From contig NC_010175.1 of the NCBI RefSeq assembly GCF_000018865.1, positions 1,116,001 through 1,180,000 of the forward strand: a stretch of DNA of 64,000 nucleotides. Direction: 5' to 3'. Each line of letters starts with the position of its first letter. Within the stretch, counting starts at the first letter, position 1. The notes under the pieces were generated by a model. That model made no database searches and was not told the DNA's origin. It saw only the letters and a list, made by a program, of their open reading frames with translations. The position numbers were made by a program, and so were the translations under genes. This DNA is from Chloroflexus aurantiacus J-10-fl. Lineage in GTDB: Bacteria; Chloroflexota; Chloroflexia; Chloroflexales; Chloroflexaceae. Shown in pieces: positions 1 to 64,000 of the stretch.

Positions 1-155
1 TGACGCATCATTCAGGTTGTCAGAACCGTGTTACTGCCAGACGTACAACCGGCGCGTCATTAACCTGGTCAGCGTCAGATCAGGATAAACACACCCTCTC
101 CACACTCAGATAACACCTTCAACCGCACAGTAGAACATCCGCGAAAACGCGCTGT
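1..155. other. Left-edge sequence without a recognised gene
   Basis: No reading frame with protein-like character is visible. An imperfect hairpin at about 133-157, with GAACA/TGTTC arms and a GCGCG/CGCG inner stem, overlaps the stop codon of the TetR gene. It could end the efflux operon on the minus strand, but it has no U-run. Confidence 0.3.
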
Positions 156-788
156 TCAGGAAGAGGGGTTCTGATTCGCTTCCGGTTGCATTGCCCGCAA
201 GAAGAGATCAACTGCTTCGGTTACCATTGCGTGTGGTGAGATGGCATGCGCTTCAGGCTGGTTGAGTACATATCGCGATAAGAAATAGGCGTAGAGGGGG
301 CCTATCAGGAGACGGACGGCGATTTGGGGATCGGTACGACGTAATCTGCCCAGCGCCATTTGCCGCTCAAGGTAGGCTGCCAGTAAGTTCATTGCCCGCC
401 CTGGCCCGATCTCGTTGATCACCTGCGCAAGCTGGGGATGGCGTAGCACCTCGCCGATAATGATCTTCCCAATCGCGACGGTCAGCGGTTGATTGATAAG
501 GTGGGCCAGACGACCGGCAAGCTGCGGTAACACCACCTCCGGCGGGGTGTCATCTAACTCCTTCATTGAGTCAATGAGCTGGATCAAGGGCATGCGCTCG
601 CGCACCACCTGGTAGAGCAGGTCGGTCTTGTCTTTGAAGTAGTGGTAGATCAGACCGGGTGATCCAATCCCGGCTGCACGGGCAATATCACGATTGGTGG
701 CACGCTCAAAGCCCAACTGGGAGAAAGCTCTGAGCGCACCATCAATAATCTGCTGCCGCCGAAGTTCGGCTTCATCACGCGGGGCCAT
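156..788 (-). CDS. TetR/AcrR family transcriptional repressor
   Basis: About 210 aa, a one-component ligand-responsive repressor. The N-terminal helix-turn-helix is clear: 'RRQQIIDGALRAF' opens helix 1 and 'NRDIARAAGIGSPGLIYHYF' spans the recognition region and the conserved Y-H-Y-F end of the TetR domain. The C-terminal two thirds is the variable helical ligand-binding and dimer domain. The ATG at 788 is chosen because GGAGAG lies just upstream; an ATG at 815 is possible. It is the last gene of a minus-strand run of permease, ATPase and HlyD-like adaptor. A TetR-like palindrome covers the promoter of that run (5477-5492), so autoregulation of an efflux operon is the likely role. The inducer cannot be read from sequence. 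Confidence 0.9.
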   Translation of the reverse strand: MAPRDEAELRRQQIIDGALRAFSQLGFERATNRDIARAAGIGSPGLIYHYFKDKTDLLYQVVRERMPLIQLIDSMKELDDTPPEVVLPQLAGRLAHLINQPLTVAIGKIIIGEVLRHPQLAQVINEIGPGRAMNLLAAYLERQMALGRLRRTDPQIAVRLLIGPLYAYFLSRYVLNQPEAHAISPHAMVTEAVDLFLRAMQPEANQNPSS

Positions 789-817
789 GGTGTCTCTCCG
801 GGCACAGCCATGCAACC

Positions 818-2317
818 TTAGCGATTTGTGTCGGTCAAGGTTACGATTGCTGTCATATTCCAGCGTAAACGCTGATCATACGCCTGTAAATCAACAAGAG
901 CAGTATACACAATTTCACCCAGACGCTCGACACCGTAGGGCTGGATGGTGCGTACCCGTCCCGGCAACGTCACACCGGGTAAGGCATCAAAGGTGATGGT
1001 TACTTCCGCCCCCGGCGTGATCCGGGCTGCATCAATTTCGCTGAGATCGGTGGTTTCGATATGCCATGTGCGCAGATCGCCCAGCAGAAGAGCCGGTGTG
1101 GCAGGTGATGCCAGCTCGCCGGGATGCAGTTCAATGCGCGAGACGACACCTGCAAACGGTGCCCGCAATACCATGTTGGCGAGTTCGAGCCTGGCCTGGG
1201 CCAATGCAGCTTCGGCAGCGGCAATCTCGGCCTGGGCGATAGCCAGTTCTTCCTCCCGCGGTACGGCATTGATTTGGGCGACCTGAGCCTGGGCCTGGGC
1301 AACCTGGGCCTGGGCGACAGCCAGTTGCGCCTGCCGCGGATCGCCCCGTAGTCGGGCCAGGCTGGCTTCGGCAGCCGCAATTCGGGCATCAATCGCCGCC
1401 AGTTGATCGGCATCGGGTGGGCTGAGGAGCGCAGCCAGTCGCGCCTCTGCTTCACGTAGACGGGCTTCGGCTGCGGCAAGCCCCTCTTTCTCGGCCTGCA
1501 CTGCCTGTTCGGCGGCCACTCTGGCCTGGGCCAGCGCTACCTCGGCGTTCTGTACGGCACGTAATGCTGCCGCTTCTGCATCGATTCTGGCCTGGGGAAG
1601 TTCATCCTCACCCAGCTTTTGGCGTAGTTCTTCGTTTTCCCAGTAGATTCGGCTGTAGTCGGCCTGGCGGTCGCGGAGCACATTCGCCGCCTGCTCAACT
1701 GCCAGTTGCGCATTCACCTTCGCCGCCGCCAGCGCACTCTGCTGGGCAGCCAGATTCGCCGCTGCCTGATCACGTACTGCCTGCGCCTGCGCAATCAGAT
1801 CGGGATCGGCCCCGGCCAGCAACCTGGTTCGTGCGGCCTGGGCTTCGGCGAGTTGGGCTGCAATCGCCTGCTCATCGGCAGGGACAACCGCCAGCGCCAC
1901 CTGCGTCGCCTGCGCGACGGCTACCTGCAGAGCGGCTTCCGCAGCCGCTCGTGCTTCGGCAGATGCCCCGGCCAGCAACAATGCATAGCGGGCCTGGGCG
2001 CGGGCCAGATTCGCTTCCGCTTGTTGCACGGCAGCGCGCTGAAGTCGATCATCAAGCTGGATCAATGCCTGACCCGCCGTCACTGTATCACCTTCGTCAA
2101 CCAGGATTGCGGTGACGATACCACTGCGTTCAAAGCGCAACCATGCCTCTTGCGCCGGCACGACGCGCCCTTCGACACTCAGCGGTGGGACAACCGGTTC
2201 GCCCGTCGGAACCGGCGACGGTGCCGATTGCGCACCCGGACCATTCGGCCCGAAGATAGCGTATGCGCCACCAGCTATCAAGAGCACGGCAAGGAGTGGA
2301 ATGATAAACTTGCGCAT
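818..2317 (-). CDS. HlyD/RND-type membrane-fusion (efflux adaptor) protein
   Basis: About 499 aa. It starts with MRKF followed by one hydrophobic segment (IIPLLAVLLIAGGAYAIF), then a Pro-rich linker. A biotinyl-lipoyl-like half follows ('VEGRVVPAQEAWLRFERSG', 'EGDTVTAGQALIQLDD'). Next comes a very long Ala/Gln/Glu-rich coiled coil, about residues 80-390, and the second lipoyl half ('LRAPFAGVVSRIELHPGE'). A beta-barrel end closes the protein. This is the adaptor of MacAB-like exporters. The ATG at 2317 is preferred over one at 2386 because it begins the signal anchor and leaves 13 bp to the ATPase stop. The helical hairpin is longer than usual, as is common in monoderm or atypical-envelope bacteria. 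It bridges or stabilises the permease extracytoplasmically. Confidence 0.9.
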   Translation of the reverse strand: MRKFIIPLLAVLLIAGGAYAIFGPNGPGAQSAPSPVPTGEPVVPPLSVEGRVVPAQEAWLRFERSGIVTAILVDEGDTVTAGQALIQLDDRLQRAAVQQAEANLARAQARYALLLAGASAEARAAAEAALQVAVAQATQVALAVVPADEQAIAAQLAEAQAARTRLLAGADPDLIAQAQAVRDQAAANLAAQQSALAAAKVNAQLAVEQAANVLRDRQADYSRIYWENEELRQKLGEDELPQARIDAEAAALRAVQNAEVALAQARVAAEQAVQAEKEGLAAAEARLREAEARLAALLSPPDADQLAAIDARIAAAEASLARLRGDPRQAQLAVAQAQVAQAQAQVAQINAVPREEELAIAQAEIAAAEAALAQARLELANMVLRAPFAGVVSRIELHPGELASPATPALLLGDLRTWHIETTDLSEIDAARITPGAEVTITFDALPGVTLPGRVRTIQPYGVERLGEIVYTALVDLQAYDQRLRWNMTAIVTLTDTNR

Positions 2318-2330
2318 AATCGCCTCACTT

Positions 2331-3014
2331 TCAATGCACAATCCGGCCATCTGATACCAGTACCACCCGACCAGCCCGCCGGGCAAGATCGCTGTCGTGC
2401 GTAACCATCACAATCGTTGTGCCCTGGCCGGCCAGTTCGATGAAGAGCTGAAACACCGCCTCAGCAGTCTGCGAGTCGAGATTACCGGTTGGCTCATCGG
2501 CGACCAGGAGCGGTGGGTTATTGGCCAGAGCACGGGCAATCGCGACCCGCTGCTGCTGACCACCAGAGAGTGCCATGGGCAATTTATCGGCCTGATCGGC
2601 CAGCCCAACCCTCTCTAACAATGCCATGGCTCGCTCGCGCCGTTCGCGCAGTGTACCGATATGGCAAAAGTCCATCGGTAACATCACATTTTCCAGCGTC
2701 GTCAGAGTTGGTAACAACTGAAAGAACTGAAACACAATCCCGACCGTGCGCCCACGCCAGCTCGCCATCCGCGATTCCGGCATCTGCATCAGATCGGCGC
2801 CGGCGACTCGCACCTCGCCACTGCTCGCCCGATCAATGCCGGTGATGATATTGAGCAGCGTTGATTTGCCACTGCCCGACTTACCGACAATCGCGACGAA
2901 TTCGCCGGGGTCGATGCGCAGATCGATACCACGCAGGGCCAGATAGTCGCCGGCAGCCGTGGCGTAGGCTTTGGTTACAGCGGTGAGCGTAATTAGTGGC
3001 GTCTTCGTCTCCAT
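2331..3014 (-). CDS. ABC transporter ATP-binding protein, MacB/LolD type
   Basis: About 227 aa, the usual length for a lone LolD/MacB-type ATPase. Walker A is [11 protein letters not shown], the Q-loop is in '[17 protein letters not shown]', the signature is [15 protein letters not shown], Walker B is [12 protein letters not shown], and the H-loop is in 'VMVTHD'. The start at 3014 (METKTPLI) is chosen because the upstream residues are not family-like and would run into the permease gene. It lies between the FtsX-type permease and the HlyD adaptor on the minus strand, so it energises that permease. Such mechanotransmission transporters move peptides, lipids or antibiotics. The substrate here is unknown. 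Confidence 0.95.
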
Positions 3015-3042
3015 ACCGGCACGCCTTCTTGTGACAACAACA

Positions 3043-5433
3043 TTATTCGTAAGCCAGCGCCTCACGCACCGACATTCGGGTCGCTGCGCGGGCCGGCAAC
3101 ACACTGGCTACCAGGGCAAAGATCATCACCACCCCCAGCCACATCCAGATCGCCGGGAGTGAATAACTCCAGATCAGGGGAACATTCAACAGCGCTTTAC
3201 CAAAGTTGTAGGCCAGCGCATAGCTCATCGGGATGGAGAGTAAGACCCCGGCCAGCCACGCCAGCAGCGCCATTGTCAAGCTCTCGGTGATCACCAGTTC
3301 GCGGATGGCGTCGTCATCAGCACCGATAGCGCGCAAAATGCCAATCTCGCGGGTACGTTCAAGGACATTGATGCTCAGCGTACCGGTCAACCCCAACACC
3401 CCAACCGTACCGATAATCAGGGCCATGATCGAGATAGCACCGGTTGCCAGATTAAAGCGCTCTTCCAGAATACGCCGTTCATCGCTCATGGTGCGAATCA
3501 GGCGCAGACGAATGTCATACGCTGTCAACTGCTGCTCAATCGCCCTGGCAGCAGCGGCGTGGCTGAGGGGATCATGCCCGATGGTGGCAACCCGCAAGGT
3601 ATCGGTGCGGCCTACCCCACCATATTCGGTCGTAAAGGCATCGAGATCGACATAGGCCTGGGCAGGCATGGTTGGCGGCGTGAAGACCTCGATCAAACCA
3701 ACCAGACGCCACTGCGATTCGTGACCGTTGATCGAGAGCGTGACCCAATCACCGACGCGCAGGTACGGTTCTTTCATCAGGATATTCGTCGAGAAGACCA
3801 CTTCGCGCACCCCTGGCCCGGCCAGCCAACGCCCTTCGCTCAAGCGGGGACGGAAGAAATCGGTATCCGCCGGCAACGCCCGCAACGCCAGCTCCTCGCC
3901 ATCGGTACCATCGGGACGAACCGGAAAGGCCAAAGCGCGTTGGGTACTCTCCACTCTGGTCACCGCCGGGATCGCGGCGATCAGCGGGCTGACACGCTCG
4001 ATCCGGTATGGATGCGCCAGTTGTACTTCAAGATCGTAATTCAGACTCGACAGACTTGCTTCGAGCGTGGTGAAGAGCGAAGTACGTTGCGTCATCACCG
4101 TAATCAAGACACTGCCACCCAGCGCCAGCGCAATCAAGGTGCGGAACAGCCTGGCCCGTTGCCGAAACGCATTGCGCAGCGCCAGGAGCGTTGGCCGGCG
4201 AAGGTAGGTGCCAAAGGCGCGAGTGATCATAGTAACCACTCGCGGTGGTGGTGGCGGTGCTGTTTCACCGCTCAACAACACGCGGACCGGGCGACGCAAA
4301 GCACTACGAATCGGCCAGAGCGAGGTCAGTACCGGCACTGCCAGCCCCGCCACAATCTGAAGCAGCAGGATGTCACCACTCACCAGAGGCCAGGGGAGAT
4401 CGATATTCAACTGACTGCCTAAAAACGCGGCAAAGCCCTGCGTTGCCAGCAAACCGGTCGGAACAGCCAGAACCAGTGCCAGCAGGCCGAACAAGGCTGC
4501 GGTTGCCGTGTACATGAGTGCCAGTGTGCGCGGCCCGGCGCCAATGGCAGCCATCACCCCAAGCTGGCGCGTCTGCTGATTGAGAATGGCGCTGATCGTG
4601 TTGATACTGAGAAAACTACTGGCAACCAGCGCCAGCAGGCCGACAATGGTCATCAGGACGGTAATCACCGGCAAGAGCGCCTCTGCCGGATGCTGTAACG
4701 GTGGTGGCACATAGGTTTGCAACACCGGATGCCCGCTGCGCTCAAGCAGGCGTTCAACGGCCTGGGTCATGTCGTGGATCGTCGCCAGATCACGCCGATC
4801 ACCGTTGACCACCAGGTACAACTGGTTGTATCCAGTCGGGCCACCCAGCCAGCGCAGCGTCTCTTCGTTCATGTAGATGAACGACTGCGCCGTTAAAACG
4901 GCCAGCGGCGTACTCAGATCATGGATCGTACCGGCAATCGGCATCGTCCGTTCGCCAATTCCCGGCAGTTCAACGACCACCTCTGCGCCAATGGTGGCAC
5001 CGATGCGGGATAGCGAAGCACGCTCAAAGAGCAGCGCTCGATCAGGCGGTGGCCATGATCCGGCCTGGGGACGAACAATCCCAATCCGCCGCTGACCATC
5101 ATCGGGCAAGACGGTGATCAGGGCGTCTTCCCAACGGCCAGCACTGAGCTGGATGCGGGCCGGTACCACTCGCCGACCCTCGGCTATCGCCACGCCGGGC
5201 AACCGGGCAACGGCTTCGACCAGATCGTCATCGAAGGTAGTGGTGGTGATAATCGCACTCGCCGGATCAATAGCCAGAAAACTCCGCCGCAACTCGCGCT
5301 CGATGACCGTGCGCGTGGTGAGAATGACGCCGAAGGCGAAGACGCCTACCGCGATGGAAAGGACGACCAGGATGGTGCGGGTGGGGGTTGCCCGCAGGTC
5401 GCGCCAGATTTTGTGCCAACGAGGACTGATCAT
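3043..5433 (-). CDS. ABC transporter permease with two FtsX/MacB domains
   Basis: About 796 aa. An N-terminal membrane segment follows '[20 protein letters not shown]' and precedes a MacB-type periplasmic core domain. Two FtsX cores are visible: one around residues 280-400 ('[27 protein letters not shown]'), and one at the C-terminus ('[34 protein letters not shown]', ending in '[10 protein letters not shown]'). A second periplasmic domain lies between them. The start at 5433 fits '[13 protein letters not shown]', the usual beginning of the family. It is the first gene of the efflux operon, directly downstream of the promoter and TetR-like operator at 5464-5492. Partners are the ATPase, HlyD adaptor and TetR that follow. 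Confidence 0.92.
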
Positions 5434-5463
5434 AGGCCGTTCTCGCTTGATCGAATTGTCAGG

Positions 5464-5492
5464 AGTATAGCACATATTGACTGATCGGTCAA
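5464..5492 (-). promoter_or_regulatory. Sigma70-type promoter with overlapping TetR-like operator
   Basis: On the minus strand TTGACC (5487-5492) and TATACT (5464-5469) are separated by exactly 17 bp and lie about 30 bp upstream of the permease start. The palindrome TTGACTGATCGGTCAA at 5477-5492 has a single mismatched pair and covers the -35 box and half the spacer. It resembles operators of TetR-family efflux repressors. The TetR gene that ends this operon is the natural candidate to bind it. Confidence 0.75.
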
Positions 5493-5540
5493 TCAAAAAA
5501 GATGACGATTTACTGGTGTTTTGCGTCACGGCCAGGGCGA

Positions 5541-7718
5541 TCAGGTTCTACCGAGCCGAATGCTCAGGCCGGTGTAGCGGCGTTCAACATTGGCTGCGGC
5601 AATCGCCACCTCAACCGCTCGCCGATCACCAACGATCACGACAAGCTGGCGAGCGCGGGTCACTGCGGTGTAGATCAGGTTACGTTGCAGCAGTGGCTGA
5701 TGGGACAGCAGGAGGGGAAGGACGACAACCGGGTATTCACTTCCCTGGCTTTTGTGGACGCTGAGGGCGTAAGCCAGGGTGAGATCATCGAGATCGAGAC
5801 CGTTGTAACGGATGGTTCGACCATCCTCAAAGCGCACCATAACTGTTGGCCCGGTGGGATCAACCGCGACAATCTCACCAACATCACCGTTGTAGACATC
5901 CCGATCATAATCGTTCCGCTGCTGGATGACGCGATCCCCTACCCGAAAGATGGTAGCGCCACTGTGGTATTCGGCGACACCGGGGCGCGGTGGGTTCAAC
6001 GCTGCCTGCAATGCTGCATTGAGGGCCGCAACTCCGGCCACCCCTTTGTGGGTTGGACTGAGCACCTGAATATCACGACGAGGATCAAATCCAAACCGAC
6101 GCGGGATGCGTTCTACCACCAGCTCTACGGTCAGCGCCGCACACCGTTCGGGTGTTGCAGCTGCAAAGAAGTAGAAATCATCGTGCGCACCCCATTCGGG
6201 AAGGTGGCCTTCGTTGATCCGTCGCGCATTGGCGGCAATCCCACTGCCGGCAGCCTGGCGAAAGATCGCATCGAGATGCACCCGCGGCACAACCCCACTC
6301 TCGATCACATCACCAAGCACACGGCCAGGGCCAACACTCGGCAATTGATCGGCATCCCCCACGATGACCAGATGCGCACCGGCTGGGATCGCCTTCAGGA
6401 GCTGATTGGCCAGCACAATATCGAGCATACTGGCTTCATCGATCACCAGGAGGTCACAGTCGAGGGGATATTCGGCGTTGCGGCGAAATGTTCCATCAGG
6501 GCCATATTCAAGCAGACGGTGAATAGTGCGGGCTTCCAGGCCGGTCGCCTCGCTCAAGCGCCGGGCTGCCCGTCCGGTCGGTGCCGCCAGCAGCGGACGA
6601 TAGCCTCTGGCCTGTAAAAGCATGACCAGCGCACGCAGGCTGGTGGTTTTGCCCGTCCCCGGCCCACCGGTGAGCAACATGACCGGTGTGGTCAGCGCCG
6701 TCTGTACCGCACGGCGCTGTTGATCGCTGAGATTGATCCCACGCCGTTCGGCAAGATGGGCAAACACCAGGTTCCAGCGGCTAGGTGCATAGCGTGCAGC
6801 CAGGGACGAGCGTTGCTGGATCAGGCGGCGAATGGCGTTGGCAACCCCAATCTCGGCAAATGCCAGCGGCGGCAGGTAGATCGGGTAGCGATCAGGGTCG
6901 GGATCGGCCACAATTGGATCGCGCCAAAGCTGATTGGTTGCCACCATCTGCGTAAACACATCCGTCACCGCAGCAGTCGTCACTGAAAGCAGGCTGGCAG
7001 CGCGTCTGGTCAGTTCACCGGCGGGCAGGTAACAATGCCCTTCGTCGGAAGCCTGTGCCAGCGTATAACGCAGCCCGGCAGCGATCCGCTGCGGATCATC
7101 GCGGGCAATGCCGAGACCGGCGGCAATGGCGTCAGCGGTACGAAACCCAACCCCATCAACTTCATCGGCCAGACGGTACGGTTCCTGTTGCACCACTCGC
7201 AAAGCGTCATCGCCGTAATGCCGGTAGATACGAACGGCAACCCCGGTAGGCAGACCCAGGTCCTGCAGGAGTAACATCAGGTCTTTGATACGCTGCTGCG
7301 CCCGCCATGCCTCGGCGATCAGCACGGCCTTCTTCCGCCCCAGACCGGGGACTTCGCTCAGACGCTCCGGTTCGCGATCCAGCACCTCTAAGGTGTACTT
7401 GCCAAAGGTTTCAGTGATCCGTTTGGCGAGGACCGGCCCGACACCCTTGATCAAGCCGCTGCCCAGATAGCGGCGAATACCATCAACCGTGGCTGGCAGA
7501 CGGCTCCGGTAGCGCTGGACGTGAAACTGCCGGCCATGGGTCGGGTGATCGCGCCATTCACCTTCGAGACTGAGTTGTTCACCGGGCTGTACGCCCGGCA
7601 GGTTGCCGACAATTGTCACCGTGTGACGTTTGCCAAGCGGACGAAGTTGGGCCACGGTGTAGCCATCGCTCTCACTCTGAAAGGTGATCCGTTCGAGGGT
7701 GCCGTCAAGCTGCTGCAT
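5541..7718 (-). CDS. recD2: RecD2-type ATP-dependent DNA helicase
   Basis: 725 aa, typical for the RecD2/TraA-like superfamily 1B helicases that act without RecBC. There is an N-terminal OB-like part (about 1-90) and helix-hairpin-helix repeats ('GSGLIKGVGPVLAKRI', 'VPGLGRKKAVLI'). Walker A is LTGGPGTGKTTSLRAL, Walker B VIDEASMLD, motif III 'GDADQLPSVGPG', and the C-terminal UvrD-like block holds 'ALSVHKSQGSEYPVVVLP' and 'LIYTAVTRARQLVVIVGD'. It unwinds DNA 5'-3' in repair and recombination. It is probably a single-gene unit: a TATAAT-like box lies at 7806-7811, and the efflux promoter begins about 50 bp beyond its stop. RecB/RecC partners are not seen here. Confidence 0.95.
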   Translation of the reverse strand: MQQLDGTLERITFQSESDGYTVAQLRPLGKRHTVTIVGNLPGVQPGEQLSLEGEWRDHPTHGRQFHVQRYRSRLPATVDGIRRYLGSGLIKGVGPVLAKRITETFGKYTLEVLDREPERLSEVPGLGRKKAVLIAEAWRAQQRIKDLMLLLQDLGLPTGVAVRIYRHYGDDALRVVQQEPYRLADEVDGVGFRTADAIAAGLGIARDDPQRIAAGLRYTLAQASDEGHCYLPAGELTRRAASLLSVTTAAVTDVFTQMVATNQLWRDPIVADPDPDRYPIYLPPLAFAEIGVANAIRRLIQQRSSLAARYAPSRWNLVFAHLAERRGINLSDQQRRAVQTALTTPVMLLTGGPGTGKTTSLRALVMLLQARGYRPLLAAPTGRAARRLSEATGLEARTIHRLLEYGPDGTFRRNAEYPLDCDLLVIDEASMLDIVLANQLLKAIPAGAHLVIVGDADQLPSVGPGRVLGDVIESGVVPRVHLDAIFRQAAGSGIAANARRINEGHLPEWGAHDDFYFFAAATPERCAALTVELVVERIPRRFGFDPRRDIQVLSPTHKGVAGVAALNAALQAALNPPRPGVAEYHSGATIFRVGDRVIQQRNDYDRDVYNGDVGEIVAVDPTGPTVMVRFEDGRTIRYNGLDLDDLTLAYALSVHKSQGSEYPVVVLPLLLSHQPLLQRNLIYTAVTRARQLVVIVGDRRAVEVAIAAANVERRYTGLSIRLGRT

Positions 7719-7805
7719 AAATGTATCGCTTGTTTGGCGTGCGGTTCAGGTCGGCAAACGACTCTCTGCCCGCACGTCCGGTGTTGATGATGTCTGGCAT
7801 TCACA

Positions 7806-7811
7806 ATTATA
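7806..7811 (-). promoter_or_regulatory. Candidate -10 box for recD2
   Basis: Minus-strand TATAAT about 90 bp upstream of the recD2 start. No convincing -35 hexamer lies at 16-18 bp. Confidence 0.3.
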
Positions 7812-7974
7812 GCGAAGCTACCTGAGTGCGCGAGCGTGTGACCCTACCTTTTGGTTGTCCCCGTGCTGAAGTGGCACCGACAAGCCGCTTGGGGTTGTCG
7901 CCAGATCATCTGCATTGGGGTGTGTTGTCAGGGGCGGAGAATGCCTCACCCCCGATCCCGCTCCCGCTGGGGTG

Positions 7975-8730
7975 CTATACATTACCCATACCTGGTGTCA
8001 ACCACGTGCGTATCAGCAGGTATGATCGCCATAGGTGCTGTTGTGGGCGACTGGCCCGGTGACAGTGCACCGTTCCAATCGTGCCAGCACGTGCTGGATG
8101 GATTGCCGTACCCGCTCGTTATGCGCGTGTCGCAGGGTTTGGAGTGCGGCAGCTATGCTGCCGCGCCAGCCGCACTCACGATCCGGCGCGGATTGCAGCG
8201 GACTCCCGTGCCAGTACGTGACTCTGATGATGGGGATGGCTGAACGCAGGCCGGCAGCCTGCCCCACAGCGTGCTCGTGCCGGTGGTGTGTAGAGGCGGG
8301 TTCGTAGGGGCGGGTTGAGAACCCGCCCCTACGAACGGTACCTGTACCGTTCACCTGACCATCCAAGAGATGCGGTGAATGGGAATGTCTTGCATCGCGT
8401 GCAATGGAATGGATGGTTGTTCAGATGTGATCGCAGCCGCTACGCGCCCCGCTCCCACGCAGCGCTATGCCTTACCCATACCCAGGTAGTCACCTTCTTC
8501 GCTGATGAGCAGCACCTGTCTCATTGTGCGCGATCCCGGGCACTATCGCGTTGCATCGCTGTCGCGTGGGTCGCACGTCACGCATGGGCAGCGGATGGTC
8601 GCAGTGGTGGCGGCGGTAGACGGTGTATCAGACCACGGAGCAGGCTTCCAGCCTGCCCCACGTAAAGCCTGCGCCACAGGGAGCACTTGTAGCCCGGCCT
8701 AACGCAGCGTGACATGTGGGTAATGCATAG
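7975..8730. mobile_element. Repeat element E1 with CTATGCATTACCCA-type inverted ends
   Basis: Ends CTATACATTACCCA (7975-7988) and TGGGTAATGCATAG (8717-8730), inverted with one mismatch; 756 bp. The inside holds no credible gene. It is a mosaic of hairpins: a 'GCGGCAGC..GCTGCCGC'-type palindrome near 8148, the GTAGGGGCGGGTT palindrome at 8304-8332, an internal copy of the left end near 8469, and a 'GGCTTCCAGCC' motif near 8645. The flanks are halves of a GC-rich repeat (cccgctgggg on the left, ccccagcggg on the right). It occupies most of the 1.1-kb gap between recD2 and the lut operon. A non-autonomous, MITE-like element is the best reading. Confidence 0.7.
8304..8332. repeat. GTAGGGGC hairpin palindrome (variant GCGGGTT)
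   Basis: Perfect inverted repeat with arms GTAGGGGCGGGTT and AACCCGCCCCTAC and a short loop, extended by TTC/GAA outside. It is one of eight such palindromes in the window whose inner arms differ but stay self-complementary. Confidence 0.8.
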
Positions 8731-8847
8731 CCCCAGCGGGGGGAGGTTGGGATGAGGGACACCGCGCCTCACTCCTGCCAGGTGAGGCACAGTATCAGGA
8801 TGATACCGAACCGGCGTGCCCTGACTGCTGTCACACCAGATGTACGA

Positions 8848-9828
8848 TCACTCATGACGCACAATATGCGGTGTGGGGCGACCGTACAGCACGGCCACCA
8901 GGTTTTCGGCGGCCAGTGTCGCCATGCGCAATCGCGTGGTCACTGTGGCACTGCCGACGTGCGGGGTCAACACCACATTGGGGACGGTAAGCAGTGGATG
9001 GTCTGGGCCAATTGGCTCGCGTTCAAAGACATCCAGCCCGGCGGCCCATGGCCTGCCGGCGCGTAACGCGGCCACCAGGTCGTCTTCGCGCACCAGCGGC
9101 CCACGCGCCACGTTGACGAAGATAGAGGTTGGCTTCATGCGGGCAAACTGCGCGGCCCCAAACATCCCCCGCGTCTCGGCGGTGAGCGGTGCCGTTACCA
9201 CGACCACATCACTCTCGCTCAGCAGATCGTCCAGCGTGCGATACTCCGCCCCGATCTCGGCTTCGAGGGTCGGATTGCGCCGCCGATTGTGATAGCGCAA
9301 CTGCATCGCAAACCCGCGCCCGCGCCGCAACACCGCCTGCCCGATCCGTCCGGCACCGACCACACCCAACACCCGGCCATAGATGTCCTGGCCGACCATT
9401 TGGAGCGGATACCAGGGACCCCATTCTCCCCGCTCGATCATCTTCTGGCCTTCAACAACCCGCCGCGCTGCGGCCAGCAGCAACGCCCAGGCCAGATCGG
9501 CGGTTGTCTCGGTCAACACATCGGGCGTGTTGGTGAGCGTAATCCCTCGTGCGGCCAGCGCAGCCCGGTCAATATTGTCGTAACCGACCGCCATAATCGA
9601 CACCGCCCGCAGATGAGGAGCGGCGGCCACGACCTCGCTATCAATCCGATCAGTAATCAGGCAAAGCAGGCCCTCGACCATGGCAACACCCCGCAACAAT
9701 TCATCGCGCGGGATCGGGGTTTCCACGTTATCCCACAGCGATACAGCACAGTGTTCGTGGAGAATAGCCATCGCCGGCTCAGGCAGGCGCCGGGTAACAA
9801 AGACACGAGGTTTGGCTGTGCGCTCCAT
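8848..9828 (-). CDS. D-2-hydroxyacid dehydrogenase (glyoxylate/hydroxypyruvate reductase-like)
   Basis: 326 aa, full length for the NAD(P)-dependent D-isomer 2-hydroxyacid dehydrogenases. The Rossmann motif is GVVGAGRIGQAV. The catalytic set is R in 'VNVARGPLV', E in 'FEREPI' and H in 'LTPHVGSAT'. 'TNTPDVLTETTADLAWALLL' is characteristic of D-glycerate dehydrogenase/GhrB-like enzymes. It reduces glyoxylate or hydroxypyruvate, or oxidises D-glycerate or a related 2-hydroxyacid. It is the last gene of the lut operon, 3 bp after lutC, which suggests a shared role in lactate/glycolate/glycerate turnover. Glycolate metabolism would fit a photorespiring or 3-hydroxypropionate-cycle phototroph, but the substrate is inference. 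Confidence 0.9.
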   Translation of the reverse strand: MERTAKPRVFVTRRLPEPAMAILHEHCAVSLWDNVETPIPRDELLRGVAMVEGLLCLITDRIDSEVVAAAPHLRAVSIMAVGYDNIDRAALAARGITLTNTPDVLTETTADLAWALLLAAARRVVEGQKMIERGEWGPWYPLQMVGQDIYGRVLGVVGAGRIGQAVLRRGRGFAMQLRYHNRRRNPTLEAEIGAEYRTLDDLLSESDVVVVTAPLTAETRGMFGAAQFARMKPTSIFVNVARGPLVREDDLVAALRAGRPWAAGLDVFEREPIGPDHPLLTVPNVVLTPHVGSATVTTRLRMATLAAENLVAVLYGRPTPHIVRHE

Positions 9829-9831
9829 TGA

Positions 9832-10530
9832 TCACCCTTTACCGACCAGAATGGCGTGAACCTGGGGTGGGCCGTGAATACCCAGTGAGAGGGTCATTTC
9901 AATGTCGGCGGTACGCGACGGGCCGGTAATGAAGGTCAGGTTGCTGGTAGGGCCAAAAATCTCGTCGCCATAGCGCTGTGCCAGCAAGGCCAGCGCTTCG
10001 CCGAGACCGCGTACCAGTTGGTGTTCAAACACAATCGCGATATGACAGGGCGCGAGCAACGATGCCAGCCGGTGCCGACCAGGGCCGTGACGGAGCAGCA
10101 TCGTCCCGCTTTCGGCAATCGCCAGCTCGACCCCGGAAAGACAGACCGGTACCGGCTCCAGCTCTTGCAGGCGCGACTGCCGAACGTCGCCACGGATGTT
10201 CGTGACGGCGGGTACCACACCACGAGCGCTCAGTAATGCTGATAAACCGGGTAGACCGATCTGGTTGATGTCCCAGCCGATCACCTGACTGGCCTGATTC
10301 TCTTCCAGTAACCGCTCGATGATGTCCAGCGCATCTTCAGCGGTAGCGACCCGGTAGGCTTTCCCCTCAAGCCTGGTCAGCTCAATGACAAATTGTTCGG
10401 CCAGATCGCCTTGTGGCGGCAGAACGAACGGTGGCGGTTCATGCGGTGCACGGGTGGCTTCGGCCAGAAGCTGTGGCCGGTTCGCGTGCAAACTGGTGCG
10501 AATATTGGCAAGAATCTGATCTCGGCTCAT
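9832..10530 (-). CDS. lutC: LutC-like LUD-domain protein
   Basis: 232 aa. It starts 'MSRDQILANIRTSL', the typical LutC/YkgG opening. The LUD domain carries 'GVELAIAESGTMLLRHGPGRHRLASLLAPCHIAI' and ends with 'ITGPSRTADIEMTLSLGIHGP'. LutC is part of the LutABC L-lactate oxidation complex, in which it accompanies the iron-sulfur proteins LutA and LutB. It overlaps the preceding GNAT gene by 4 bp (ATGA) and is 3 bp from the dehydrogenase, so translation is probably coupled. Length and motifs are intact. Confidence 0.93.
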   Translation of the reverse strand: MSRDQILANIRTSLHANRPQLLAEATRAPHEPPPFVLPPQGDLAEQFVIELTRLEGKAYRVATAEDALDIIERLLEENQASQVIGWDINQIGLPGLSALLSARGVVPAVTNIRGDVRQSRLQELEPVPVCLSGVELAIAESGTMLLRHGPGRHRLASLLAPCHIAIVFEHQLVRGLGEALALLAQRYGDEIFGPTSNLTFITGPSRTADIEMTLSLGIHGPPQVHAILVGKG

Positions 10531-10997
10531 GCCTGTGCTCCAATCGGGCGTTCGTAAAACAGCGACAGCGGATCATCGGTGTACGGGCCAAAAGGGCCAA
10601 TCCGGTAAAAACCGGCCTTTTCGTAACACCGGATGGCCGCATCTTGCAAAATACCGGTCTCCAGCCGGAGCAGGCGGCACTGGCGTTCCGCTGCAAAGCT
10701 GATTAGATGATTGATCAACCGACCGGCCAGCCCCATCCCCCGAAAAGCCGGTCGCACATACATCCGTTTCAGTTCGCCGTAGTCCGGGTAGAACTGAATC
10801 CCCCCACACCCGGCGGCTTCACCGTTAACCCGCACGACGAAAAAGGCAACACCTGCGGCGATCAACTGCTCAACGCTATACCCGTGCTGGCTTTCTGGTG
10901 GGTAGAGCGGTTCCAGCTCCGCTTCCAGTTCACCGATCAGAGCCAGGGCATCACTGCTATCAGGTCGTTCGGCCTGGATGGTGATCTCCATACGCAT
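10527..10997 (-). CDS. GNAT family N-acetyltransferase
   Basis: About 156 aa. The acetyl-CoA fold is clear: 'GELKRMYVRPAFRGMGLAGRLINHL' is motif A with the R-G-M-G-L-A pyrophosphate loop, and 'AIRCYEKAGFYRIGPF' is motif B. The ATG at 10997 begins 1 bp after the lutB stop; a second ATG two codons on (10991) is equally possible. It sits inside the lut operon between lutB and lutC and overlaps lutC by 4 bp. The position is unusual for Lut operons. It may acetylate an operon product or a small amine; the substrate is unknown. Confidence 0.88.
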   Translation of the reverse strand: MRMEITIQAERPDSSDALALIGELEAELEPLYPPESQHGYSVEQLIAAGVAFFVVRVNGEAAGCGGIQFYPDYGELKRMYVRPAFRGMGLAGRLINHLISFAAERQCRLLRLETGILQDAAIRCYEKAGFYRIGPFGPYTDDPLSLFYERPIGAQA

Positions 10998-10998
10998 A

Positions 10999-12426
10999 TC
11001 AGGCTTGTTCCTCATTCCGGCGCTGCTTCTGGCGTTCGGCCCACAATTCACGAAACGTTTTCGGTGGTGGTGCAGGAAAATCGCGTTGCTGCGTCCACAA
11101 ATGCAAGGGTGGTGGCAAGCGACGAAAACGACCTTTCCGCGCCAGAATCCGGCTAAAGAAACGCGCCGCCTTGCCACTGGCGCGATACAGCGCCGGATGG
11201 GTCATCGTCAGGGTATAGCCACTAATCGCCGCTTTTTCAATCGGATTCGCCTTCCCCGCCTTCACGGCATCGGCCCGGTGGCGTAACAGCATATCGGGGA
11301 TAGCGATCCGCACCGGACAAACCTCCTGGCACGCCCCGCAGAGCGAGCTGGCCTGCGGCAACAGATAGGCGTCGGGAAGATCGGGTTGCAGCAGGGGCGT
11401 AAGAATCGCCCCAATCGGGCCAGAATAGACCCCACCGTAGGCGTGACCGCCAATCGCCTGATAGACCGGGCAGGCGTTCAGGCAGGCACCACAGCGGATA
11501 CAGAGCAGCGACTCGGCGTAATGACCACCCAAAATCCGCGAGCGGCCATTGTCGAGCAAGACCAGGTGAAACTCTTCAGGGCCGTCCTCTTCACCGGGGC
11601 GGGCCGGGCCGCTGATCAGACTGGTATAGACACTCAACTTCTGGCCGGTTGCCGAGCGCGCCAGTACCTACAACATCACCCCCAGATCGGCGAGACGGGC
11701 AACAATGCGCTCAATACCCATAATCGCCACGTGAATCCGGGGCACCGTCGTCGAGAGACGCGCATTCCCCTCGTTCTCGACAATCACAATCGCACCGCTA
11801 TCAGCCACACCAAAATTGACCCCACTGATCCCCATATCGGCCTGCAAAAAGCGTTGGCGCAACGCCTGACGGGCCGTGCGGATCATCGGCGGTACTTCGG
11901 TCGTCGGCTGCATACCGAGATGCTGCGCAAACAGCTCACTGACCTGCTCGCGCGTCTTGTGAATAGCAGGGGCAATAATATGCGACGGCGTCTCACCGGC
12001 CAGTTGAATAATATACTCACCCAGATCGGTCTCGACGACCTCAAAACCGGCGTGCTCCAGCGCCTCGTTGAGATGAATCTCTTCCGAGGCCATTGATTTC
12101 GACTTCACAATACTCTTCACGCCACGCGCACGCGCCAGATCGATGATATAGCGGCGAGCCTCTTCACCATCGGCGGCCCAGCACACATGCCCGCCTCGCG
12201 CTTCAACATTCGCCGCCAGTTGCGGCAGCAATTCATCGAGATGGGCCAACGCATGCGCCCGAATCGCCCGCGCCTGATCGCGCAGCCGGTCGGCATCACT
12301 CAACGCACCAATCGCGCCGGCGCGATTACCGACAAAGCGCGTCGTCGCCCGCGTCAACGCCGTCTGCAACGACTCATCGTGCAGGGCATGATCAACGCGA
12401 TCATAGAAAGCAATCGTCTGCGCCAT
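10999..12426 (-). pseudogene. lutB: LutB-like iron-sulfur protein interrupted by an in-frame amber codon
   Basis: Read through, the frame gives about 475 residues, close to the usual ~470-480 for LutB. The N-terminal half is the LUD domain ('KSKSMASEEIHLNEALEHAG', 'GVADSGAIVIVENEGNARL'). The C-terminal half has two ferredoxin-like Cys motifs (CIRCGACLNACPVY and CGACQEVCPV). Codon 253 is TAG (11668-11670), exactly where related proteins have a residue between 'ADLGVML' and 'VLARSATGQKLSVYTS'; one change from CAG (Gln) would explain it. The frame continues without any shift, and a TTG at 11637 could start a separate Fe-S half. So it is a recent nonsense mutation, a readthrough case, a true split gene or a base-call error. 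Start 12426 (MAQTIAFYD) follows GAAAGAAG. Confidence 0.85.
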
Positions 12427-12486
12427 ACTGTCTTCTTTCAGGCACACCAGCGATGAGCGACGGTCAGGCAATACCCTGACACACCG

Positions 12487-13236
12487 TCATCCCTGACGTG
12501 CATCAATCATATTCGCCAGAACCTCCGCCAGATGGCGGGCACGGGTCGCACTTTGTCGCCGGGAAAGCCCACCCGCAATCTGCGTCATACACGATACATC
12601 GCCGGTCACGAGCACATCGGCGTGAGTTGACTCAATCGCTGCCAGTTTGCGTTCGAGCATGGCCGTTGAAATGTTAGCCTGCTTCACCGCAAACAATCCA
12701 CCAAACCCGCAACACTGATCACAACCGGGAAGCGGAACCACTTCGGCACCTTCCACCCGGCTCAGCAACGTCCGCGCCTGATTGCCCAGACCCAGAAAAC
12801 GCAAGCCGTGGCAGGCGTCGTGGTACGTTAGCCGACCTTGAAAGCGGGCACCAACATCGGTCACACCCAGCACATCAACCAGATATTCGCTCAACTCATA
12901 CGTGCGGTGAGCCAGTTCATCGGCAGCGGCAGCAAACGGTGTATGGGCAAACAATTCGTGGTAGAGATGACGGATCATCGCCGCACACGATCCCGACGGC
13001 AAGACCACATCGCCTTTACCACGCAAGACTTCAAGAGTGCGCCCGGCAACCGCATAGGCATCATCACGGAAACCGGCATTAAACGCCATCTGCCCACAGC
13101 ACAGCAGGTCATCCGGTACGTCAACCGCTACCCCCTGCTGTTCCAGTAAACTGGCCGCAGCCAGTCCAACGGTTGGGTACAATTGATCAACGATACATGT
13201 GGCAAAAAACGTCACCCGACGGCGGCCGACAGTCAC
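12487..13236 (-). CDS. lutA: LutA-like (Fe-S)-binding protein, lactate oxidation complex
   Basis: 249 aa with the two CCG domains of the GlcF/LutA family: 'CIVDQLYPTVG...DLLCCGQMAFNAG' and 'YHDACHGLRFLG...GCDQCCGFGGLFAVK'. It acts with LutB and LutC to oxidise L-lactate or a related 2-hydroxyacid and pass electrons to the quinone pool. The start is GTG at 13236, supported by GAGGAG 8 nt upstream. It is the first gene of the minus-strand operon lutA-lutB-GNAT-lutC-dehydrogenase, about 40 bp downstream of a TATAAT box. Confidence 0.92.
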   Translation of the reverse strand: MTVGRRRVTFFATCIVDQLYPTVGLAAASLLEQQGVAVDVPDDLLCCGQMAFNAGFRDDAYAVAGRTLEVLRGKGDVVLPSGSCAAMIRHLYHELFAHTPFAAAADELAHRTYELSEYLVDVLGVTDVGARFQGRLTYHDACHGLRFLGLGNQARTLLSRVEGAEVVPLPGCDQCCGFGGLFAVKQANISTAMLERKLAAIESTHADVLVTGDVSCMTQIAGGLSRRQSATRARHLAEVLANMIDARQG

Positions 13237-13277
13237 GGTCTCGTCTCCTCTGAGGCTGAAAGAGCATTGATACCGGT

Positions 13278-13283
13278 ATTATA
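13278..13283 (-). promoter_or_regulatory. Candidate -10 box of the lut operon
   Basis: Minus-strand TATAAT about 42 bp upstream of the lutA GTG start. The -35 region is weak. Confidence 0.45.
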
Positions 13284-13713
13284 CCAAAACTTCACGGAAA
13301 TACCTGAGACGAGCAGCGTGCCCCGGCTCAGGAGGGCGCTCCCCTGCTGGACGTGGAATCATCAGCAGTGTGTGCTGTTCAAGGTCATGAGCGAGGCAGA
13401 GGCTTGCGCTTCCAGGGGCATACAGGGTTTGCACAGCGTAATCCGGCACTCAAAGGTGCAGCGCGAGGGTGACTGTAGATAGCGTGCCGTGGTTTCTACA
13501 AACCAGATGTGACATCGGGCAACATATTCAACGCCGCGACACACGCCTGACGAACGGGCAAGGCAACCAATCCAGGGGTGATAGCACCGTAAATGGTCAC
13601 CGGCACTACCGTTGGTGATGGGCAAGCGTTTATGAGCCTGGCTGAAAATCTGCTATCACGACCGCACAGCTTGATGAGATACATTCTACCCTTACCCCAC
13701 CCTAACGTTATGG
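13284..13713. other. Intergenic region between the divergent lut operon and typA
   Basis: About 430 bp with no convincing gene. A short minus-strand frame near 13499-13620 ends 'LPVRQACVAALNMLPDVTSGL' and looks somewhat protein-like. It could be the tail of a lost gene but matches no family I can name. Confidence 0.35.
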
Positions 13714-13762
13714 TATAATGCATGTAGCATCGTCGCGCTCAGGTTGAACCTGAGCGTTTTTT
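13714..13762 (+). promoter_or_regulatory. typA promoter -10 box followed by a terminator-like leader hairpin
   Basis: TATAAT at 13714-13719 is followed at 13736-13756 by a perfect hairpin (arms CGCTCAGG and CCTGAGCG, small loop) and six T at 13757-13762. That is the form of an intrinsic terminator, beginning only about 10 nt after the expected transcription start and 35 bp before the typA ATG. It would attenuate typA or release a ~37-nt RNA. The -35 box is poor. Confidence 0.6.
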
Positions 13763-13796
13763 GCGCCAACCAACGGCCAACACTAACGGAACAGGT

Positions 13797-15638
13797 ATGA
13801 TTCAGCGAACTGATTTACGGAATATCGCGATTATTGCGCACGTTGACCACGGCAAGACCACCCTGGTCGATGCGATGTTGAAGCAGAGCCGAATCTTCCG
13901 CCAGAACCAGCAGGTGGAAGAGCGCGTGCTTGACAGCAATGCGCTGGAACGCGAACGAGGTATCACCATTCTGGCGAAGAACACCGCGGTGAACTACCGC
14001 GGCGTGAAGATCAACATCGTCGACACACCCGGCCACGCCGACTTCGGCGGCGAGGTGGAACGGGTGATGAATATGGTTGACGGCGTGCTCCTGCTGGTCG
14101 ACGCGGTCGATGGCCCGATGCCGCAAACCAAGTTTGTGTTGCGCAAAGCGTTGCAGGCCGGCCACCACGCCATCGTCGTCGTCAATAAGATCGACCGGCC
14201 CCAGGCCCGCCCCAACCACGTCGTCAACGAGACGTTCGATCTCTTCGTCGATCTCGGTGCCACCGACGAACAGGCCGAATTTGCCACCATCTACACCAAC
14301 GCCCTCCTCGGTCACGCCGGTCGTTCGCCGCTCAAGCTACACGACTCGCTGGAACCGCTCTTCGAGTGCATTCTCGACCGCATCCCACCACCAACGGTTG
14401 ACGTTGAAGGACCGGTGCAGTTCCTCGTCACCACCAGCAGCTACGACGAATACAAGGGCAAGATTCTGACCGGACGACTGGTGCGAGGGACGATCCGCAA
14501 AGGCCAGCCACTCGTGCGGATTGCCCGCGATGGTACCATCTCGCCGGTTAAGGTCAGCCAGATTTTCGTCTACAACGGCCTTGAGCGCCAGGAAGTGGAA
14601 CAGGCCCAGGCCGGCGACATCATCGCCATTGCCGGGATTAGCGATGCGGCTATCGGCGACACCATTGCCGATGCCCTGGCCCCCGAAGCGCTGCCGCCGA
14701 TCAAAGTCGAAGAGCCGACCGTGCGCATGACCTTCGGCGTCAACACCAGCCCCTTCGCCGGGCGCGAAGGTACTTACGTAACCTCGCGCAAGCTGCGCGA
14801 GCGCCTCTTCCAGGAGATGGAGCGCGATGTAGCGCTGCGCGTTGAGGAGACCGACAGCCCCGATGTCTTTATCGTCGCCGGACGGGGTGAGTTGCATTTG
14901 GGCATTTTGATCGAGACCATGCGCCGCGAGGGCTACGAGTTTCAGGTCTCGAAACCCGAAGTGATCTTCCGCGAAGCACCGGATGGAACGCGCCTCGAAC
15001 CGATGGAGCTGGTCGAGATTGAAGTGGCGAGTGAATATCAGGGGGTGGTGGTCGAACTGCTCGGCAAACGCCAGGGGCAGATGCGCGATATGCGAATTTC
15101 AGAAGACGGTTCTGTGCATTACGTCTATCTCGTACCGACCCGCGGCCTGCTCGGCTTTCGCCAGCTCTTCCTGACGGCGACACGCGGCACCGGCATAATG
15201 CACAGCATCTTCTTCGGCTACGAACCGTATGCCGGCGAGATCGAAATGCGCGCCAACGGCAGCCTGATCGCGGCAGAGAGCGGCGTCGCCACCACCTACG
15301 CCATCCACGCCCTGCAAGATCGCGGCGTCTTCTTCATCACCCCTGGTCAAGAGGTGTACGAAGGCATGGTCGTCGGGCAACACATCCGCGACAACGACCT
15401 GGAAGTCAACGTCTGCAAGGAAAAGCATCTCACCAACATGCGCAACAACCGTGGCGCCGAAACGATCCGGCTCGATGCGCCGCGCCAGCTCTCGCTTGAC
15501 GATGCCATCGAATACATCAGCGACGATGAGCTGGTCGAGGTGACACCCAAAGGCTGGCGCATTCGCAAACGCCTGCTCAGCTCCGATGACCGTCGGCGCG
15601 AGAAGAAGCGGCGCGAACTCGCCCTCAGCGAACGCTAA
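13797..15638 (+). CDS. typA: Translational GTPase TypA/BipA
   Basis: About 613 aa, full length. G1 is [10 protein letters not shown]2 is in '[12 protein letters not shown]', G3 is [12 protein letters not shown]4 is [11 protein letters not shown]-like domains II, III and V follow, then the C-terminal domain special to BipA ('[31 protein letters not shown]', '[33 protein letters not shown]'). It is a ribosome-binding GTPase used in 50S assembly and stress or cold adaptation. The ATG at 13797 ([12 protein letters not shown]) is chosen because the upstream in-frame TTG at 13761 lies inside the leader T-run and adds non-family residues. It appears monocistronic. Confidence 0.97.
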
Positions 15639-15934
15639 AATACTCATCCTTTTCTCATTTTTCTTTAACCTTCTCTTTATGCTGCCCGTCGATACTATGG
15701 GGCGACGGGCAGCGTGCATCTGTATCTGCACCCGGAAACCGTCCCTCGCGCTGCACGCCTCGTCACTTGCACCTGACATACGACCGACGGCGCTTGAGCC
15801 TGCGCTACGCCGTCACCCCGTAGACACCTTCGGGCCGTGGGGAACCACCGAGGCACCTGCTGACGTCTCATAAGTACCCCTCACGGATCACATGACAGAC
15901 ATCGGCAGTGTTCACCGATGTCTAAGGAGGTAGA
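15639..15934. other. typA-sigma factor intergenic region with two hairpins
   Basis: A perfect 11-bp stem (GCTGCCCGTCG at 15681-15691 with its complement at 15703-15713) lies 43 bp after the typA stop and may end its transcript, although there is no U-run. A second hairpin with 8-bp arms GACATCGG/CCGATGTC lies at 15898-15922, immediately before the AGGAGG ribosome site (about 15925-15930) of the sigma factor. It could affect translation of that gene. Confidence 0.55.
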
Positions 15935-16876
15935 ATGAGGAACCCTACCACGATTGGCCGCAGTGCATCTGACCCAATAGTGCTCTACCTGAACGAAATC
16001 GGCGCCGAGCCGTTGCTGACCTTCGAGCAGGAACAGCACCTGGCCCAAACTATGAGTCAGGGTCGGCGAGCAGCCGAGCGCTTGCACAATGAGCCACTGC
16101 TTCCCCTGGCTGAAAAGCAACGGCTCATAGCCCAGGTCAATGCCGGGGAACAGGCCCGTGCCCAACTGATCAACTCAAACCTGCGTCTGGTTGTGAGCAT
16201 CGCCCGCCGTTATCAGGGTCACGGCCTGAGCCTGCTCGATCTGATCCAGGAGGGGAGTGTTGGCCTGATGCGCGCCGTTGACAAGTTTGACGCCAGTCGT
16301 GGGCTGAAGTTTTCCACCTACGCCACGTACTGGATTCGGCAGAGCATTGGCAGAGCCATTGCTGACCATAGTCGCACCGTGCGCCTCCCCGTTCATCTCG
16401 GCGAACGGCTCAGCCGGCTTTCGCGTCTGCGCCAGGAACTCTCGCAACAGCTCGACCGCGAACCAACCCTGGAAGAGCTGGCTCAGGCTGCCGGCCTGAG
16501 CGTAGAGCAGGTCGAACGGGCCGAACAGGCCGGTCTGGCGCCGACCTCACTCGATGAACCGCATACCGAAGATGGCGGTGGCGCACTGGCCGAAATCCTG
16601 ACCGATCCGCTCCAGCCCACCCCCTTCGACGAAGTGAGCGAGAGCATGCTGCAAGCCGATGTCCAGCACGCCCTGCAACAGCTTTCGCCGCGCGAACGCA
16701 GCATCCTACGCCTGCGCTACGGCCTGGACGGCGAGCCGATGCACACCCTCGAACAGATCGGACAGCGCCTCCGCCTGACCCGCGAGCGCGTGCGCCAGTT
16801 GGAACACGAAGCGCTCCGCAAACTGCGCGATCCATCCCTGCACCCACAATTGCAGGGTTATGTGAACGAAGAATAA
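15935..16876 (+). CDS. RpoD-family (group 2) RNA polymerase sigma factor
   Basis: 313 aa. Region 1.2 is 'DPIVLYLNEIGAEPLLTFEQE'. Region 2 holds 'NLRLVVSIARRYQGHGLSLLDLIQEG' and 'KFSTYATYWIRQSIGRAI' (2.3-2.4). Region 3 contains 'RLPVHLGERLSRL', and region 4.2 has the -35-recognising helix 'HTLEQIGQRLRLTRERVRQLEHEALRKL'. Without the long acidic region 1.1 and at this length it is a non-essential group 2 sigma (SigB/C-like of cyanobacteria and Chloroflexota) rather than the main SigA. It starts at an ATG 5 nt after AGGAGG. A hairpin just upstream may regulate it. No anti-sigma gene is adjacent. Confidence 0.92.
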   Translation: MRNPTTIGRSASDPIVLYLNEIGAEPLLTFEQEQHLAQTMSQGRRAAERLHNEPLLPLAEKQRLIAQVNAGEQARAQLINSNLRLVVSIARRYQGHGLSLLDLIQEGSVGLMRAVDKFDASRGLKFSTYATYWIRQSIGRAIADHSRTVRLPVHLGERLSRLSRLRQELSQQLDREPTLEELAQAAGLSVEQVERAEQAGLAPTSLDEPHTEDGGGALAEILTDPLQPTPFDEVSESMLQADVQHALQQLSPRERSILRLRYGLDGEPMHTLEQIGQRLRLTRERVRQLEHEALRKLRDPSLHPQLQGYVNEE

Positions 16877-17598
16877 TCATCCAGCGCAGCAATCACCCCG
16901 CTACAGGCGCGTCGTTGGCCAACGGCGCGCCGTGTCATATTGAGAGTGGTGATAGCCGTACAAATTCCCTCCATCCGCAGCCGAAAGCACCCACCTCCGG
17001 CGCGCCCAGCAGCGTACCGCTCCCCTCCACCAACTCATAACAGCGAATATCATCCCATACAAAAATTCCCGCCCCCAGCGGGGGCGGGTTAGGGTGGGGG
17101 CAGGTCACAGACAACACCAAGCCAGACAGTACCAAAACAAACCACAGAAACCTCCAGCGGGGGCGGTGCGTAGCGCACCACCGGACACAGCCCTACTTAA
17201 ATCCAGAGCCACTCCAGCCTGGTTTCTCTGTAGCGCGTCGTATGGTGTGCAGCAGCCATACCCACAATTAGGCACGGGGCGGAGCGGCCTCCCCGCCAGG
17301 CACGCCCGTCTACCTTCCCCATCCGTGATGAGCAGTAGGGTAGCCCGTGAAGCAGACTTCCCGCCTGTCCGTCAGCATTATCCCACGTTCATCACGTACC
17401 AGAAGCGCAGACGGGAAATCTCCCCTCACAGCCAGGCCACCCCATCACCGGGCATCACCAGCGACGACTCACTGCCTGCAATGACCACTATGCCATACGA
17501 GAACCTTCCCACCCCCGATAGTGTAACAATTGTCATCGCACTTAAGCGATTCCCCTGCTATAATCGAAAAAAGTATTCGATACCCATACCCACCGCCT
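16877..17598. other. Intergenic region with palindromes, no credible gene
   Basis: It contains a 26-bp near-perfect palindrome at 16906-16931 (arms GGCGCGTCGTTGG and its complement with one G-T pair) close after the sigma factor stop. It also holds one copy of the dispersed GC-rich module at 17068-17100 (arms CCCGCCCCC and GGGGGCGGG). Open frames across 17100-17600 have no protein-like composition. Confidence 0.5.
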
Positions 17599-17943
17599 AT
17601 GAGCCACGACATCCGTATTGCAATCGATCTCCCACCCGGCGAGGCCGAGACCCTTGCTCTCGTGTTGCAGCAGGGTGGCTTCACCACCCGCCCCGTACAG
17701 CACCGCGACCTCGACTGGCAGACGATCATGGTCGTGATCCGCGATGCCGGCGACATCGCCGCCGCCACGACCGCCATTATCGCCCTGGCGGAACGGATTA
17801 TCGCCTACTGCAAATCCAGGCGCGACCAGGGGAAGACAGCGCAGGGCACGCTGCGCCGCGCCGGCCAACCGCCGCTCGAACTGGCCCACGCGACCGACAA
17901 GGAGGTGCTGGAATGGCTGCTCAAGACACTGCCGCAGGACTGA
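17599..17943 (+). CDS. Small protein of unknown function
   Basis: About 114 aa, opening 'MSHDIRIAIDLPPGEAETLALVL'. I do not recognise the family with confidence. The protein looks real: an alternating beta-strand start, then 'DWQTIMVVIRDAGDIAAATTAIIALAERIIAYCKSRR', an amphipathic or membrane-leaning helix followed by basic residues, and a short acidic C-terminal helix. Size and layout faintly recall small effector-associated components found beside conflict-system proteins, which is only a resemblance. The ATG at 17599 is chosen because upstream codons are low complexity. It lies 30 bp before the XamI-like restriction gene remnant, so it may belong to that restriction-modification block. Confidence 0.55.
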   Translation: MSHDIRIAIDLPPGEAETLALVLQQGGFTTRPVQHRDLDWQTIMVVIRDAGDIAAATTAIIALAERIIAYCKSRRDQGKTAQGTLRRAGQPPLELAHATDKEVLEWLLKTLPQD

Positions 17944-17973
17944 TGCCGGTGCGGATGTTGAGGAACGTGCAGT

Positions 17974-18563
17974 ATGAACCTGCCATATATCAATGCCGAC
18001 AAACCACATCTCTGGAAAGCGGACATTGCAGCGTCAATTGACTATTTCAACCGCTGGTTTATAACATTTGCTCCTGAAACGTTCCGATCCACACGCACAA
18101 CAACAACTGAACACGTCAGGCATACGCTTCACCTGACTGACGATCTGCGTCGTCTTGACACGTACACCCTACGTCAACATCCGGCTATTCTTCCCACACT
18201 GCGGATGTGTACTGCGCCACCACTGGCAGTTGACCGCCTCGTTGGCCTGGCAGGAGTTAGTAAGAATTTGATAACATTCGTATCCCGATTGATGTTGTCA
18301 TTCAACCTGCCCGGCCTCGCACGGAACGATTACCGGTTTTGCTTGAGGCCAAATCCGCAGGCGATGTTGCCAATACGAACAAGCGCCGCAAGGAAGAGGT
18401 AACCAAAGTTCACCAGTTACGGGCAACCTACGGTCCAAACCTGACCTTCGTGCTGTTTTTGTGCGGCTATTTTGGGAGTGACTATCTCGGTTATATGGCG
18501 GCTGAAGGGATTGACTGGGTGTGGGAACATCGCATAGATGATCTGAAACTACTGGGGTTGTAG
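17974..18563 (+). pseudogene. XamI-family restriction endonuclease, decayed by internal deletion
   Basis: The first ~93 codons (17974-18252) read 'MNLPYINADKPHLWKADIAA...PPLAVDRLVGLAGVSKNLI', which matches my knowledge of the N-terminus of XamI-type type II endonucleases. The frame then degenerates. From about 18272 a second frame reads 'NIRIPIDVVIQPARPRTERL' and 'LLEAKSAGDVANTNKRRKEE', ending 'GIDWVWEHRIDDLKLLGL', which matches the family C-terminus with the D...E-A-K part of the nuclease site. About 100 middle codons appear to be missing and the two parts are out of frame. The stop overlaps the start of the methyltransferase gene by 1 bp, the original operon arrangement. The enzyme is almost certainly inactive. 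Confidence 0.82.
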
Positions 18564-20173
18564 TGCCAATGGTAGCAAGTGACGAGAGTCTGGTTGAAGT
18601 ACGACGACAGGCGATTCAGGCGGCATTTGATGCGGGTAAACCGGCTGACGAGCGGAATCGACTCGGTCAGTTTGCAACCCCCTACGCCCTGGCAGGAGAG
18701 ATAGCCCGCTACATCAAGCTGGTTGCCGGCGATCAGCTCCAGACGATTCGTTTTGCCGATCCTGCGCTCGGTACCGGTAGCTTCTATTCCGCTGTGCTCG
18801 CTGCATTCGGGAGAGAACAGATCGTGTCTGCGGTCGGCATCGAGCTTGATCCGGCATTGTGCAGCGCTGCTCGCGATCTATGGGCACCCTTCGGGCTTGA
18901 CGTCGTGCAAGGGGATTTTACACACATTGTTGACACGTTCCAGCGACCGGACGCCCCTAACCTGATACTCGCTAATCCACCGTATGTGCGTCACCATCAC
19001 CTGCATCGTGAGGAGAAAGAGCGGCTCCGCGCACTCGTCTTTCGCAAGACCGGCGTCCATGTCCACGGTCTCGCCGGGCTGTACGTCTACTTCATGCTGC
19101 TGGCGACGGCATGGATGGCTGACGGTGGCTATGCGGCCTGGCTGGTTCCTGCCGAGTTTATGGACGTAAACTACGGGACGGCACTAAAGCGTTACCTCAC
19201 CGATCACGTGACCCTTCTTCGGATACATCGCTTTGATCCACAGGACGTACAGTTTGGTGACGCGCTGGTTTCATCAGCCGTGCTGGTGTTTCAGAAGGTG
19301 CCACCACCGCCCGATCACGTGATTGACGTTACGTTCGGGGGTAGGCTGTCGAACCCGTGGTTCAGTGAGCACATACCGTTGCAATGCCTGCGTGATTCGC
19401 GAAAGTGGACGGTTTACCCACGTCATGCCTGCAACGACAGGAGCCTGTCGAGTACTGTTGATACGTTCACGCTCGGTGATCTCTTCCGCATCCAGCGCGG
19501 CATTGTCACCGGTAATAACGCATGGTTTGTGATCGAGCGCGCCAGAGCTGCACAGCTTCGCCTTCCGCCACAATTCCTGCGTCCTGTGTTGCCCGCACCA
19601 CGCTTTCTGAACACAACGATAATTGAGGCCGATCCGGACGGTTACCCACAGATCGAACCACAATTGTGCGTCATCGACTGCAATCTGCCGGAACCGGTGG
19701 TACAGGCTCAGTTCCCGAAACTCTGGGAGTATTTTCAAACGGCCGAACAGGCTGGTGTTCGGCGTGGCTATCTGATTGAGCGACGAAACCCCTGGTACCG
19801 CCAGGAGCACCGCGATCCGGCACCATTCCTCTGCACATATATGGGGCGCGGCACCGGCGAGCGACGTCCGTTCCGGTTCATCTGGAACCGATCTCGTGCG
19901 ATTGCAACCAACCTCTACCTGATGCTCTACCCGACGGGCTATCTGGCACAACTCTTACAGCAGCATCCCGATGCCGCCGCTGACGTATTTGCGTTGCTTC
20001 ATCAGCTCAACAGTAATGAACTGCGCGGCGAAGGGCGCGTGTATGGTGGGGGCCTGCACAAGATCGAACCGGCTGAGCTGGCCCGTATTTCGGCATCTGG
20101 GTTCGTTGAGCGCTGGCCTGAATTACAGGCTGGCGCACATCGGCAGTTTGCCTTGTTTGAGGATGTCGGGTAA
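18563..20173 (+). CDS. Adenine-specific DNA methyltransferase, M.XamI/TaqI-like
   Basis: 536 aa from GTG 18563 (or 534 from ATG 18569). Motif X/I is in 'RLGQFATPYALAGEIARYI' and 'FADPALGTGSFYSAVL'; the catalytic motif IV is NPPYVRHHH. The C-terminal half is the target-recognition domain of gamma-type N6-adenine methylases. XamI systems recognise GTCGAC; whether this enzyme does is inference from the paired nuclease. The gene appears intact while its partner nuclease is broken, so it now looks like an orphan methylase left from a type II system. Loss of the nuclease first is the safe order of decay, since unprotected sites would be lethal otherwise. Confidence 0.9.
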   Translation: MPMVASDESLVEVRRQAIQAAFDAGKPADERNRLGQFATPYALAGEIARYIKLVAGDQLQTIRFADPALGTGSFYSAVLAAFGREQIVSAVGIELDPALCSAARDLWAPFGLDVVQGDFTHIVDTFQRPDAPNLILANPPYVRHHHLHREEKERLRALVFRKTGVHVHGLAGLYVYFMLLATAWMADGGYAAWLVPAEFMDVNYGTALKRYLTDHVTLLRIHRFDPQDVQFGDALVSSAVLVFQKVPPPPDHVIDVTFGGRLSNPWFSEHIPLQCLRDSRKWTVYPRHACNDRSLSSTVDTFTLGDLFRIQRGIVTGNNAWFVIERARAAQLRLPPQFLRPVLPAPRFLNTTIIEADPDGYPQIEPQLCVIDCNLPEPVVQAQFPKLWEYFQTAEQAGVRRGYLIERRNPWYRQEHRDPAPFLCTYMGRGTGERRPFRFIWNRSRAIATNLYLMLYPTGYLAQLLQQHPDAAADVFALLHQLNSNELRGEGRVYGGGLHKIEPAELARISASGFVERWPELQAGAHRQFALFEDVG

Positions 20174-20195
20174 GAAGATGGTGTAGACGCCACAG

Positions 20196-20867
20196 ATGGG
20201 TGTTGAACATGAATCGGCATGGATACATGCGACATTCCGCCCTGATTCCCCCTATTTGACCCTCGAACAACCAAACCTGACCCGCTACCTGGACTGGGGC
20301 TATGACCACGACGCGGACAGTAACGGCGTCAACCGTGCGGCACGGGCCACGGCGCGGCTGGGAAACTACTGGATGCTCAAAGGTGAACGAGGCCGGCCAG
20401 AGGTTCTGGCGCACCTGGCACGCGCCCTGGCCGCTGCCCGTCGCAACAACGACCGCCTCGGCGAAGCCAACACGCTGAGGGCTATCGGCGACGCGCAGCA
20501 GTTCCGGAAGGAGATCGACGCGACCCTGCGCAGCTATGAGGCGGCGCTGCCCCCCTACCGCGCCCTCGGCGACCGCCTCGGCGAAGCCAACACGCTGGCT
20601 GCGCTGAGCCGTCTGCACCTCGATGTTGACCCGACAACGTCCCGGCAGTTGCTCGAACAGGCACTGACGCTGCGGCGAATGATCAATGACCGGTACAGCG
20701 AAGGCGCTGATCTCGGCAACTACGGCATTGCCCTTCTGCAACGCGGGCGCAATGCGGAAGCCTTGCCCTATCTGCAACGGGCGCGGGAGGTGTTTGCAGC
20801 ACTTCAGATAGCGCACCTGGTTGAGATGATGGATCGGTTGATTGCGCAGGCGTCGGCTAGTGGGTAA
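20196..20867 (+). CDS. Tetratricopeptide-repeat protein, probably a C-terminal fragment
   Basis: 223 aa. It is helical with TPR-like units about residues 45-220: 'NNDRLGEANTLRAIGD', 'ALGDRLGEANTLAALSRL', 'EGADLGNYGIALLQRGRNAEALPYLQRAREVF'. The repeat 'DRLGEANTL' recurs nearly unchanged. Such units form the ends of large TPR/STAND proteins common in Chloroflexota. The lack of an NTPase or effector domain and the abrupt start suggest a truncated remnant, though it may be translated from the ATG at 20196. It lies between the orphan methylase and the IS element. Confidence 0.65.
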   Translation: MGVEHESAWIHATFRPDSPYLTLEQPNLTRYLDWGYDHDADSNGVNRAARATARLGNYWMLKGERGRPEVLAHLARALAAARRNNDRLGEANTLRAIGDAQQFRKEIDATLRSYEAALPPYRALGDRLGEANTLAALSRLHLDVDPTTSRQLLEQALTLRRMINDRYSEGADLGNYGIALLQRGRNAEALPYLQRAREVFAALQIAHLVEMMDRLIAQASASG

Positions 20868-20915
20868 GTGGTGGCTGGTGGGTGGAGGTCGCAGGGCACG
20901 GGTCGGCGGCTAGGG

Positions 20916-21779
20916 CTAGAGCCTGTTATGGACTTTTCGGTTCTGCTCGTATATCATGACGCTATGACACGAAAAGCGTATCCCAGTGATGTTTCCGATG
21001 AAGAGTGGGCGTTTGTTGCGCCCTATTTGACACTGATGGACGAAGCAGCGCCGCAGCGGAACTATTCCCTGCGCGACGTCTACAACGGGCTGCGCTACCT
21101 TCTGCGTACCGGTGCGCCGTGGCGGATGCTGCCCAACACGTACCGCCGTGGCACGTGGTGTATCAACAGACCCAGCGCTGGCTGAAAGCGGGCGTGGTTG
21201 CGCAGATGGTGCATGATGTGCGGATGCTGCTGCGCGACATCACCGACCGCACACCCCAGCCCCGCGCCGTCATGGTGGACAGCCGGACGCTTCAGTCGAC
21301 GCCAGAAAGCGGGGGACGTGCCGGCTACGATGGGCACAAACGTCGGAACGGCTCGACGGTGCATCTGGCCGTGGATACGCTTGGACAACTGCTGGCGGTG
21401 GTGGTCACCCCAGCCAACGACCAAGACCGGGCGCAGGTAGCGGCACTGGCGCAGCGCATTCAAGAGGTAACTGGCGACACGGTAGCGGTGGCCTTCGTTG
21501 ACCAGGGCGACCCTGGTGAGCAACCGGCAGCCGATGCCGCCGCCCACGGCAGTCGCCTGGCGGTGGTCACGCTGCCGACCGCCAAACGGGGCGTTGTCTT
21601 GCTGCCGCGGCGCTGGGTGGTCGAGCGCAGGTTTGCCTGGATGACGCGCTTCCGTCGCCTGGTGCGTGACGACGAACGTGTGGCAGCGACGCTGGCCGGC
21701 TTGCATGTCGTTGCCGTTGCCATCTTGTTGGCCCATCGGTTTGTCGCTCTCATGGTTCAAAGTTCATAACAGGCTCTAG
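20916..21779 (+). mobile_element. IS5-family (IS427-like) insertion sequence
   Basis: The element runs 20920-21775 (856 bp). Its ends are inverted repeats: AGCCTGTTATGGACTTT on the left, and on the right the complement of AGCCTGTTATGAACTTT, one mismatch in 17. Both ends are flanked by CTAG (20916-20919 and 21776-21779), fitting the target duplication of the IS427 group. It carries one transposase gene, whose frame is broken. The high match of the ends and duplicated target suggest a fairly recent insertion. It lies about 50 bp beyond the TPR gene and does not interrupt it. Confidence 0.88.
20964..21769 (+). pseudogene. IS5/IS427-type DDE transposase with a frameshift
   Basis: The N-terminal part (20964-21185) opens 'MTRKAYPSDVSDEEWAFVAPYL' with the family's helix-turn-helix region and ends in 'LRTGAPWRMLPNTY'. 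The remainder continues in the -1 frame from about 21143 with 'PPWHVVYQQTQRWLKAG'. The DDE core then has D in 'AVMVDSRTLQ', the 'GGRAGYDGHKRRNGSTVH' block, D in 'VAFVDQGDPGEQ' and E in 'RRWVVERRFAWMTRFRRLVRD'. The usual G-Y-T-G is altered to G-D-P-G. IS427 elements often join two frames by programmed shifting, but no A- or G-run slippery site is visible at the junction. A lost C in a TACCC stretch is the simpler explanation. Confidence 0.82.
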
Positions 21780-22010
21780 AGGGGTAGAAAGTGAGTACGG
21801 TGCTCGCTGTGGCCTGTTGAAGGTTCACTGTCCGATCCTACCTGTAGGCTCGATGCGCCCTGTGATGAGCGCTGTTCATCTCCTCGTTGACAACTCTGTC
21901 ACTCAGATCAGGGAAATCTTCCCTGATCTGAGGTGGCTACAGTGTGGTAAGACAGGAGTAAGATACATCATCGATAGCGTCGCTGACATATCAATCACAG
22001 GACATACCGC
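21780..22010. other. Short intergenic region with a perfect hairpin
   Basis: A perfect 13-bp stem with a 3-nt loop lies at 21903-21931 (arms TCAGATCAGGGAA / TTCCCTGATCTGA). There is no U-run on either strand. It lies 80 bp upstream of the FemAB-like gene and may be a leader structure or operator. No gene is seen. Confidence 0.5.
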
Positions 22011-23054
22011 ATGGAGATTATTCAACCGGTTGAGCGACAACTCTGGTGGGACGTTGCCCGCGCCTGTCCATACGCCACCTTTTTTCACTCTCCGCTATGG
22101 ACAGAGCTGGCCTGTCGGGTACAACCGACGTTGCGCGACCGCACGATCGCTGCCCGTTTCCCGAATGGCACACGGGCCATTCTCCCGTTACTTGAACTTC
22201 GCCGCTGCGGGCCGCTAGTGGCCCTGATGTCAACCTTCGAGGGGTGCTACGGCGGCATTATTGCCGATGGCCCATTACGCGCCGATGATGCCGCTGCGCT
22301 CTACCGCCAGGTTTATCGCTGGAATGTGAGCAATTTTTACTACCTGACCAATCCGCTCGCGCCGCCAGAGACCCTCGACACAACCTATCAGTTTGGTGAT
22401 GAGATTGCCCATATCTTACATCTGGATGCGCCTTTTGAAACAATCTTTCAGCGGTTTGATAAGAGTACGCGCACCAATTACCGGCGTGGCCTACGCGAAG
22501 GGGTTCAGATTCGGCGGGCAGCCTCTCTCGCCGATTACGAAGCCTACTATCGGGCATACCGCGATGCGGTACAGCGCTGGGGCCAGCCCGATCACTACGG
22601 CTATCCGTGGGAGTTCTTCCAGCATGTCCGTACCTTTGAACAGCAATACCCCCAAGAGCTGACGCTGTGGGTGGTCGAGCTGGATGGGATGGTAGTTGGT
22701 GGTACGCTGGCGTTCTACTGGAATCACCATGTGACGGCGTGGCACGGTACCGTGACCCGCGAGGCGCTCAAGCGACGGGCAATGGTTGTCCTCGATGTGG
22801 AGATTGTGCGCGATGCTGCACAGCGCGGATTCCGCTACTACGACCTCAATACCAGCGCCGGAATCGAAGGAGTGATGAACTACAAACGCAATTTTGCTAC
22901 AACCGATCACCGGCTTGCCCGCTGCCGCTATCGCAGTCCGCTCATTCGCCCATTGCACGGCCTCATCCGCCGCCAACCACACCCGCTCGATCAACTGCGC
23001 CGTCAGCCAGAGGCAGATTACCCGCTGGTCACCGGCAAGCAGACAATGGGCTAG
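22011..23054 (+). CDS. FemAB/GNAT-fold peptidyltransferase-like protein
   Basis: 347 aa with the double GNAT fold of the FemAB/BioF2-type family. 'ARACPYATFFHSPLWTELA' is a typical N-terminus. 'DKSTRTNYRRGLREGVQIRRA' is the Lys/Arg-rich strand-helix, and 'LTLWVVELDGMVVGGTLAFYWNHHVTAWHGTV' plus 'RGFRYYDLNTSAGIEGVMNYKRNFAT' form the second domain. Members add amino acids from aminoacyl-tRNA to peptidoglycan bridges, or act in exopolysaccharide assembly (FemAB/PEP-CTERM type). The true acceptor here is unknown. It converges with the PaaI-like gene, whose stop is 3 bp away on the other strand. Confidence 0.8.
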   Translation: MEIIQPVERQLWWDVARACPYATFFHSPLWTELACRVQPTLRDRTIAARFPNGTRAILPLLELRRCGPLVALMSTFEGCYGGIIADGPLRADDAAALYRQVYRWNVSNFYYLTNPLAPPETLDTTYQFGDEIAHILHLDAPFETIFQRFDKSTRTNYRRGLREGVQIRRAASLADYEAYYRAYRDAVQRWGQPDHYGYPWEFFQHVRTFEQQYPQELTLWVVELDGMVVGGTLAFYWNHHVTAWHGTVTREALKRRAMVVLDVEIVRDAAQRGFRYYDLNTSAGIEGVMNYKRNFATTDHRLARCRYRSPLIRPLHGLIRRQPHPLDQLRRQPEADYPLVTGKQTMG

Positions 23055-23057
23055 CGC

Positions 23058-23516
23058 TCAGTGCGCTGCGCGCTCAGGCATCTCCGGCACCGCCATCATC
23101 GTCGCCTGCATCAGGGCAATCGGAACGCGCCGGTCACCATCAACAGTAAACGCCTCGCCGGCGCAGACGGTCACCGTTTTGCCGGCACGCACCACACGCC
23201 CCACCGCCAGAAAGCGCTGACCACGGGCCGGGCTGAGAAAGTTAACTTTGAATTCCACCGTCAGCACTTCACGCCCGACCGGCATCAATGTCAGCGCCGC
23301 ATAGCCACAGGCGCTATCCAGAATGCTGGCAATGGCACCGCCGTGGATGTAGCCATGCTGCTGGCTGTAGGTCGGATCGGCAGGCATGGTGATTGCCACC
23401 TCGCCGGGTTTGAGGTGTTCGATCACGGCATGAAGCGCCTGCATCAACCCCTGACGGGCAAAACTGGCCCGGACACGCGGTTCCCAATCGGGGGTTTGTG
23501 GATGGAAGCTGTGCAT
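23058..23516 (-). CDS. PaaI-like hotdog-fold thioesterase
   Basis: About 152 aa. Hotdog signature: 'GYIHGGAIASILDSACGYAALTLMPVGREVLTVEFKVNFLSPARGQRFLAVGRVVRAGKTV'. The 'HGG' and following Asp are the active-site region of PaaI/YdiI thioesterases, which hydrolyse acyl-CoAs such as phenylacetyl- or DHNA-CoA. The ATG at 23516 (MHSFHPQTPDW) is chosen with GAGAG upstream; an in-frame ATG at 23552 would add unlikely residues. It is a single minus-strand gene facing the repeat island. The substrate is not determinable from sequence. Confidence 0.88.
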   Translation of the reverse strand: MHSFHPQTPDWEPRVRASFARQGLMQALHAVIEHLKPGEVAITMPADPTYSQQHGYIHGGAIASILDSACGYAALTLMPVGREVLTVEFKVNFLSPARGQRFLAVGRVVRAGKTVTVCAGEAFTVDGDRRVPIALMQATMMAVPEMPERAAH

Positions 23517-23617
23517 GGCTCTCTCGACCGCATTGCAGCGGCTATGGTTCATCGGGAAACGATGGCTGTATTATACGGTATCTCCTGCGCGTGGTGAACA
23601 GCGTTATCAAGGAGTGA

Positions 23618-23919
23618 GCACGCCCTCACCCCCGGCCCCTCGCCCGCGTGCGCGGGCGAGGGGCGTTTAGATGTATTGGGGCGTCCTGATCGGACATCTG
23701 GCAGCATAGGTCATGACCGCCACCTGTTTCCCTGCTGCACGTGAACGATGCACCGCTAGACGCTGGGTAGGGGCGACGCATGCGTCGCCCCTACCACGCC
23801 GACGACTAGCCACAAGCAACTCGCCAGTGGCACATCCGGTAACGCTTCTGCACGAGGATGACACCCGAACCATGCACCTTGTTGAGCACGATTCGGTATG
23901 CGACGGTAGCCATGCCTGT
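23618..23919 (-). repeat. Dispersed repeat module B, copy 1
   Basis: About 300 bp and one of five copies (others near 35.0, 42.0, 43.2 and 45.0 kb). Order, read on its own strand: 'GGAATGTCTACCGTCGCAT'-like start, 'GTGCATTGTTCGGGTGTCAT'-like block, a GTAGGGGC palindrome (23767-23794 here), an 'AACGATGCA'-type block, and a terminal hairpin of the 'CCCCTCTCCCGCGCC' type. No coding capacity is apparent. Confidence 0.75.
23767..23794. repeat. GTAGGGGC hairpin palindrome (variant GCGACGCA)
   Basis: Perfect 28-bp palindrome with arms GTAGGGGCGACGCA and its complement. It is the centre of module B copy 1. Confidence 0.85.
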
Positions 23920-24119
23920 GTCTCATCCATTCCGTCTGTCTTTACAGGGCGTGGAGAGGATACCCCCACCCCAGCCCGCCCCCGCTGGGGGCGGGAGTCA
24001 TCGGCGCAAGCAGGTGGTGGGCGCGCCGGAGGCCGCGCTCCCAGGAGGGCGATAGGTCGTTTTCCGCTGTCCTGCTTGCTGTCCTTGTATCACCCCCACC
24101 CCAACCCGCCCCCGCTGGG

Positions 24120-24597
24120 CTATGCATTACCCACATATCACGCTGCGTTAGGCTGGCTGCAAGTGCCCCCTGTGGCGGCTCCCCGTGGCGCAGGCTTCCA
24201 GCCTGCGTGCAGGCATCCTCGCCACCGCCGGCAGGTGCTGGCCGTGGCCGCTGGTGCGCAAGCACGAATCTCTTGCAACATAACCATCTACACGTAGGGG
24301 TCGCATGCATGCCTGACCGACTCGATGATCGAAACAAGCACATCCAACACCCTCGTGACCAGGATGGGTAACGGTGTACCACGCGCCGGATCGTGTGTAC
24401 GGCTGGCGCGGCAGCATGGCTGCCGCACTCCAAACCTTGCGCCACGCGCATGATGAGCGTGTAAGGCAATCCATTCAGCACGTGATAGCACGGCTGGAGC
24501 AGCGCACTGCCACCAGTCCAGTCGCCCACAACAGCACCTATGGCGATCATACCGGCTGATACGCACGTGGTTGACACCAGTTATGGGTAATGCATAG
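24120..24597. mobile_element. Repeat element E2 with CTATGCATTACCCA inverted ends
   Basis: Ends CTATGCATTACCCA (24120-24133) and its exact complement (24584-24597); 478 bp. The body is in the opposite orientation to E1, with the same 'GCGGCAGC' palindrome and 'GGCTTCCAGCC' blocks. Both flanks carry CCGCTGGG (24112-24119 and 24597-24604, sharing the terminal base region), consistent with an ~8-bp target duplication in the GC-rich repeat. No gene is inside. Confidence 0.75.
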
Positions 24598-24682
24598 CCG
24601 CTGGGGGGAGGAACAGACAGAACAGATGAACGCACCTACCGCCATGGCATCAGGACGCCCCGGTGCAGCTCGCCATGCTCCC

Positions 24683-24985
24683 CTATGCATTACCCACATG
24701 TCACGCTGCGTTAGGCCGGACTGCCAGCGCCCCCCGTAGCGTGGGTGGCGTGGCGTGGGCTTCCAGCCCACGTGCAGGCATCCTCTCCACCGCCGTCAGG
24801 TGCTAGCCGTGGCCGCTGGTGTGCAGGCTTCCAGCCTGCGCCACGGGCTGGTACACCGCTTCCCGTTCGTGACGTGAGACCTACGCGACAGCGTTACAAT
24901 GCGATAGTGCCCAGGATCGCGCACGACGAGATAGGCGCTGCTGATGAGCGAAGAGGTTGACAAAATAGTTATGGGTAATGCATAG
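24683..24985. mobile_element. Repeat element E3 with CTATGCATTACCCA inverted ends
   Basis: 303 bp. It has exact 14-bp inverted ends at 24683-24696 and 24972-24985. The inside is a shortened version of the E-type body ('GGCTTCCAGCC' motif, 'GTGCGCGATC'-like block). It lies 85 bp from E2 within the same interrupted tandem array. Confidence 0.72.
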
Positions 24986-25399
24986 GCTGGGGGCGGGAGT
25001 CATCGGCGCAAGCAGGTGGTGGGCGCGCCGGAGGCGCGCGCTCCCAGGAGGGCGATAGGTCGTTTTCCGCTGTCCTGTTTGCTTGCCTTGTATCGCCCCC
25101 ACCCCAGCCCGCCCCCACTGGGGGCGGGAGTCATCGGCGCAGAGCGGGTGGTGGGCGCACCGGAGGCCGCGCTCCCAGGAGGGCGATAGGTCGTTTTCCG
25201 CTGTCCTGCTTGCTGTCCTTGTATCACCCCCACCCCAACCCGCCCCCGCTGGGGGCGGGAGTCATCGGCGCAGGGCGGGTGGTGGAGCGTGCCGGAGGCC
25301 GCGCTCCCAGTGAGCCGATAGGCGCCGCTTTCCGCTGTCCTGTTTGCTGTCCTTGTATCGCCCCCACCCCAGCCCGCCCCCGCTGGGGGCGGGAGTTTG

Positions 25400-25545
25400 C
25401 CTCCCCCCAGCGGAAGAATCACCTTACCATTCCTCCCCCCAGCGGAAGAATCACCTTACCATTCCTCCCCCCAGCGGAAGAATCACCTTACCATTCCTCC
25501 TCCAGCGGGGAGAATCACCTTACCATTCCTCCCCCCAGCGGGGTT
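25400..25545. repeat. 32-bp tandem repeat (CCTCCCCCCAGCGG type)
   Basis: Four successive 32-bp units (25400, 25432, 25464, 25496), each CCTCCCCCCAGCGG plus 'AATCACCTTACCATT', and a partial fifth. A further copy follows at about 25585-25620. Direct adjacency with no spacers excludes CRISPR. Confidence 0.85.
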
Positions 25546-25572
25546 GACAAATAGCGCGAGGTGTGCTATTAT
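25544..25572 (+). promoter_or_regulatory. Near-consensus sigma70 promoter embedded in repeats
   Basis: TTGACA (25544-25549), 17-bp spacer, TATTAT (25567-25572). This is one of the best promoters in the window. It lies between two copies of the 32-bp repeat and points at the Old Yellow Enzyme gene about 260 bp downstream. The expected 5' leader would consist mostly of repeat sequence. Confidence 0.7.
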
Positions 25573-25748
25573 GATGGTGACGGGGGGAGAATCACCTTAC
25601 CATTCCTCCCCCCAGCGGGGGGAGGTCAGGAGGGGGGCCGGGATTGTGGTGCCCGGCAACCCTTGCGGAGCACGCCCCTTCCCCACTCCCCACTCCCCAC
25701 TCCCCATTCCCCACTCCCCTGATGAACGGGGGCTGGGGGGTGAGGTGA

Positions 25749-26897
<1,149 letters not shown>

Positions 26898-26918
26898 GCT
26901 GTCCGAGAAGGCTCATCC

Positions 26919-29792
26919 ATGCCGACGCCCGGTTCGATTGTCCGTTGTCGCGAACGCGATTGGGTGCTCTTGCCCGGTAGTGATGATGACCGCATCCTGC
27001 TGCGGCCACTGACCGGGCGGAGCGATGAGGTGGTTGCGATCTCGCGGGTGTTGAGCGAGGTGCTGGCCTACGATCTGCCGACTGAACGGGTGAGTGAGGC
27101 GCAGTTTCCGCTGCCGACCGCCGCTGAGGTACAGGATGCGCAGGCGACCAGGCTGCTCTGGCAGGCGGCGCGCATGGCGTTGCGCGACGGCGCCACCCCC
27201 CTGCGCTCACTGGGGCGGATTTCGATCCGCCCCCGCCTGTACCAGTTCGTGCCCTTGCTGATGGCCCTGCGCCTTCAGCCGGTACGCATGCTGATCGCCG
27301 ATGATGTCGGCGTGGGGAAGACGATTGAGGCCCTGTTGATCGCCCGTGAATTGTGGGATCGGGGTGAGATTCGCCGCCTGGCCGTGCTCTGCCCGCCCTA
27401 CCTCTGCGACCAGTGGCAGCAGGAGTTGCAGCAGAAGTTTCACCTCGACGCGGTGGTCATCCGTCCCGGTACGATTGCTCAGCTCGAACGCCAGACCCCC
27501 GCCGGACGGGATATGTATGAGCATTTTCCAGTCCAGGTGATCAGTATTGATTGGGTGAAGACGGCCCGCAATCGTGCCCGCTTTCTGCTGTTCTGCCCGG
27601 AGCTGGTGATTGTCGATGAGGCGCACGGGGTGGCACCGGCAGCCGAAACCGCCGGGCAGTTGCGGCACGAACTGGTGCGCGAGCTTGCGGCTCAGGCCGA
27701 CCGCCATCTCATCTTGCTGACGGCTACCCCGCACAGTGGCGCGCCGACCACGTTTCGAGCGTTGATCGGGTTGATCGATCCGGCCTTCGCCGAGTGGGAT
27801 GTCAGTAATCTCAACGACGCGCAACGGGCGCGCCTCGCACGCCATTTTGTCCAGCGTACCCGCGCCGACATCGAGCAGGGGTGGGCCGATGGCCTGCCCG
27901 GTTTTCCCCAACGGGAGTTGCGCGATGAACACTATTCGCTCACACCCGCCTACTACAATCTGTTTCGCGATGTCTACACCTTCTGCAACGGTCTGGTCAG
28001 AAGCGGTGATGGGCTGCGCGAACCGCAACGCCGTGTCCGCTATTGGGCGGCACTCTCGCTGTTGCGCTGCGTGATGTCCAGTCCCGCCGCGGCAGTGATG
28101 GCGTTGCGGAAGCGGGCCACCCGCCTGTACGCCGACGACGATGAACCGCTCGATGATGCGCTGTGGCAGGGGATCGTCTTTGAGACGGAGACGGCGGAAC
28201 CGGATGATGAGCCGCCAACGGCGGTGATTGAACAGGCCGAGATCACCTTCAACGAGAGTGAACAACGCCGCCTGGCCGCGCTTGCCGCCCGCGCCGAACA
28301 GATTGCCCGTCAGGGGCAGGACGCCAAACTGCACGGGGTGATCGATCTGACGCGCCGCCTGATCGATGATGGCTATGCGCCGATTATCTGGTGTCGCTAT
28401 GTGGCTACGGCTGATTATGTGGCGCAGGCGTTGCGGCAACAGCTTACCGACTGCCACGTCACCCTGGTCACCGGTCGGATGGGGGAAGAGGAGCGACGGG
28501 CGGTGATTGCAGCGGCTCCGCTCGACCGGCCACGGGTGCTGGTCGCTACCGATTGTATTTCAGAGGGGATCAACCTGCACGAGCGGTACAATGCCGCGAT
28601 CCATTACGATCTGCCCTGGAATCCGAACCGCCTGGAGCAGCGCGAAGGGCGGGTTGATCGCTACGGCCAGCAGGCGCCAACGGTGGTGACGGTTCGCTAC
28701 TACGGCCTCAACAACGAGGTTGATGGGGTCGTGATTGATGTGTTGTTGCGCAAGGCGCGCGAAATTCGCCGTGCCCTCGGTGCCCACGTGCCGGTGCCAT
28801 CCGAGAGTGTGGTCGAAGCGCTTACCCAGGCCCTGTTCCTGCGCCGCAGCCCGAATGCGCAACAGTTGACGCTTGATCTGGAGGCACCGGCAACCCAGGA
28901 CTTTCACCGGCGCTGGGACGAAGCCACCGAACGGGAGCGGCGGACGCGCACCCGCTTTGCCCAGCACGCCCTGAAGCTGACCGATGTCCAGCCCATTCTG
29001 GACGCTACCGACCGCGTGCTCGGCAATCCGGCTGAAGTGCGTGATTTTGTGGTCACGGCGGCCAGCCGCCTCGATCTGCGGGTACGCCCGCATCCGCGTC
29101 AGCCCGAGGTGCTGCTCGTGGAAGCCGGCCCCTACACGCCGGCAGTGGTGCGTGACGCCCTGCCCCGTCAGACCGGGCCATTGGCTATCAGTTTCCTCTC
29201 GCCCACCCCACCCGGCGCCGAGTACGTCGGACGTAATCATCGGCTGGTCAGCACCCTGAGCAGTTACCTGTTTGAAGCTGCTCTTGCCCAGAGCCGGCGC
29301 AGCGACGGCACCCCAGCCGTGGTGGCGCGGGTAGGCGTGATTCGCACGACAGCAGTGAATCGGCTGACCGTCTTACTCCTCACCCGCTCGCGCTACCTGC
29401 TGACGCTGCCCGCGCAGCAGCGCCCGCTGCTGGCCGAAGAGGCACTGGTCAGCGGGTTTGTCTTTGCTACCGGGACAGAGCGGCACTGGCTGCCTGCCGA
29501 CGAGGCGCTGCATCTGTTGACGACGGCCCAACCCGCTGCGAATCTATCACCGGACGAAAAGCGGGAACTGGCCGAACTGGTGCTGAACGACCTCGATAAA
29601 GTGACCCGTGACCACCCAATCTGGCAGGAGCTGCACCGGCAGATCGAGCAGCGGGCTACCGATCTCAGGCAAGCCTACCGCGATGTCCGGCGGGTGATAC
29701 AGGAACAGGTGCGGGGGGTGACGGTTGAGCCGATCTTTCCCCCTGATCTGATCGGTCTGCTGGTGTTGCAACCAACGGTGCGAAGCCGCTGA
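26919..29792 (+). CDS. SNF2/HepA-type DEAH helicase, DrmD-like
   Basis: 957 aa. An N-terminal domain (about 1-115) precedes the SF2 motor: Walker A ADDVGVGKTIEALLIA, Walker B VIVDEAHGVAP, motif III LLTATPHSG. The C-terminal RecA lobe carries 'LVATDCISEGINLHERYN' and motif VI 'DLPWNPNRLEQREGRVDRYGQ'. A long helical C-terminal region follows. Architecture and pairing with a giant Eco57I-type methyltransferase resemble DrmD of class 1 DISARM phage defence. It translocates on DNA, probably with the downstream protein, whose start is 21 bp beyond. No drmA, drmB or drmC is in the window, so the assignment to a defence role is inference. Confidence 0.85.
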   Translation: MPTPGSIVRCRERDWVLLPGSDDDRILLRPLTGRSDEVVAISRVLSEVLAYDLPTERVSEAQFPLPTAAEVQDAQATRLLWQAARMALRDGATPLRSLGRISIRPRLYQFVPLLMALRLQPVRMLIADDVGVGKTIEALLIARELWDRGEIRRLAVLCPPYLCDQWQQELQQKFHLDAVVIRPGTIAQLERQTPAGRDMYEHFPVQVISIDWVKTARNRARFLLFCPELVIVDEAHGVAPAAETAGQLRHELVRELAAQADRHLILLTATPHSGAPTTFRALIGLIDPAFAEWDVSNLNDAQRARLARHFVQRTRADIEQGWADGLPGFPQRELRDEHYSLTPAYYNLFRDVYTFCNGLVRSGDGLREPQRRVRYWAALSLLRCVMSSPAAAVMALRKRATRLYADDDEPLDDALWQGIVFETETAEPDDEPPTAVIEQAEITFNESEQRRLAALAARAEQIARQGQDAKLHGVIDLTRRLIDDGYAPIIWCRYVATADYVAQALRQQLTDCHVTLVTGRMGEEERRAVIAAAPLDRPRVLVATDCISEGINLHERYNAAIHYDLPWNPNRLEQREGRVDRYGQQAPTVVTVRYYGLNNEVDGVVIDVLLRKAREIRRALGAHVPVPSESVVEALTQALFLRRSPNAQQLTLDLEAPATQDFHRRWDEATERERRTRTRFAQHALKLTDVQPILDATDRVLGNPAEVRDFVVTAASRLDLRVRPHPRQPEVLLVEAGPYTPAVVRDALPRQTGPLAISFLSPTPPGAEYVGRNHRLVSTLSSYLFEAALAQSRRSDGTPAVVARVGVIRTTAVNRLTVLLLTRSRYLLTLPAQQRPLLAEEALVSGFVFATGTERHWLPADEALHLLTTAQPAANLSPDEKRELAELVLNDLDKVTRDHPIWQELHRQIEQRATDLRQAYRDVRRVIQEQVRGVTVEPIFPPDLIGLLVLQPTVRSR

Positions 29793-29813
29793 TCTGAAGG
29801 TAGAGAGATAGCA

Positions 29814-34325
<4,512 letters not shown>

Positions 34326-34363
34326 ATGCCCTCACCCCCGGCCCCTCTCCCGCCGGGGGCGGG

Positions 34364-35018
34364 CTATGCATTACCCATAACTGGTGTCAACCACGTGCGT
34401 ATCGGCTGGTATGATCACTATTGGTGCTGTTGTGAGCGACTGGCCCGGTGGCAGAGCGCCACTCCAGCCGTGCCGGCACGTGCTGGATGGATTGCCTGAC
34501 CCGCTCGTCATGCGCGTGTCGCAGGGTTTGGCGTGCGGCAGCCATACTGCCGCGCCAGCCGTACTTGCGATCCGGTGCGTGTCGCAGCGGTTACCCTGCC
34601 GCTCTCCGCACAGTGGAATCACGTTTCAGCGGGGATACTGTTACCGACCAGTATTACCCGTGACGCAGCGTTTGGAGTGCGGCAGCCATGCTGCCGCGCC
34701 AGCCGTGCTCGTGATCACGGGCGGGTGGCAGCGGTTGCTTTGCGGGCCACGAGGACGACGGGGGTGCAGCGCATATCTGGCTGGTTTGACCATCCGCGCT
34801 CTCACATTTTGACCAACACGGTACATCATCGCCGGAAACCCTGGGCAACATCGCAGGGCGTCGGTCGCGGGCGTGGCGCAGGCTTCTCGCCTGCACACCA
34901 GCGGCCACGGAGCACCTGCCGGCGGTGGAGAGGATGCCTCCACACAAGCTGGAAGCCTGCGCCACGGGGAGCGCTTGCAGTCCGGCCTGACGCAGCGCGA
35001 CATGTGGGTAATGCATAG
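34364..35018. mobile_element. Repeat element E4 with CTATGCATTACCCA inverted ends
   Basis: 655 bp with exact 14-bp inverted ends (34364-34377, 35005-35018). Two 'GGAGTGCGGCAGCC' hairpin blocks (near 34530 and 34675) and the 'GGAAGCCTGCGCCACGGGG' block lie inside. It begins 38 bp after the methyltransferase stop, within a GC-rich hairpin repeat (cgccgggggcggg on the left). Module B copy 2 starts about 20 bp from its right end. No gene is present. Confidence 0.75.
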
Positions 35019-35037
35019 CCCCGTTGGGAGCGGGGGA

Positions 35038-35346
35038 ACGTCCTCCCCTCCGGCTCCTCGCCCGCACCCGGCGCGGGCGAGGGGAATTTTGATGGATCGG
35101 GGCGTCTTAATAGGACATCTGGCAGTATAGGTCATAACCGCCACCGGTTTCCCTGATGCTGCACCTGAACGATGTACCGCTGGACGCCGGTAGGGGCACG
35201 GCATGCCGTGCCCCTACTGACGGCAAGCCACGAGCGACTCGCCAGGAGTACACACGGTAACGCTTCTGTACGAGGATGACACCCGAACAATGCACTTTGT
35301 TGAGCGGGATTTCGGTATGCGACGGTAGGCATTCCTGGCAGGCAGG
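35038..35346 (-). repeat. Dispersed repeat module B, copy 2
   Basis: Same order as copy 1, on the minus strand, with its central palindrome at 35190-35217 (arms GTAGGGGCACGGCA). The inner arm differs from copies 1 and 4, yet both arms changed together. Confidence 0.75.
35190..35217. repeat. GTAGGGGC hairpin palindrome (variant GCACGGCA)
   Basis: Perfect 28-bp palindrome at the centre of module B copy 2. Confidence 0.85.
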
Positions 35347-35523
35347 TGATGAGCGCGCCGGAGGTGTGCGTTCCCAGCGTATGCAGACACACCCCCACCC
35401 CAGCCCGCCCCCGCTGGGGGCGGGAGTCATCGGCGCAGGCAGGTGATGAGCGAGCCGGAGGCTCGCGCTCCCAGAGGGGGCGATACGCCGCTTTCCTTTT
35501 ACCTGTTTTCTGTCCTTGTATCG

Positions 35524-36536
35524 CCCCCACCCCAGCCCGCCCCCGCTGGGGGCGGGAGTTTGCCTACCCCCAGCGGGGTTCACCTCCCCACCTCCTCCCC
35601 CCAGCGGGAAACCTCTCCCCACCTCCTCCCCCCAGCGGGAAACCTCTCCCCACCTCCTCCCCCCAGCGGGAAACCTCTCCCCACCTCCTCCCCCCAGCGG
35701 GAAACCTCTCCCCACCTCCTCCCCCCAGCGGGAAACCTCTCCCCACCTCCTCCCCCCAGCGGGAAACCTCTCCCCACCTCCTCCCCCCAGCGGGGGGAGG
35801 CCGGGAGGGGGGCCGGGATTGCAGTGCCCGGCAACCATAATGGCGCACGCCCTTCTCCACTCCCCATTCCCCTGATGAACGGGGGCTGGAGGGTGAGGTG
35901 AGGAAACACCCCCACCCCAGCCCGCCCCCGCTGGGGGCGGGAGTTTGCCTCCCCCCAGCGGGGGGAGGCCGGGAGGGGGGCCGGGATTGCAGTGCCCGGC
36001 AACCCTTGCGGAGCACGCCCATTCCCCACTCCCCATTCCCCTGATGAACGGGGGCTGGAGGGTGAGGTGAGGAAACACCCCCACCCCAGCCCGCCCCCGC
36101 TGGGGGCGGGAGTTTGCCTCCCCCCAGCGGGAAACCTCTCCCCACCTCCTCCCCCCAGCGGGGGGAGGCCGGGAGGGGGGCCGGGATTGCAGTGCCCGGC
36201 AACCATAATGGCGCACGCCCTTCTCCACTCCCCATTCCCCTGATGAACGGGGGCTGGAGGGTGAGGTGAGGAAACACCCCCACCCCAGCCCGCCCCCGCT
36301 GGGGGCGGGAGTTTGCCTCCCCCCAGCGGGGTTCACCTCCCCATCTCCTCCCCCCAGCGGGAAACCTTTCCCCACCTCCTCCCCCCAGCGGGAAACCTCT
36401 CCCCACCTCCTCCCCCCAGCGGGAAACCTCTCCCCACCTCCTCCCCCCAGCGGGGGGAGGCCGGGAGGGGGGCCGGGATTGCAGTGCCCGGCAACCAGTA
36501 TGGCGCACTCCCATCATCATTCCCCCGCTCCTCTCC
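35524..36536. repeat. Nested tandem array: four large units with 6, 0, 1 and 3 internal 31-bp repeats
   Basis: Large units begin at 35524, 35909, 36078 and 36277 (about 385, 169, 199 and 260 bp). Each runs from the CCCGCCCCC/GGGGGCGGG palindrome through 'AGTTTGCC', a variable number of 31-bp units (CCTCCCCCCAGCGGG plus AAACCTCTCCCCACCT) and a closing 'GGCCGGGATTGCAGTGCCCG' block, to 'CTGATGAACGGGGGCTGGAG'. The six direct 31-bp copies in unit 1 are 35594-35779. Length differences between units are roughly multiples of 31. Long minus-strand frames here are repeat translations, not genes. Confidence 0.85.
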
Positions 36537-36537
36537 C

Positions 36538-37146
36538 CTATGCATTACCCACAACTGGTGTCAACCACGTGCGTATCATCGGGTCTGATCGCCATCGGTG
36601 CTGTTGTGGACGACTGGCCCGGTGGCAGTGCGCCGCTCCAGCCGTGCCAGCACGTGCTGGATGGATTGCCTGACCCGCTCGTCATACACGTGTCGCGCGG
36701 TGTGGAGTGCGGCAGCCATGCTGCCGCGCCAGCCGCGCTTGCGATCACGTGGAGGTCGCAGCGGCTACCCCGCAGCTCTCCACACAGTGGGATCACGTGT
36801 CAGCGTGGATACCGTTGCCGACCACCATGACCCGTGTCGCGCGGTGTGGAGTGCGGCAGCCATGCTGCCGCGCCAGCCGTGCACACGATCCGGTGCGTGG
36901 CATACCGTTACCCATCCTGGTCACGAAGAAGCTGCATGTGATCGTTTCGATTATTGAGTCGGTCAGGCATGCATGCGATACCTGCGCGTAGACGTTTGGT
37001 CATACCAGGTTCGTGCCTGCGCACCAACGGCCACGGCCAGCACCTGCCGGCGGTGGAGAGGATGCCGGCACGCGGGCTGGAAGCCTGCGCCACGGGGAGC
37101 GCTTGCAGTTCAGCCTAACGTAGCGTGACATGTGGGTAATGCATAG
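36538..37146. mobile_element. Repeat element E5 with CTATGCATTACCCA inverted ends
   Basis: 609 bp with exact inverted ends (36538-36551, 37133-37146). Complementarity extends about 10 bp outward (GCTCCTCTCC on the left, GGAGAGGAGC on the right), so the element sits at the middle of a palindrome. The body contains two 'GTGGAGTGCGGCAGCC' hairpin blocks and the 'GGAAGCCTGCGCCACGGGG' block. No gene is present. Confidence 0.75.
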
Positions 37147-37273
37147 GGAGAGGAGCAGGGGAGTGGGGAGGGGCGTGCTCCAGATGACTGCCGCTTACCT
37201 CAATCCCGGCCCCCCCTCCCAACCTCCCCCCGCTGGGGGGAGGAGACACCTCCCGCCCAATCTCCCCTCGCTG

Positions 37274-37482
37274 CTATGCAATACCCATACCCAGGTTGTC
37301 CACTTCTTCGCTCATCAGCAGCGCCTATCTCACTGTGGCGCAGACTTCCAGCCTGCGCACGAGCGGCCACAGCCAGCACCTGTCGGCGGTAGAGATGATG
37401 CCTCCACGCAGGCTGCCAGCCCGCGCCACAGGGAGCGCGTGCAGCCCGACCTGACGCAGCGCGACATGGGGGTAATGCATAG
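37274..37482. mobile_element. Repeat element E6, short, with slightly diverged ends
   Basis: 209 bp between CTATGCAATACCCA (37274) and GGGGTAATGCATAG (37469-37482). Contains only the right-hand part of the E body ('CACTTCTTCGCTCATCAGCA', 'GGCAGACTTCCAGCCTGC'-like). Confidence 0.65.
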
Positions 37483-37605
37483 CTCCTCTCCCTGGGTGGG
37501 AGAGGAGCAGGGGCTGGGGGGTGAGGTGAGGGGGCGATCAAAGTGAACGGGAGCCATCTGGCGCACGCCCATTCCCTACTCCCCGCTCCCTCCTGGATGC
37601 CATCC

Positions 37606-38640
37606 CTACGCCCCATTCACCGCAACAGCGTGCGTCAGACGCAATGCCGCTTCAGGATTTGGTGCAGTAGCGATCTCGGCCAGACCGACATTCAGATGCA
37701 CCAGGGTCTGCGCCACCGACGGGCCGATTCCACTGACAATCGTGCGTGCACCGAGCAGCCGAATCGCCGTTGCGGTATCGATCAGCGCCTTCGCAACAGC
37801 GGTATCAATAAACGAAATACCGGTCACATCAATAATCACCGTATGTGCCCGACGGCTGGCAACCATATCCAGCAACCGCCCGCGCAACGCTTCGGTGCGC
37901 CGACTATCGAGATGACCGACCAGTGGCGCCAGCAGCACCTTATCGTCAATCGTTAACACCGGCAACTCCAGCACATCGATCAACTCAAGCAACCGCTGCT
38001 GCTCAAGCGCCCGCTGCTCGATCTCTTGCCGCGCCACCTCTGTGGCCTGGCGAGCCGCTTCGGCCTCATCGGCCCGCTGATCGGCGAGCCGCAACGCCTG
38101 CATCTGAGCGGTCATCGTGCGGTCGAGGAAAGCCCAAATCGCGACAAACAGCGCCACAATACTGCTGGTTTCCAGAAACATCAGCAGATGCGGCGCAATG
38201 CGGGTGTCGGTGGTGGACTGGTTCAGAACAACTAACGGAATCGCCACCACCACACACAGAACCGTCGCGCCGATTGAGAAGCTGCGCTGCCCTTGCAGCC
38301 CGGCCAGCAAAATGACTACGGCCAGAAAGGGGATAGTGGCAAGTCGCAATTCGGGTAGCCAGATTGCAATTGCCACTTCACAGGCAATGATCATGAGACC
38401 AAAGGTGACGATTGCCTGCCAGAGCGGTTGCTGGCGGGCTAACACCAGCAATGTGATCGCACAGCCAATCCCGGTAATCAGCGTAATCGTCAGAATGATA
38501 ACCGTAAACACACTCTGGCTGAAGAGCGAGGCCAGCAGAGTGATCACGAACGCAGCGACCGAGATGATCAACGTACCGAGTGCAATTGACCAGGTAATGC
38601 GCCGGTGTGTTTGTTCGAGAAATGTTTGCGAGGTGCCCAT
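37606..38640 (-). CDS. Membrane-anchored STAS-domain protein (RsbR/anti-sigma antagonist type)
   Basis: 344 aa. About six hydrophobic segments in residues 18-170 ('LGTLIISVAAFVITLLASLF', 'IPFLAVVILLAGL', 'ETSSIVALFVAIWAFL') are followed by a basic/acidic coiled coil (about 175-220). A C-terminal STAS domain (about 225-335) carries 'VLTIDDKVLLAPLVGHLDSRRTEALRGRLL' and the phosphorylatable-type segment 'VIIDVTGISFIDTAVAKALIDTA'. Such proteins act as sensory antagonists in partner-switching or stressosome signalling. The same STAS layout recurs in the PAS-STAS gene at 57.5 kb. It has its own 110-bp leader with a TATAAT-like box at 38746-38751. Confidence 0.88.
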   Translation of the reverse strand: MGTSQTFLEQTHRRITWSIALGTLIISVAAFVITLLASLFSQSVFTVIILTITLITGIGCAITLLVLARQQPLWQAIVTFGLMIIACEVAIAIWLPELRLATIPFLAVVILLAGLQGQRSFSIGATVLCVVVAIPLVVLNQSTTDTRIAPHLLMFLETSSIVALFVAIWAFLDRTMTAQMQALRLADQRADEAEAARQATEVARQEIEQRALEQQRLLELIDVLELPVLTIDDKVLLAPLVGHLDSRRTEALRGRLLDMVASRRAHTVIIDVTGISFIDTAVAKALIDTATAIRLLGARTIVSGIGPSVAQTLVHLNVGLAEIATAPNPEAALRLTHAVAVNGA

Positions 38641-39121
38641 GGTCGGACTCCCATCAAGATGAATAAGTGTTTAGTCCTGCGCACGTGATAATGACAAAAT
38701 TGTAAGGTGTACAATCCATCCCTTGCTTGCAATTAACAATATCACATTATAGAGCTTTTTGGTGCCATTCAACTCAGGTTTTCGCGACATCTTTTTCACC
38801 TGCGCCGGTAGCCAACGTTCCCATTCCTGCCTGCCACAGCATGTTGCCGGGACGAGGGCCAGGGTTAGCTTGCTTCAGTAGCCGTCACCGTCATCGCAGA
38901 GCACAGAACGGCGTCTCAACGTGAGCCAGCCCTTCCGTTGTAGCGATGGCTACTCAACGTAACGCCACCGCTCCGTCAGAGCAATGGCTTGTCAAGCCCT
39001 GACCCGGCTCCACCGGTTGTACCACAGCACCGGCGTTGGCACCCGCGTTAGACAGAGTGAATTATACCCATATGGGAATAGTATACAGATCAAACAGGAA
39101 TAATACTGCCGGCAAAGCTAC
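38641..39121. other. Intergenic region between the divergent STAS and ubiA genes
   Basis: About 480 bp. Apart from a minus-strand TATAAT at 38746-38751, probably serving the STAS gene, nothing gene-like is visible. Confidence 0.4.
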
Positions 39122-39150
39122 TTGAAAAAATATTCATCAGTAGATACAAT
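39122..39150 (+). promoter_or_regulatory. Sigma70-type promoter of ubiA-like gene
   Basis: TTGAAA (39122-39127), 17-bp spacer, TACAAT (39145-39150), about 48 bp upstream of the start codon. Confidence 0.65.
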
Positions 39151-39197
39151 TTACGACGTGCTGTCGTTTTTGCATGCCACTCGCACAGGAGCAAACA

Positions 39198-40169
39198 ATG
39201 CACGTTCTGACAGGCATTCCCGCAGCTACTCCTTCCCGCTGGCTCAATGTTCTTCGCTCCGAAATCACCCTCTACTGGAAATTCAATCGGTACGACATTT
39301 CGGCCACTGTGATGCCGGGTATGCTCTTTGTTCTGGCAGCCTGGCATAGTCAGAACCCTGATTGGGCCGCCCTGCCCGGCCTGATCATCTGGGGCACCAT
39401 CTACTTCTGGCTCTACTGCACCACCTTCTGCATTTCCAACCAGTTGGCCGGCGAAGTCGAGGATCGGCTCAACAAACCCGACCGCCCACTGCCGAGTGGC
39501 CTGGTCTCGCGGCGCGGCGCTTTCGTGCGCTGGATCATTGCCATGGTGCTGTTTGCCGCAGTCGGTTGGTGGTTGGGAGTACTGGAATGGACACTGCTCT
39601 GGCAGGTGACGTTGACCCTGCACAACTTCGGTCAGTTTGCCCGTCACTACTGGTTTAAGAACCTCTCGATGGTATTTGGAGCGATTGCGCAACTGGCCGC
39701 AGCCTGGCAGATGGTACGGCCATTGACCCCAGAAGCGTGGAGCTGGCTCCTGGTACCTGCCATTACTCTGCTCTCGCATGCATCATTGCAGGACTTGCGC
39801 GATATGGAAGGTGATCGGATGAACCGCCGCCGCACACTGCCAATCGTGTTCGGCGAGTGGCCGAGTCGGGTATTTATCGCCATCGCCTTTGCGTTGCTGG
39901 CTGTGCTCACCCACGCCGCGCTGTTCGTGCCCAACGGCTTGAACGCCGGAACCTTGTTGCTCGACGGCCTGCTGGCCGGGATGTGTCTGGTGATTGCGGG
40001 TCGGGTATTGTTACTGCGCAATCCCGCTGCCGATCACGTCTCGTACATGCTCTACACCTTACTGGTATTGTCTGGTACTGGCAGCGGCAATTGTGGCATT
40101 GTAAAGAGGTCGCGCGCCATTGCGCTCCCTCACCGGACGAGGTCGATTCGGGGTGGGGCCGGTGCTTAG
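39198..40169 (+). CDS. UbiA-family prenyltransferase, probable 3'-end frameshift
   Basis: Multi-pass membrane prenyltransferase with both Asp-rich sites: 'NQLAGEVEDRLNKPDRPLPSG' (first) and 'DLRDMEGDRMNRRRTLPIVFG' (second). The family attaches isoprenoid chains to quinone, chlorophyll or haem precursors. Substrate is not clear here; quinone or pigment synthesis would suit a phototroph. Start at ATG 39198 with GGAG upstream. The frame ends in an odd hydrophilic tail (SGTGSGNCGIVKRSRAIALP). One base away, from 40072, the DNA reads LVLAAAIVAL then TAA at 40102-40104, a natural end for the last membrane helix. An extra T near 40071, real or a sequence error, would explain this. Confidence 0.82.
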   Translation: MHVLTGIPAATPSRWLNVLRSEITLYWKFNRYDISATVMPGMLFVLAAWHSQNPDWAALPGLIIWGTIYFWLYCTTFCISNQLAGEVEDRLNKPDRPLPSGLVSRRGAFVRWIIAMVLFAAVGWWLGVLEWTLLWQVTLTLHNFGQFARHYWFKNLSMVFGAIAQLAAAWQMVRPLTPEAWSWLLVPAITLLSHASLQDLRDMEGDRMNRRRTLPIVFGEWPSRVFIAIAFALLAVLTHAALFVPNGLNAGTLLLDGLLAGMCLVIAGRVLLLRNPAADHVSYMLYTLLVLSGTGSGNCGIVKRSRAIALPHRTRSIRGGAGA

Positions 40170-41590
40170 AATCGGCTCCACAGGTACTGATTGGTGACTT
40201 CGTGGTGGAACTGCACCTCGGCGCGTTTGATCAACGTACCGAGCTTGCGTGGACAACGGTCGGCGACGGTTGTCTTCAGGTCGGCGAAACGGCTGTGCAC
40301 CCCTTCACCGAGAATGCTGGCCAGGAAGGTGCTCTGGCGGAAATTGGTGATAGCGTCGTAGATGTTATCGGGAAGCGTTGCTGTGCCGTTGCGAACATCG
40401 GTCGTCGGCAGCGGCCCTTCGAGACCGGTGCGCAGCAGCGCATAAATCGCCATATAGGGATTGGCATCGGGCGCAATCGAGCGCACTTCAATCCGGGCCG
40501 AACGGGCATTACCAATCGGAATCCGGATCATCGAACCGCGGTCGGTAGGTGACGCCTTGATCTGGTTTGGTGCCTCGAAGTGTGGGTCTAGCCGGCGATA
40601 GGCATTGACGCTCGAATTCAGGATCAGGCAGAGTTCCTGACCACTGTTCAGAATACGGTCAATAAAGCTCCAGGCCAGCTCGGAAAGCCGTTCCGGGCCA
40701 TTCGCATCGTAGAAGAGATTCTCGCCGTGGCGCGACAACGAGATATTGGTGTGCATGCCATTGCCATTCACCCCGGTCACCGGCTTCGGCAGGAAGCAGG
40801 CCGTCATATCCAGCTTGCTCGCCACCTGGCGACAGATCAACTTATAAAGCAGAATCTGGTCAGCGGCGATAGTTGCCTCGGTATAGCTATAATTCATCTC
40901 AAACTGTGACGGCGCCACTTCAGGGTGATCCTTCTCATTCTCAAACCCCATCGCCCGCTGCGCTTCGGCAGCCATATCGATGAACTGGCGCAGCGGATCA
41001 CCCGGCAACGAGTGGTAATAACCACCGGTACTGACCATCGTAAACTCACCGGTCTCGCGGAAGCGCTGCTCGGCATTGCGCCCCTTAAACAGGAAGCCCT
41101 CAATCTCAGCAGCCACATTGCAGGTCAGCCCATCGCGCTGATACAGCTCATTCACATACCGGTGCAACCGCCCCCGCATATCAGCCTCGTAGGGGCTACC
41201 GTCCTGATTCAACACAAACCCAAAGACCAGCACCTTACCGGGGCCAAAAATATCTGCCGGCAACCAGTAAAAAGCCGACCAGTCAATCGCCAGGCGCAAA
41301 TCCGACTCGGCCTGCACCGAAAAGCCTCGCACCGACGAACCGTCAAAGGTCAGATTATCGGCGGAGGACAGCAGAAACTTCTTGTCGTAATCGAGCATAT
41401 GCAGCCGGCCTTCGAGGTCGGTAAAACAGACGGTCACCGCCTTAATCCGCCGCTCGTCGGTCAAATAGCGCATCCGCTCCTCGCGCATCACATCCGGCGA
41501 AACGCGGGCCAGACGCTGCCGCTTAACACTCAGATTCAGCTCTTCCAGTTGCTCGTAGGGGATTTCGAGAAAGTCGCGTAGCTCGGTCAT
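40166..41590 (-). CDS. glnA: Glutamine synthetase, type I
   Basis: About 474 aa, typical for GSI. The N-terminal beta-grasp domain includes 'DNLTFDGSSVRGFSVQAESDL'. Metal and substrate motifs are 'AAEIEGFLF', 'KDHPEVAPSQFEMNYSY', 'VNGNGMHTNISL', 'NQIKASPTDRGSMIRIP' and 'RIEVRSIAPDANPYMAIYALL'. It makes glutamine from glutamate, ammonia and ATP. The K-x(4)-N-L-Y adenylylation region is not obvious near the C-terminus, which would suit a GSI not controlled by adenylylation. Start at 41590 (MTELRDFLEIPYEQL) after AAAGGAAG; a longer frame to 41695 lacks family residues. It overlaps the 3' end of ubiA on the other strand by 4 bp. Confidence 0.95.
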   Translation of the reverse strand: MTELRDFLEIPYEQLEELNLSVKRQRLARVSPDVMREERMRYLTDERRIKAVTVCFTDLEGRLHMLDYDKKFLLSSADNLTFDGSSVRGFSVQAESDLRLAIDWSAFYWLPADIFGPGKVLVFGFVLNQDGSPYEADMRGRLHRYVNELYQRDGLTCNVAAEIEGFLFKGRNAEQRFRETGEFTMVSTGGYYHSLPGDPLRQFIDMAAEAQRAMGFENEKDHPEVAPSQFEMNYSYTEATIAADQILLYKLICRQVASKLDMTACFLPKPVTGVNGNGMHTNISLSRHGENLFYDANGPERLSELAWSFIDRILNSGQELCLILNSSVNAYRRLDPHFEAPNQIKASPTDRGSMIRIPIGNARSARIEVRSIAPDANPYMAIYALLRTGLEGPLPTTDVRNGTATLPDNIYDAITNFRQSTFLASILGEGVHSRFADLKTTVADRCPRKLGTLIKRAEVQFHHEVTNQYLWSRF

Positions 41591-41615
41591 GGTGGCTTCC
41601 TTTTCTTTACTCCAG

Positions 41616-41645
41616 ACAACGGTAACGTTGTTGGGTCGTATTATA
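41616..41645 (-). promoter_or_regulatory. glnA -10 box and adjacent inverted repeat
   Basis: Minus-strand TATAAT at 41640-41645, 50 bp upstream of the start. Just downstream lies a perfect inverted repeat ACAACG-GTAA-CGTTGT (41616-41631), placed to act as an operator or leader hairpin for nitrogen control. No regulator can be named from sequence. Confidence 0.5.
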
Positions 41646-41869
41646 CTCCGAACAGCAGCAACGGTTGACAAAACCCTGCAACCAAACCGACCCATCAGTG
41701 GTTATGGCATGGGGATCGAGCCTGCATCCCGGAAGCAACCGACATCCCTGCCATTATAGACAGGGCGGGGGCTATCCTCCTGCCCGTCATGACGAGAGTG
41801 TAACTGGCGCTTACGCGACACCATCCCGACACCCCTCACGGCGCGCTCATCACCTGCCTGCGCAGATAA

Positions 41870-42032
41870 CTCCCGCCCCCAGCGGGGGCGGGCTAGGGTG
41901 GGGGTTTGTCTACATACGCTGGGAGCGTGCGCCTCCGGCGCGCCCACCACCTGAGCACTGGGAGCGCGCATCTCCGGCGCGCTCATCACCTGAGCACTGG
42001 GAGCGCGCGCCTCCGGCGCGCCCACTACCTGC
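41870..42032. repeat. GC-rich palindrome and 'GGGAGCGCGC' short repeats
   Basis: Contains the CCCGCCCCCAGCGG palindrome (about 41868-41900), then three tandem ~35-bp units built on 'ACTGGGAGCGCGC' and 'CTCCGGCGCGC'. Similar units flank module B copies 3-5 and recur at 42376-42640. No gene is seen in 41591-43744. Confidence 0.6.
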
Positions 42033-42337
42033 CTGACAGGAATGTCTACCGTCGCATACCGACATCTTGCTCAACAAGGTGCATTATTCGGGTGTCATGC
42101 TCGTACAGAAGCGTTACCGGGTGTACTCCTGACGAGTCACTCATGGCTTGCCGTCAGTAAGGGCGACGCATGCGTCGCCCCTACCAGCGCCCAGCGCTGC
42201 ATCGTTCAGGTGCAGCATCAGGGAAATCGGTGGCGGTTATGACCTATACTGCCAGATTCCTATCAGGACGCCCCGATCCATCGAAATGCCCCTCTCCCGC
42301 GCCGGGCGTAGGAGAGGGGCCGGGGGTAAGGGCGTTC
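42033..42337 (+). repeat. Dispersed repeat module B, copy 3
   Basis: Plus-strand copy. Central palindrome at 42157-42184 has arms GTAAGGGCGACGCA and TGCGTCGCCCCTAC with one mismatch. It ends in the CCCCTCTCCCGCGCC hairpin. Confidence 0.75.
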
Positions 42338-42673
42338 CCCCGCCCCCAGCGGGGGCGGGCCGGGGTGGGGGCGTGTCTGCATACGCTGGAAGCACACCCC
42401 TCCAGCACACCCATCACCTGCACACTGGGAGCGCGCGCCGGAGGCTCGCCCAGCCGAATGTCGCAACCTCAACCAGCCCACACAGCGGCGACCCACCCCA
42501 CACTGGCGACTCCCGCCCCCAGCGGGGGCGGGCCGGGGTGGGGGCGTGTCTGCATACACTGGGAACACGCGCCACCGGCGCACTCATCACCTGCACACTG
42601 GGAGCGCGCGCGCCACCGGCGCGCATGGTGCCGGTACCACTCCCTCACGCGCCAGCCATACATGTGCTCGCCG

Positions 42674-43165
42674 TTTGGAGTGCGGCAGCCATGCTGCCGC
42701 GCCAGCCGTACTTGCGATCCGGTGCGTGTCGCAGCGGTTACCCTGCCGCTCTCCGCACAGTGGAATCACGTTTCAGCGGGGATACCGTTACCGACCAGTA
42801 TTACCCGTGACGCAGCGTTTGGAGTGCGGCAGCCATGCTGCCGCGCCAGCCGTGCTCGCGATCACGGGCGGGTGGCAGCGGTTGCTTTGCGGGCCACGAG
42901 GACGACGGGGGTGCAGCGCATATCTGGCTTTTGACCATCCGCGCTCTCACATTTTGACCAACACGGTACATCATCGCCAGAAACCCTGGGCAACATCGCA
43001 GAGCGTCGGTCGCGGGCGTGGCGCAGGCTTCTCGCCTGCGCACCAACGGCCACCGCCAGCACCTGCCAGCGGTGGCGATGATGCCGGCACGCGGGCTGGA
43101 AGACCGCGCCACGGGGAACGCTTGCAGCCCAGCCTAACGCAGCGCGACATGTGGGTAATGCATAG
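42674..43165. mobile_element. Repeat element E7, left end missing
   Basis: The right end TGGGTAATGCATAG is at 43152-43165. The body, from 'TTTGGAGTGCGGCAGCC' at 42674, is very similar to that of E4 over several hundred bases, including 'GTGTCGCAGCGGTTACCC'. The first ~180 bp with the left end are absent, replaced by the 'GGGAGCGCGC' repeats. Confidence 0.65.
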
Positions 43166-43244
43166 CCCCCAGCGGGGGCGGGCCGGGGTGGGGGCGTGTC
43201 TGCATACACTGGGAGCGCGCGCCTCCGGTGCGCCCACCACCTGC

Positions 43245-43555
43245 CTGACAGGAATGTCTACCGTCGCATACCGACATCTCGCTCAACAAAGTGCATTGTT
43301 CGGGTGTCATCCTCGTGCAGCAACTTTACCGCGTGTACTCCTGACGAGTCGCTCATGTCTTGCCGTCAGCGTCGTAGGGGCGACGCATGCGTCGCCCCTA
43401 CCGGCGTCCAGCGCTGCATCGTTCAGGTGCAACAGCAGGGAAATCGGTGGCGGTTATGGCCTATACTGCCAGATATCCTATCAGGACACCCCAATCCATC
43501 GCAACGCCCCTCTCCCGCGCCGGGTGCGGGCGAGGGGCCGGGGGTAAGGGCGTTC
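43245..43555 (+). repeat. Dispersed repeat module B, copy 4 (uninterrupted reference copy)
   Basis: About 311 bp with a perfect GTAGGGGCGACGCA palindrome at 43374-43401 and an unbroken terminal hairpin (CTCTCCCGCGCC... GGGGCC). After it the sequence reads 'GCGTTCAGC' and 'CATACCAAAGC'. This is the empty site for the insertion of E8 into copy 5. Confidence 0.8.
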
Positions 43556-43744
43556 AGCCCATACCAAAGCGTATCTACTGCATACAATATCTACCCTTGA
43601 ATATCAAGAGGGGGAGCACGTGGTAGCGAACCAGAGGCAATCTACCCGCTTGCAACGACCGTCATAACCCGGTCCCGTCCCTCTCACCGAGAGCAAGAGG
43701 AACAGGACCGGCGGGGAGGGGGAAGGGGGAAATATCGTAACTAA

Positions 43745-44296
43745 CTACTCCAACATGCGCAGGTATGCCAGTAGATCGGCCATTTGCTCATCAGAAATAG
43801 GCATCGGCGGCATAAAACCGATACTCCCCGATCCACCGGTCCGAATCCACTCGGCCACATTAGCCTCACTCCGCTCCTTGCCGTTCGGCAACATACCTTT
43901 GTAGTCAACCCCATCCGGCAACACTGGCCCATTGACGCTAAACAGACCGGCCAGCCCCGGCCCAAGCAGCATATTCGTAGCCGTAGAATGACACCCTGCA
44001 CACGACGAAGCAAAAATCGCCTTCCCGCGATTGACATCACCCTTTGCCGAGAGTGACGTATCGGCTAATGCCGGTGGAAGGGGCATTTCTACATGCTCAG
44101 ATGAAGCAGCAGAACTTCCCGACGAACCGGCCTGACTGGCGGCAGCAGCCTGATCTGACGCAGTTACCTGGGCAGGTGAGGCTGCCGGTTCAGAAACTGG
44201 GGCCGGCGCAGGTGCTGGAGTCTGAGCAGCACTGCCGCAAGCGGCAAGCATGGCCAGCAACGTCAGTGCATAGATCCAGTAGAGTATCTGTTTCAT
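43745..44296 (-). CDS. Membrane-attached c-type cytochrome lipoprotein
   Basis: About 183 aa. Signal peptide 'MKQILYWIYALTLLAMLAAC' ends in a lipobox (LAAC), so the protein should be lipid-anchored outside the membrane. A low-complexity Ala/Pro/Ser linker (about 20-85) precedes one class I cytochrome c domain: haem motif CAGCH in 'AIFASSCAGCHSTATNMLLGPGLAGLF', and axial Met in 'GSIGFMPPMPISDEQMADLLAYL'. It probably carries electrons in respiration or photosynthesis. Start 44296 follows GAGGAG. It stands alone between repeat islands. Confidence 0.92.
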   Translation of the reverse strand: MKQILYWIYALTLLAMLAACGSAAQTPAPAPAPVSEPAASPAQVTASDQAAAASQAGSSGSSAASSEHVEMPLPPALADTSLSAKGDVNRGKAIFASSCAGCHSTATNMLLGPGLAGLFSVNGPVLPDGVDYKGMLPNGKERSEANVAEWIRTGGSGSIGFMPPMPISDEQMADLLAYLRMLE

Positions 44297-44980
44297 CAGA
44301 CGTCTCCTCACAATTGAAAAAAACTACCTGTGAATAATGAAAACCATCAGCAAGCCATGCAAGGCCTGTCAGGTGTTGATACATACCGGATATGACTAGT
44401 ATAGATGAACGATCTGAGAGAAGAGAAGATCCAAAAGCGTCAACATCGTGAACCGAACAGTTCATCTTGAGGAGACTACCGGGTAGAGATCACCATTCCA
44501 CACCTGGTTCAGAACGCACACACTTGCCATTGTCGCAGCATTGCCGGCAGTGGGCATACTTCTGGTATGCCAGCCTCAACAAGGGGCGCACAGCCGTGCG
44601 CCCCTACCGAGGTGGCAATCGGCCTCCAAACACACAATGGATAGCAGCTTGTACATCGCCATCAAAACCACACATCGGCGTGGACACCGGTCACACGCAG
44701 TGATCCCCGTGTCGCATGGCTTGGAGTGCGGTAGCCGTGCTGCCGCATCCACCGTCCTTCAGGCCCGGCGCGTGTCGCACGGTTCCATCAACACCGGGAG
44801 AACAGCACGCAGATCACACAATCAACCTATCACACCGGCCCTGAGCGACACATACGTGCGCGAACAATGCGCTCCCCACCTGCCCGTATAGATGACTCCC
44901 GCTCCCGGCGGGGGCGGGTTGGGGTGGGGGCTTGTCTGCATACGCTGGGAGCGCGCGCCGGAGGCGCGCCCACTACCTGC
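44297..44980. other. Intergenic region upstream of the cytochrome gene, with repeats
   Basis: Contains the promoter region of the cytochrome gene, a GTAGGGGC-type palindrome at 44581-44607 (inner arm GCGCAC), a 'TTGGAGTGCGGTAGCC' hairpin block near 44720 and a GC-rich CCCGCTCCC/GGGGGCGGG palindrome at about 44897-44930. No gene is apparent. Confidence 0.5.
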
Positions 44981-46094
44981 CTGACAGGAATGTCTACCGT
45001 CGCATACCGACATCTTGCTCAACAAGGTGCATTGTTCGGGTGTCATCCTCGTACAGAAGCGTTACCGCGTGTACTCCTGGCGCGTCGCTCGTGGCTTGCC
45101 GTCAGTAGGGGCACGGCTGCCGTGCCCCTACCGGCGTCCGACGCGGCATCGTTCAGGTGCAGCAGCAGGGAAATCGGTGGCGTTTATGGCCTATACTGCC
45201 AGATTCCTATCAGGACGCCCCAATCCATCGAAACGCCCCTCTCCCGCGCCTGGCTCTATGCATTACACACAACTGGTGTTAACCACATGCGTATCAGCGG
45301 GTATAACCGCTATGGGTGCTGTTGTGGGTGACTGACCCGGTGGCAGTGCGCCGCTCCAGCCGTGGTATCACGTGTTGAATGGGGTGCCTTACACGCGCAT
45401 CATGTGCGTGGCGCGCAGTTTGGAGTGCGGCAGCCATGCTGCCGCGCCAGCCGTGCTCACGATCCGGCGCGGATTGCAGCGGACACCCGTGCCGGTACGT
45501 ACCCCTGATGATGGGGATGGCTGAGGGCAGGCCGGCAGCCTGCCCCACAGCGTGCTGGTGCCGGTGGTGCGTAGGGGCGGGTTCCGTAGGGGCGGGTTGA
45601 GAACCCGCCCCTACGAACGGTGCCTGTGCCGTTCACCTGACCATCCACGGGATGCGGTGGACGGGAATATCTTGCATCGCGTGCCATGGATGGTTGTTCA
45701 GAGGTAATCGCAGCCGCTACGCTCCCCGCTCCCGCGCAGCGCTATGCCTTACCCATACCCAGGTTGTCAACCGCTTCGCTCATCAGTCGAACCTATCTCA
45801 TCGTGCGCGATCCTGGGCACTATCGCGTCACCCTGCTGTCGCGTGGGTCGTACGTCACGAACGGAAAGCGGATGATAACAGCGGAGGTAGCCGTTGGATC
45901 AGACCATGGGGAAGACGTCCAGCCTTCACACCAGCGGCCATGGCCAGCCCCTGCCGGCGGTGGCGATGATGCCTGCACGCAGGCCGGAAGCCTGCGCCAC
46001 GGGGAGCGCTGGCAGCCCGACCTAACGCAGCGCGACATGTGGGTAATGCATAGCGCGCCTGGCGCGGGAGAGGGGCCGGGGGTGAGGGCGTTCA
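44981..46094 (+). repeat. Dispersed repeat module B, copy 5, split by element E8
   Basis: The first part, 44981-45255, matches copies 3 and 4, with its palindrome at 45105-45131 (arms GTAGGGGCACGGC). It stops in the terminal hairpin and resumes at 46054 with 'CGCGCCTGGCGCGGGAG', 'GGGGCCGGGGG' and 'GCGTTCAGC', which matches the end of copy 4. Element E8 occupies 45256-46053. Confidence 0.82.
45256..46053. mobile_element. Repeat element E8, inserted in module B
   Basis: 798 bp. Ends CTATGCATTACACA (45256-45269, one change) and TGGGTAATGCATAG (46040-46053). The body resembles E1 in order and length, including the GTAGGGGCGGGTT palindrome at 45586-45614 and an internal end-like copy near 45742. 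The flank CGCGCCTGGC occurs on both sides (ending one base before the left end, starting right after the right end), consistent with target duplication. No gene is inside. Confidence 0.8.
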
Positions 46095-46249
46095 GCTCAT
46101 ACCAAAGCCTTATCTTCCGCATACGCTCGCGTATAACGTCCATCGCTGAACTACTGGACGGCATCATAATGGGCGGGTACGTCAACCCGCCCTTACGCAA
46201 ATATACTGCCGGGAAACAACTTGTGGAAAACGTCCAAACAATCACCCCG

Positions 46250-46630
46250 TCACCCTTGCCGACTGGCAAGAACTTCCCGTGGCAACGTTGTCGGATCAGG
46301 GGTTACCGTTGGCTCAGGCGCAGGACCGGTATCCGTCCAGCCCTGACTTTCGAGGGTCATCGGTACGTCGGCGATCACCATATCGTGGTGACAAACAATC
46401 TGGCACGAAAGCCGGTACTGTCCAAGCAGTCCTCGTTCACTCAGTTTGGCGTACTCAGCCGCCGTCATCTCTTCAGGCTCACCTTCGGCAAACGCCACCC
46501 GGCAGGTCGTGCAGCGGGCATAACCGCCACAACGGTGACCAATCGCGATCCCGGCCTGCTCAATCGCCAGCACCAGCCGGGTACCGGCTGCAACATCAAC
46601 CGAACGATCACCAATCGTGATCTTGGGCAT
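46250..46630 (-). CDS. [2Fe-2S] ferredoxin
   Basis: 126 aa. Adrenodoxin/plant-type fold with the cluster cysteines in 'HRCGGYARCTTCRVAF' (C-x5-C-x2-C) and the fourth in 'LSCQIVCHHDMVI'. 'MPKITIGDRSVDVAAGTRLVLAIEQAGIAIGH' is the typical start. The ~25-residue C-terminal tail (Pro/Thr-rich) is extra. A soluble one-electron carrier; the partner is unknown. Start at 46630 with GGAGG 5 nt upstream. It lies just downstream of the chemosensory cluster but 150 bp away, so it is probably independent. Confidence 0.93.
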   Translation of the reverse strand: MPKITIGDRSVDVAAGTRLVLAIEQAGIAIGHRCGGYARCTTCRVAFAEGEPEEMTAAEYAKLSERGLLGQYRLSCQIVCHHDMVIADVPMTLESQGWTDTGPAPEPTVTPDPTTLPREVLASRQG

Positions 46631-46780
46631 ACGTCCTCCCTCGACAATGCGTTAGTTGCGATAGTAGTATACTTTCAAACTACCACGAGACGAACACGGT
46701 GTCAACACCGGCGACGTTCGCCGCCGATCTGGCCGTGCTACCACGCTGCTGTCACAGGAACAATCGTCCTGACATCGGTG

Positions 46781-48196
46781 CTAGCGAAGATCAACTTTCT
46801 CCATTAACAGACGTACATAATTGCGCAGTTCCGCCGCAGTACTACCGGTAGCGTCATCAACGACCTGAGAATCGGCGAGAGCGCCAAGCAACGTTTGTGC
46901 ACTGCGCAGAGTCCGGCGTGCAGCGTCGGGTTGCTGAAGCTGGGTATACACATGGGCCATACCAATATACCCGACAATCAAGCGTGGATCGAGATACACA
47001 CTCCGACGGTAGGCAGCTAATGCGGCTTCGAGGTGACCAAGATGCTCAGCGATTTGCCCCTGCAAATGGTATGCGGGCGCGAATAGCGGATGGGCTTTGA
47101 TCAGAGCTTCAATCTGTGTCTGCGCCTGTTGCCAGTCACCCCGATCAGCAGCCGTGCGGGCCACGTGCAGTAAGTCTTCAGCACGGACAGGTGCAGGAGG
47201 TGATGCACTGGACAGCACACCCGATGAGATAGGGGCAGATGATGCACGGGGAGGTGGAGGTAAAGAGAGTGATACCGGTGAGGCAGGTAGCGCTGGCGGA
47301 GGCGCTGGCACTACAGGCCCAGATTGAACCGGTGTTGATGCGTTCGTAAACAACGGTGCCTGTAATGGTTTGCGGTAAAGAATGGTTCCCGGCGCGTTAT
47401 GAGTTTCAAATTGTCGGTAGAGCACTACGTTCGGTTCAGCGTGACCAACCACCAGCCAGCCACCGGGAACCAACGCATCGTACAGCCGCTGCACGACCTG
47501 CCGGGTCGTCTCCTCATCGAAATAGATCATGACATTCCGGCAGAAGATCAGATCGAAGGCCACAATCCCCAGGTGCGGTGCCGGATAGGTCGGTTCAGCA
47601 AGATTGAGCTGGGCGAACGTCACCGTTCGACGAATATCGTCACGTAAGCGCCACAATCCCTTTTCCGGTTCAGCTACAAAATAGCGGTCGCGCAGATCAT
47701 CTGGTGTTTCGCGAAACGACCAGTTACCGTAGCGCGCTTCACGAGCACGATTGAGAAACCGCCGATTAATATCGGTGGCCAGAATACTCACCTGCCAGGG
47801 CGGATTGGCGGGTAGCACTTCGTGCAACGTGATTGCCAGCGAATAAGGCTCCTCACCAGTCGCACAACCGGCACTCCAGAGCCGGAGATAGCGCATCGTT
47901 GCACGGCGTTGCATCAGATCGGGCAAGATAATGTCACGCAGCGCCGCGAATTGTGCAGCATTACGAAAAAAATAGGTCTCACCAATGGTAAGCTCGGCAA
48001 TCAGCTCATCCCAGGCTGACGGACGGCTCTCAACCATGGCCAGAAGTTGCGCAAAACTCTCCACTCCCAGATGCAATGCCAGTCGTTGCAGGCCATGGGT
48101 CAGATCAGCACGACGCTGCTCTGGGTAACACAATCCAGCACGCTGGCGCAATAGCGTCGCAAACCGATGGTAAAGCTCATCCGACAGCATAAGCAT
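46781..48196 (-). CDS. cheR: CheR-type chemoreceptor methyltransferase with TPR domain
   Basis: 471 aa. An N-terminal helical domain and the SAM-dependent core (about 1-270) show 'IAELTIGETYFFRNAAQFAAL', 'LRLWSAGCATGEEPYSLAI' and 'FDLIFCRNVMIYFDEETTRQVVQRLYDALVPGGWLVVGHAE'. A Pro/Ser linker (about 290-335) leads to TPR repeats (about 340-460). It methylates receptor glutamates. CheR-TPR fusions are characteristic of Wsp-like and some Frz-like systems, where the TPR senses receptor state. It is the last gene of the minus-strand chemosensory cluster, separated from cheB by a polypyrimidine tract. Confidence 0.93.
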   Translation of the reverse strand: MLMLSDELYHRFATLLRQRAGLCYPEQRRADLTHGLQRLALHLGVESFAQLLAMVESRPSAWDELIAELTIGETYFFRNAAQFAALRDIILPDLMQRRATMRYLRLWSAGCATGEEPYSLAITLHEVLPANPPWQVSILATDINRRFLNRAREARYGNWSFRETPDDLRDRYFVAEPEKGLWRLRDDIRRTVTFAQLNLAEPTYPAPHLGIVAFDLIFCRNVMIYFDEETTRQVVQRLYDALVPGGWLVVGHAEPNVVLYRQFETHNAPGTILYRKPLQAPLFTNASTPVQSGPVVPAPPPALPASPVSLSLPPPPRASSAPISSGVLSSASPPAPVRAEDLLHVARTAADRGDWQQAQTQIEALIKAHPLFAPAYHLQGQIAEHLGHLEAALAAYRRSVYLDPRLIVGYIGMAHVYTQLQQPDAARRTLRSAQTLLGALADSQVVDDATGSTAAELRNYVRLLMEKVDLR

Positions 48197-48260
48197 CTCT
48201 CTAACTTACCAGCCTGAAGAAACCGTTGAAAACAGCAATCCTACTCAACAATCCCAACAT

Positions 48261-48412
48261 CCTGCTTCCTCTCCGCTCTCTTCTTCCCTCTCTTCTCTCT
48301 TCTCTCTCCTCTCTCCTACCTCCTATTTCCTCTCTCCTCTCTCCTCTCTCCTCTCTCCTCTCTCCTCTCTCCTATTTCCTATCTCCTATCTCCTATCCCC
48401 TTCCCCCCTTTC
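48261..48412 (+). repeat. Polypyrimidine microsatellite tract
   Basis: About 150 bp of almost pure C/T on the plus strand, largely 'TCTCCTC'-type heptamers and 'CCTATTTCCTATCT' variants, between cheB and cheR. It includes the last few cheB codons. Such tracts can form triplex DNA and vary in length. Confidence 0.8.
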
Positions 48413-49436
48413 CCAGCACTGCCGAAACCGCCATCCCCAATTGTTCCAGTGGTAATTCATGATGAACAGCACCGCGGACTTTAGCCATCTTCGGCATCCC
48501 ATAAACAACACACGAAGCCTCATCCTGACCAAACGTTGTCCCACCGGCTCGCGCCAGTTCCAGCAACCCCTGGGCACCATCGTCACCCATCCCGGTCAAA
48601 ATCACGCCAATAGCACGTGATCCGTAATGATGCGCCACGCTGCTAAACAAATGGTCAGCACTCGGGCAATAGCGATCATGCGGCGTAGACCTCTTTATGG
48701 TAACCACATGCTGCCGGACAATCTCAAGGTGGTGATCATCGCACGGCAGATACACATGGCCCGGAAGGATCGGCGTCTCTTGTTCGACAACATGAACCGA
48801 CAATGGAATGGTACTGGCAAGCCAATCAGCAAAAGCTCGCATAAATCCTGATGTCACGTGTTGCGCAATCACAATCGGCAGCGGGAAACTGCTTCCCAAA
48901 TCACGGAGGATCGTTTGCAGCGCTGCCGGACCACCGGTTGAGGCCGCGATAGCCAGGATGGCATATTCCTTGTTGGCCTGATCTATCTGCTTCGGCGTCA
49001 TACGCGGTGGATGGCGGGTTACCACCTTGACCCCAGCCATTAAACGTAACGTGCGGATCAAATGGTCACGATCAGCAGCACTGGCCGGATCGACAGGGCC
49101 AGACGGTTTACGAACGACCGCCAGGGCGCCGGCTGCCAGTGCAGCCATAGCGCGTTGTTCCGCATCGCCGGTGCTCGAACTGAAGAGCACTATCGGTGTT
49201 GGGCGTTGTTGCATAATTTGCCGGGTTGCTTCATACCCATCGAACACCGGCAAATGGATGTCCATTGCTACCACGTGTGGATGCAGTCGCAGCGTTGATT
49301 GGACAGCATCCCGACCATTGATAGCGGTGCCTACTACCACCAGATCAGGTGTTGCCTCAAGATACGAGCGCAGAAGTTGTAACTGACTGGGTGAATCTTC
49401 AACTAACAAAACCCGAATTGGTTCTTTGATACTCAT
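48393..49436 (-). CDS. cheB: CheB-type receptor methylesterase
   Basis: 347 aa. A receiver domain (about 1-125) shows 'RVLLVEDSPSQLQLLRSYL' and phospho-Asp in 'VVAMDIHLPVFDG'. The C-terminal methylesterase has the catalytic Ser in 'IAASTGGPAALQTIL', His in 'VIAQHVTSGF' and Asp in 'GMGDDGAQGLLELARAGG'. It removes methyl groups from the receptor when phosphorylated by CheA. The C-terminus lies in the polypyrimidine tract, so slippage there would alter the last residues only. Upstream is cheW, 92 bp away. Confidence 0.95.
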   Translation of the reverse strand: MSIKEPIRVLLVEDSPSQLQLLRSYLEATPDLVVVGTAINGRDAVQSTLRLHPHVVAMDIHLPVFDGYEATRQIMQQRPTPIVLFSSSTGDAEQRAMAALAAGALAVVRKPSGPVDPASAADRDHLIRTLRLMAGVKVVTRHPPRMTPKQIDQANKEYAILAIAASTGGPAALQTILRDLGSSFPLPIVIAQHVTSGFMRAFADWLASTIPLSVHVVEQETPILPGHVYLPCDDHHLEIVRQHVVTIKRSTPHDRYCPSADHLFSSVAHHYGSRAIGVILTGMGDDGAQGLLELARAGGTTFGQDEASCVVYGMPKMAKVRGAVHHELPLEQLGMAVSAVLGKGGRG

Positions 49437-49528
49437 ACAGGTTGCCCGGCACTGCTGAAAGAAGGCTTTTCCAGGTGTAACCTCAATAATCCGGTTTCAC
49501 AAACTGCACACATTCCGATGGCCACAGG

Positions 49529-49975
49529 TTAAACCGGCACGGTTGTGAACGTTTGGCGCAAACTGGCTCGCTCAAACAGCGCCGATGGCTCAAGCACCAG
49601 TACGATCTGATCATCGATGCGTAGCGATGCGCACAAGAGTCTATTCTCATATTCCAGCGGCACGAACCGGTCAGCAGATACCGTCACCACATCGTACACT
49701 TCATCAACGATCAAACCCAGTATGGGATGCTCAATGTTATGACCGATAACGATCACAAAGCTATTGATCCCCACAGAACCATGTTGATCGAGCAGAACAT
49801 GACCGATCAGCACCGGGATTAAGTGACCGTGCAGATTCAGTAAGCCGGCTATTGCCGGTGGTGCTTCAGCAAGCATGGTGAGCGCCGGCAGACGCACCAC
49901 CTGAACGACGACATCTACCGGCAGCGAAAAGGTTTGCAGACCAACTCGAAAAGTAAGAAACGTTTGATTCTTCAT
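49529..49975 (-). CDS. cheW: CheW-like adaptor (first copy)
   Basis: 148 aa, a single CheW SH3-like domain: 'FLTFRVGLQTFSLPVDVVVQVVRLP', 'IAGLLNLHGHLIPVLIGHVLLDQ', 'ILGLIVDEVYDVVTVSADRFVPLE'. It couples receptors to CheA. A second, longer CheW is encoded at 55.1-55.6 kb in the same cluster. Two CheW adaptors per operon are found in Wsp-type systems. Confidence 0.92.
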   Translation of the reverse strand: MKNQTFLTFRVGLQTFSLPVDVVVQVVRLPALTMLAEAPPAIAGLLNLHGHLIPVLIGHVLLDQHGSVGINSFVIVIGHNIEHPILGLIVDEVYDVVTVSADRFVPLEYENRLLCASLRIDDQIVLVLEPSALFERASLRQTFTTVPV

Positions 49976-50030
49976 ATATGCGCCCTGTCACTATGCACAT
50001 CCAGCATGTTTCCCCAATCCCATCCTGTGA

Positions 50031-50399
50031 TTACGCAACACCAATGCGGAACTCAATGTGATAGCCGAATGGCGATGACTTGACTTTGACATCATCGATC
50101 AATTGATAGGCAGTTTGCACCGATGGTTGATTGGCAACACGATGGTACGTCTCTCCATCTGTGTCACATTCGATGACCAGAGCATGGGTGTGGTTATTAT
50201 CTTCACAGTGAATACTCACATCATTGGTACAGAAATGCGCGATACAGGCACGCAAGACTTCGCTAATCGCGGCAGTAATACGCGCCTGTTTCGCAGGCGA
50301 AAACCCCATCGTTCGCGTACTCTGGCGCAGTATCTGGCGAAGCAGTATCAGATCAGCATCATTGCTGACCGTGATTTTTTGGGTCTGGATGTGTTTCAT
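50031..50399 (-). CDS. RsbT/RsbW-like anti-sigma serine-kinase homologue, degenerate
   Basis: 122 aa. 'MKHIQTQKITVSNDADLILLRQILRQSTRTMGFSPAKQARITAAISEVLRACIAHF' follows the RsbT/RsbW pattern (strand, helix, then the ATP-binding N-box helix around 'AAISEVLRAC'). The N-box Asn is replaced (R-A-C instead of R-N-A), and no clear G-box is seen in the C-terminal half, so kinase activity is doubtful. It is 10 bp from the cheA start region and 56 bp before cheW, inside the chemosensory operon. This suggests a switch between chemosensory and STAS partner signalling, which is inference. Confidence 0.7.
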   Translation of the reverse strand: MKHIQTQKITVSNDADLILLRQILRQSTRTMGFSPAKQARITAAISEVLRACIAHFCTNDVSIHCEDNNHTHALVIECDTDGETYHRVANQPSVQTAYQLIDDVKVKSSPFGYHIEFRIGVA

Positions 50400-50408
50400 A
50401 GTACTATC

Positions 50409-52670
50409 TCATAGCAACCGTGCGATAGTTTCCAGCAGTGCTTGCTGATCAAAGGCACGTTTAACGATATAGGCATCGGCACCCGCAGCCAGGCCACGTT
50501 CGCGGTCGGCTGGACTATCGAGCGAGGTAACGAGTACCACCGGCAAGTGACGGAAGGCAGGATCGGTGCGAATCTGACGAGTCAGATCGAAGCCATTCAA
50601 ACGTGGCATATCAATATCACTCAGGACAAGCTGACATCCACCCTGATTTTGCAAGTTGTGCAATCGTTCCAGTGCCTCCTGACCATCAGTTGCCAGCACA
50701 ACCCGATAACCGGCGGCTTCCAGGATGTTCTTTTCCAATGTACGGGTCGTGATTGAGTCATCAACCACGAGGATCGTCGGCGAATGAGCAGGGGTAGGAT
50801 TGGCAGTCGGTAACATCACCGCATGCTCAACCGTCAGGGCTGCTCGTAACAGATCGACCGCATCAAGGATCGGGGCTACGCTGCCATCAGCGAGAATTGC
50901 CGCGCCACTGACAAAGCGAACCCGTTGTAATGGTGGTGGCAGCCGGTGAACGACGAGATCGATCTCTTCGCCGATAGAATCAACAATACAGGCAATTTGT
51001 CGTTCATTACTCCCGATCAATAATGCCGGCTTGGGACCAGGGAAATCGATCACTGTTTCTGATGAAAAACCGATGAGCCGGGCCATGGAAATCAGTTGTA
51101 ATGGCCGTCCATCAACAAGCACAACCGGACGACCTTCCAGGGTATGAAGTTGGGTACGATTAACCTGCACCACGCGGCGTAGACTATCAACGGGTAAGGC
51201 AAAGACTTGATTATTCACATACATCAGCAGACCGCGCGTGCGCATGAGGGTGAGCGGGAGAGCCAGAGTGAACGTTGTGCCCTGACCGGGAACACTCATT
51301 ACCGTCACGCTCCCTCCCATCCGCTCGACAGTCGTTCGCACGACATCAAGGCCAACCCCCCGTCCCGACAACTCACTGACATGCGATTTGGTCGAGAACC
51401 CTGGAGTAAAGATGAGATCGAGAACCATCGCATCGTCAGCATGCTCACTGTCATGTTGACTCAACAGACCGAGCTGAAGCGCATGCCGTTTGATATCTTC
51501 TCGATCAATCCCGGCGCCATCGTCACTAATCACAAGATTGAGGCGGTCACTGCTGGCGTTCGCCGTCAGGCGGATCAGACCGGTAGGTGGTTTCCCCCTG
51601 GCCTTACGCACCTCAGGGGGTTCAATCCCATGATCCACTGCATTGCGGAGCAAATGCAGACAAATCTCATACACCTGATCAAGGACCTGGCGATCAGCTT
51701 CTGCCCCAGAGTCTTCGACGACAAATGTCACTTCTTTGCCGGCGCTACGAGCCAAATCGCGCACGTGCAGGCGTAATGAACCGACAATTCTACTCAGGGG
51801 CGACATACGAGTACGCTGCACCTGGGCCTGCATCCGCGTGCTAATATCGGCCAGGAGATCGTGATTATCGCGGGCCTGATAGGCAAGCTGAGACAATCTT
51901 GTACCGAGTGCACTGATAACGTCATTTGCCTGCCTGAGCATGTCGATGACAATCTGTTGTTGACTTTGCGGAATGAGCTGACCATTGGCATGCAACGACG
52001 ATCCGTGGCGCAGGAACGGTGCAGTTCGCCGCCAGGCGCGCTGCCAGCGCTCAGGCAGCCGGGCCAGTTCTTGCAGATCACGGGCAAGCTGACGGGTACG
52101 CAGCGTACTTGTTAACAACTCCCCCATTTCGCTCATCAAATTGTCGAGAACAGCCACATCAACCCGGACACTTGTTTCGGCGGCCAGCGATGGCGCCGAC
52201 TGCCGGGTGTGATCTTCTGGCGTAAATGAAGATGGTGATAGACTGGTTGCGTCGCCGTCGCGCATGTTCTGGCCGATTGCCATCAGATGAGCGAGTAAGT
52301 CATCCAATGCGTCCTGATCGTCTATTTGCCCCGGCACCGCCTGTTCCATCAACGCGCCAATAACATCAAGCGCCTGATAAATCACATCACAGATATCGGC
52401 GGTGAGCGTAAGCTGGTTCTGGCGCAGGGCCGCAAAGATATGCTCAATGTGATGAGCGATCTGCTCAACGCTTTTGACACCAGCAGCGCGTGCCCCACCT
52501 TTCAGACTGTGAGCGGCTCGAAACAGGTGATCAACCAGATCACGACGGCGAGGGTGATCTGGTGTCCGCTCCAGATCGAGCAGAATATCGATGATGGTTT
52601 GACGATGCTCGGCCTGTTCTGCGCGAAAGACGGCCAGCACCTGCGCCTGAATATCGTCATCAGAGAGCAT
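50409..52670 (-). CDS. cheA: Hybrid CheA histidine kinase with C-terminal receiver
   Basis: 753 aa. HPt domain (about 1-120) with phospho-His in 'LFRAAHSLKGGARAAGV'. Dimer/P3 helices (about 165-270). HATPase with 'LHLLRNAVDHGIEPPEVRKARGK', 'ISDDGAGID', 'FTPGFSTKSHVSELSGRGVGLDVVRTTVERMGGSV'. CheW-like P5 domain ('LLMYVNNQVFALPVDSLRRVVQVN'). C-terminal receiver (about 635-753) with 'ILVVDDSITTRTLEKNILEAAG' and phospho-Asp in 'LVLSDIDMPRLNG'. CheA-REC hybrids occur in Wsp, Frz and Pil-like systems. No P2 CheY-binding domain is obvious. It sits between the frameshifted receptor gene and the RsbT-like gene. Confidence 0.95.
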   Translation of the reverse strand: MLSDDDIQAQVLAVFRAEQAEHRQTIIDILLDLERTPDHPRRRDLVDHLFRAAHSLKGGARAAGVKSVEQIAHHIEHIFAALRQNQLTLTADICDVIYQALDVIGALMEQAVPGQIDDQDALDDLLAHLMAIGQNMRDGDATSLSPSSFTPEDHTRQSAPSLAAETSVRVDVAVLDNLMSEMGELLTSTLRTRQLARDLQELARLPERWQRAWRRTAPFLRHGSSLHANGQLIPQSQQQIVIDMLRQANDVISALGTRLSQLAYQARDNHDLLADISTRMQAQVQRTRMSPLSRIVGSLRLHVRDLARSAGKEVTFVVEDSGAEADRQVLDQVYEICLHLLRNAVDHGIEPPEVRKARGKPPTGLIRLTANASSDRLNLVISDDGAGIDREDIKRHALQLGLLSQHDSEHADDAMVLDLIFTPGFSTKSHVSELSGRGVGLDVVRTTVERMGGSVTVMSVPGQGTTFTLALPLTLMRTRGLLMYVNNQVFALPVDSLRRVVQVNRTQLHTLEGRPVVLVDGRPLQLISMARLIGFSSETVIDFPGPKPALLIGSNERQIACIVDSIGEEIDLVVHRLPPPLQRVRFVSGAAILADGSVAPILDAVDLLRAALTVEHAVMLPTANPTPAHSPTILVVDDSITTRTLEKNILEAAGYRVVLATDGQEALERLHNLQNQGGCQLVLSDIDMPRLNGFDLTRQIRTDPAFRHLPVVLVTSLDSPADRERGLAAGADAYIVKRAFDQQALLETIARLL

Positions 52671-52800
52671 ATAAACCTCTTAGTTAGATGAGCGTAAGGT
52701 CGCAAGCCGGTAGTGAAAACAGTCCCGCGCTCGCTGACGCAGATACTTCCACCCGGTCACCCATAGTGAACAGGGTGACCGGATACCAGTCCTTCCTGAC

Positions 52801-54659
52801 CTACAGCCGATAAATAGCTACTGTCTGCTGCAACTTCTGGGCCAGGGCATGCAGGTCCTGCGCTGCCCGTTCGGCCTGGCGGGTCGAAGCCAATGCCTGT
52901 GCAGTAGCCTGCTGGATATTCGCCATCGCCTGCCCAATCTGCTCCATACCTACCATCTGTTGCTGGGCAGCGGCAGCCATTTGGATATTGGCCTGAGCAC
53001 CGTTTTCAACCTCGCGCGCAATCCGGTGAATGATCTGACCGGCCTGGGCGGCAAGGGTGACACCCTGCTCAACCCCCTTGGCTCCCTCTTCAGTCACCAT
53101 TACTGCCGCATTGGTAGCTTTCTGGATTTCGGCCAAAATATCACGCACTTGCTGGGCAGCCGCCTTCGAGCGTTCGGCCAGTTCACGCACATGTTGGGCT
53201 ACGACGGCAAAACTCTTACCCTGCTCACCGGCCCGGGCAGCTTCGATAGCCGCATTCAGGGCCAGCAGATTGCTTTGATCGGCCAGTTCGCTCACCGTCG
53301 TCATGATCACGCCAATCGCCTGCGTTTGCTCGGCCAGACCGAGAATAGTCTGTGCAATCGTTTCCACGCGACTGCGAATCTGGTTCATGCCATTGATCGT
53401 GTCTTCAACCGCCTGCGCACCCTGGCGGGCAATATCGAGTGCATTCTGGCTATCGTTTGCAACCTGCGTCGCCTGTTTTGCCGTCTGCACCGAAATCGCC
53501 TTCACCTCATCGATAGTGGTTGCAGTTTGCGTGAGCGCAGCCGATTGCTCTGCTGCGGATGAGGCTTGCTGGGTGGTGGCAGCCAGAATTTCGGCGGCAG
53601 TACTCGAAATATCGGTATTGGCACGCTGGACCTGAGCGGCAATCGTCCGCAAACCCTCAACCATCGCGTTCAGTTGTTGACCGAGCAGCGACAGATCATC
53701 GTTATTGTTAGAGACTTGCAGTCGCACCGTGAGATTGCCACGGGCAATTTCTTCAGCAAAGGCGCTGTATTCTCGCACCATGCGTTCGAGATATTCCTTC
53801 GCCACCCTGGTTGCATTCGCTGCCCGAAGTTCATCATTTGCCCGTTGTTGCTCTTCCAGTTGGCGACGAATGGTCTCGGCCATCTGCCGGAACGCTGTGG
53901 CCAGCCGCCCAACTTCATCACGTCCTTCAGGAAGGTCATAATGATCATGAATTCGCCCACCGGCCATTTGCAGGGATGCCTGCGTAACGCTCTTGAGGCG
54001 ATGATCAATATTGCCGGCAATCACTAAAGTGAGCAGTGTGCCGAGTACAACAGTGAGTCCTGGCCCACCAATTAAAACCATCTGGAGACTTTGCAGACTT
54101 TGGGCTGAGGATTCCGAGAGTTGATTGAGCAGCTCTTCCTCAGAACTCACCAATTGCTCCATTATCTGACTGATGCGGGTGAACGTTTCGTACCCGGCAC
54201 GACTGGCCACACCCTGAATAACCTGCTCAAGTTGCGCTTCATTCCGGTTCACAGCGTAGCGCAGGTTGATCAAAGGCTCGGAACCTGTGTTTTCCATTTC
54301 TCAAGCTCGCGATCTACTTCTTCAAGTAATGTATAAAACTCCGAATCGCGTGGTATTTCCCGTTGCATCTCGCTGTACACAGCCAGATAGAGCTGTTTGC
54401 CACTTTCATACTTCTCCAGAAACACCGGATCACCGGTGATCAGAAAACCCCGTTCACCCGACTCCATCATGTGCATGCTGGCTTCAAGCTGGCGGGTATG
54501 GGCAATAATGCTGTACGCAATTCTTACCTCTTGCTCGCGCTCGTTGGCGCCGAGCAGCGATTGATAAGCCACCACTGAGACAATAATGATGCCAACAAAG
54601 AGCAATGCCACGAGCAGCAATATTTTGTTGCGGAGGCTAATCTGATTGAGGAATGACAT
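52801..54659 (-). pseudogene. Methyl-accepting chemotaxis protein split by a one-base frameshift
   Basis: 5' part (54659-54270): 'MSFLNQISLRNKILLLVALLFVGIIIVSVVAYQSLL' is the first membrane helix, then a CHASE3-like sensor with 'SGERGFLITGDPVFLEKYESGKQ', ending '[13 protein letters not shown]'. 3' part, from about 54297 to 52801 in the other frame: '[22 protein letters not shown]' continues the sensor, then a second membrane helix, HAMP, and the signalling hairpin with tip '[32 protein letters not shown]'. The two join perfectly (…[11 protein letters not shown]…) if one T is restored in a GTTTCC at about 54283. Repaired length is about 619 aa. As written, the sensor and signalling parts are separate, overlapping by 28 bp. 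Confidence 0.88.
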
Positions 54660-54679
54660 ATCCGCTTCCTTTCGCTGGT

Positions 54680-55063
54680 CTATTCCTGCCCGGATAGGGC
54701 CAGAATTTGTGATACGACATTGAGCAGTTCATAGGGCACATCATCTTTGAAGAGATAATCGTTAGCACCCAAATCGAGTGCGCGTTGCACACTATCTATC
54801 CGATCACGATGGGTCAGCATCACGACCGGAATGTTTCTGGTCTGCTGATCGCGCTTCAAGCGGCTCAATACCTGAAATCCATCAAGCGCAGGCAAGTCAA
54901 TATCGAGCAGGATCATGCGTGGTAACTGGGTGCGGGCAGTACGCCATCCGGTCAGGCCGTCAGGCGCCACCTGCACCTGATAACCGGCCCGCTCCAGCAT
55001 CAAGCGAAAGTTGAGCGCCTGACTGGGGCTATCCTCGATGAGCAGGATATCGGAATCAGCCAT
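54680..55063 (-). CDS. cheY: Single-domain response regulator (CheY-like)
   Basis: About 127 aa, one receiver domain: acidic pocket in 'ILLIEDSPSQALNFRLML', phospho-Asp in 'RMILLDIDLPALDGFQVLSRL', Thr in 'VVMLTHRD', Lys in 'NDYLFKDDVPYELL'. It is probably the diffusible output of CheA, or a phosphate sink. The start at 55063 follows GAAGGAGA. It lies 20 bp upstream of the receptor gene and 21 bp downstream of the second cheW. Confidence 0.93.
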   Translation of the reverse strand: MADSDILLIEDSPSQALNFRLMLERAGYQVQVAPDGLTGWRTARTQLPRMILLDIDLPALDGFQVLSRLKRDQQTRNIPVVMLTHRDRIDSVQRALDLGANDYLFKDDVPYELLNVVSQILALSGQE

Positions 55064-55084
55064 GGACTTCTCCTTCAATGATGT

Positions 55085-55615
55085 CTAATGATCGCCGGTG
55101 GTCAGGCGTGGATCATGCAAGAGTGCTACCGGATCAAGGTGGATCACCATAGCCTCGTCCATTCCGCGTATCCAATTGACACCGTTTCCGGCCAGCATCG
55201 CCGGTGTCGGTTGCAGAACACCGGTATGGCGATGCATGTCGAGCACCTGATCAACTAACAAGGCCGCTTCAACCGCACCTGCACTGATAACAAGCAGGTG
55301 CATGGTTTCACGCGGAGGCGAGGGGGGAAGGCCGAGCAGTGGGCGCAAATCAATGCACGTCAGCAAGCGACCCCGCACATTTACAAGACCGAGAATTGCC
55401 GGTGGCACCCCAGGGAGTGACGCAACTGGGGTGAAGCGGAGCACTTCGCGGGCAGTATTGGCCGGGATACTGTAGGTTTCTTCACCAAGCAGGAAGTGAA
55501 GAGTGAGTTCACCTTCAACGCTGTTGGCTCGCTGCTGCAGGCCGGCTAAGGCTTTGGCTCGGGTACGGAGGACCTCGCGGGTGGCGGGATCGGCGAAGAG
55601 TTCGTTGAGATCCAT
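55085..55615 (-). CDS. cheW: CheW-like adaptor (second, N-terminally extended copy)
   Basis: About 176 aa. A ~40-residue N-terminal helix ('MDLNELFADPATREVLRTRAKALAGLQQ') precedes the CheW domain: 'LHFLLGEETYSIPANTAREVLRFTPVASLPGVPPAILGLVNVRGRLLTCIDLRPLLGL'. It is the first gene of the minus-strand chemosensory cluster. Start 55615 follows AAAGGAGCC. An ATG at 55639 would add eight residues and leave the good ribosome site unused. Confidence 0.92.
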   Translation of the reverse strand: MDLNELFADPATREVLRTRAKALAGLQQRANSVEGELTLHFLLGEETYSIPANTAREVLRFTPVASLPGVPPAILGLVNVRGRLLTCIDLRPLLGLPPSPPRETMHLLVISAGAVEAALLVDQVLDMHRHTGVLQPTPAMLAGNGVNWIRGMDEAMVIHLDPVALLHDPRLTTGDH

Positions 55616-55704
55616 AGGCGGCTCCTTTGCCTGCTCCATGGCATTGGGTCGGCAGTGATGTGCCGGCGAGGTATGTTTTAGTGGTTACAATCTTACAGTT
55701 TTTT

Positions 55705-55744
55705 CAGCAACTATTGGGTTATGGGTACATAACCCTTATTGCTG
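55705..55744. other. Hairpin between selD and the chemosensory cluster
   Basis: Perfect 8-bp arms GGGTTATG/CATAACCC with a 4-nt loop (55716-55735), extended by CAGCAA/TTGCTG outside. It lies between the selD stop and the first cheW. There is no U-run for minus-strand transcripts, so it is not a classical terminator. Confidence 0.5.
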
Positions 55745-55813
55745 AATCAGTATACCAGCCACCAGGAACCAGCCTATTACGATATATCAACATTTGATAA
55801 CACAGAGAATGAT

Positions 55814-56851
55814 TTATCGAACAACGATACCACTACCATCGATCACTTCACCGATCTCCCACAGCGGTTGCCCAACTTCAGCGCAGAGTGCCTGCAAGGC
55901 AGCAGCAGCGTGTGGCGGTGCAGCGATCAACAATCCGCCAGAGGTTTGCGGATCGGCCAGCAGCAGTTGATAGACAGGGGGAACAGTAGGGGCAAAGGTG
56001 GTAAATGACGTCGCAAATTCAAGGTTACGGCGCAAGCCGCCGGGGATCATCCCGGCTTCTGTGTAAGCGAGTGCGCCGGGCAAGAGCGGTACGGCGTCGG
56101 CTGTGATATGCAGCGCCACCTTGCTCTGGCGGGCGATCTCGCCGGCGTGGCCGAGTAACCCGTAGCCGGTGACATCAGTTGCAGCGTGGATGTCAACCTG
56201 AATCATCAGTTCGGCGATCTGGCGATTGAGCGTTAACATCGAACCGATAGCAGTTGCCAGATCAGCAGCGGTGATGGTGTCACGTTTGGCTGCCGTCGTG
56301 ATCACACCGGTACCGAGCGGCTTACTGATCAACAACCGATCACCCGGTTGGGCACCGGCTTTCGTGATAATCTGTCGTGGATCAATCGTACCGGTCACAC
56401 AGAGGCCATATTTCGGCTCACGGTCGCTTACGGTATGCCCACCCACAACCGCTACCCCGGCTTCGGCAGCTTTGTCAATGCCACCCTGCAAGATCGCCGA
56501 CATCACTGACTGATCCAGGTCATCGGGGAAGGCAGCGATGGCCAACGCAAACAATGGCTTCCCTCCCATTGCGTAGACATCGCTCAGGGCATTGGCAGCG
56601 GCGATAGCGCCATAGGTGTACGGGTCATCAACGATGGGCGGGAAGAAATCAACCGTCTGTACCAGGGCGGTATCGCTATTCAATTGGTAGACTGCCGCGT
56701 CATCACCTTCAGTCAGGCCGACCAACACCTGAGCCTGGGGTGGAATGCGCAACGTCGCCAGCATCGTCGTCAGAGCACCCGGCCCCAACTTCGCTGCTCA
56801 GCCGGCGCATGCAGCCAGAGTTGTCAAACGAATCTGTTCGCGTTTGTCCAT
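55814..56851 (-). CDS. selD: Selenide, water dikinase SelD with an in-frame UGA (probable selenocysteine)
   Basis: Read through the UGA, about 345 aa, full length for SelD. The true start is the ATG at 56849-56851: 'MDKREQIRLTTLAACAG', then TGA at 56798-56800 (codon 18), then 'AAKLGPGALTTMLATLRIP'. SelD carries a catalytic Cys or Sec at exactly this position. Downstream features are normal: 'GLTEGDDAAVYQLNSDTALVQTVDFFPPIVDDPYTYGAIAAANALSDVYAMGGKP', 'VVGGHTVSDREPKYGL', 'DVTGYGLLGHAGEIA', 'LLADPQTSGGLL'. It makes selenophosphate from selenide and ATP. Just after the UGA, GAGCA and UGCUC can pair around a ~17-nt G-rich loop, a possible bacterial SECIS. A minus-strand TATAAT lies at 56888-56893. 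A shorter start (TTG 56788) would lose the active site. Confidence 0.88.
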
Positions 56852-57537
56852 GGTTCGGGTCTCAGCAACGGTTGTCGGTTCAATCGTATTATAGCCTATC
56901 GGTGTTAGATCGTGCTGCTTCGTATGATTGCGATGTGAATGCATCAGGGCGCCTCAGCGCAGGCTTCTATTCTCCCCTCTTCCGTGCGGCAGGTTCAGGG
57001 ACAGACAGCAACTATGAGCGAACTCAACCACCACTCCATCAGAAAGATCCAGCGCAGGCTTCTGGTCTCCCCTCTCTCGCATGCGCGCTATGCGTTACCC
57101 ATTACTCGAATACTGCATAGCTCGCGTGCGGGAGCGGGGGTGATGGCCGACGAGTCAGCGGGTTAAACCCTGCCTCAATTCGTGAAAGCCCCTCCGGGGC
57201 TGGCCTGCCGGCGGGGAGTGGGGCCAGACGCTCGTGGATAGCCCCGCAGGGGTGTGCAGGTCGTGAGGCAGGGCTTCAGTCCGCACGACCGCAGGGCTGG
57301 CCTGCCGACGAGGAGCAGGGCGCTGCCGAACCCATGACTGCCTGGTGTGCGTGACGAACGATGCGCCGTGTCCAGCACCATGTGCTATAAGGGGGCATAC
57401 CGGCTTCTATGTGGCATGTGGGTAATGCATAGGCGTGCGCGGGAGAGGGTCCGGGGGAGAGGACGTTCAACGCATCACCAGACCCTCTACTCGTAGAGTA
57501 CTGACCTGATCTTCGCAATGCACGCCACGCACGCCGG
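56852..57537. other. Intergenic region with end-like fragments of the E element family
   Basis: The first 40 bp hold the selD promoter region. At 57088-57120 a 33-bp miniature consists of CTATGCGTTACCCA and a reduced right end (…TGCATAG). A lone right end TGGGTAATGCATAG lies at 57419-57432. Between them (57180-57310) are 'CCCCTCCGGGGCTGGCCTGCCG'-like GC hairpins repeated twice. No gene. Confidence 0.55.
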
Positions 57538-59499
57538 CTATTTCATCATCCTGACGTTTCCATTCTGCGTTGATTGTTTGACCCGCCGGTGATTAAGCGC
57601 GAAGGCAATCCCCTCTTGCAGTGTTGCCTTCGTCACCACATTACCCAGATCAGCACCGATATACACCATCGTTTGCGCAATTTCCGGTCGAATCCCGGTA
57701 ATCACGACCTGGGCGCCCAACATCCCTGCCGCCTGGGCAGTACGCAGCAACGCTCCCGCCACCTGGGTGTCTACCACCTTGACGCCAGTGATGTCGATAA
57801 TCGCTATCGCCGCCCGATATTCAGCCACGCCACTGAGCAGGGACTCCATCACGAGCTGGGCACGACTTGAGTCGATGGCCCCAATCAGCGGCATCGCCAC
57901 AATTCCATCGGCAATTGGCAACAATGGCGTGCTCAGTTCGTGTAAGATTGCTTGCTGTGCGGCAATGATCTGCTCTTGCATCGCAATGGTCTGGCGTTCA
58001 CGCTCAGACTGGCGCCGATCTGTAATGTCACGAATCGCGACCAACACATCATTCCCACTCAGCGTCATACGTCCTTCATAGTCGCGTATCTGCCCATCTA
58101 TCTGCATCTGGTACTCGTAACGCTGGATGCTGCCAGTGCGCTTCAATTCTTCCAGGTTACGTGCCGTCAGCTCGGCCAGTGCTGGAGGCAACACCTCAGC
58201 AAAATGTCGGTTGAGAAATTGCTCTGGTGGAACAGCAAAGGCAATTTCATTTGTGTGATAATCAAGAAAAACGCCATCTGGCGTCATGAGAAAGATGAGA
58301 TCAGGAATGGCCTGCAAGAGGGCGCGCTGGCGCTGTTCACTGGCCCTGAGCCGCTCCGCTGACTTTAATTCTTCAGTAATATCGTGGTTGATAAGGCCAT
58401 AACCGGTGATCGTACCCTGGCGATTACGTAATACCGGCAATGATATATATGCGGTAATCACCGAACCATCGCTGTGTATATACCGTAACCTGGTGCGCGG
58501 ACTGCTGCCGATCTTCGCCTGCTGAACGATGGTTGCAATCTGCGGACGGTCGTCAGGATGCACAAGATCGACCCACGACTGTCCAACCAGTTCGTGTTTG
58601 CCTAACATCGTCAACCATGCCGGGTTGGCGTAGGTGATTGTCAACTGCGGATCGAGCAGCGCAATGCCATCGGGGGCATTCTCTACGAGCAAGAGCAATG
58701 TTCGCCGTTCTTGTTCTTTCTGTTGCTGTTCGGTAATATCTTCGTAGAAGCCAATGACACCGGCCACCTGTTGATTGCGGATCAGTGGTACTTTGCCGGT
58801 TCGCAACCAGATGGAACTGCCATCACCACGCACAAGGGTCTCTTCGATATTCAGCCGCGGCCCAGAGGTTAGCACAACCTGATCATGGGCCTGATAGGCG
58901 GCTGCCTTATCTCGCCACGGCAACTCAAAGTCGGTTTTGCCAATAATTTCAGCGAAGGTACTGAGACCGGCATCCTGAAGGACACGTCGATTACAACCCA
59001 GAAAGCGCGACTCTTTGTCTTTCCAGAAAATACCCAGGGGAAGATTATCGATCACGTTGTAGAGAATTTCGCGTTTTTCGTACAATTTGTCGCGCAATTG
59101 ATGAAGTGTCGAAATATCCTGGCCAATGGATGTGAACCCGGTCAGGTTACCATTGTCGTCGTAGTGGATGACGATTGACCAGAGGAATGTACAAACGGTA
59201 CCATCACGATGAATCACCCGATTTTCGATCTCTGCTGAGCGTTGCTGGCGGTTGACGAGTTCGATCATCGTCTGCTGAAGGGTTTCACGATCATCGGGGT
59301 GGGTAAAGGCCAGTACCGACTTCCCAATACATTCCTCTGGTGCGTAGCCGAAGTAGCGGCGGGTAGCCTGGTTGATATAGGTGATATTCCCCTGCGCATC
59401 TGACTCGGTAAGGATCAGACCGGCAAATTCAAGAACCCTGGAGAAGTGTTCGAGTTGGTGAGGGGGAAGGGACGGCGATGAACTCGATTGATGTGTCAT
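57538..59499 (-). CDS. Multi-PAS sensor with C-terminal STAS domain (RsbR-like)
   Basis: 653 aa, soluble. Four PAS/PAC units: 'TESDAQGNITYINQATRRYFGYAPEECIG' (about 30-145), 'IDNLPLGIFWKDKESRFLGCNRRVLQ' (about 150-265), 'VENAPDGIALLDPQLTITYANPAWLTML' (about 275-390), 'LQAIPDLIFLMTPDGVFLDYHTNE' (about 395-500). A short coiled coil leads to a STAS domain (about 530-640): 'PIADGIVAMPLIGAIDSSRAQLVMESLL...IIDITGVKVVDTQVAGALLRTA'. A Thr/Ser-type phospho-site region is present. It likely feeds redox, light or ligand signals into a partner-switching module, as the membrane STAS protein at 37.6 kb may also do. No adjacent RsbS/RsbT. Confidence 0.9.
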   Translation of the reverse strand: MTHQSSSSPSLPPHQLEHFSRVLEFAGLILTESDAQGNITYINQATRRYFGYAPEECIGKSVLAFTHPDDRETLQQTMIELVNRQQRSAEIENRVIHRDGTVCTFLWSIVIHYDDNGNLTGFTSIGQDISTLHQLRDKLYEKREILYNVIDNLPLGIFWKDKESRFLGCNRRVLQDAGLSTFAEIIGKTDFELPWRDKAAAYQAHDQVVLTSGPRLNIEETLVRGDGSSIWLRTGKVPLIRNQQVAGVIGFYEDITEQQQKEQERRTLLLLVENAPDGIALLDPQLTITYANPAWLTMLGKHELVGQSWVDLVHPDDRPQIATIVQQAKIGSSPRTRLRYIHSDGSVITAYISLPVLRNRQGTITGYGLINHDITEELKSAERLRASEQRQRALLQAIPDLIFLMTPDGVFLDYHTNEIAFAVPPEQFLNRHFAEVLPPALAELTARNLEELKRTGSIQRYEYQMQIDGQIRDYEGRMTLSGNDVLVAIRDITDRRQSERERQTIAMQEQIIAAQQAILHELSTPLLPIADGIVAMPLIGAIDSSRAQLVMESLLSGVAEYRAAIAIIDITGVKVVDTQVAGALLRTAQAAGMLGAQVVITGIRPEIAQTMVYIGADLGNVVTKATLQEGIAFALNHRRVKQSTQNGNVRMMK

Positions 59500-60291
59500 T
59501 TCGATAACTCCTGCATTGCCTGGTTGTTACGAAGCGGTATAGTAAAGCAGGATAGTTTGGTTGTGCATCGGTGCTTTTCAGCACGTCATGCAGAACCTGA
59601 GCGTGCGGTAAGTTGGCAACAGCGTGCAACAAGGAACGTCTGCATCGTGTTGCCTGTCTGAATGGCTGCATCGAGCAGGGAGGCATATCTTCTCTTCCCA
59701 GAATGATATGTATCCCTTGCCTCAAGGTTTGCCCGATTTTACCACTTTTTAACGAATGTGTGGTACGGTTTGGTAGCTCGACGATGATTGGGATGCCTGT
59801 TGTCCGCCCTTTTCAGCAAGCCCAAAAATTCAACCCCTCATCTCAAGTCTGGTTTATAGATAACCAAAGTCGCCACCTATGCTGTGAGCAGGCCACGTGA
59901 GGCTGGCTGCCAGGATGAACAGCACGACGCTGCGCGCAACGACGCGATCCGTCACACTTCACGGTAGCAAAGCGGGTTATGCCCATCCTCTGTGTCCTCC
60001 GTGCCTCTGTGGTGACAAAGGTAGCACTTGGGTTGTCATACGCTGCCAGTGCGCACCAGCACCACCAGTCCTGTCACGCATATTCACACCTGAAGACACC
60101 TCAACGCACACTTCTTCTGAAAAAAATCCCCTGCTCCTCTCCCCTTAGGGTTGAGAAGCAGGGTTAGATCATTAATCACCGCTCCCAGACCGCATGCAAC
60201 GCGCAACACCCCCCGCACCCACTCAGCACACCACTCTTTTCTCCTTTTTCCTCTCTCCTATTTCCTATTTTCTCTCCCCATATCTCAAGCC
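59500..60291. other. Intergenic region with low-complexity repeats
   Basis: No credible gene. 59986-60017 carries the 'TCCTCCGTGCCTCTGTGGTG' motif, a short repeat seen in unrelated bacterial genomes. 60237-60285 is a second C/T-rich tract like the one at 48.3 kb, directly after the CBS gene stop. Confidence 0.45.
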
Positions 60292-60756
60292 TCAGAACCG
60301 CGGATGCGTCTCAAGCTGCTGCACCAGCGCCTCGAACAGATCGCTCTCGGTGATGATGCCGATCACACGCTTGTTTTCGTCAATCACCGGTAAGCCGCCA
60401 ATCTTGTTCTCGATCATCAACAACGCCGCCTCGCGCAGACTGGTCTCCGGCGTAACCGCAATTGGGTCTTCGGTCATGACCTCGTAGACCTTTACATTAC
60501 GCAGGGCCTGGGCAATATCGACCGGATCGAGACCGGCGACCCGCATAATATCGGCGCCGCGAATGTCACCCTGTGTGATAATGCCGCGCAATTCACCCGT
60601 ATCAACCACCACCGGTAGCCGCCGGATGTCGTGCTCGCGCATCAGGGCCAGCGCTTCGCTGAGTGGCGCAGCCAGGTTGATGGTGATAGCCGGTGTGCGC
60701 ATCCAGTAGCGAATCTCTTGTTCGACCGGAACGGTCGTTTTTGTTTTGTTCGTCAT
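60292..60756 (-). CDS. CBS-domain pair protein
   Basis: About 154 aa, two CBS motifs: 'VRYW'-like start 'EQEIRYWMRTPAITINLAAPLSEALALMREHDIRRLPVVVDTGELRGIITQGDI' and 'VYEVMTEDPIAVTPETSLREAALLMIENKIGGLPVIDENKRVIGIITESDLFEALVQQ'. Bateman modules bind adenine nucleotides and regulate partners. No enzyme domain is fused, so the target is unknown. Start at 60756 follows AAGGAGG; the in-frame upstream extension to 60915 has no family character. Confidence 0.92.
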   Translation of the reverse strand: MTNKTKTTVPVEQEIRYWMRTPAITINLAAPLSEALALMREHDIRRLPVVVDTGELRGIITQGDIRGADIMRVAGLDPVDIAQALRNVKVYEVMTEDPIAVTPETSLREAALLMIENKIGGLPVIDENKRVIGIITESDLFEALVQQLETHPRF

Positions 60757-61058
60757 GGCGCGCCTCCTTGCGCTGATAAACTGGATGTCTGTAGTTGTGA
60801 TCTTAGCACAAGAGCGGCTCTTTTGAAGAGGATTTCTTTCCCTTGCGTAGTGATGATCTGTCAACCAGATGGTAAAGAATGACGTTGCAACCCTGGGGGT
60901 AAGTATCCGCCGCAACGTATTCCAACCACGGCTGAAGGTGGTACAATACCTCTGCCGAAAGGTGGTCTGTTTGCAGGTGTTGTGCAGCCTGGGCTATAGC
61001 AAGACAGGCAGAAGGGTCGCTGTGATGCCGCTTGCATGAAACCAGAAAGGGCGTACCC
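60757..61058. other. Divergent intergenic region
   Basis: About 300 bp between the divergent CBS and glutaminyl cyclase genes, presumably holding both promoters. No clear -10/-35 pair and no gene could be assigned. Confidence 0.3.
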
Positions 61059-62027
61059 GTGAACTGGTTGCGTTGGCTGGTATTGGTGGTAATAGGTCTG
61101 TTGGCCGGGTGTGGTTCTGCACCCGCCAATCAGCCTGCACCAACACCGACCACCCTGATCGCAATTCCGCTGGCCGAGGTGCCGGCCCCAACCCCGACTG
61201 CCACGCATCTGCTGTTGCCGTTGGTCGGCGCCGCTGACACCACAGCTCAGGCACCGCCACTGCTTCCCTATCGGGTTGTTGCGTCCTATCCCCACGATCC
61301 GCGTGCATGGACCCAGGGACTGATCGTTGCCGGGCCAGGTCGGCTGTTTGAAGGAACCGGCGATTACGCCAATTCGTCACTCCGCGAAGTGGAGCTGGAG
61401 ACCGGTCAGGTGTTGCGCAGCGTTGGCCTCGGCGATCCGGCCCTCTACGGGGAAGGGATTGCCCGGATTGGTGATCGCATCTTTCAACTGACCTGGCAGA
61501 ATCAGCGTGGGTTGATCTACGATGTTGCGACGTTTAATCAGATCGGTTCATTCACTTACCCGGTGCCGCCGGCAACCATGCCGCGCGAAGGCTGGGGCTT
61601 AACCTACGACGGCTCGTCGCTGATTATGAGCGATGGCACAGCGACGCTCTACTTTATCGATCCGGAAGCGACGGTCGCGACGGGCCAGCTTGTGATTGAG
61701 CGCACGGTCACAGTAAGGATTGGCGATCAACCGCGTGACCGCTTGAATGAGCTGGAGTATATCAATGGCGCGATCTTCGCCAATGTCTGGTATAGTGATC
61801 AGATTGTGCGCATCGATCCGAACACCGGTCAGGTGACCGGTATTCTCGATCTGAGTGGATTACTCTCGCCAACCGAGCGTGCTGCCGCCGACGTGCTGAA
61901 CGGGATTGCCTACGATCAAGAGCGTGGGTTGATCTACGTCACCGGCAAATACTGGCCGCGCTTGTTCGCCATCGCGCTTGAACAGACGATGTATCTTCCG
62001 CTGATCTCCAATTCGGAAGGTCAGTAG
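61059..62027 (+). CDS. Glutaminyl-peptide cyclotransferase (plant-type beta-propeller), lipoprotein
   Basis: About 322 aa. Signal 'NWLRWLVLVVIGLLAGCG' ends in a lipobox (LAGC), then a Pro/Thr-rich linker. The propeller starts 'VVASYPHDPRAWTQGLIVAGPGRLFEGTGDYANSSLREVELETG', the diagnostic block of papaya-type glutamine cyclotransferases. It continues through 'LNELEYINGAIFANVWYSDQIVRIDPNTGQV' and ends 'VLNGIAYDQERGLIYVTGKYWPRLFAI'. It converts N-terminal Gln to pyroglutamate on exported proteins or peptides. Start is GTG 61059; a TTG at 61032 would put a basic stretch before the signal and is less likely. Confidence 0.9.
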   Translation: MNWLRWLVLVVIGLLAGCGSAPANQPAPTPTTLIAIPLAEVPAPTPTATHLLLPLVGAADTTAQAPPLLPYRVVASYPHDPRAWTQGLIVAGPGRLFEGTGDYANSSLREVELETGQVLRSVGLGDPALYGEGIARIGDRIFQLTWQNQRGLIYDVATFNQIGSFTYPVPPATMPREGWGLTYDGSSLIMSDGTATLYFIDPEATVATGQLVIERTVTVRIGDQPRDRLNELEYINGAIFANVWYSDQIVRIDPNTGQVTGILDLSGLLSPTERAAADVLNGIAYDQERGLIYVTGKYWPRLFAIALEQTMYLPLISNSEGQ

Positions 62028-62071
62028 TATGTATCCGTGCCCATCAGGGCCTCAACAGACAGGAGTCGATC

Positions 62072-62785
62072 ATGACCACAGCAAGTGGCCTCCAGTACGT
62101 CGAAATTCAGGCCGGTGATGGCGAGCAGCCCCAACCCGGTGCGATTGTCGCCGTTCACTATCGCGGGATGCTGGCCGATGGCAGTGTGTTTGATAGTTCG
62201 TATGAGCGTGGCGAGCCGATCCGCTTTCCCCTCGGTGTCGGGATGGTCATTCCCGGCTGGGATGAGGGGATTGGCCTGATGCGGGTTGGTGGCAAGGCGC
62301 GGTTGATTATTCCGCCCCATCTCGGCTATGGAGCGATGGGGTATCCGCCGGTGATTCCACCGAACGCAACCCTGACCTTCGATGTTGAGCTGGTTGAGGT
62401 TTTGCCCGGCCCACCGGAAGCGCCGCAAGACCTGCCGGCTGATCGGTATACGACCAGTGCCAGTGGCCTGCAATACGCCGATCTAACAGTTGGTGATGGG
62501 GCAACCGCCATGGCCGGTCGCACTGTAACCGTCCACTACACCGGCTGGCTCACCGACGGCAGTATGTTCGATAGCTCGCTCAGCCGTGGGGAACCGTTTG
62601 TCTTTCCGCTCGGTGCCGGACGAGTCATTCGGGGCTGGGATGAAGGGGTTGCCGGTATGCGGGTTGGCGGGCGTCGTCAGTTAATTATTCCGGCGGCGTT
62701 GGCCTACGGCAATCGCGGGGCGGGTGGTGTGATCCCACCAGGAGCAACTCTGATCTTTGAAGTGGAGCTGTTGGAGGTGCGTTGA
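62072..62785 (+). CDS. FKBP-type peptidyl-prolyl isomerase with two tandem domains
   Basis: 237 aa, no signal peptide. Two FKBP domains (about 3-115 and 127-237) share the same motifs: 'GAIVAVHYRGMLADGSVFDSSYERGEPIRFPLGVGMVIPGWDEGIGLMRVGGKARLIIPPHLGYG' and 'GRTVTVHYTGWLTDGSMFDSSLSRGEPFVFPLGAGRVIRGWDEGVAGMRVGGRRQLIIPAALAYG'. It speeds proline isomerisation in cytosolic folding. The tandem form arose by duplication. Start follows AGGAG. The stop overlaps the next start by 1 bp (TGATG), so translation is coupled. Confidence 0.95.
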   Translation: MTTASGLQYVEIQAGDGEQPQPGAIVAVHYRGMLADGSVFDSSYERGEPIRFPLGVGMVIPGWDEGIGLMRVGGKARLIIPPHLGYGAMGYPPVIPPNATLTFDVELVEVLPGPPEAPQDLPADRYTTSASGLQYADLTVGDGATAMAGRTVTVHYTGWLTDGSMFDSSLSRGEPFVFPLGAGRVIRGWDEGVAGMRVGGRRQLIIPAALAYGNRGAGGVIPPGATLIFEVELLEVR

Positions 62786-63894
62786 TGCGGATTGAGGCCA
62801 TCGAATTGCGACGGATCCGGTTGCCATACCGGGCACCCTTCGAGACGAGCGGCTGGCGGGAAGAGGCCAATCATTCGGTGATTGTGACCCTGCATAGCGA
62901 GGGGGTAGTGGGCTGGGGCGAAGCTCCGGTTGGCGTGGGGCCGTGGTACAACGAAGAGACCCAATCTACCGCCTGGGTGATGATGCGCGAGATTCTGGCC
63001 CCGATGCTGCTGGGGCGTGATCTGAGCCGGCCAGAGGAGGTGGATGCGATCTTTACCCGTGTGCGCGGCAACCGCATGGCACGGGCCGGTCTTGAGTTCG
63101 CCGCCTGGGATCTGTTCGGGCGCGCACAGGGCACGAGCCTGAGCACAATGCTCGGCGGCACCCGGCAACGGGTGGAAGTTGGTGTCAGTGTTGGTGTCCA
63201 GGAGTCGATAGAGGCGTTGCTTGATGTGGTCGCCGGTTATGTCAATGCCGGTTACCAGCGGGTGAAACTCAAGATCAAACCGGGCTGGGATGTCGAGCCA
63301 ACACGGGCTGTACGCGAGCGCTGGCCCGATCTGCGCTTGCAGGTTGATGCCAACAGCATCTACACCCTCGATCAGGCCGACCAGTTGGCCCGGCTCGACG
63401 AGTTTGATCTGTTGTTGATCGAGCAGCCCCTGGCGCATGACGACATCATCGATCACGCCAAACTTCAGCGGCTGCTCCGCACGCCGATTTGTCTCGATGA
63501 GAGCATTGTCTCGCCAGATCATGCCCGCTGGGCAATTGAGTTGGGTGCCTGCGGCGTAATCAATATCAAACCGTCGCGGGTTGGTGGTTTTACGGCAGCC
63601 CGGCGAATTCACGATCTGGCACAGGCCGCCGGCATCCCGGTCTGGTGCGGCGGCATGCTCGAAACCGGCATCGGGCGGGCTGCCAACGTCGGGCTGGCCA
63701 GTCTGCCCAACTTTAGCCTGCCCGGCGACATCAGCGCGAATGATCGCTACTTCCACCAGGACATTGTGACCAACCCGTTTACGCTCAACCCCGACAGTAC
63801 ACTCAGCGTCCCAACCGGGCCAGGGAGTGGGGCTGAGGTCGATCTGGAACGTCTTGCGGCAGTCACGACCGATTATGTCATGCTGCGTGCGTAG
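62785..63894 (+). CDS. Enolase-superfamily enzyme, o-succinylbenzoate synthase/N-acylamino acid racemase-like
   Basis: 369 aa. MLE-subgroup barrel with the catalytic 'KLKIKPGWD' (K-x-K), metal ligands in 'LQVDANSIYTLDQA' (Asp), 'LLIEQPLAHDD' (Glu) and 'ICLDESIVS' (Asp/Glu), and the second base Lys in 'VINIKPSRVGGF'. This set is that of MenC/NAAAR proteins. In a menaquinone-using phototroph, o-succinylbenzoate synthase (dehydration of SHCHC) is the likely role. No other men gene is in the window, so MenC versus racemase is undecided. Start ATG 62785 is coupled to the FKBP stop. Confidence 0.88.
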   Translation: MRIEAIELRRIRLPYRAPFETSGWREEANHSVIVTLHSEGVVGWGEAPVGVGPWYNEETQSTAWVMMREILAPMLLGRDLSRPEEVDAIFTRVRGNRMARAGLEFAAWDLFGRAQGTSLSTMLGGTRQRVEVGVSVGVQESIEALLDVVAGYVNAGYQRVKLKIKPGWDVEPTRAVRERWPDLRLQVDANSIYTLDQADQLARLDEFDLLLIEQPLAHDDIIDHAKLQRLLRTPICLDESIVSPDHARWAIELGACGVINIKPSRVGGFTAARRIHDLAQAAGIPVWCGGMLETGIGRAANVGLASLPNFSLPGDISANDRYFHQDIVTNPFTLNPDSTLSVPTGPGSGAEVDLERLAAVTTDYVMLRA

Positions 63895-63909
63895 CAGCAT
63901 GTGGAATGC

Positions 63910-64000
63910 ATGATGGAACAGCGCCCAATTCAATGGCTGGTGAGCGGCGTGGTGGCGCTCGTGATGATTGGTCTGCTCGTGTTCGTCAACAGCGGCTGGC
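63910..64000 (+). CDS. Start of a membrane protein, cut by the window edge
   Basis: About 30 residues visible: 'MMEQRPIQWLVSGVVALVMI' continuing as a hydrophobic helix ending in N-S-G-W. Start at ATG 63910 or 63913. The product cannot be identified. It is 16 bp after the enolase-family gene, probably the same operon. Confidence 0.5.
   Translation, partial: MMEQRPIQWLVSGVVALVMIGLLVFVNSGW

Follow-up and report, generated by a model that had tools for sequence, protein, structure and literature searches.

The insertion and its empty sites

The region analysed (the window) is a 64,000-nucleotide stretch of the Chloroflexus aurantiacus J-10-fl genome, positions 1,116,001–1,180,000 of the single 5,258,541-bp contig that was searched. 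It carries genes at 43745, 46250 and 46781, whose products were read as putative cytochrome-, ferredoxin- and CheR-like proteins, respectively, and a further gene at 40166. The interval 44312–46249 contains a 798-bp segment, E8, which interrupts a copy of a repeat named module B in the initial annotation and called the host repeat here (Table 1). E8 holds three overlapping open reading frames and no recognisable gene; these frames gave no Pfam match, and an Rfam search of 44800–46300 returned nothing at gathering scores.

The boundaries that the initial annotation had proposed for E8 proved correct. Its 14-bp inverted ends, CTATGCATTACACA (45256–45269) and CTATGCATTACCCA (46040–46053, minus strand), are alike at 13 of 14 positions, with one mismatch, and the flank CGCGCCTGGC occurs on both sides as claimed, with a single extra T (45255) separating the left copy from the element. 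The duplication can be read either as 10 bp with one additional base or as 11 bp with 10 matches. E8 splits a GC-rich palindrome with arms of 20 nt that are 95% complementary. Once the insert and one duplicate were removed, copy 5 of the host repeat aligned without gaps to copy 4 across the junction, continuing into GTTCAGC and CATACCAAAGC, and it also ran through the junction with copy 3.

Six well-matched copies of the host repeat were found among the places scored, of which five are unsplit, one of them with a 3-base gap at the junction, and one is split by E8. Alignment through the junction extends to copies at 35036 and 23620 of the window and to one outside it, at genome position 1,079,877. 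As far as the scored places show, all six lie within about 1.08–1.16 Mb of the genome and constitute a regional repeat. Adjoining copy 4, an orphan right end (module D, see below) of a decayed element was observed at 43034–43165.

Syntenic stretches were obtained from five of seven congeners. The genes at 43745, 46250 and 46781 keep the same order in all five, and the 40166 gene is next to them in four, being not found in the stretch from G003. Neither E8, the host repeat nor the 44312–46249 interval had a blastn match in the stretches from these five relatives at E ≤ 1e-3, and weaker pieces reached at most 33 bp. The original proposal, that E8 is a mobile insertion for which an empty site in the window serves as control, is thus borne out by five unsplit copies of the host repeat and by five relatives that keep the neighbouring genes without a match to E8.

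Table 1. Features of the E8 locus and related copies (window positions unless a stretch is named).
Feature	Position	Strand	Remarks
E8, fused form (modules A-B-C-D)	45256–46053	+	very probably non-autonomous and IS50-type; inverted ends, direct repeat, recurrent module order
E8 left end	45256–45274	+	19 bp, CTATGCATTACACACAACT
E8 right end	46035–46053	−	19 bp, CTATGCATTACCCACATGT
Direct repeat, left copy	45245–45254	none	CGCGCCTGGC
Direct repeat, right copy	46054–46063	none	CGCGCCTGGC
GC-rich palindrome split by E8 (target)	45235–46076		arms 45235–45254 and 46057–46076
Module A	45256–45471	+	outer left end, common to the 440–490-bp class
Module B of E8	45472–45741	+	middle; distinct from the host repeat
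Inner 312-bp element	45742–46053	+	own left end, CTATGCCTTACCCA
Module C	45742–45921	+	part of the inner element
Module D	45922–46053	+	part of the inner element
Host repeat copy 4, empty-site part	43420–43585	+	internal control
Further host repeat copy	42203–42345
Further host repeat copy	35036–35171
Further host repeat copy	23620–23747
Further host repeat copy	L049:4578–4701
Element with these ends (1 of 7)	7975–8730		another fused A-B-C-D copy
Element with these ends (2 of 7)	24120–24597
Element with these ends (3 of 7)	24683–24985
Element with these ends (4 of 7)	34364–35018
Element with these ends (5 of 7)	36538–37146
Element with these ends (6 of 7)	37274–37482
Element with these ends (7 of 7)	57088–57432

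The extent given for E8 stands, but it is not one simple element, as had been supposed, since it contains another left end at 45742. Judged from its sequence, E8 is a composite in which a 312-bp element follows the left portion of a second one. Modules A and D around a different middle constitute a 440–490-bp class, and C and D, with a left end of their own, form a class of roughly 310 bp. The window and the 78 stretches described below contain the order A-B-C-D at 17 places, 13 of which have both ends, and the flanks differ among copies. Repeats around fused copies agree at 9/9 positions at L098, 9/10 at L052, 10/11 at E8 and 10/11 at L078, the latter in G-rich sequence; at most of the 13 two-ended copies, no good duplication was seen. 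This arrangement is most simply explained by insertion of a C-D element into a palindrome within an A-B element, followed by joint movement of the outer left end and the inner right end, the order of these events being inferred.

Family size, target sites and end arrays

In the window, the 14-mer end with up to three mismatches gave 22 matches versus 3.5 expected, a number reached in 0/100 shuffles. Genome-wide, allowing for one mismatch at most, CTATGCATTACCCA was counted 303 times (150 on the plus and 153 on the minus strand; reversed control, 0), compared with 0–1 times in each of seven congeners (controls, 0–3). A 16-base version of the end was found in 9 of 41 genomes of the taxonomic family, own genome included, with 9 as the highest other count. 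The 78 stretches that were fetched cover, with the window, 264 of the 303 ends. Among these, 97 adjacent inward-facing pairs recur, as the initial annotation had anticipated from a search with the ends, and 96 of them span 200–1600 bp. These 96 pairs, which include the inner parts of fused elements, fall into sequence classes of 37, 22, 10, 5 and 3 members plus 19 singletons, and 34 aligned members of the main class deviate by 7.1–11.5% from their consensus.

The 303 ends do not equal 150 elements because tandem arrays inflate the end count. At L059:3192–6298, L091:3035–6864 and L077:8056–10069, head-to-tail copies of the left part of an element, including its end, precede one right end, with units of 239 bp × 13 (93% matches, no indels), about 374 bp × 10 and 384 bp × 5 (units at least 98.7% alike), respectively. 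In genome coordinates, the arrays occupy about 2,112–2,115, 3,002–3,004 and 3,832–3,836 kb. Each array offers many candidate transposase-binding ends. The consulted portion of PMC6749651 counts 76 satellites for C. aurantiacus, a number of which have long repeats, and the present arrays may be among them.

Target duplications and dyad symmetry were assessed on 92 elements, derived from the 96 rows by dropping 17 inner rows and adding 13 fused outer boundaries; 5 of 18 fused copies were left out because they had no recognisable left end. Exact 9-bp direct repeats flank 10 of the 92 elements versus 0.58 for shuffled flank pairs, and 9-bp repeats with at most one mismatch flank 17 versus 1.29 (maximum of 5 in 300 shuffles). 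Any repeat of 8–11 bp with at most one mismatch was retained by only 34 of the 92 elements, versus 3.9 after shuffling (maximum, 9). The commonest duplication length in the short elements is 9 bp, and some copies have 10–11 bp.

In the rebuilt sites, dyad symmetry peaks at the centre of the duplication. The fraction of positions that pair is 0.449, versus 0.287 (sd 0.016) when the letters of each site were shuffled, and sites with at least 7/9 pairs number 21 of 92 versus 1.6 expected (maximum, 5). Shuffling of flank partners left the dyad score unchanged (0.446) because the targets are of one C-rich-to-G-rich type. Hairpin energy, computed for 81 elements (15 rows dropped by motif, the true element L080 missing and two inner rows included), was −15.9 at the sites, −9.1 at random positions and −15.8 for shuffled flank pairs. 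The preference for centres of GC-rich palindromes, C-rich on the left and G-rich on the right, is therefore real, and as flank-shuffled scores equal the real ones, recognition of a hairpin is inseparable from preference for a symmetric CCC...GGG sequence.

Related ends are also present in G371, G411 and G067. In 20 stretches from the related genera represented by G099, G194, G414, G417 and G001, no transposase match was found near the ends, and a second inward end within 450 bp was seen only at L172 and L182. These two pairs, L172:1813–1981 and L182:104–553 (G099 and G417, from two other genera), are low in copy number and consist of related ends that face inward, and L172 includes a 31-bp match (94%) to the right end of E8. 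Separately, the hairpin cores of E8 at 45418–45447 and 45583–45615 are, among the candidates scored, also dispersed as matches of ~23–58 bp in other genomes of the genus and taxonomic family, and element interiors therefore seem to consist of hairpin repeats that predate the E8 family.

A candidate parent with a Tn5-type transposase gene

E8 itself is geneless, as first described, but the accompanying statement that it matches no known IS family did not hold. The longer, transposase-carrying copy whose existence had been suggested was found by the genome-wide search at L043:3024–4507. It has the same ends, spans 1,484 bp and carries a Tn5-type transposase gene cut by a stop. The gene comprises a 353-codon frame, an in-frame TAG and then the continuation of the same protein. 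The frame matched PF14706 Tnp_DNA_bind (6.9e-21), DDE_Tnp_1 (1.6e-5) and the IS4-family profile NF033590 (1e-88), as well as the protein of the solved Tn5 transposase structure (1.8e-41, residues 4–350 alike by sequence). A 9-bp duplication, GTTCCCCCC, flanks the element. The only other long pair, L031:3037–4201 (1,165 bp), is a decayed relative that is 78–79% alike. The transposase search of the own genome used the IS4-type profile NF033590, the scope being this family; above its cut-off, no IS4-type transposase was found beyond the L043 and L031 copies, which disposes of a second source of this type, and two additional weak pieces were returned, one belonging to the L031 copy.

The IS50 subgroup of the IS4 family is described, in the consulted portion of De Palmenaer et al. 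2008 (PMC2266710), by a length of 1350–1550 bp, ends of the form CW------Y---CA-A--W-, a YREK motif, spaced Y-(2)-R-(3)-E-(6)-K in the DDE transposase, and a direct repeat of 8–9 bp. The L043 element falls within this length, has a 9-bp repeat and retains Y, R and E, with N in place of K; the K is kept in the L031 relic and in all six relatives tested. All seven signature positions are present in 150 of 192 element ends, a count biased by the fact that five of the seven lie inside the search motif. The two positions outside the 14-base motif (A16 and W19) are both present in 161 of 192 ends, versus a background of 5,512 of 63,980 window positions. The in-frame TAG after 353 codons, in place of a single uninterrupted transposase frame, makes the L043 element a broken member of the subgroup. 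The outer end of Tn5 agrees with the E8-family end at positions 1 and 2 and in the surroundings of TTA and CACA.

The correspondence of ends is directional. The left end of the L043 element matches the right end of E8 over 25 bp (92%), and its right end matches the left ends of the short elements over 31–32 bp (78% for E8, 87% for others), versus only 19–20 bp in the opposite pairing. Beyond the ends, no long similarity was found between the interiors of the short elements and the L043 element.

Among 400 genomes of the phylum, own genome included, seven had transposase matches at 1e-60 or better. An Anaerolineae MAG contains an intact relative, L114, of 1,474 bp with a single uninterrupted 455-aa transposase gene that is 58% identical to that of L043 in the best segment. 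Its inverted ends are alike at 18 of 19 bases, and it lies within a GC palindrome, its duplication not being clear; PADLOC returned nothing for its transposase. Ends were inspected at 9 of the 14 matched places, and several terminate in TTACCCA-type repeats, such as CTGATTCTTACCCACATTT (L121) and CTATACATTACCCACAATT (the relic L120).

Origin of E8 and of its family

With 798 bp and no transposase gene, E8 is short and geneless, it shares its ends with an IS of the same genome (L043 and L031), and its family comprises multiple copies with target duplications (96 pairs; 34 of 92 with an 8–11-bp repeat), as in a miniature inverted-repeat transposable element (MITE), for which 798 bp is long. We therefore consider it very probable that E8 is a fused, non-autonomous, MITE-like element of the IS4 family (IS50/Tn5 subgroup), presumably mobilised by a Tn5-type transposase acting in trans. 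The L043 element is the likely parent, and the enzyme that moved the family was probably Tn5-like and is now represented in the genome by broken copies only.

Cut-and-paste chemistry is known for the IS4 family and presumably applies to E8. E8 would supply just the roughly 19-bp ends bound by a Tn5-type transposase, and the enzyme, made elsewhere, would pair both ends and excise the element. Pasting at a staggered break, as a rule 9 bp wide, would generate the direct repeat, the preferred target being the dyad centre of a GC-rich palindrome. After insertion of one short element into another, the left end of the outer and the right end of the inner element could then move as a unit. Movement in trans would have depended on the L043 transposase, and present mobility would be lost or low. 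As the only near-complete IS4-type transposase gene is broken, the family may have been left immobile here; alternatively, the enzyme that moved it may have disappeared from the genome.

Movement by another transposase family, lost or outside the IS4-type search, with an IS50-like element that merely shares the ends, is a very improbable alternative. It would accommodate the broken gene in a single near-complete copy, with only the ends in common with the short elements, and a search of the own genome limited to one profile; against it stand the directional end match of 25 and 31–32 bp, the occurrence of these ends on an intact relative from a different class, and the 9-bp duplications on the IS and the short elements alike. 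We give the same slight chance to REP/REPIN-like repeats, or repeats spread by recombination, that multiplied through gene conversion or RAYT-type enzymes: the separately dispersed hairpin cores, and the tandem arrays as a sign of amplification by other means too, are in keeping with such an origin, which is disfavoured by the defined ends in inward pairs, the target duplications and the DDE transposase that these ends enclose. That E8 was ancestral at the repeat and copy 4 is a deletion product, to which the odd base at the left junction and the decayed repeats around copies might point, is the least probable account and was rejected, given five unsplit host repeat copies versus one split, the direct repeat around E8, and the interval in five relatives without a match to E8 or the host repeat.

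The IS50-type reading thus places E8 within a known kind, a MITE with IS50-type ends. The L043 element shares size, ends, Y-R-E and the 9-bp repeat with the IS50/Tn5 subgroup and departs from it in the stop and the N for K of its gene, while E8 lacks a transposase altogether and its family targets GC-rich palindrome centres, with some repeats of 10–11 bp. From Tn5/IS50 itself, the family differs in target preference and family size. According to the consulted portion of the review PMC10969869, IS50L also bears a nonsense mutation, ERIC copies number 30–711, and bacterial MITEs are, like the E8 family, short and geneless, with inverted ends, direct repeats, high copy number and mutual insertion; the fused 798-bp form and the left-end arrays set the E8 family apart. 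The same portion names no IS4-type MITE ("IS4" has 0 occurrences). No earlier description of the family appears in the consulted portions of PMC3150298, PMC2266710, PMC10969869, PMC6749651 and PMC5771137. What is unusual is the palindrome-centre preference, the fused form and the left-end tandem arrays.

The 303 ends, compared with near zero in sister species, denote a lineage-specific burst, and the transposase gene of the candidate parent is broken. Tentatively, and with odds somewhat against so detailed a scenario, a Chloroflexota Tn5-like lineage could have come to recognise the tips of GC-rich hairpins (terminator-like palindromes), its geneless derivatives multiplying at tolerated sites, fusing and growing end arrays before the sole transposase gene broke. 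For annotation, the family explains some of the intergenic repeats in this genome, inside which gene calls should be made with caution. More broadly, it constitutes a natural test both of palindromic target choice by Tn5-type enzymes and of the fusion of short elements into new mobile units.
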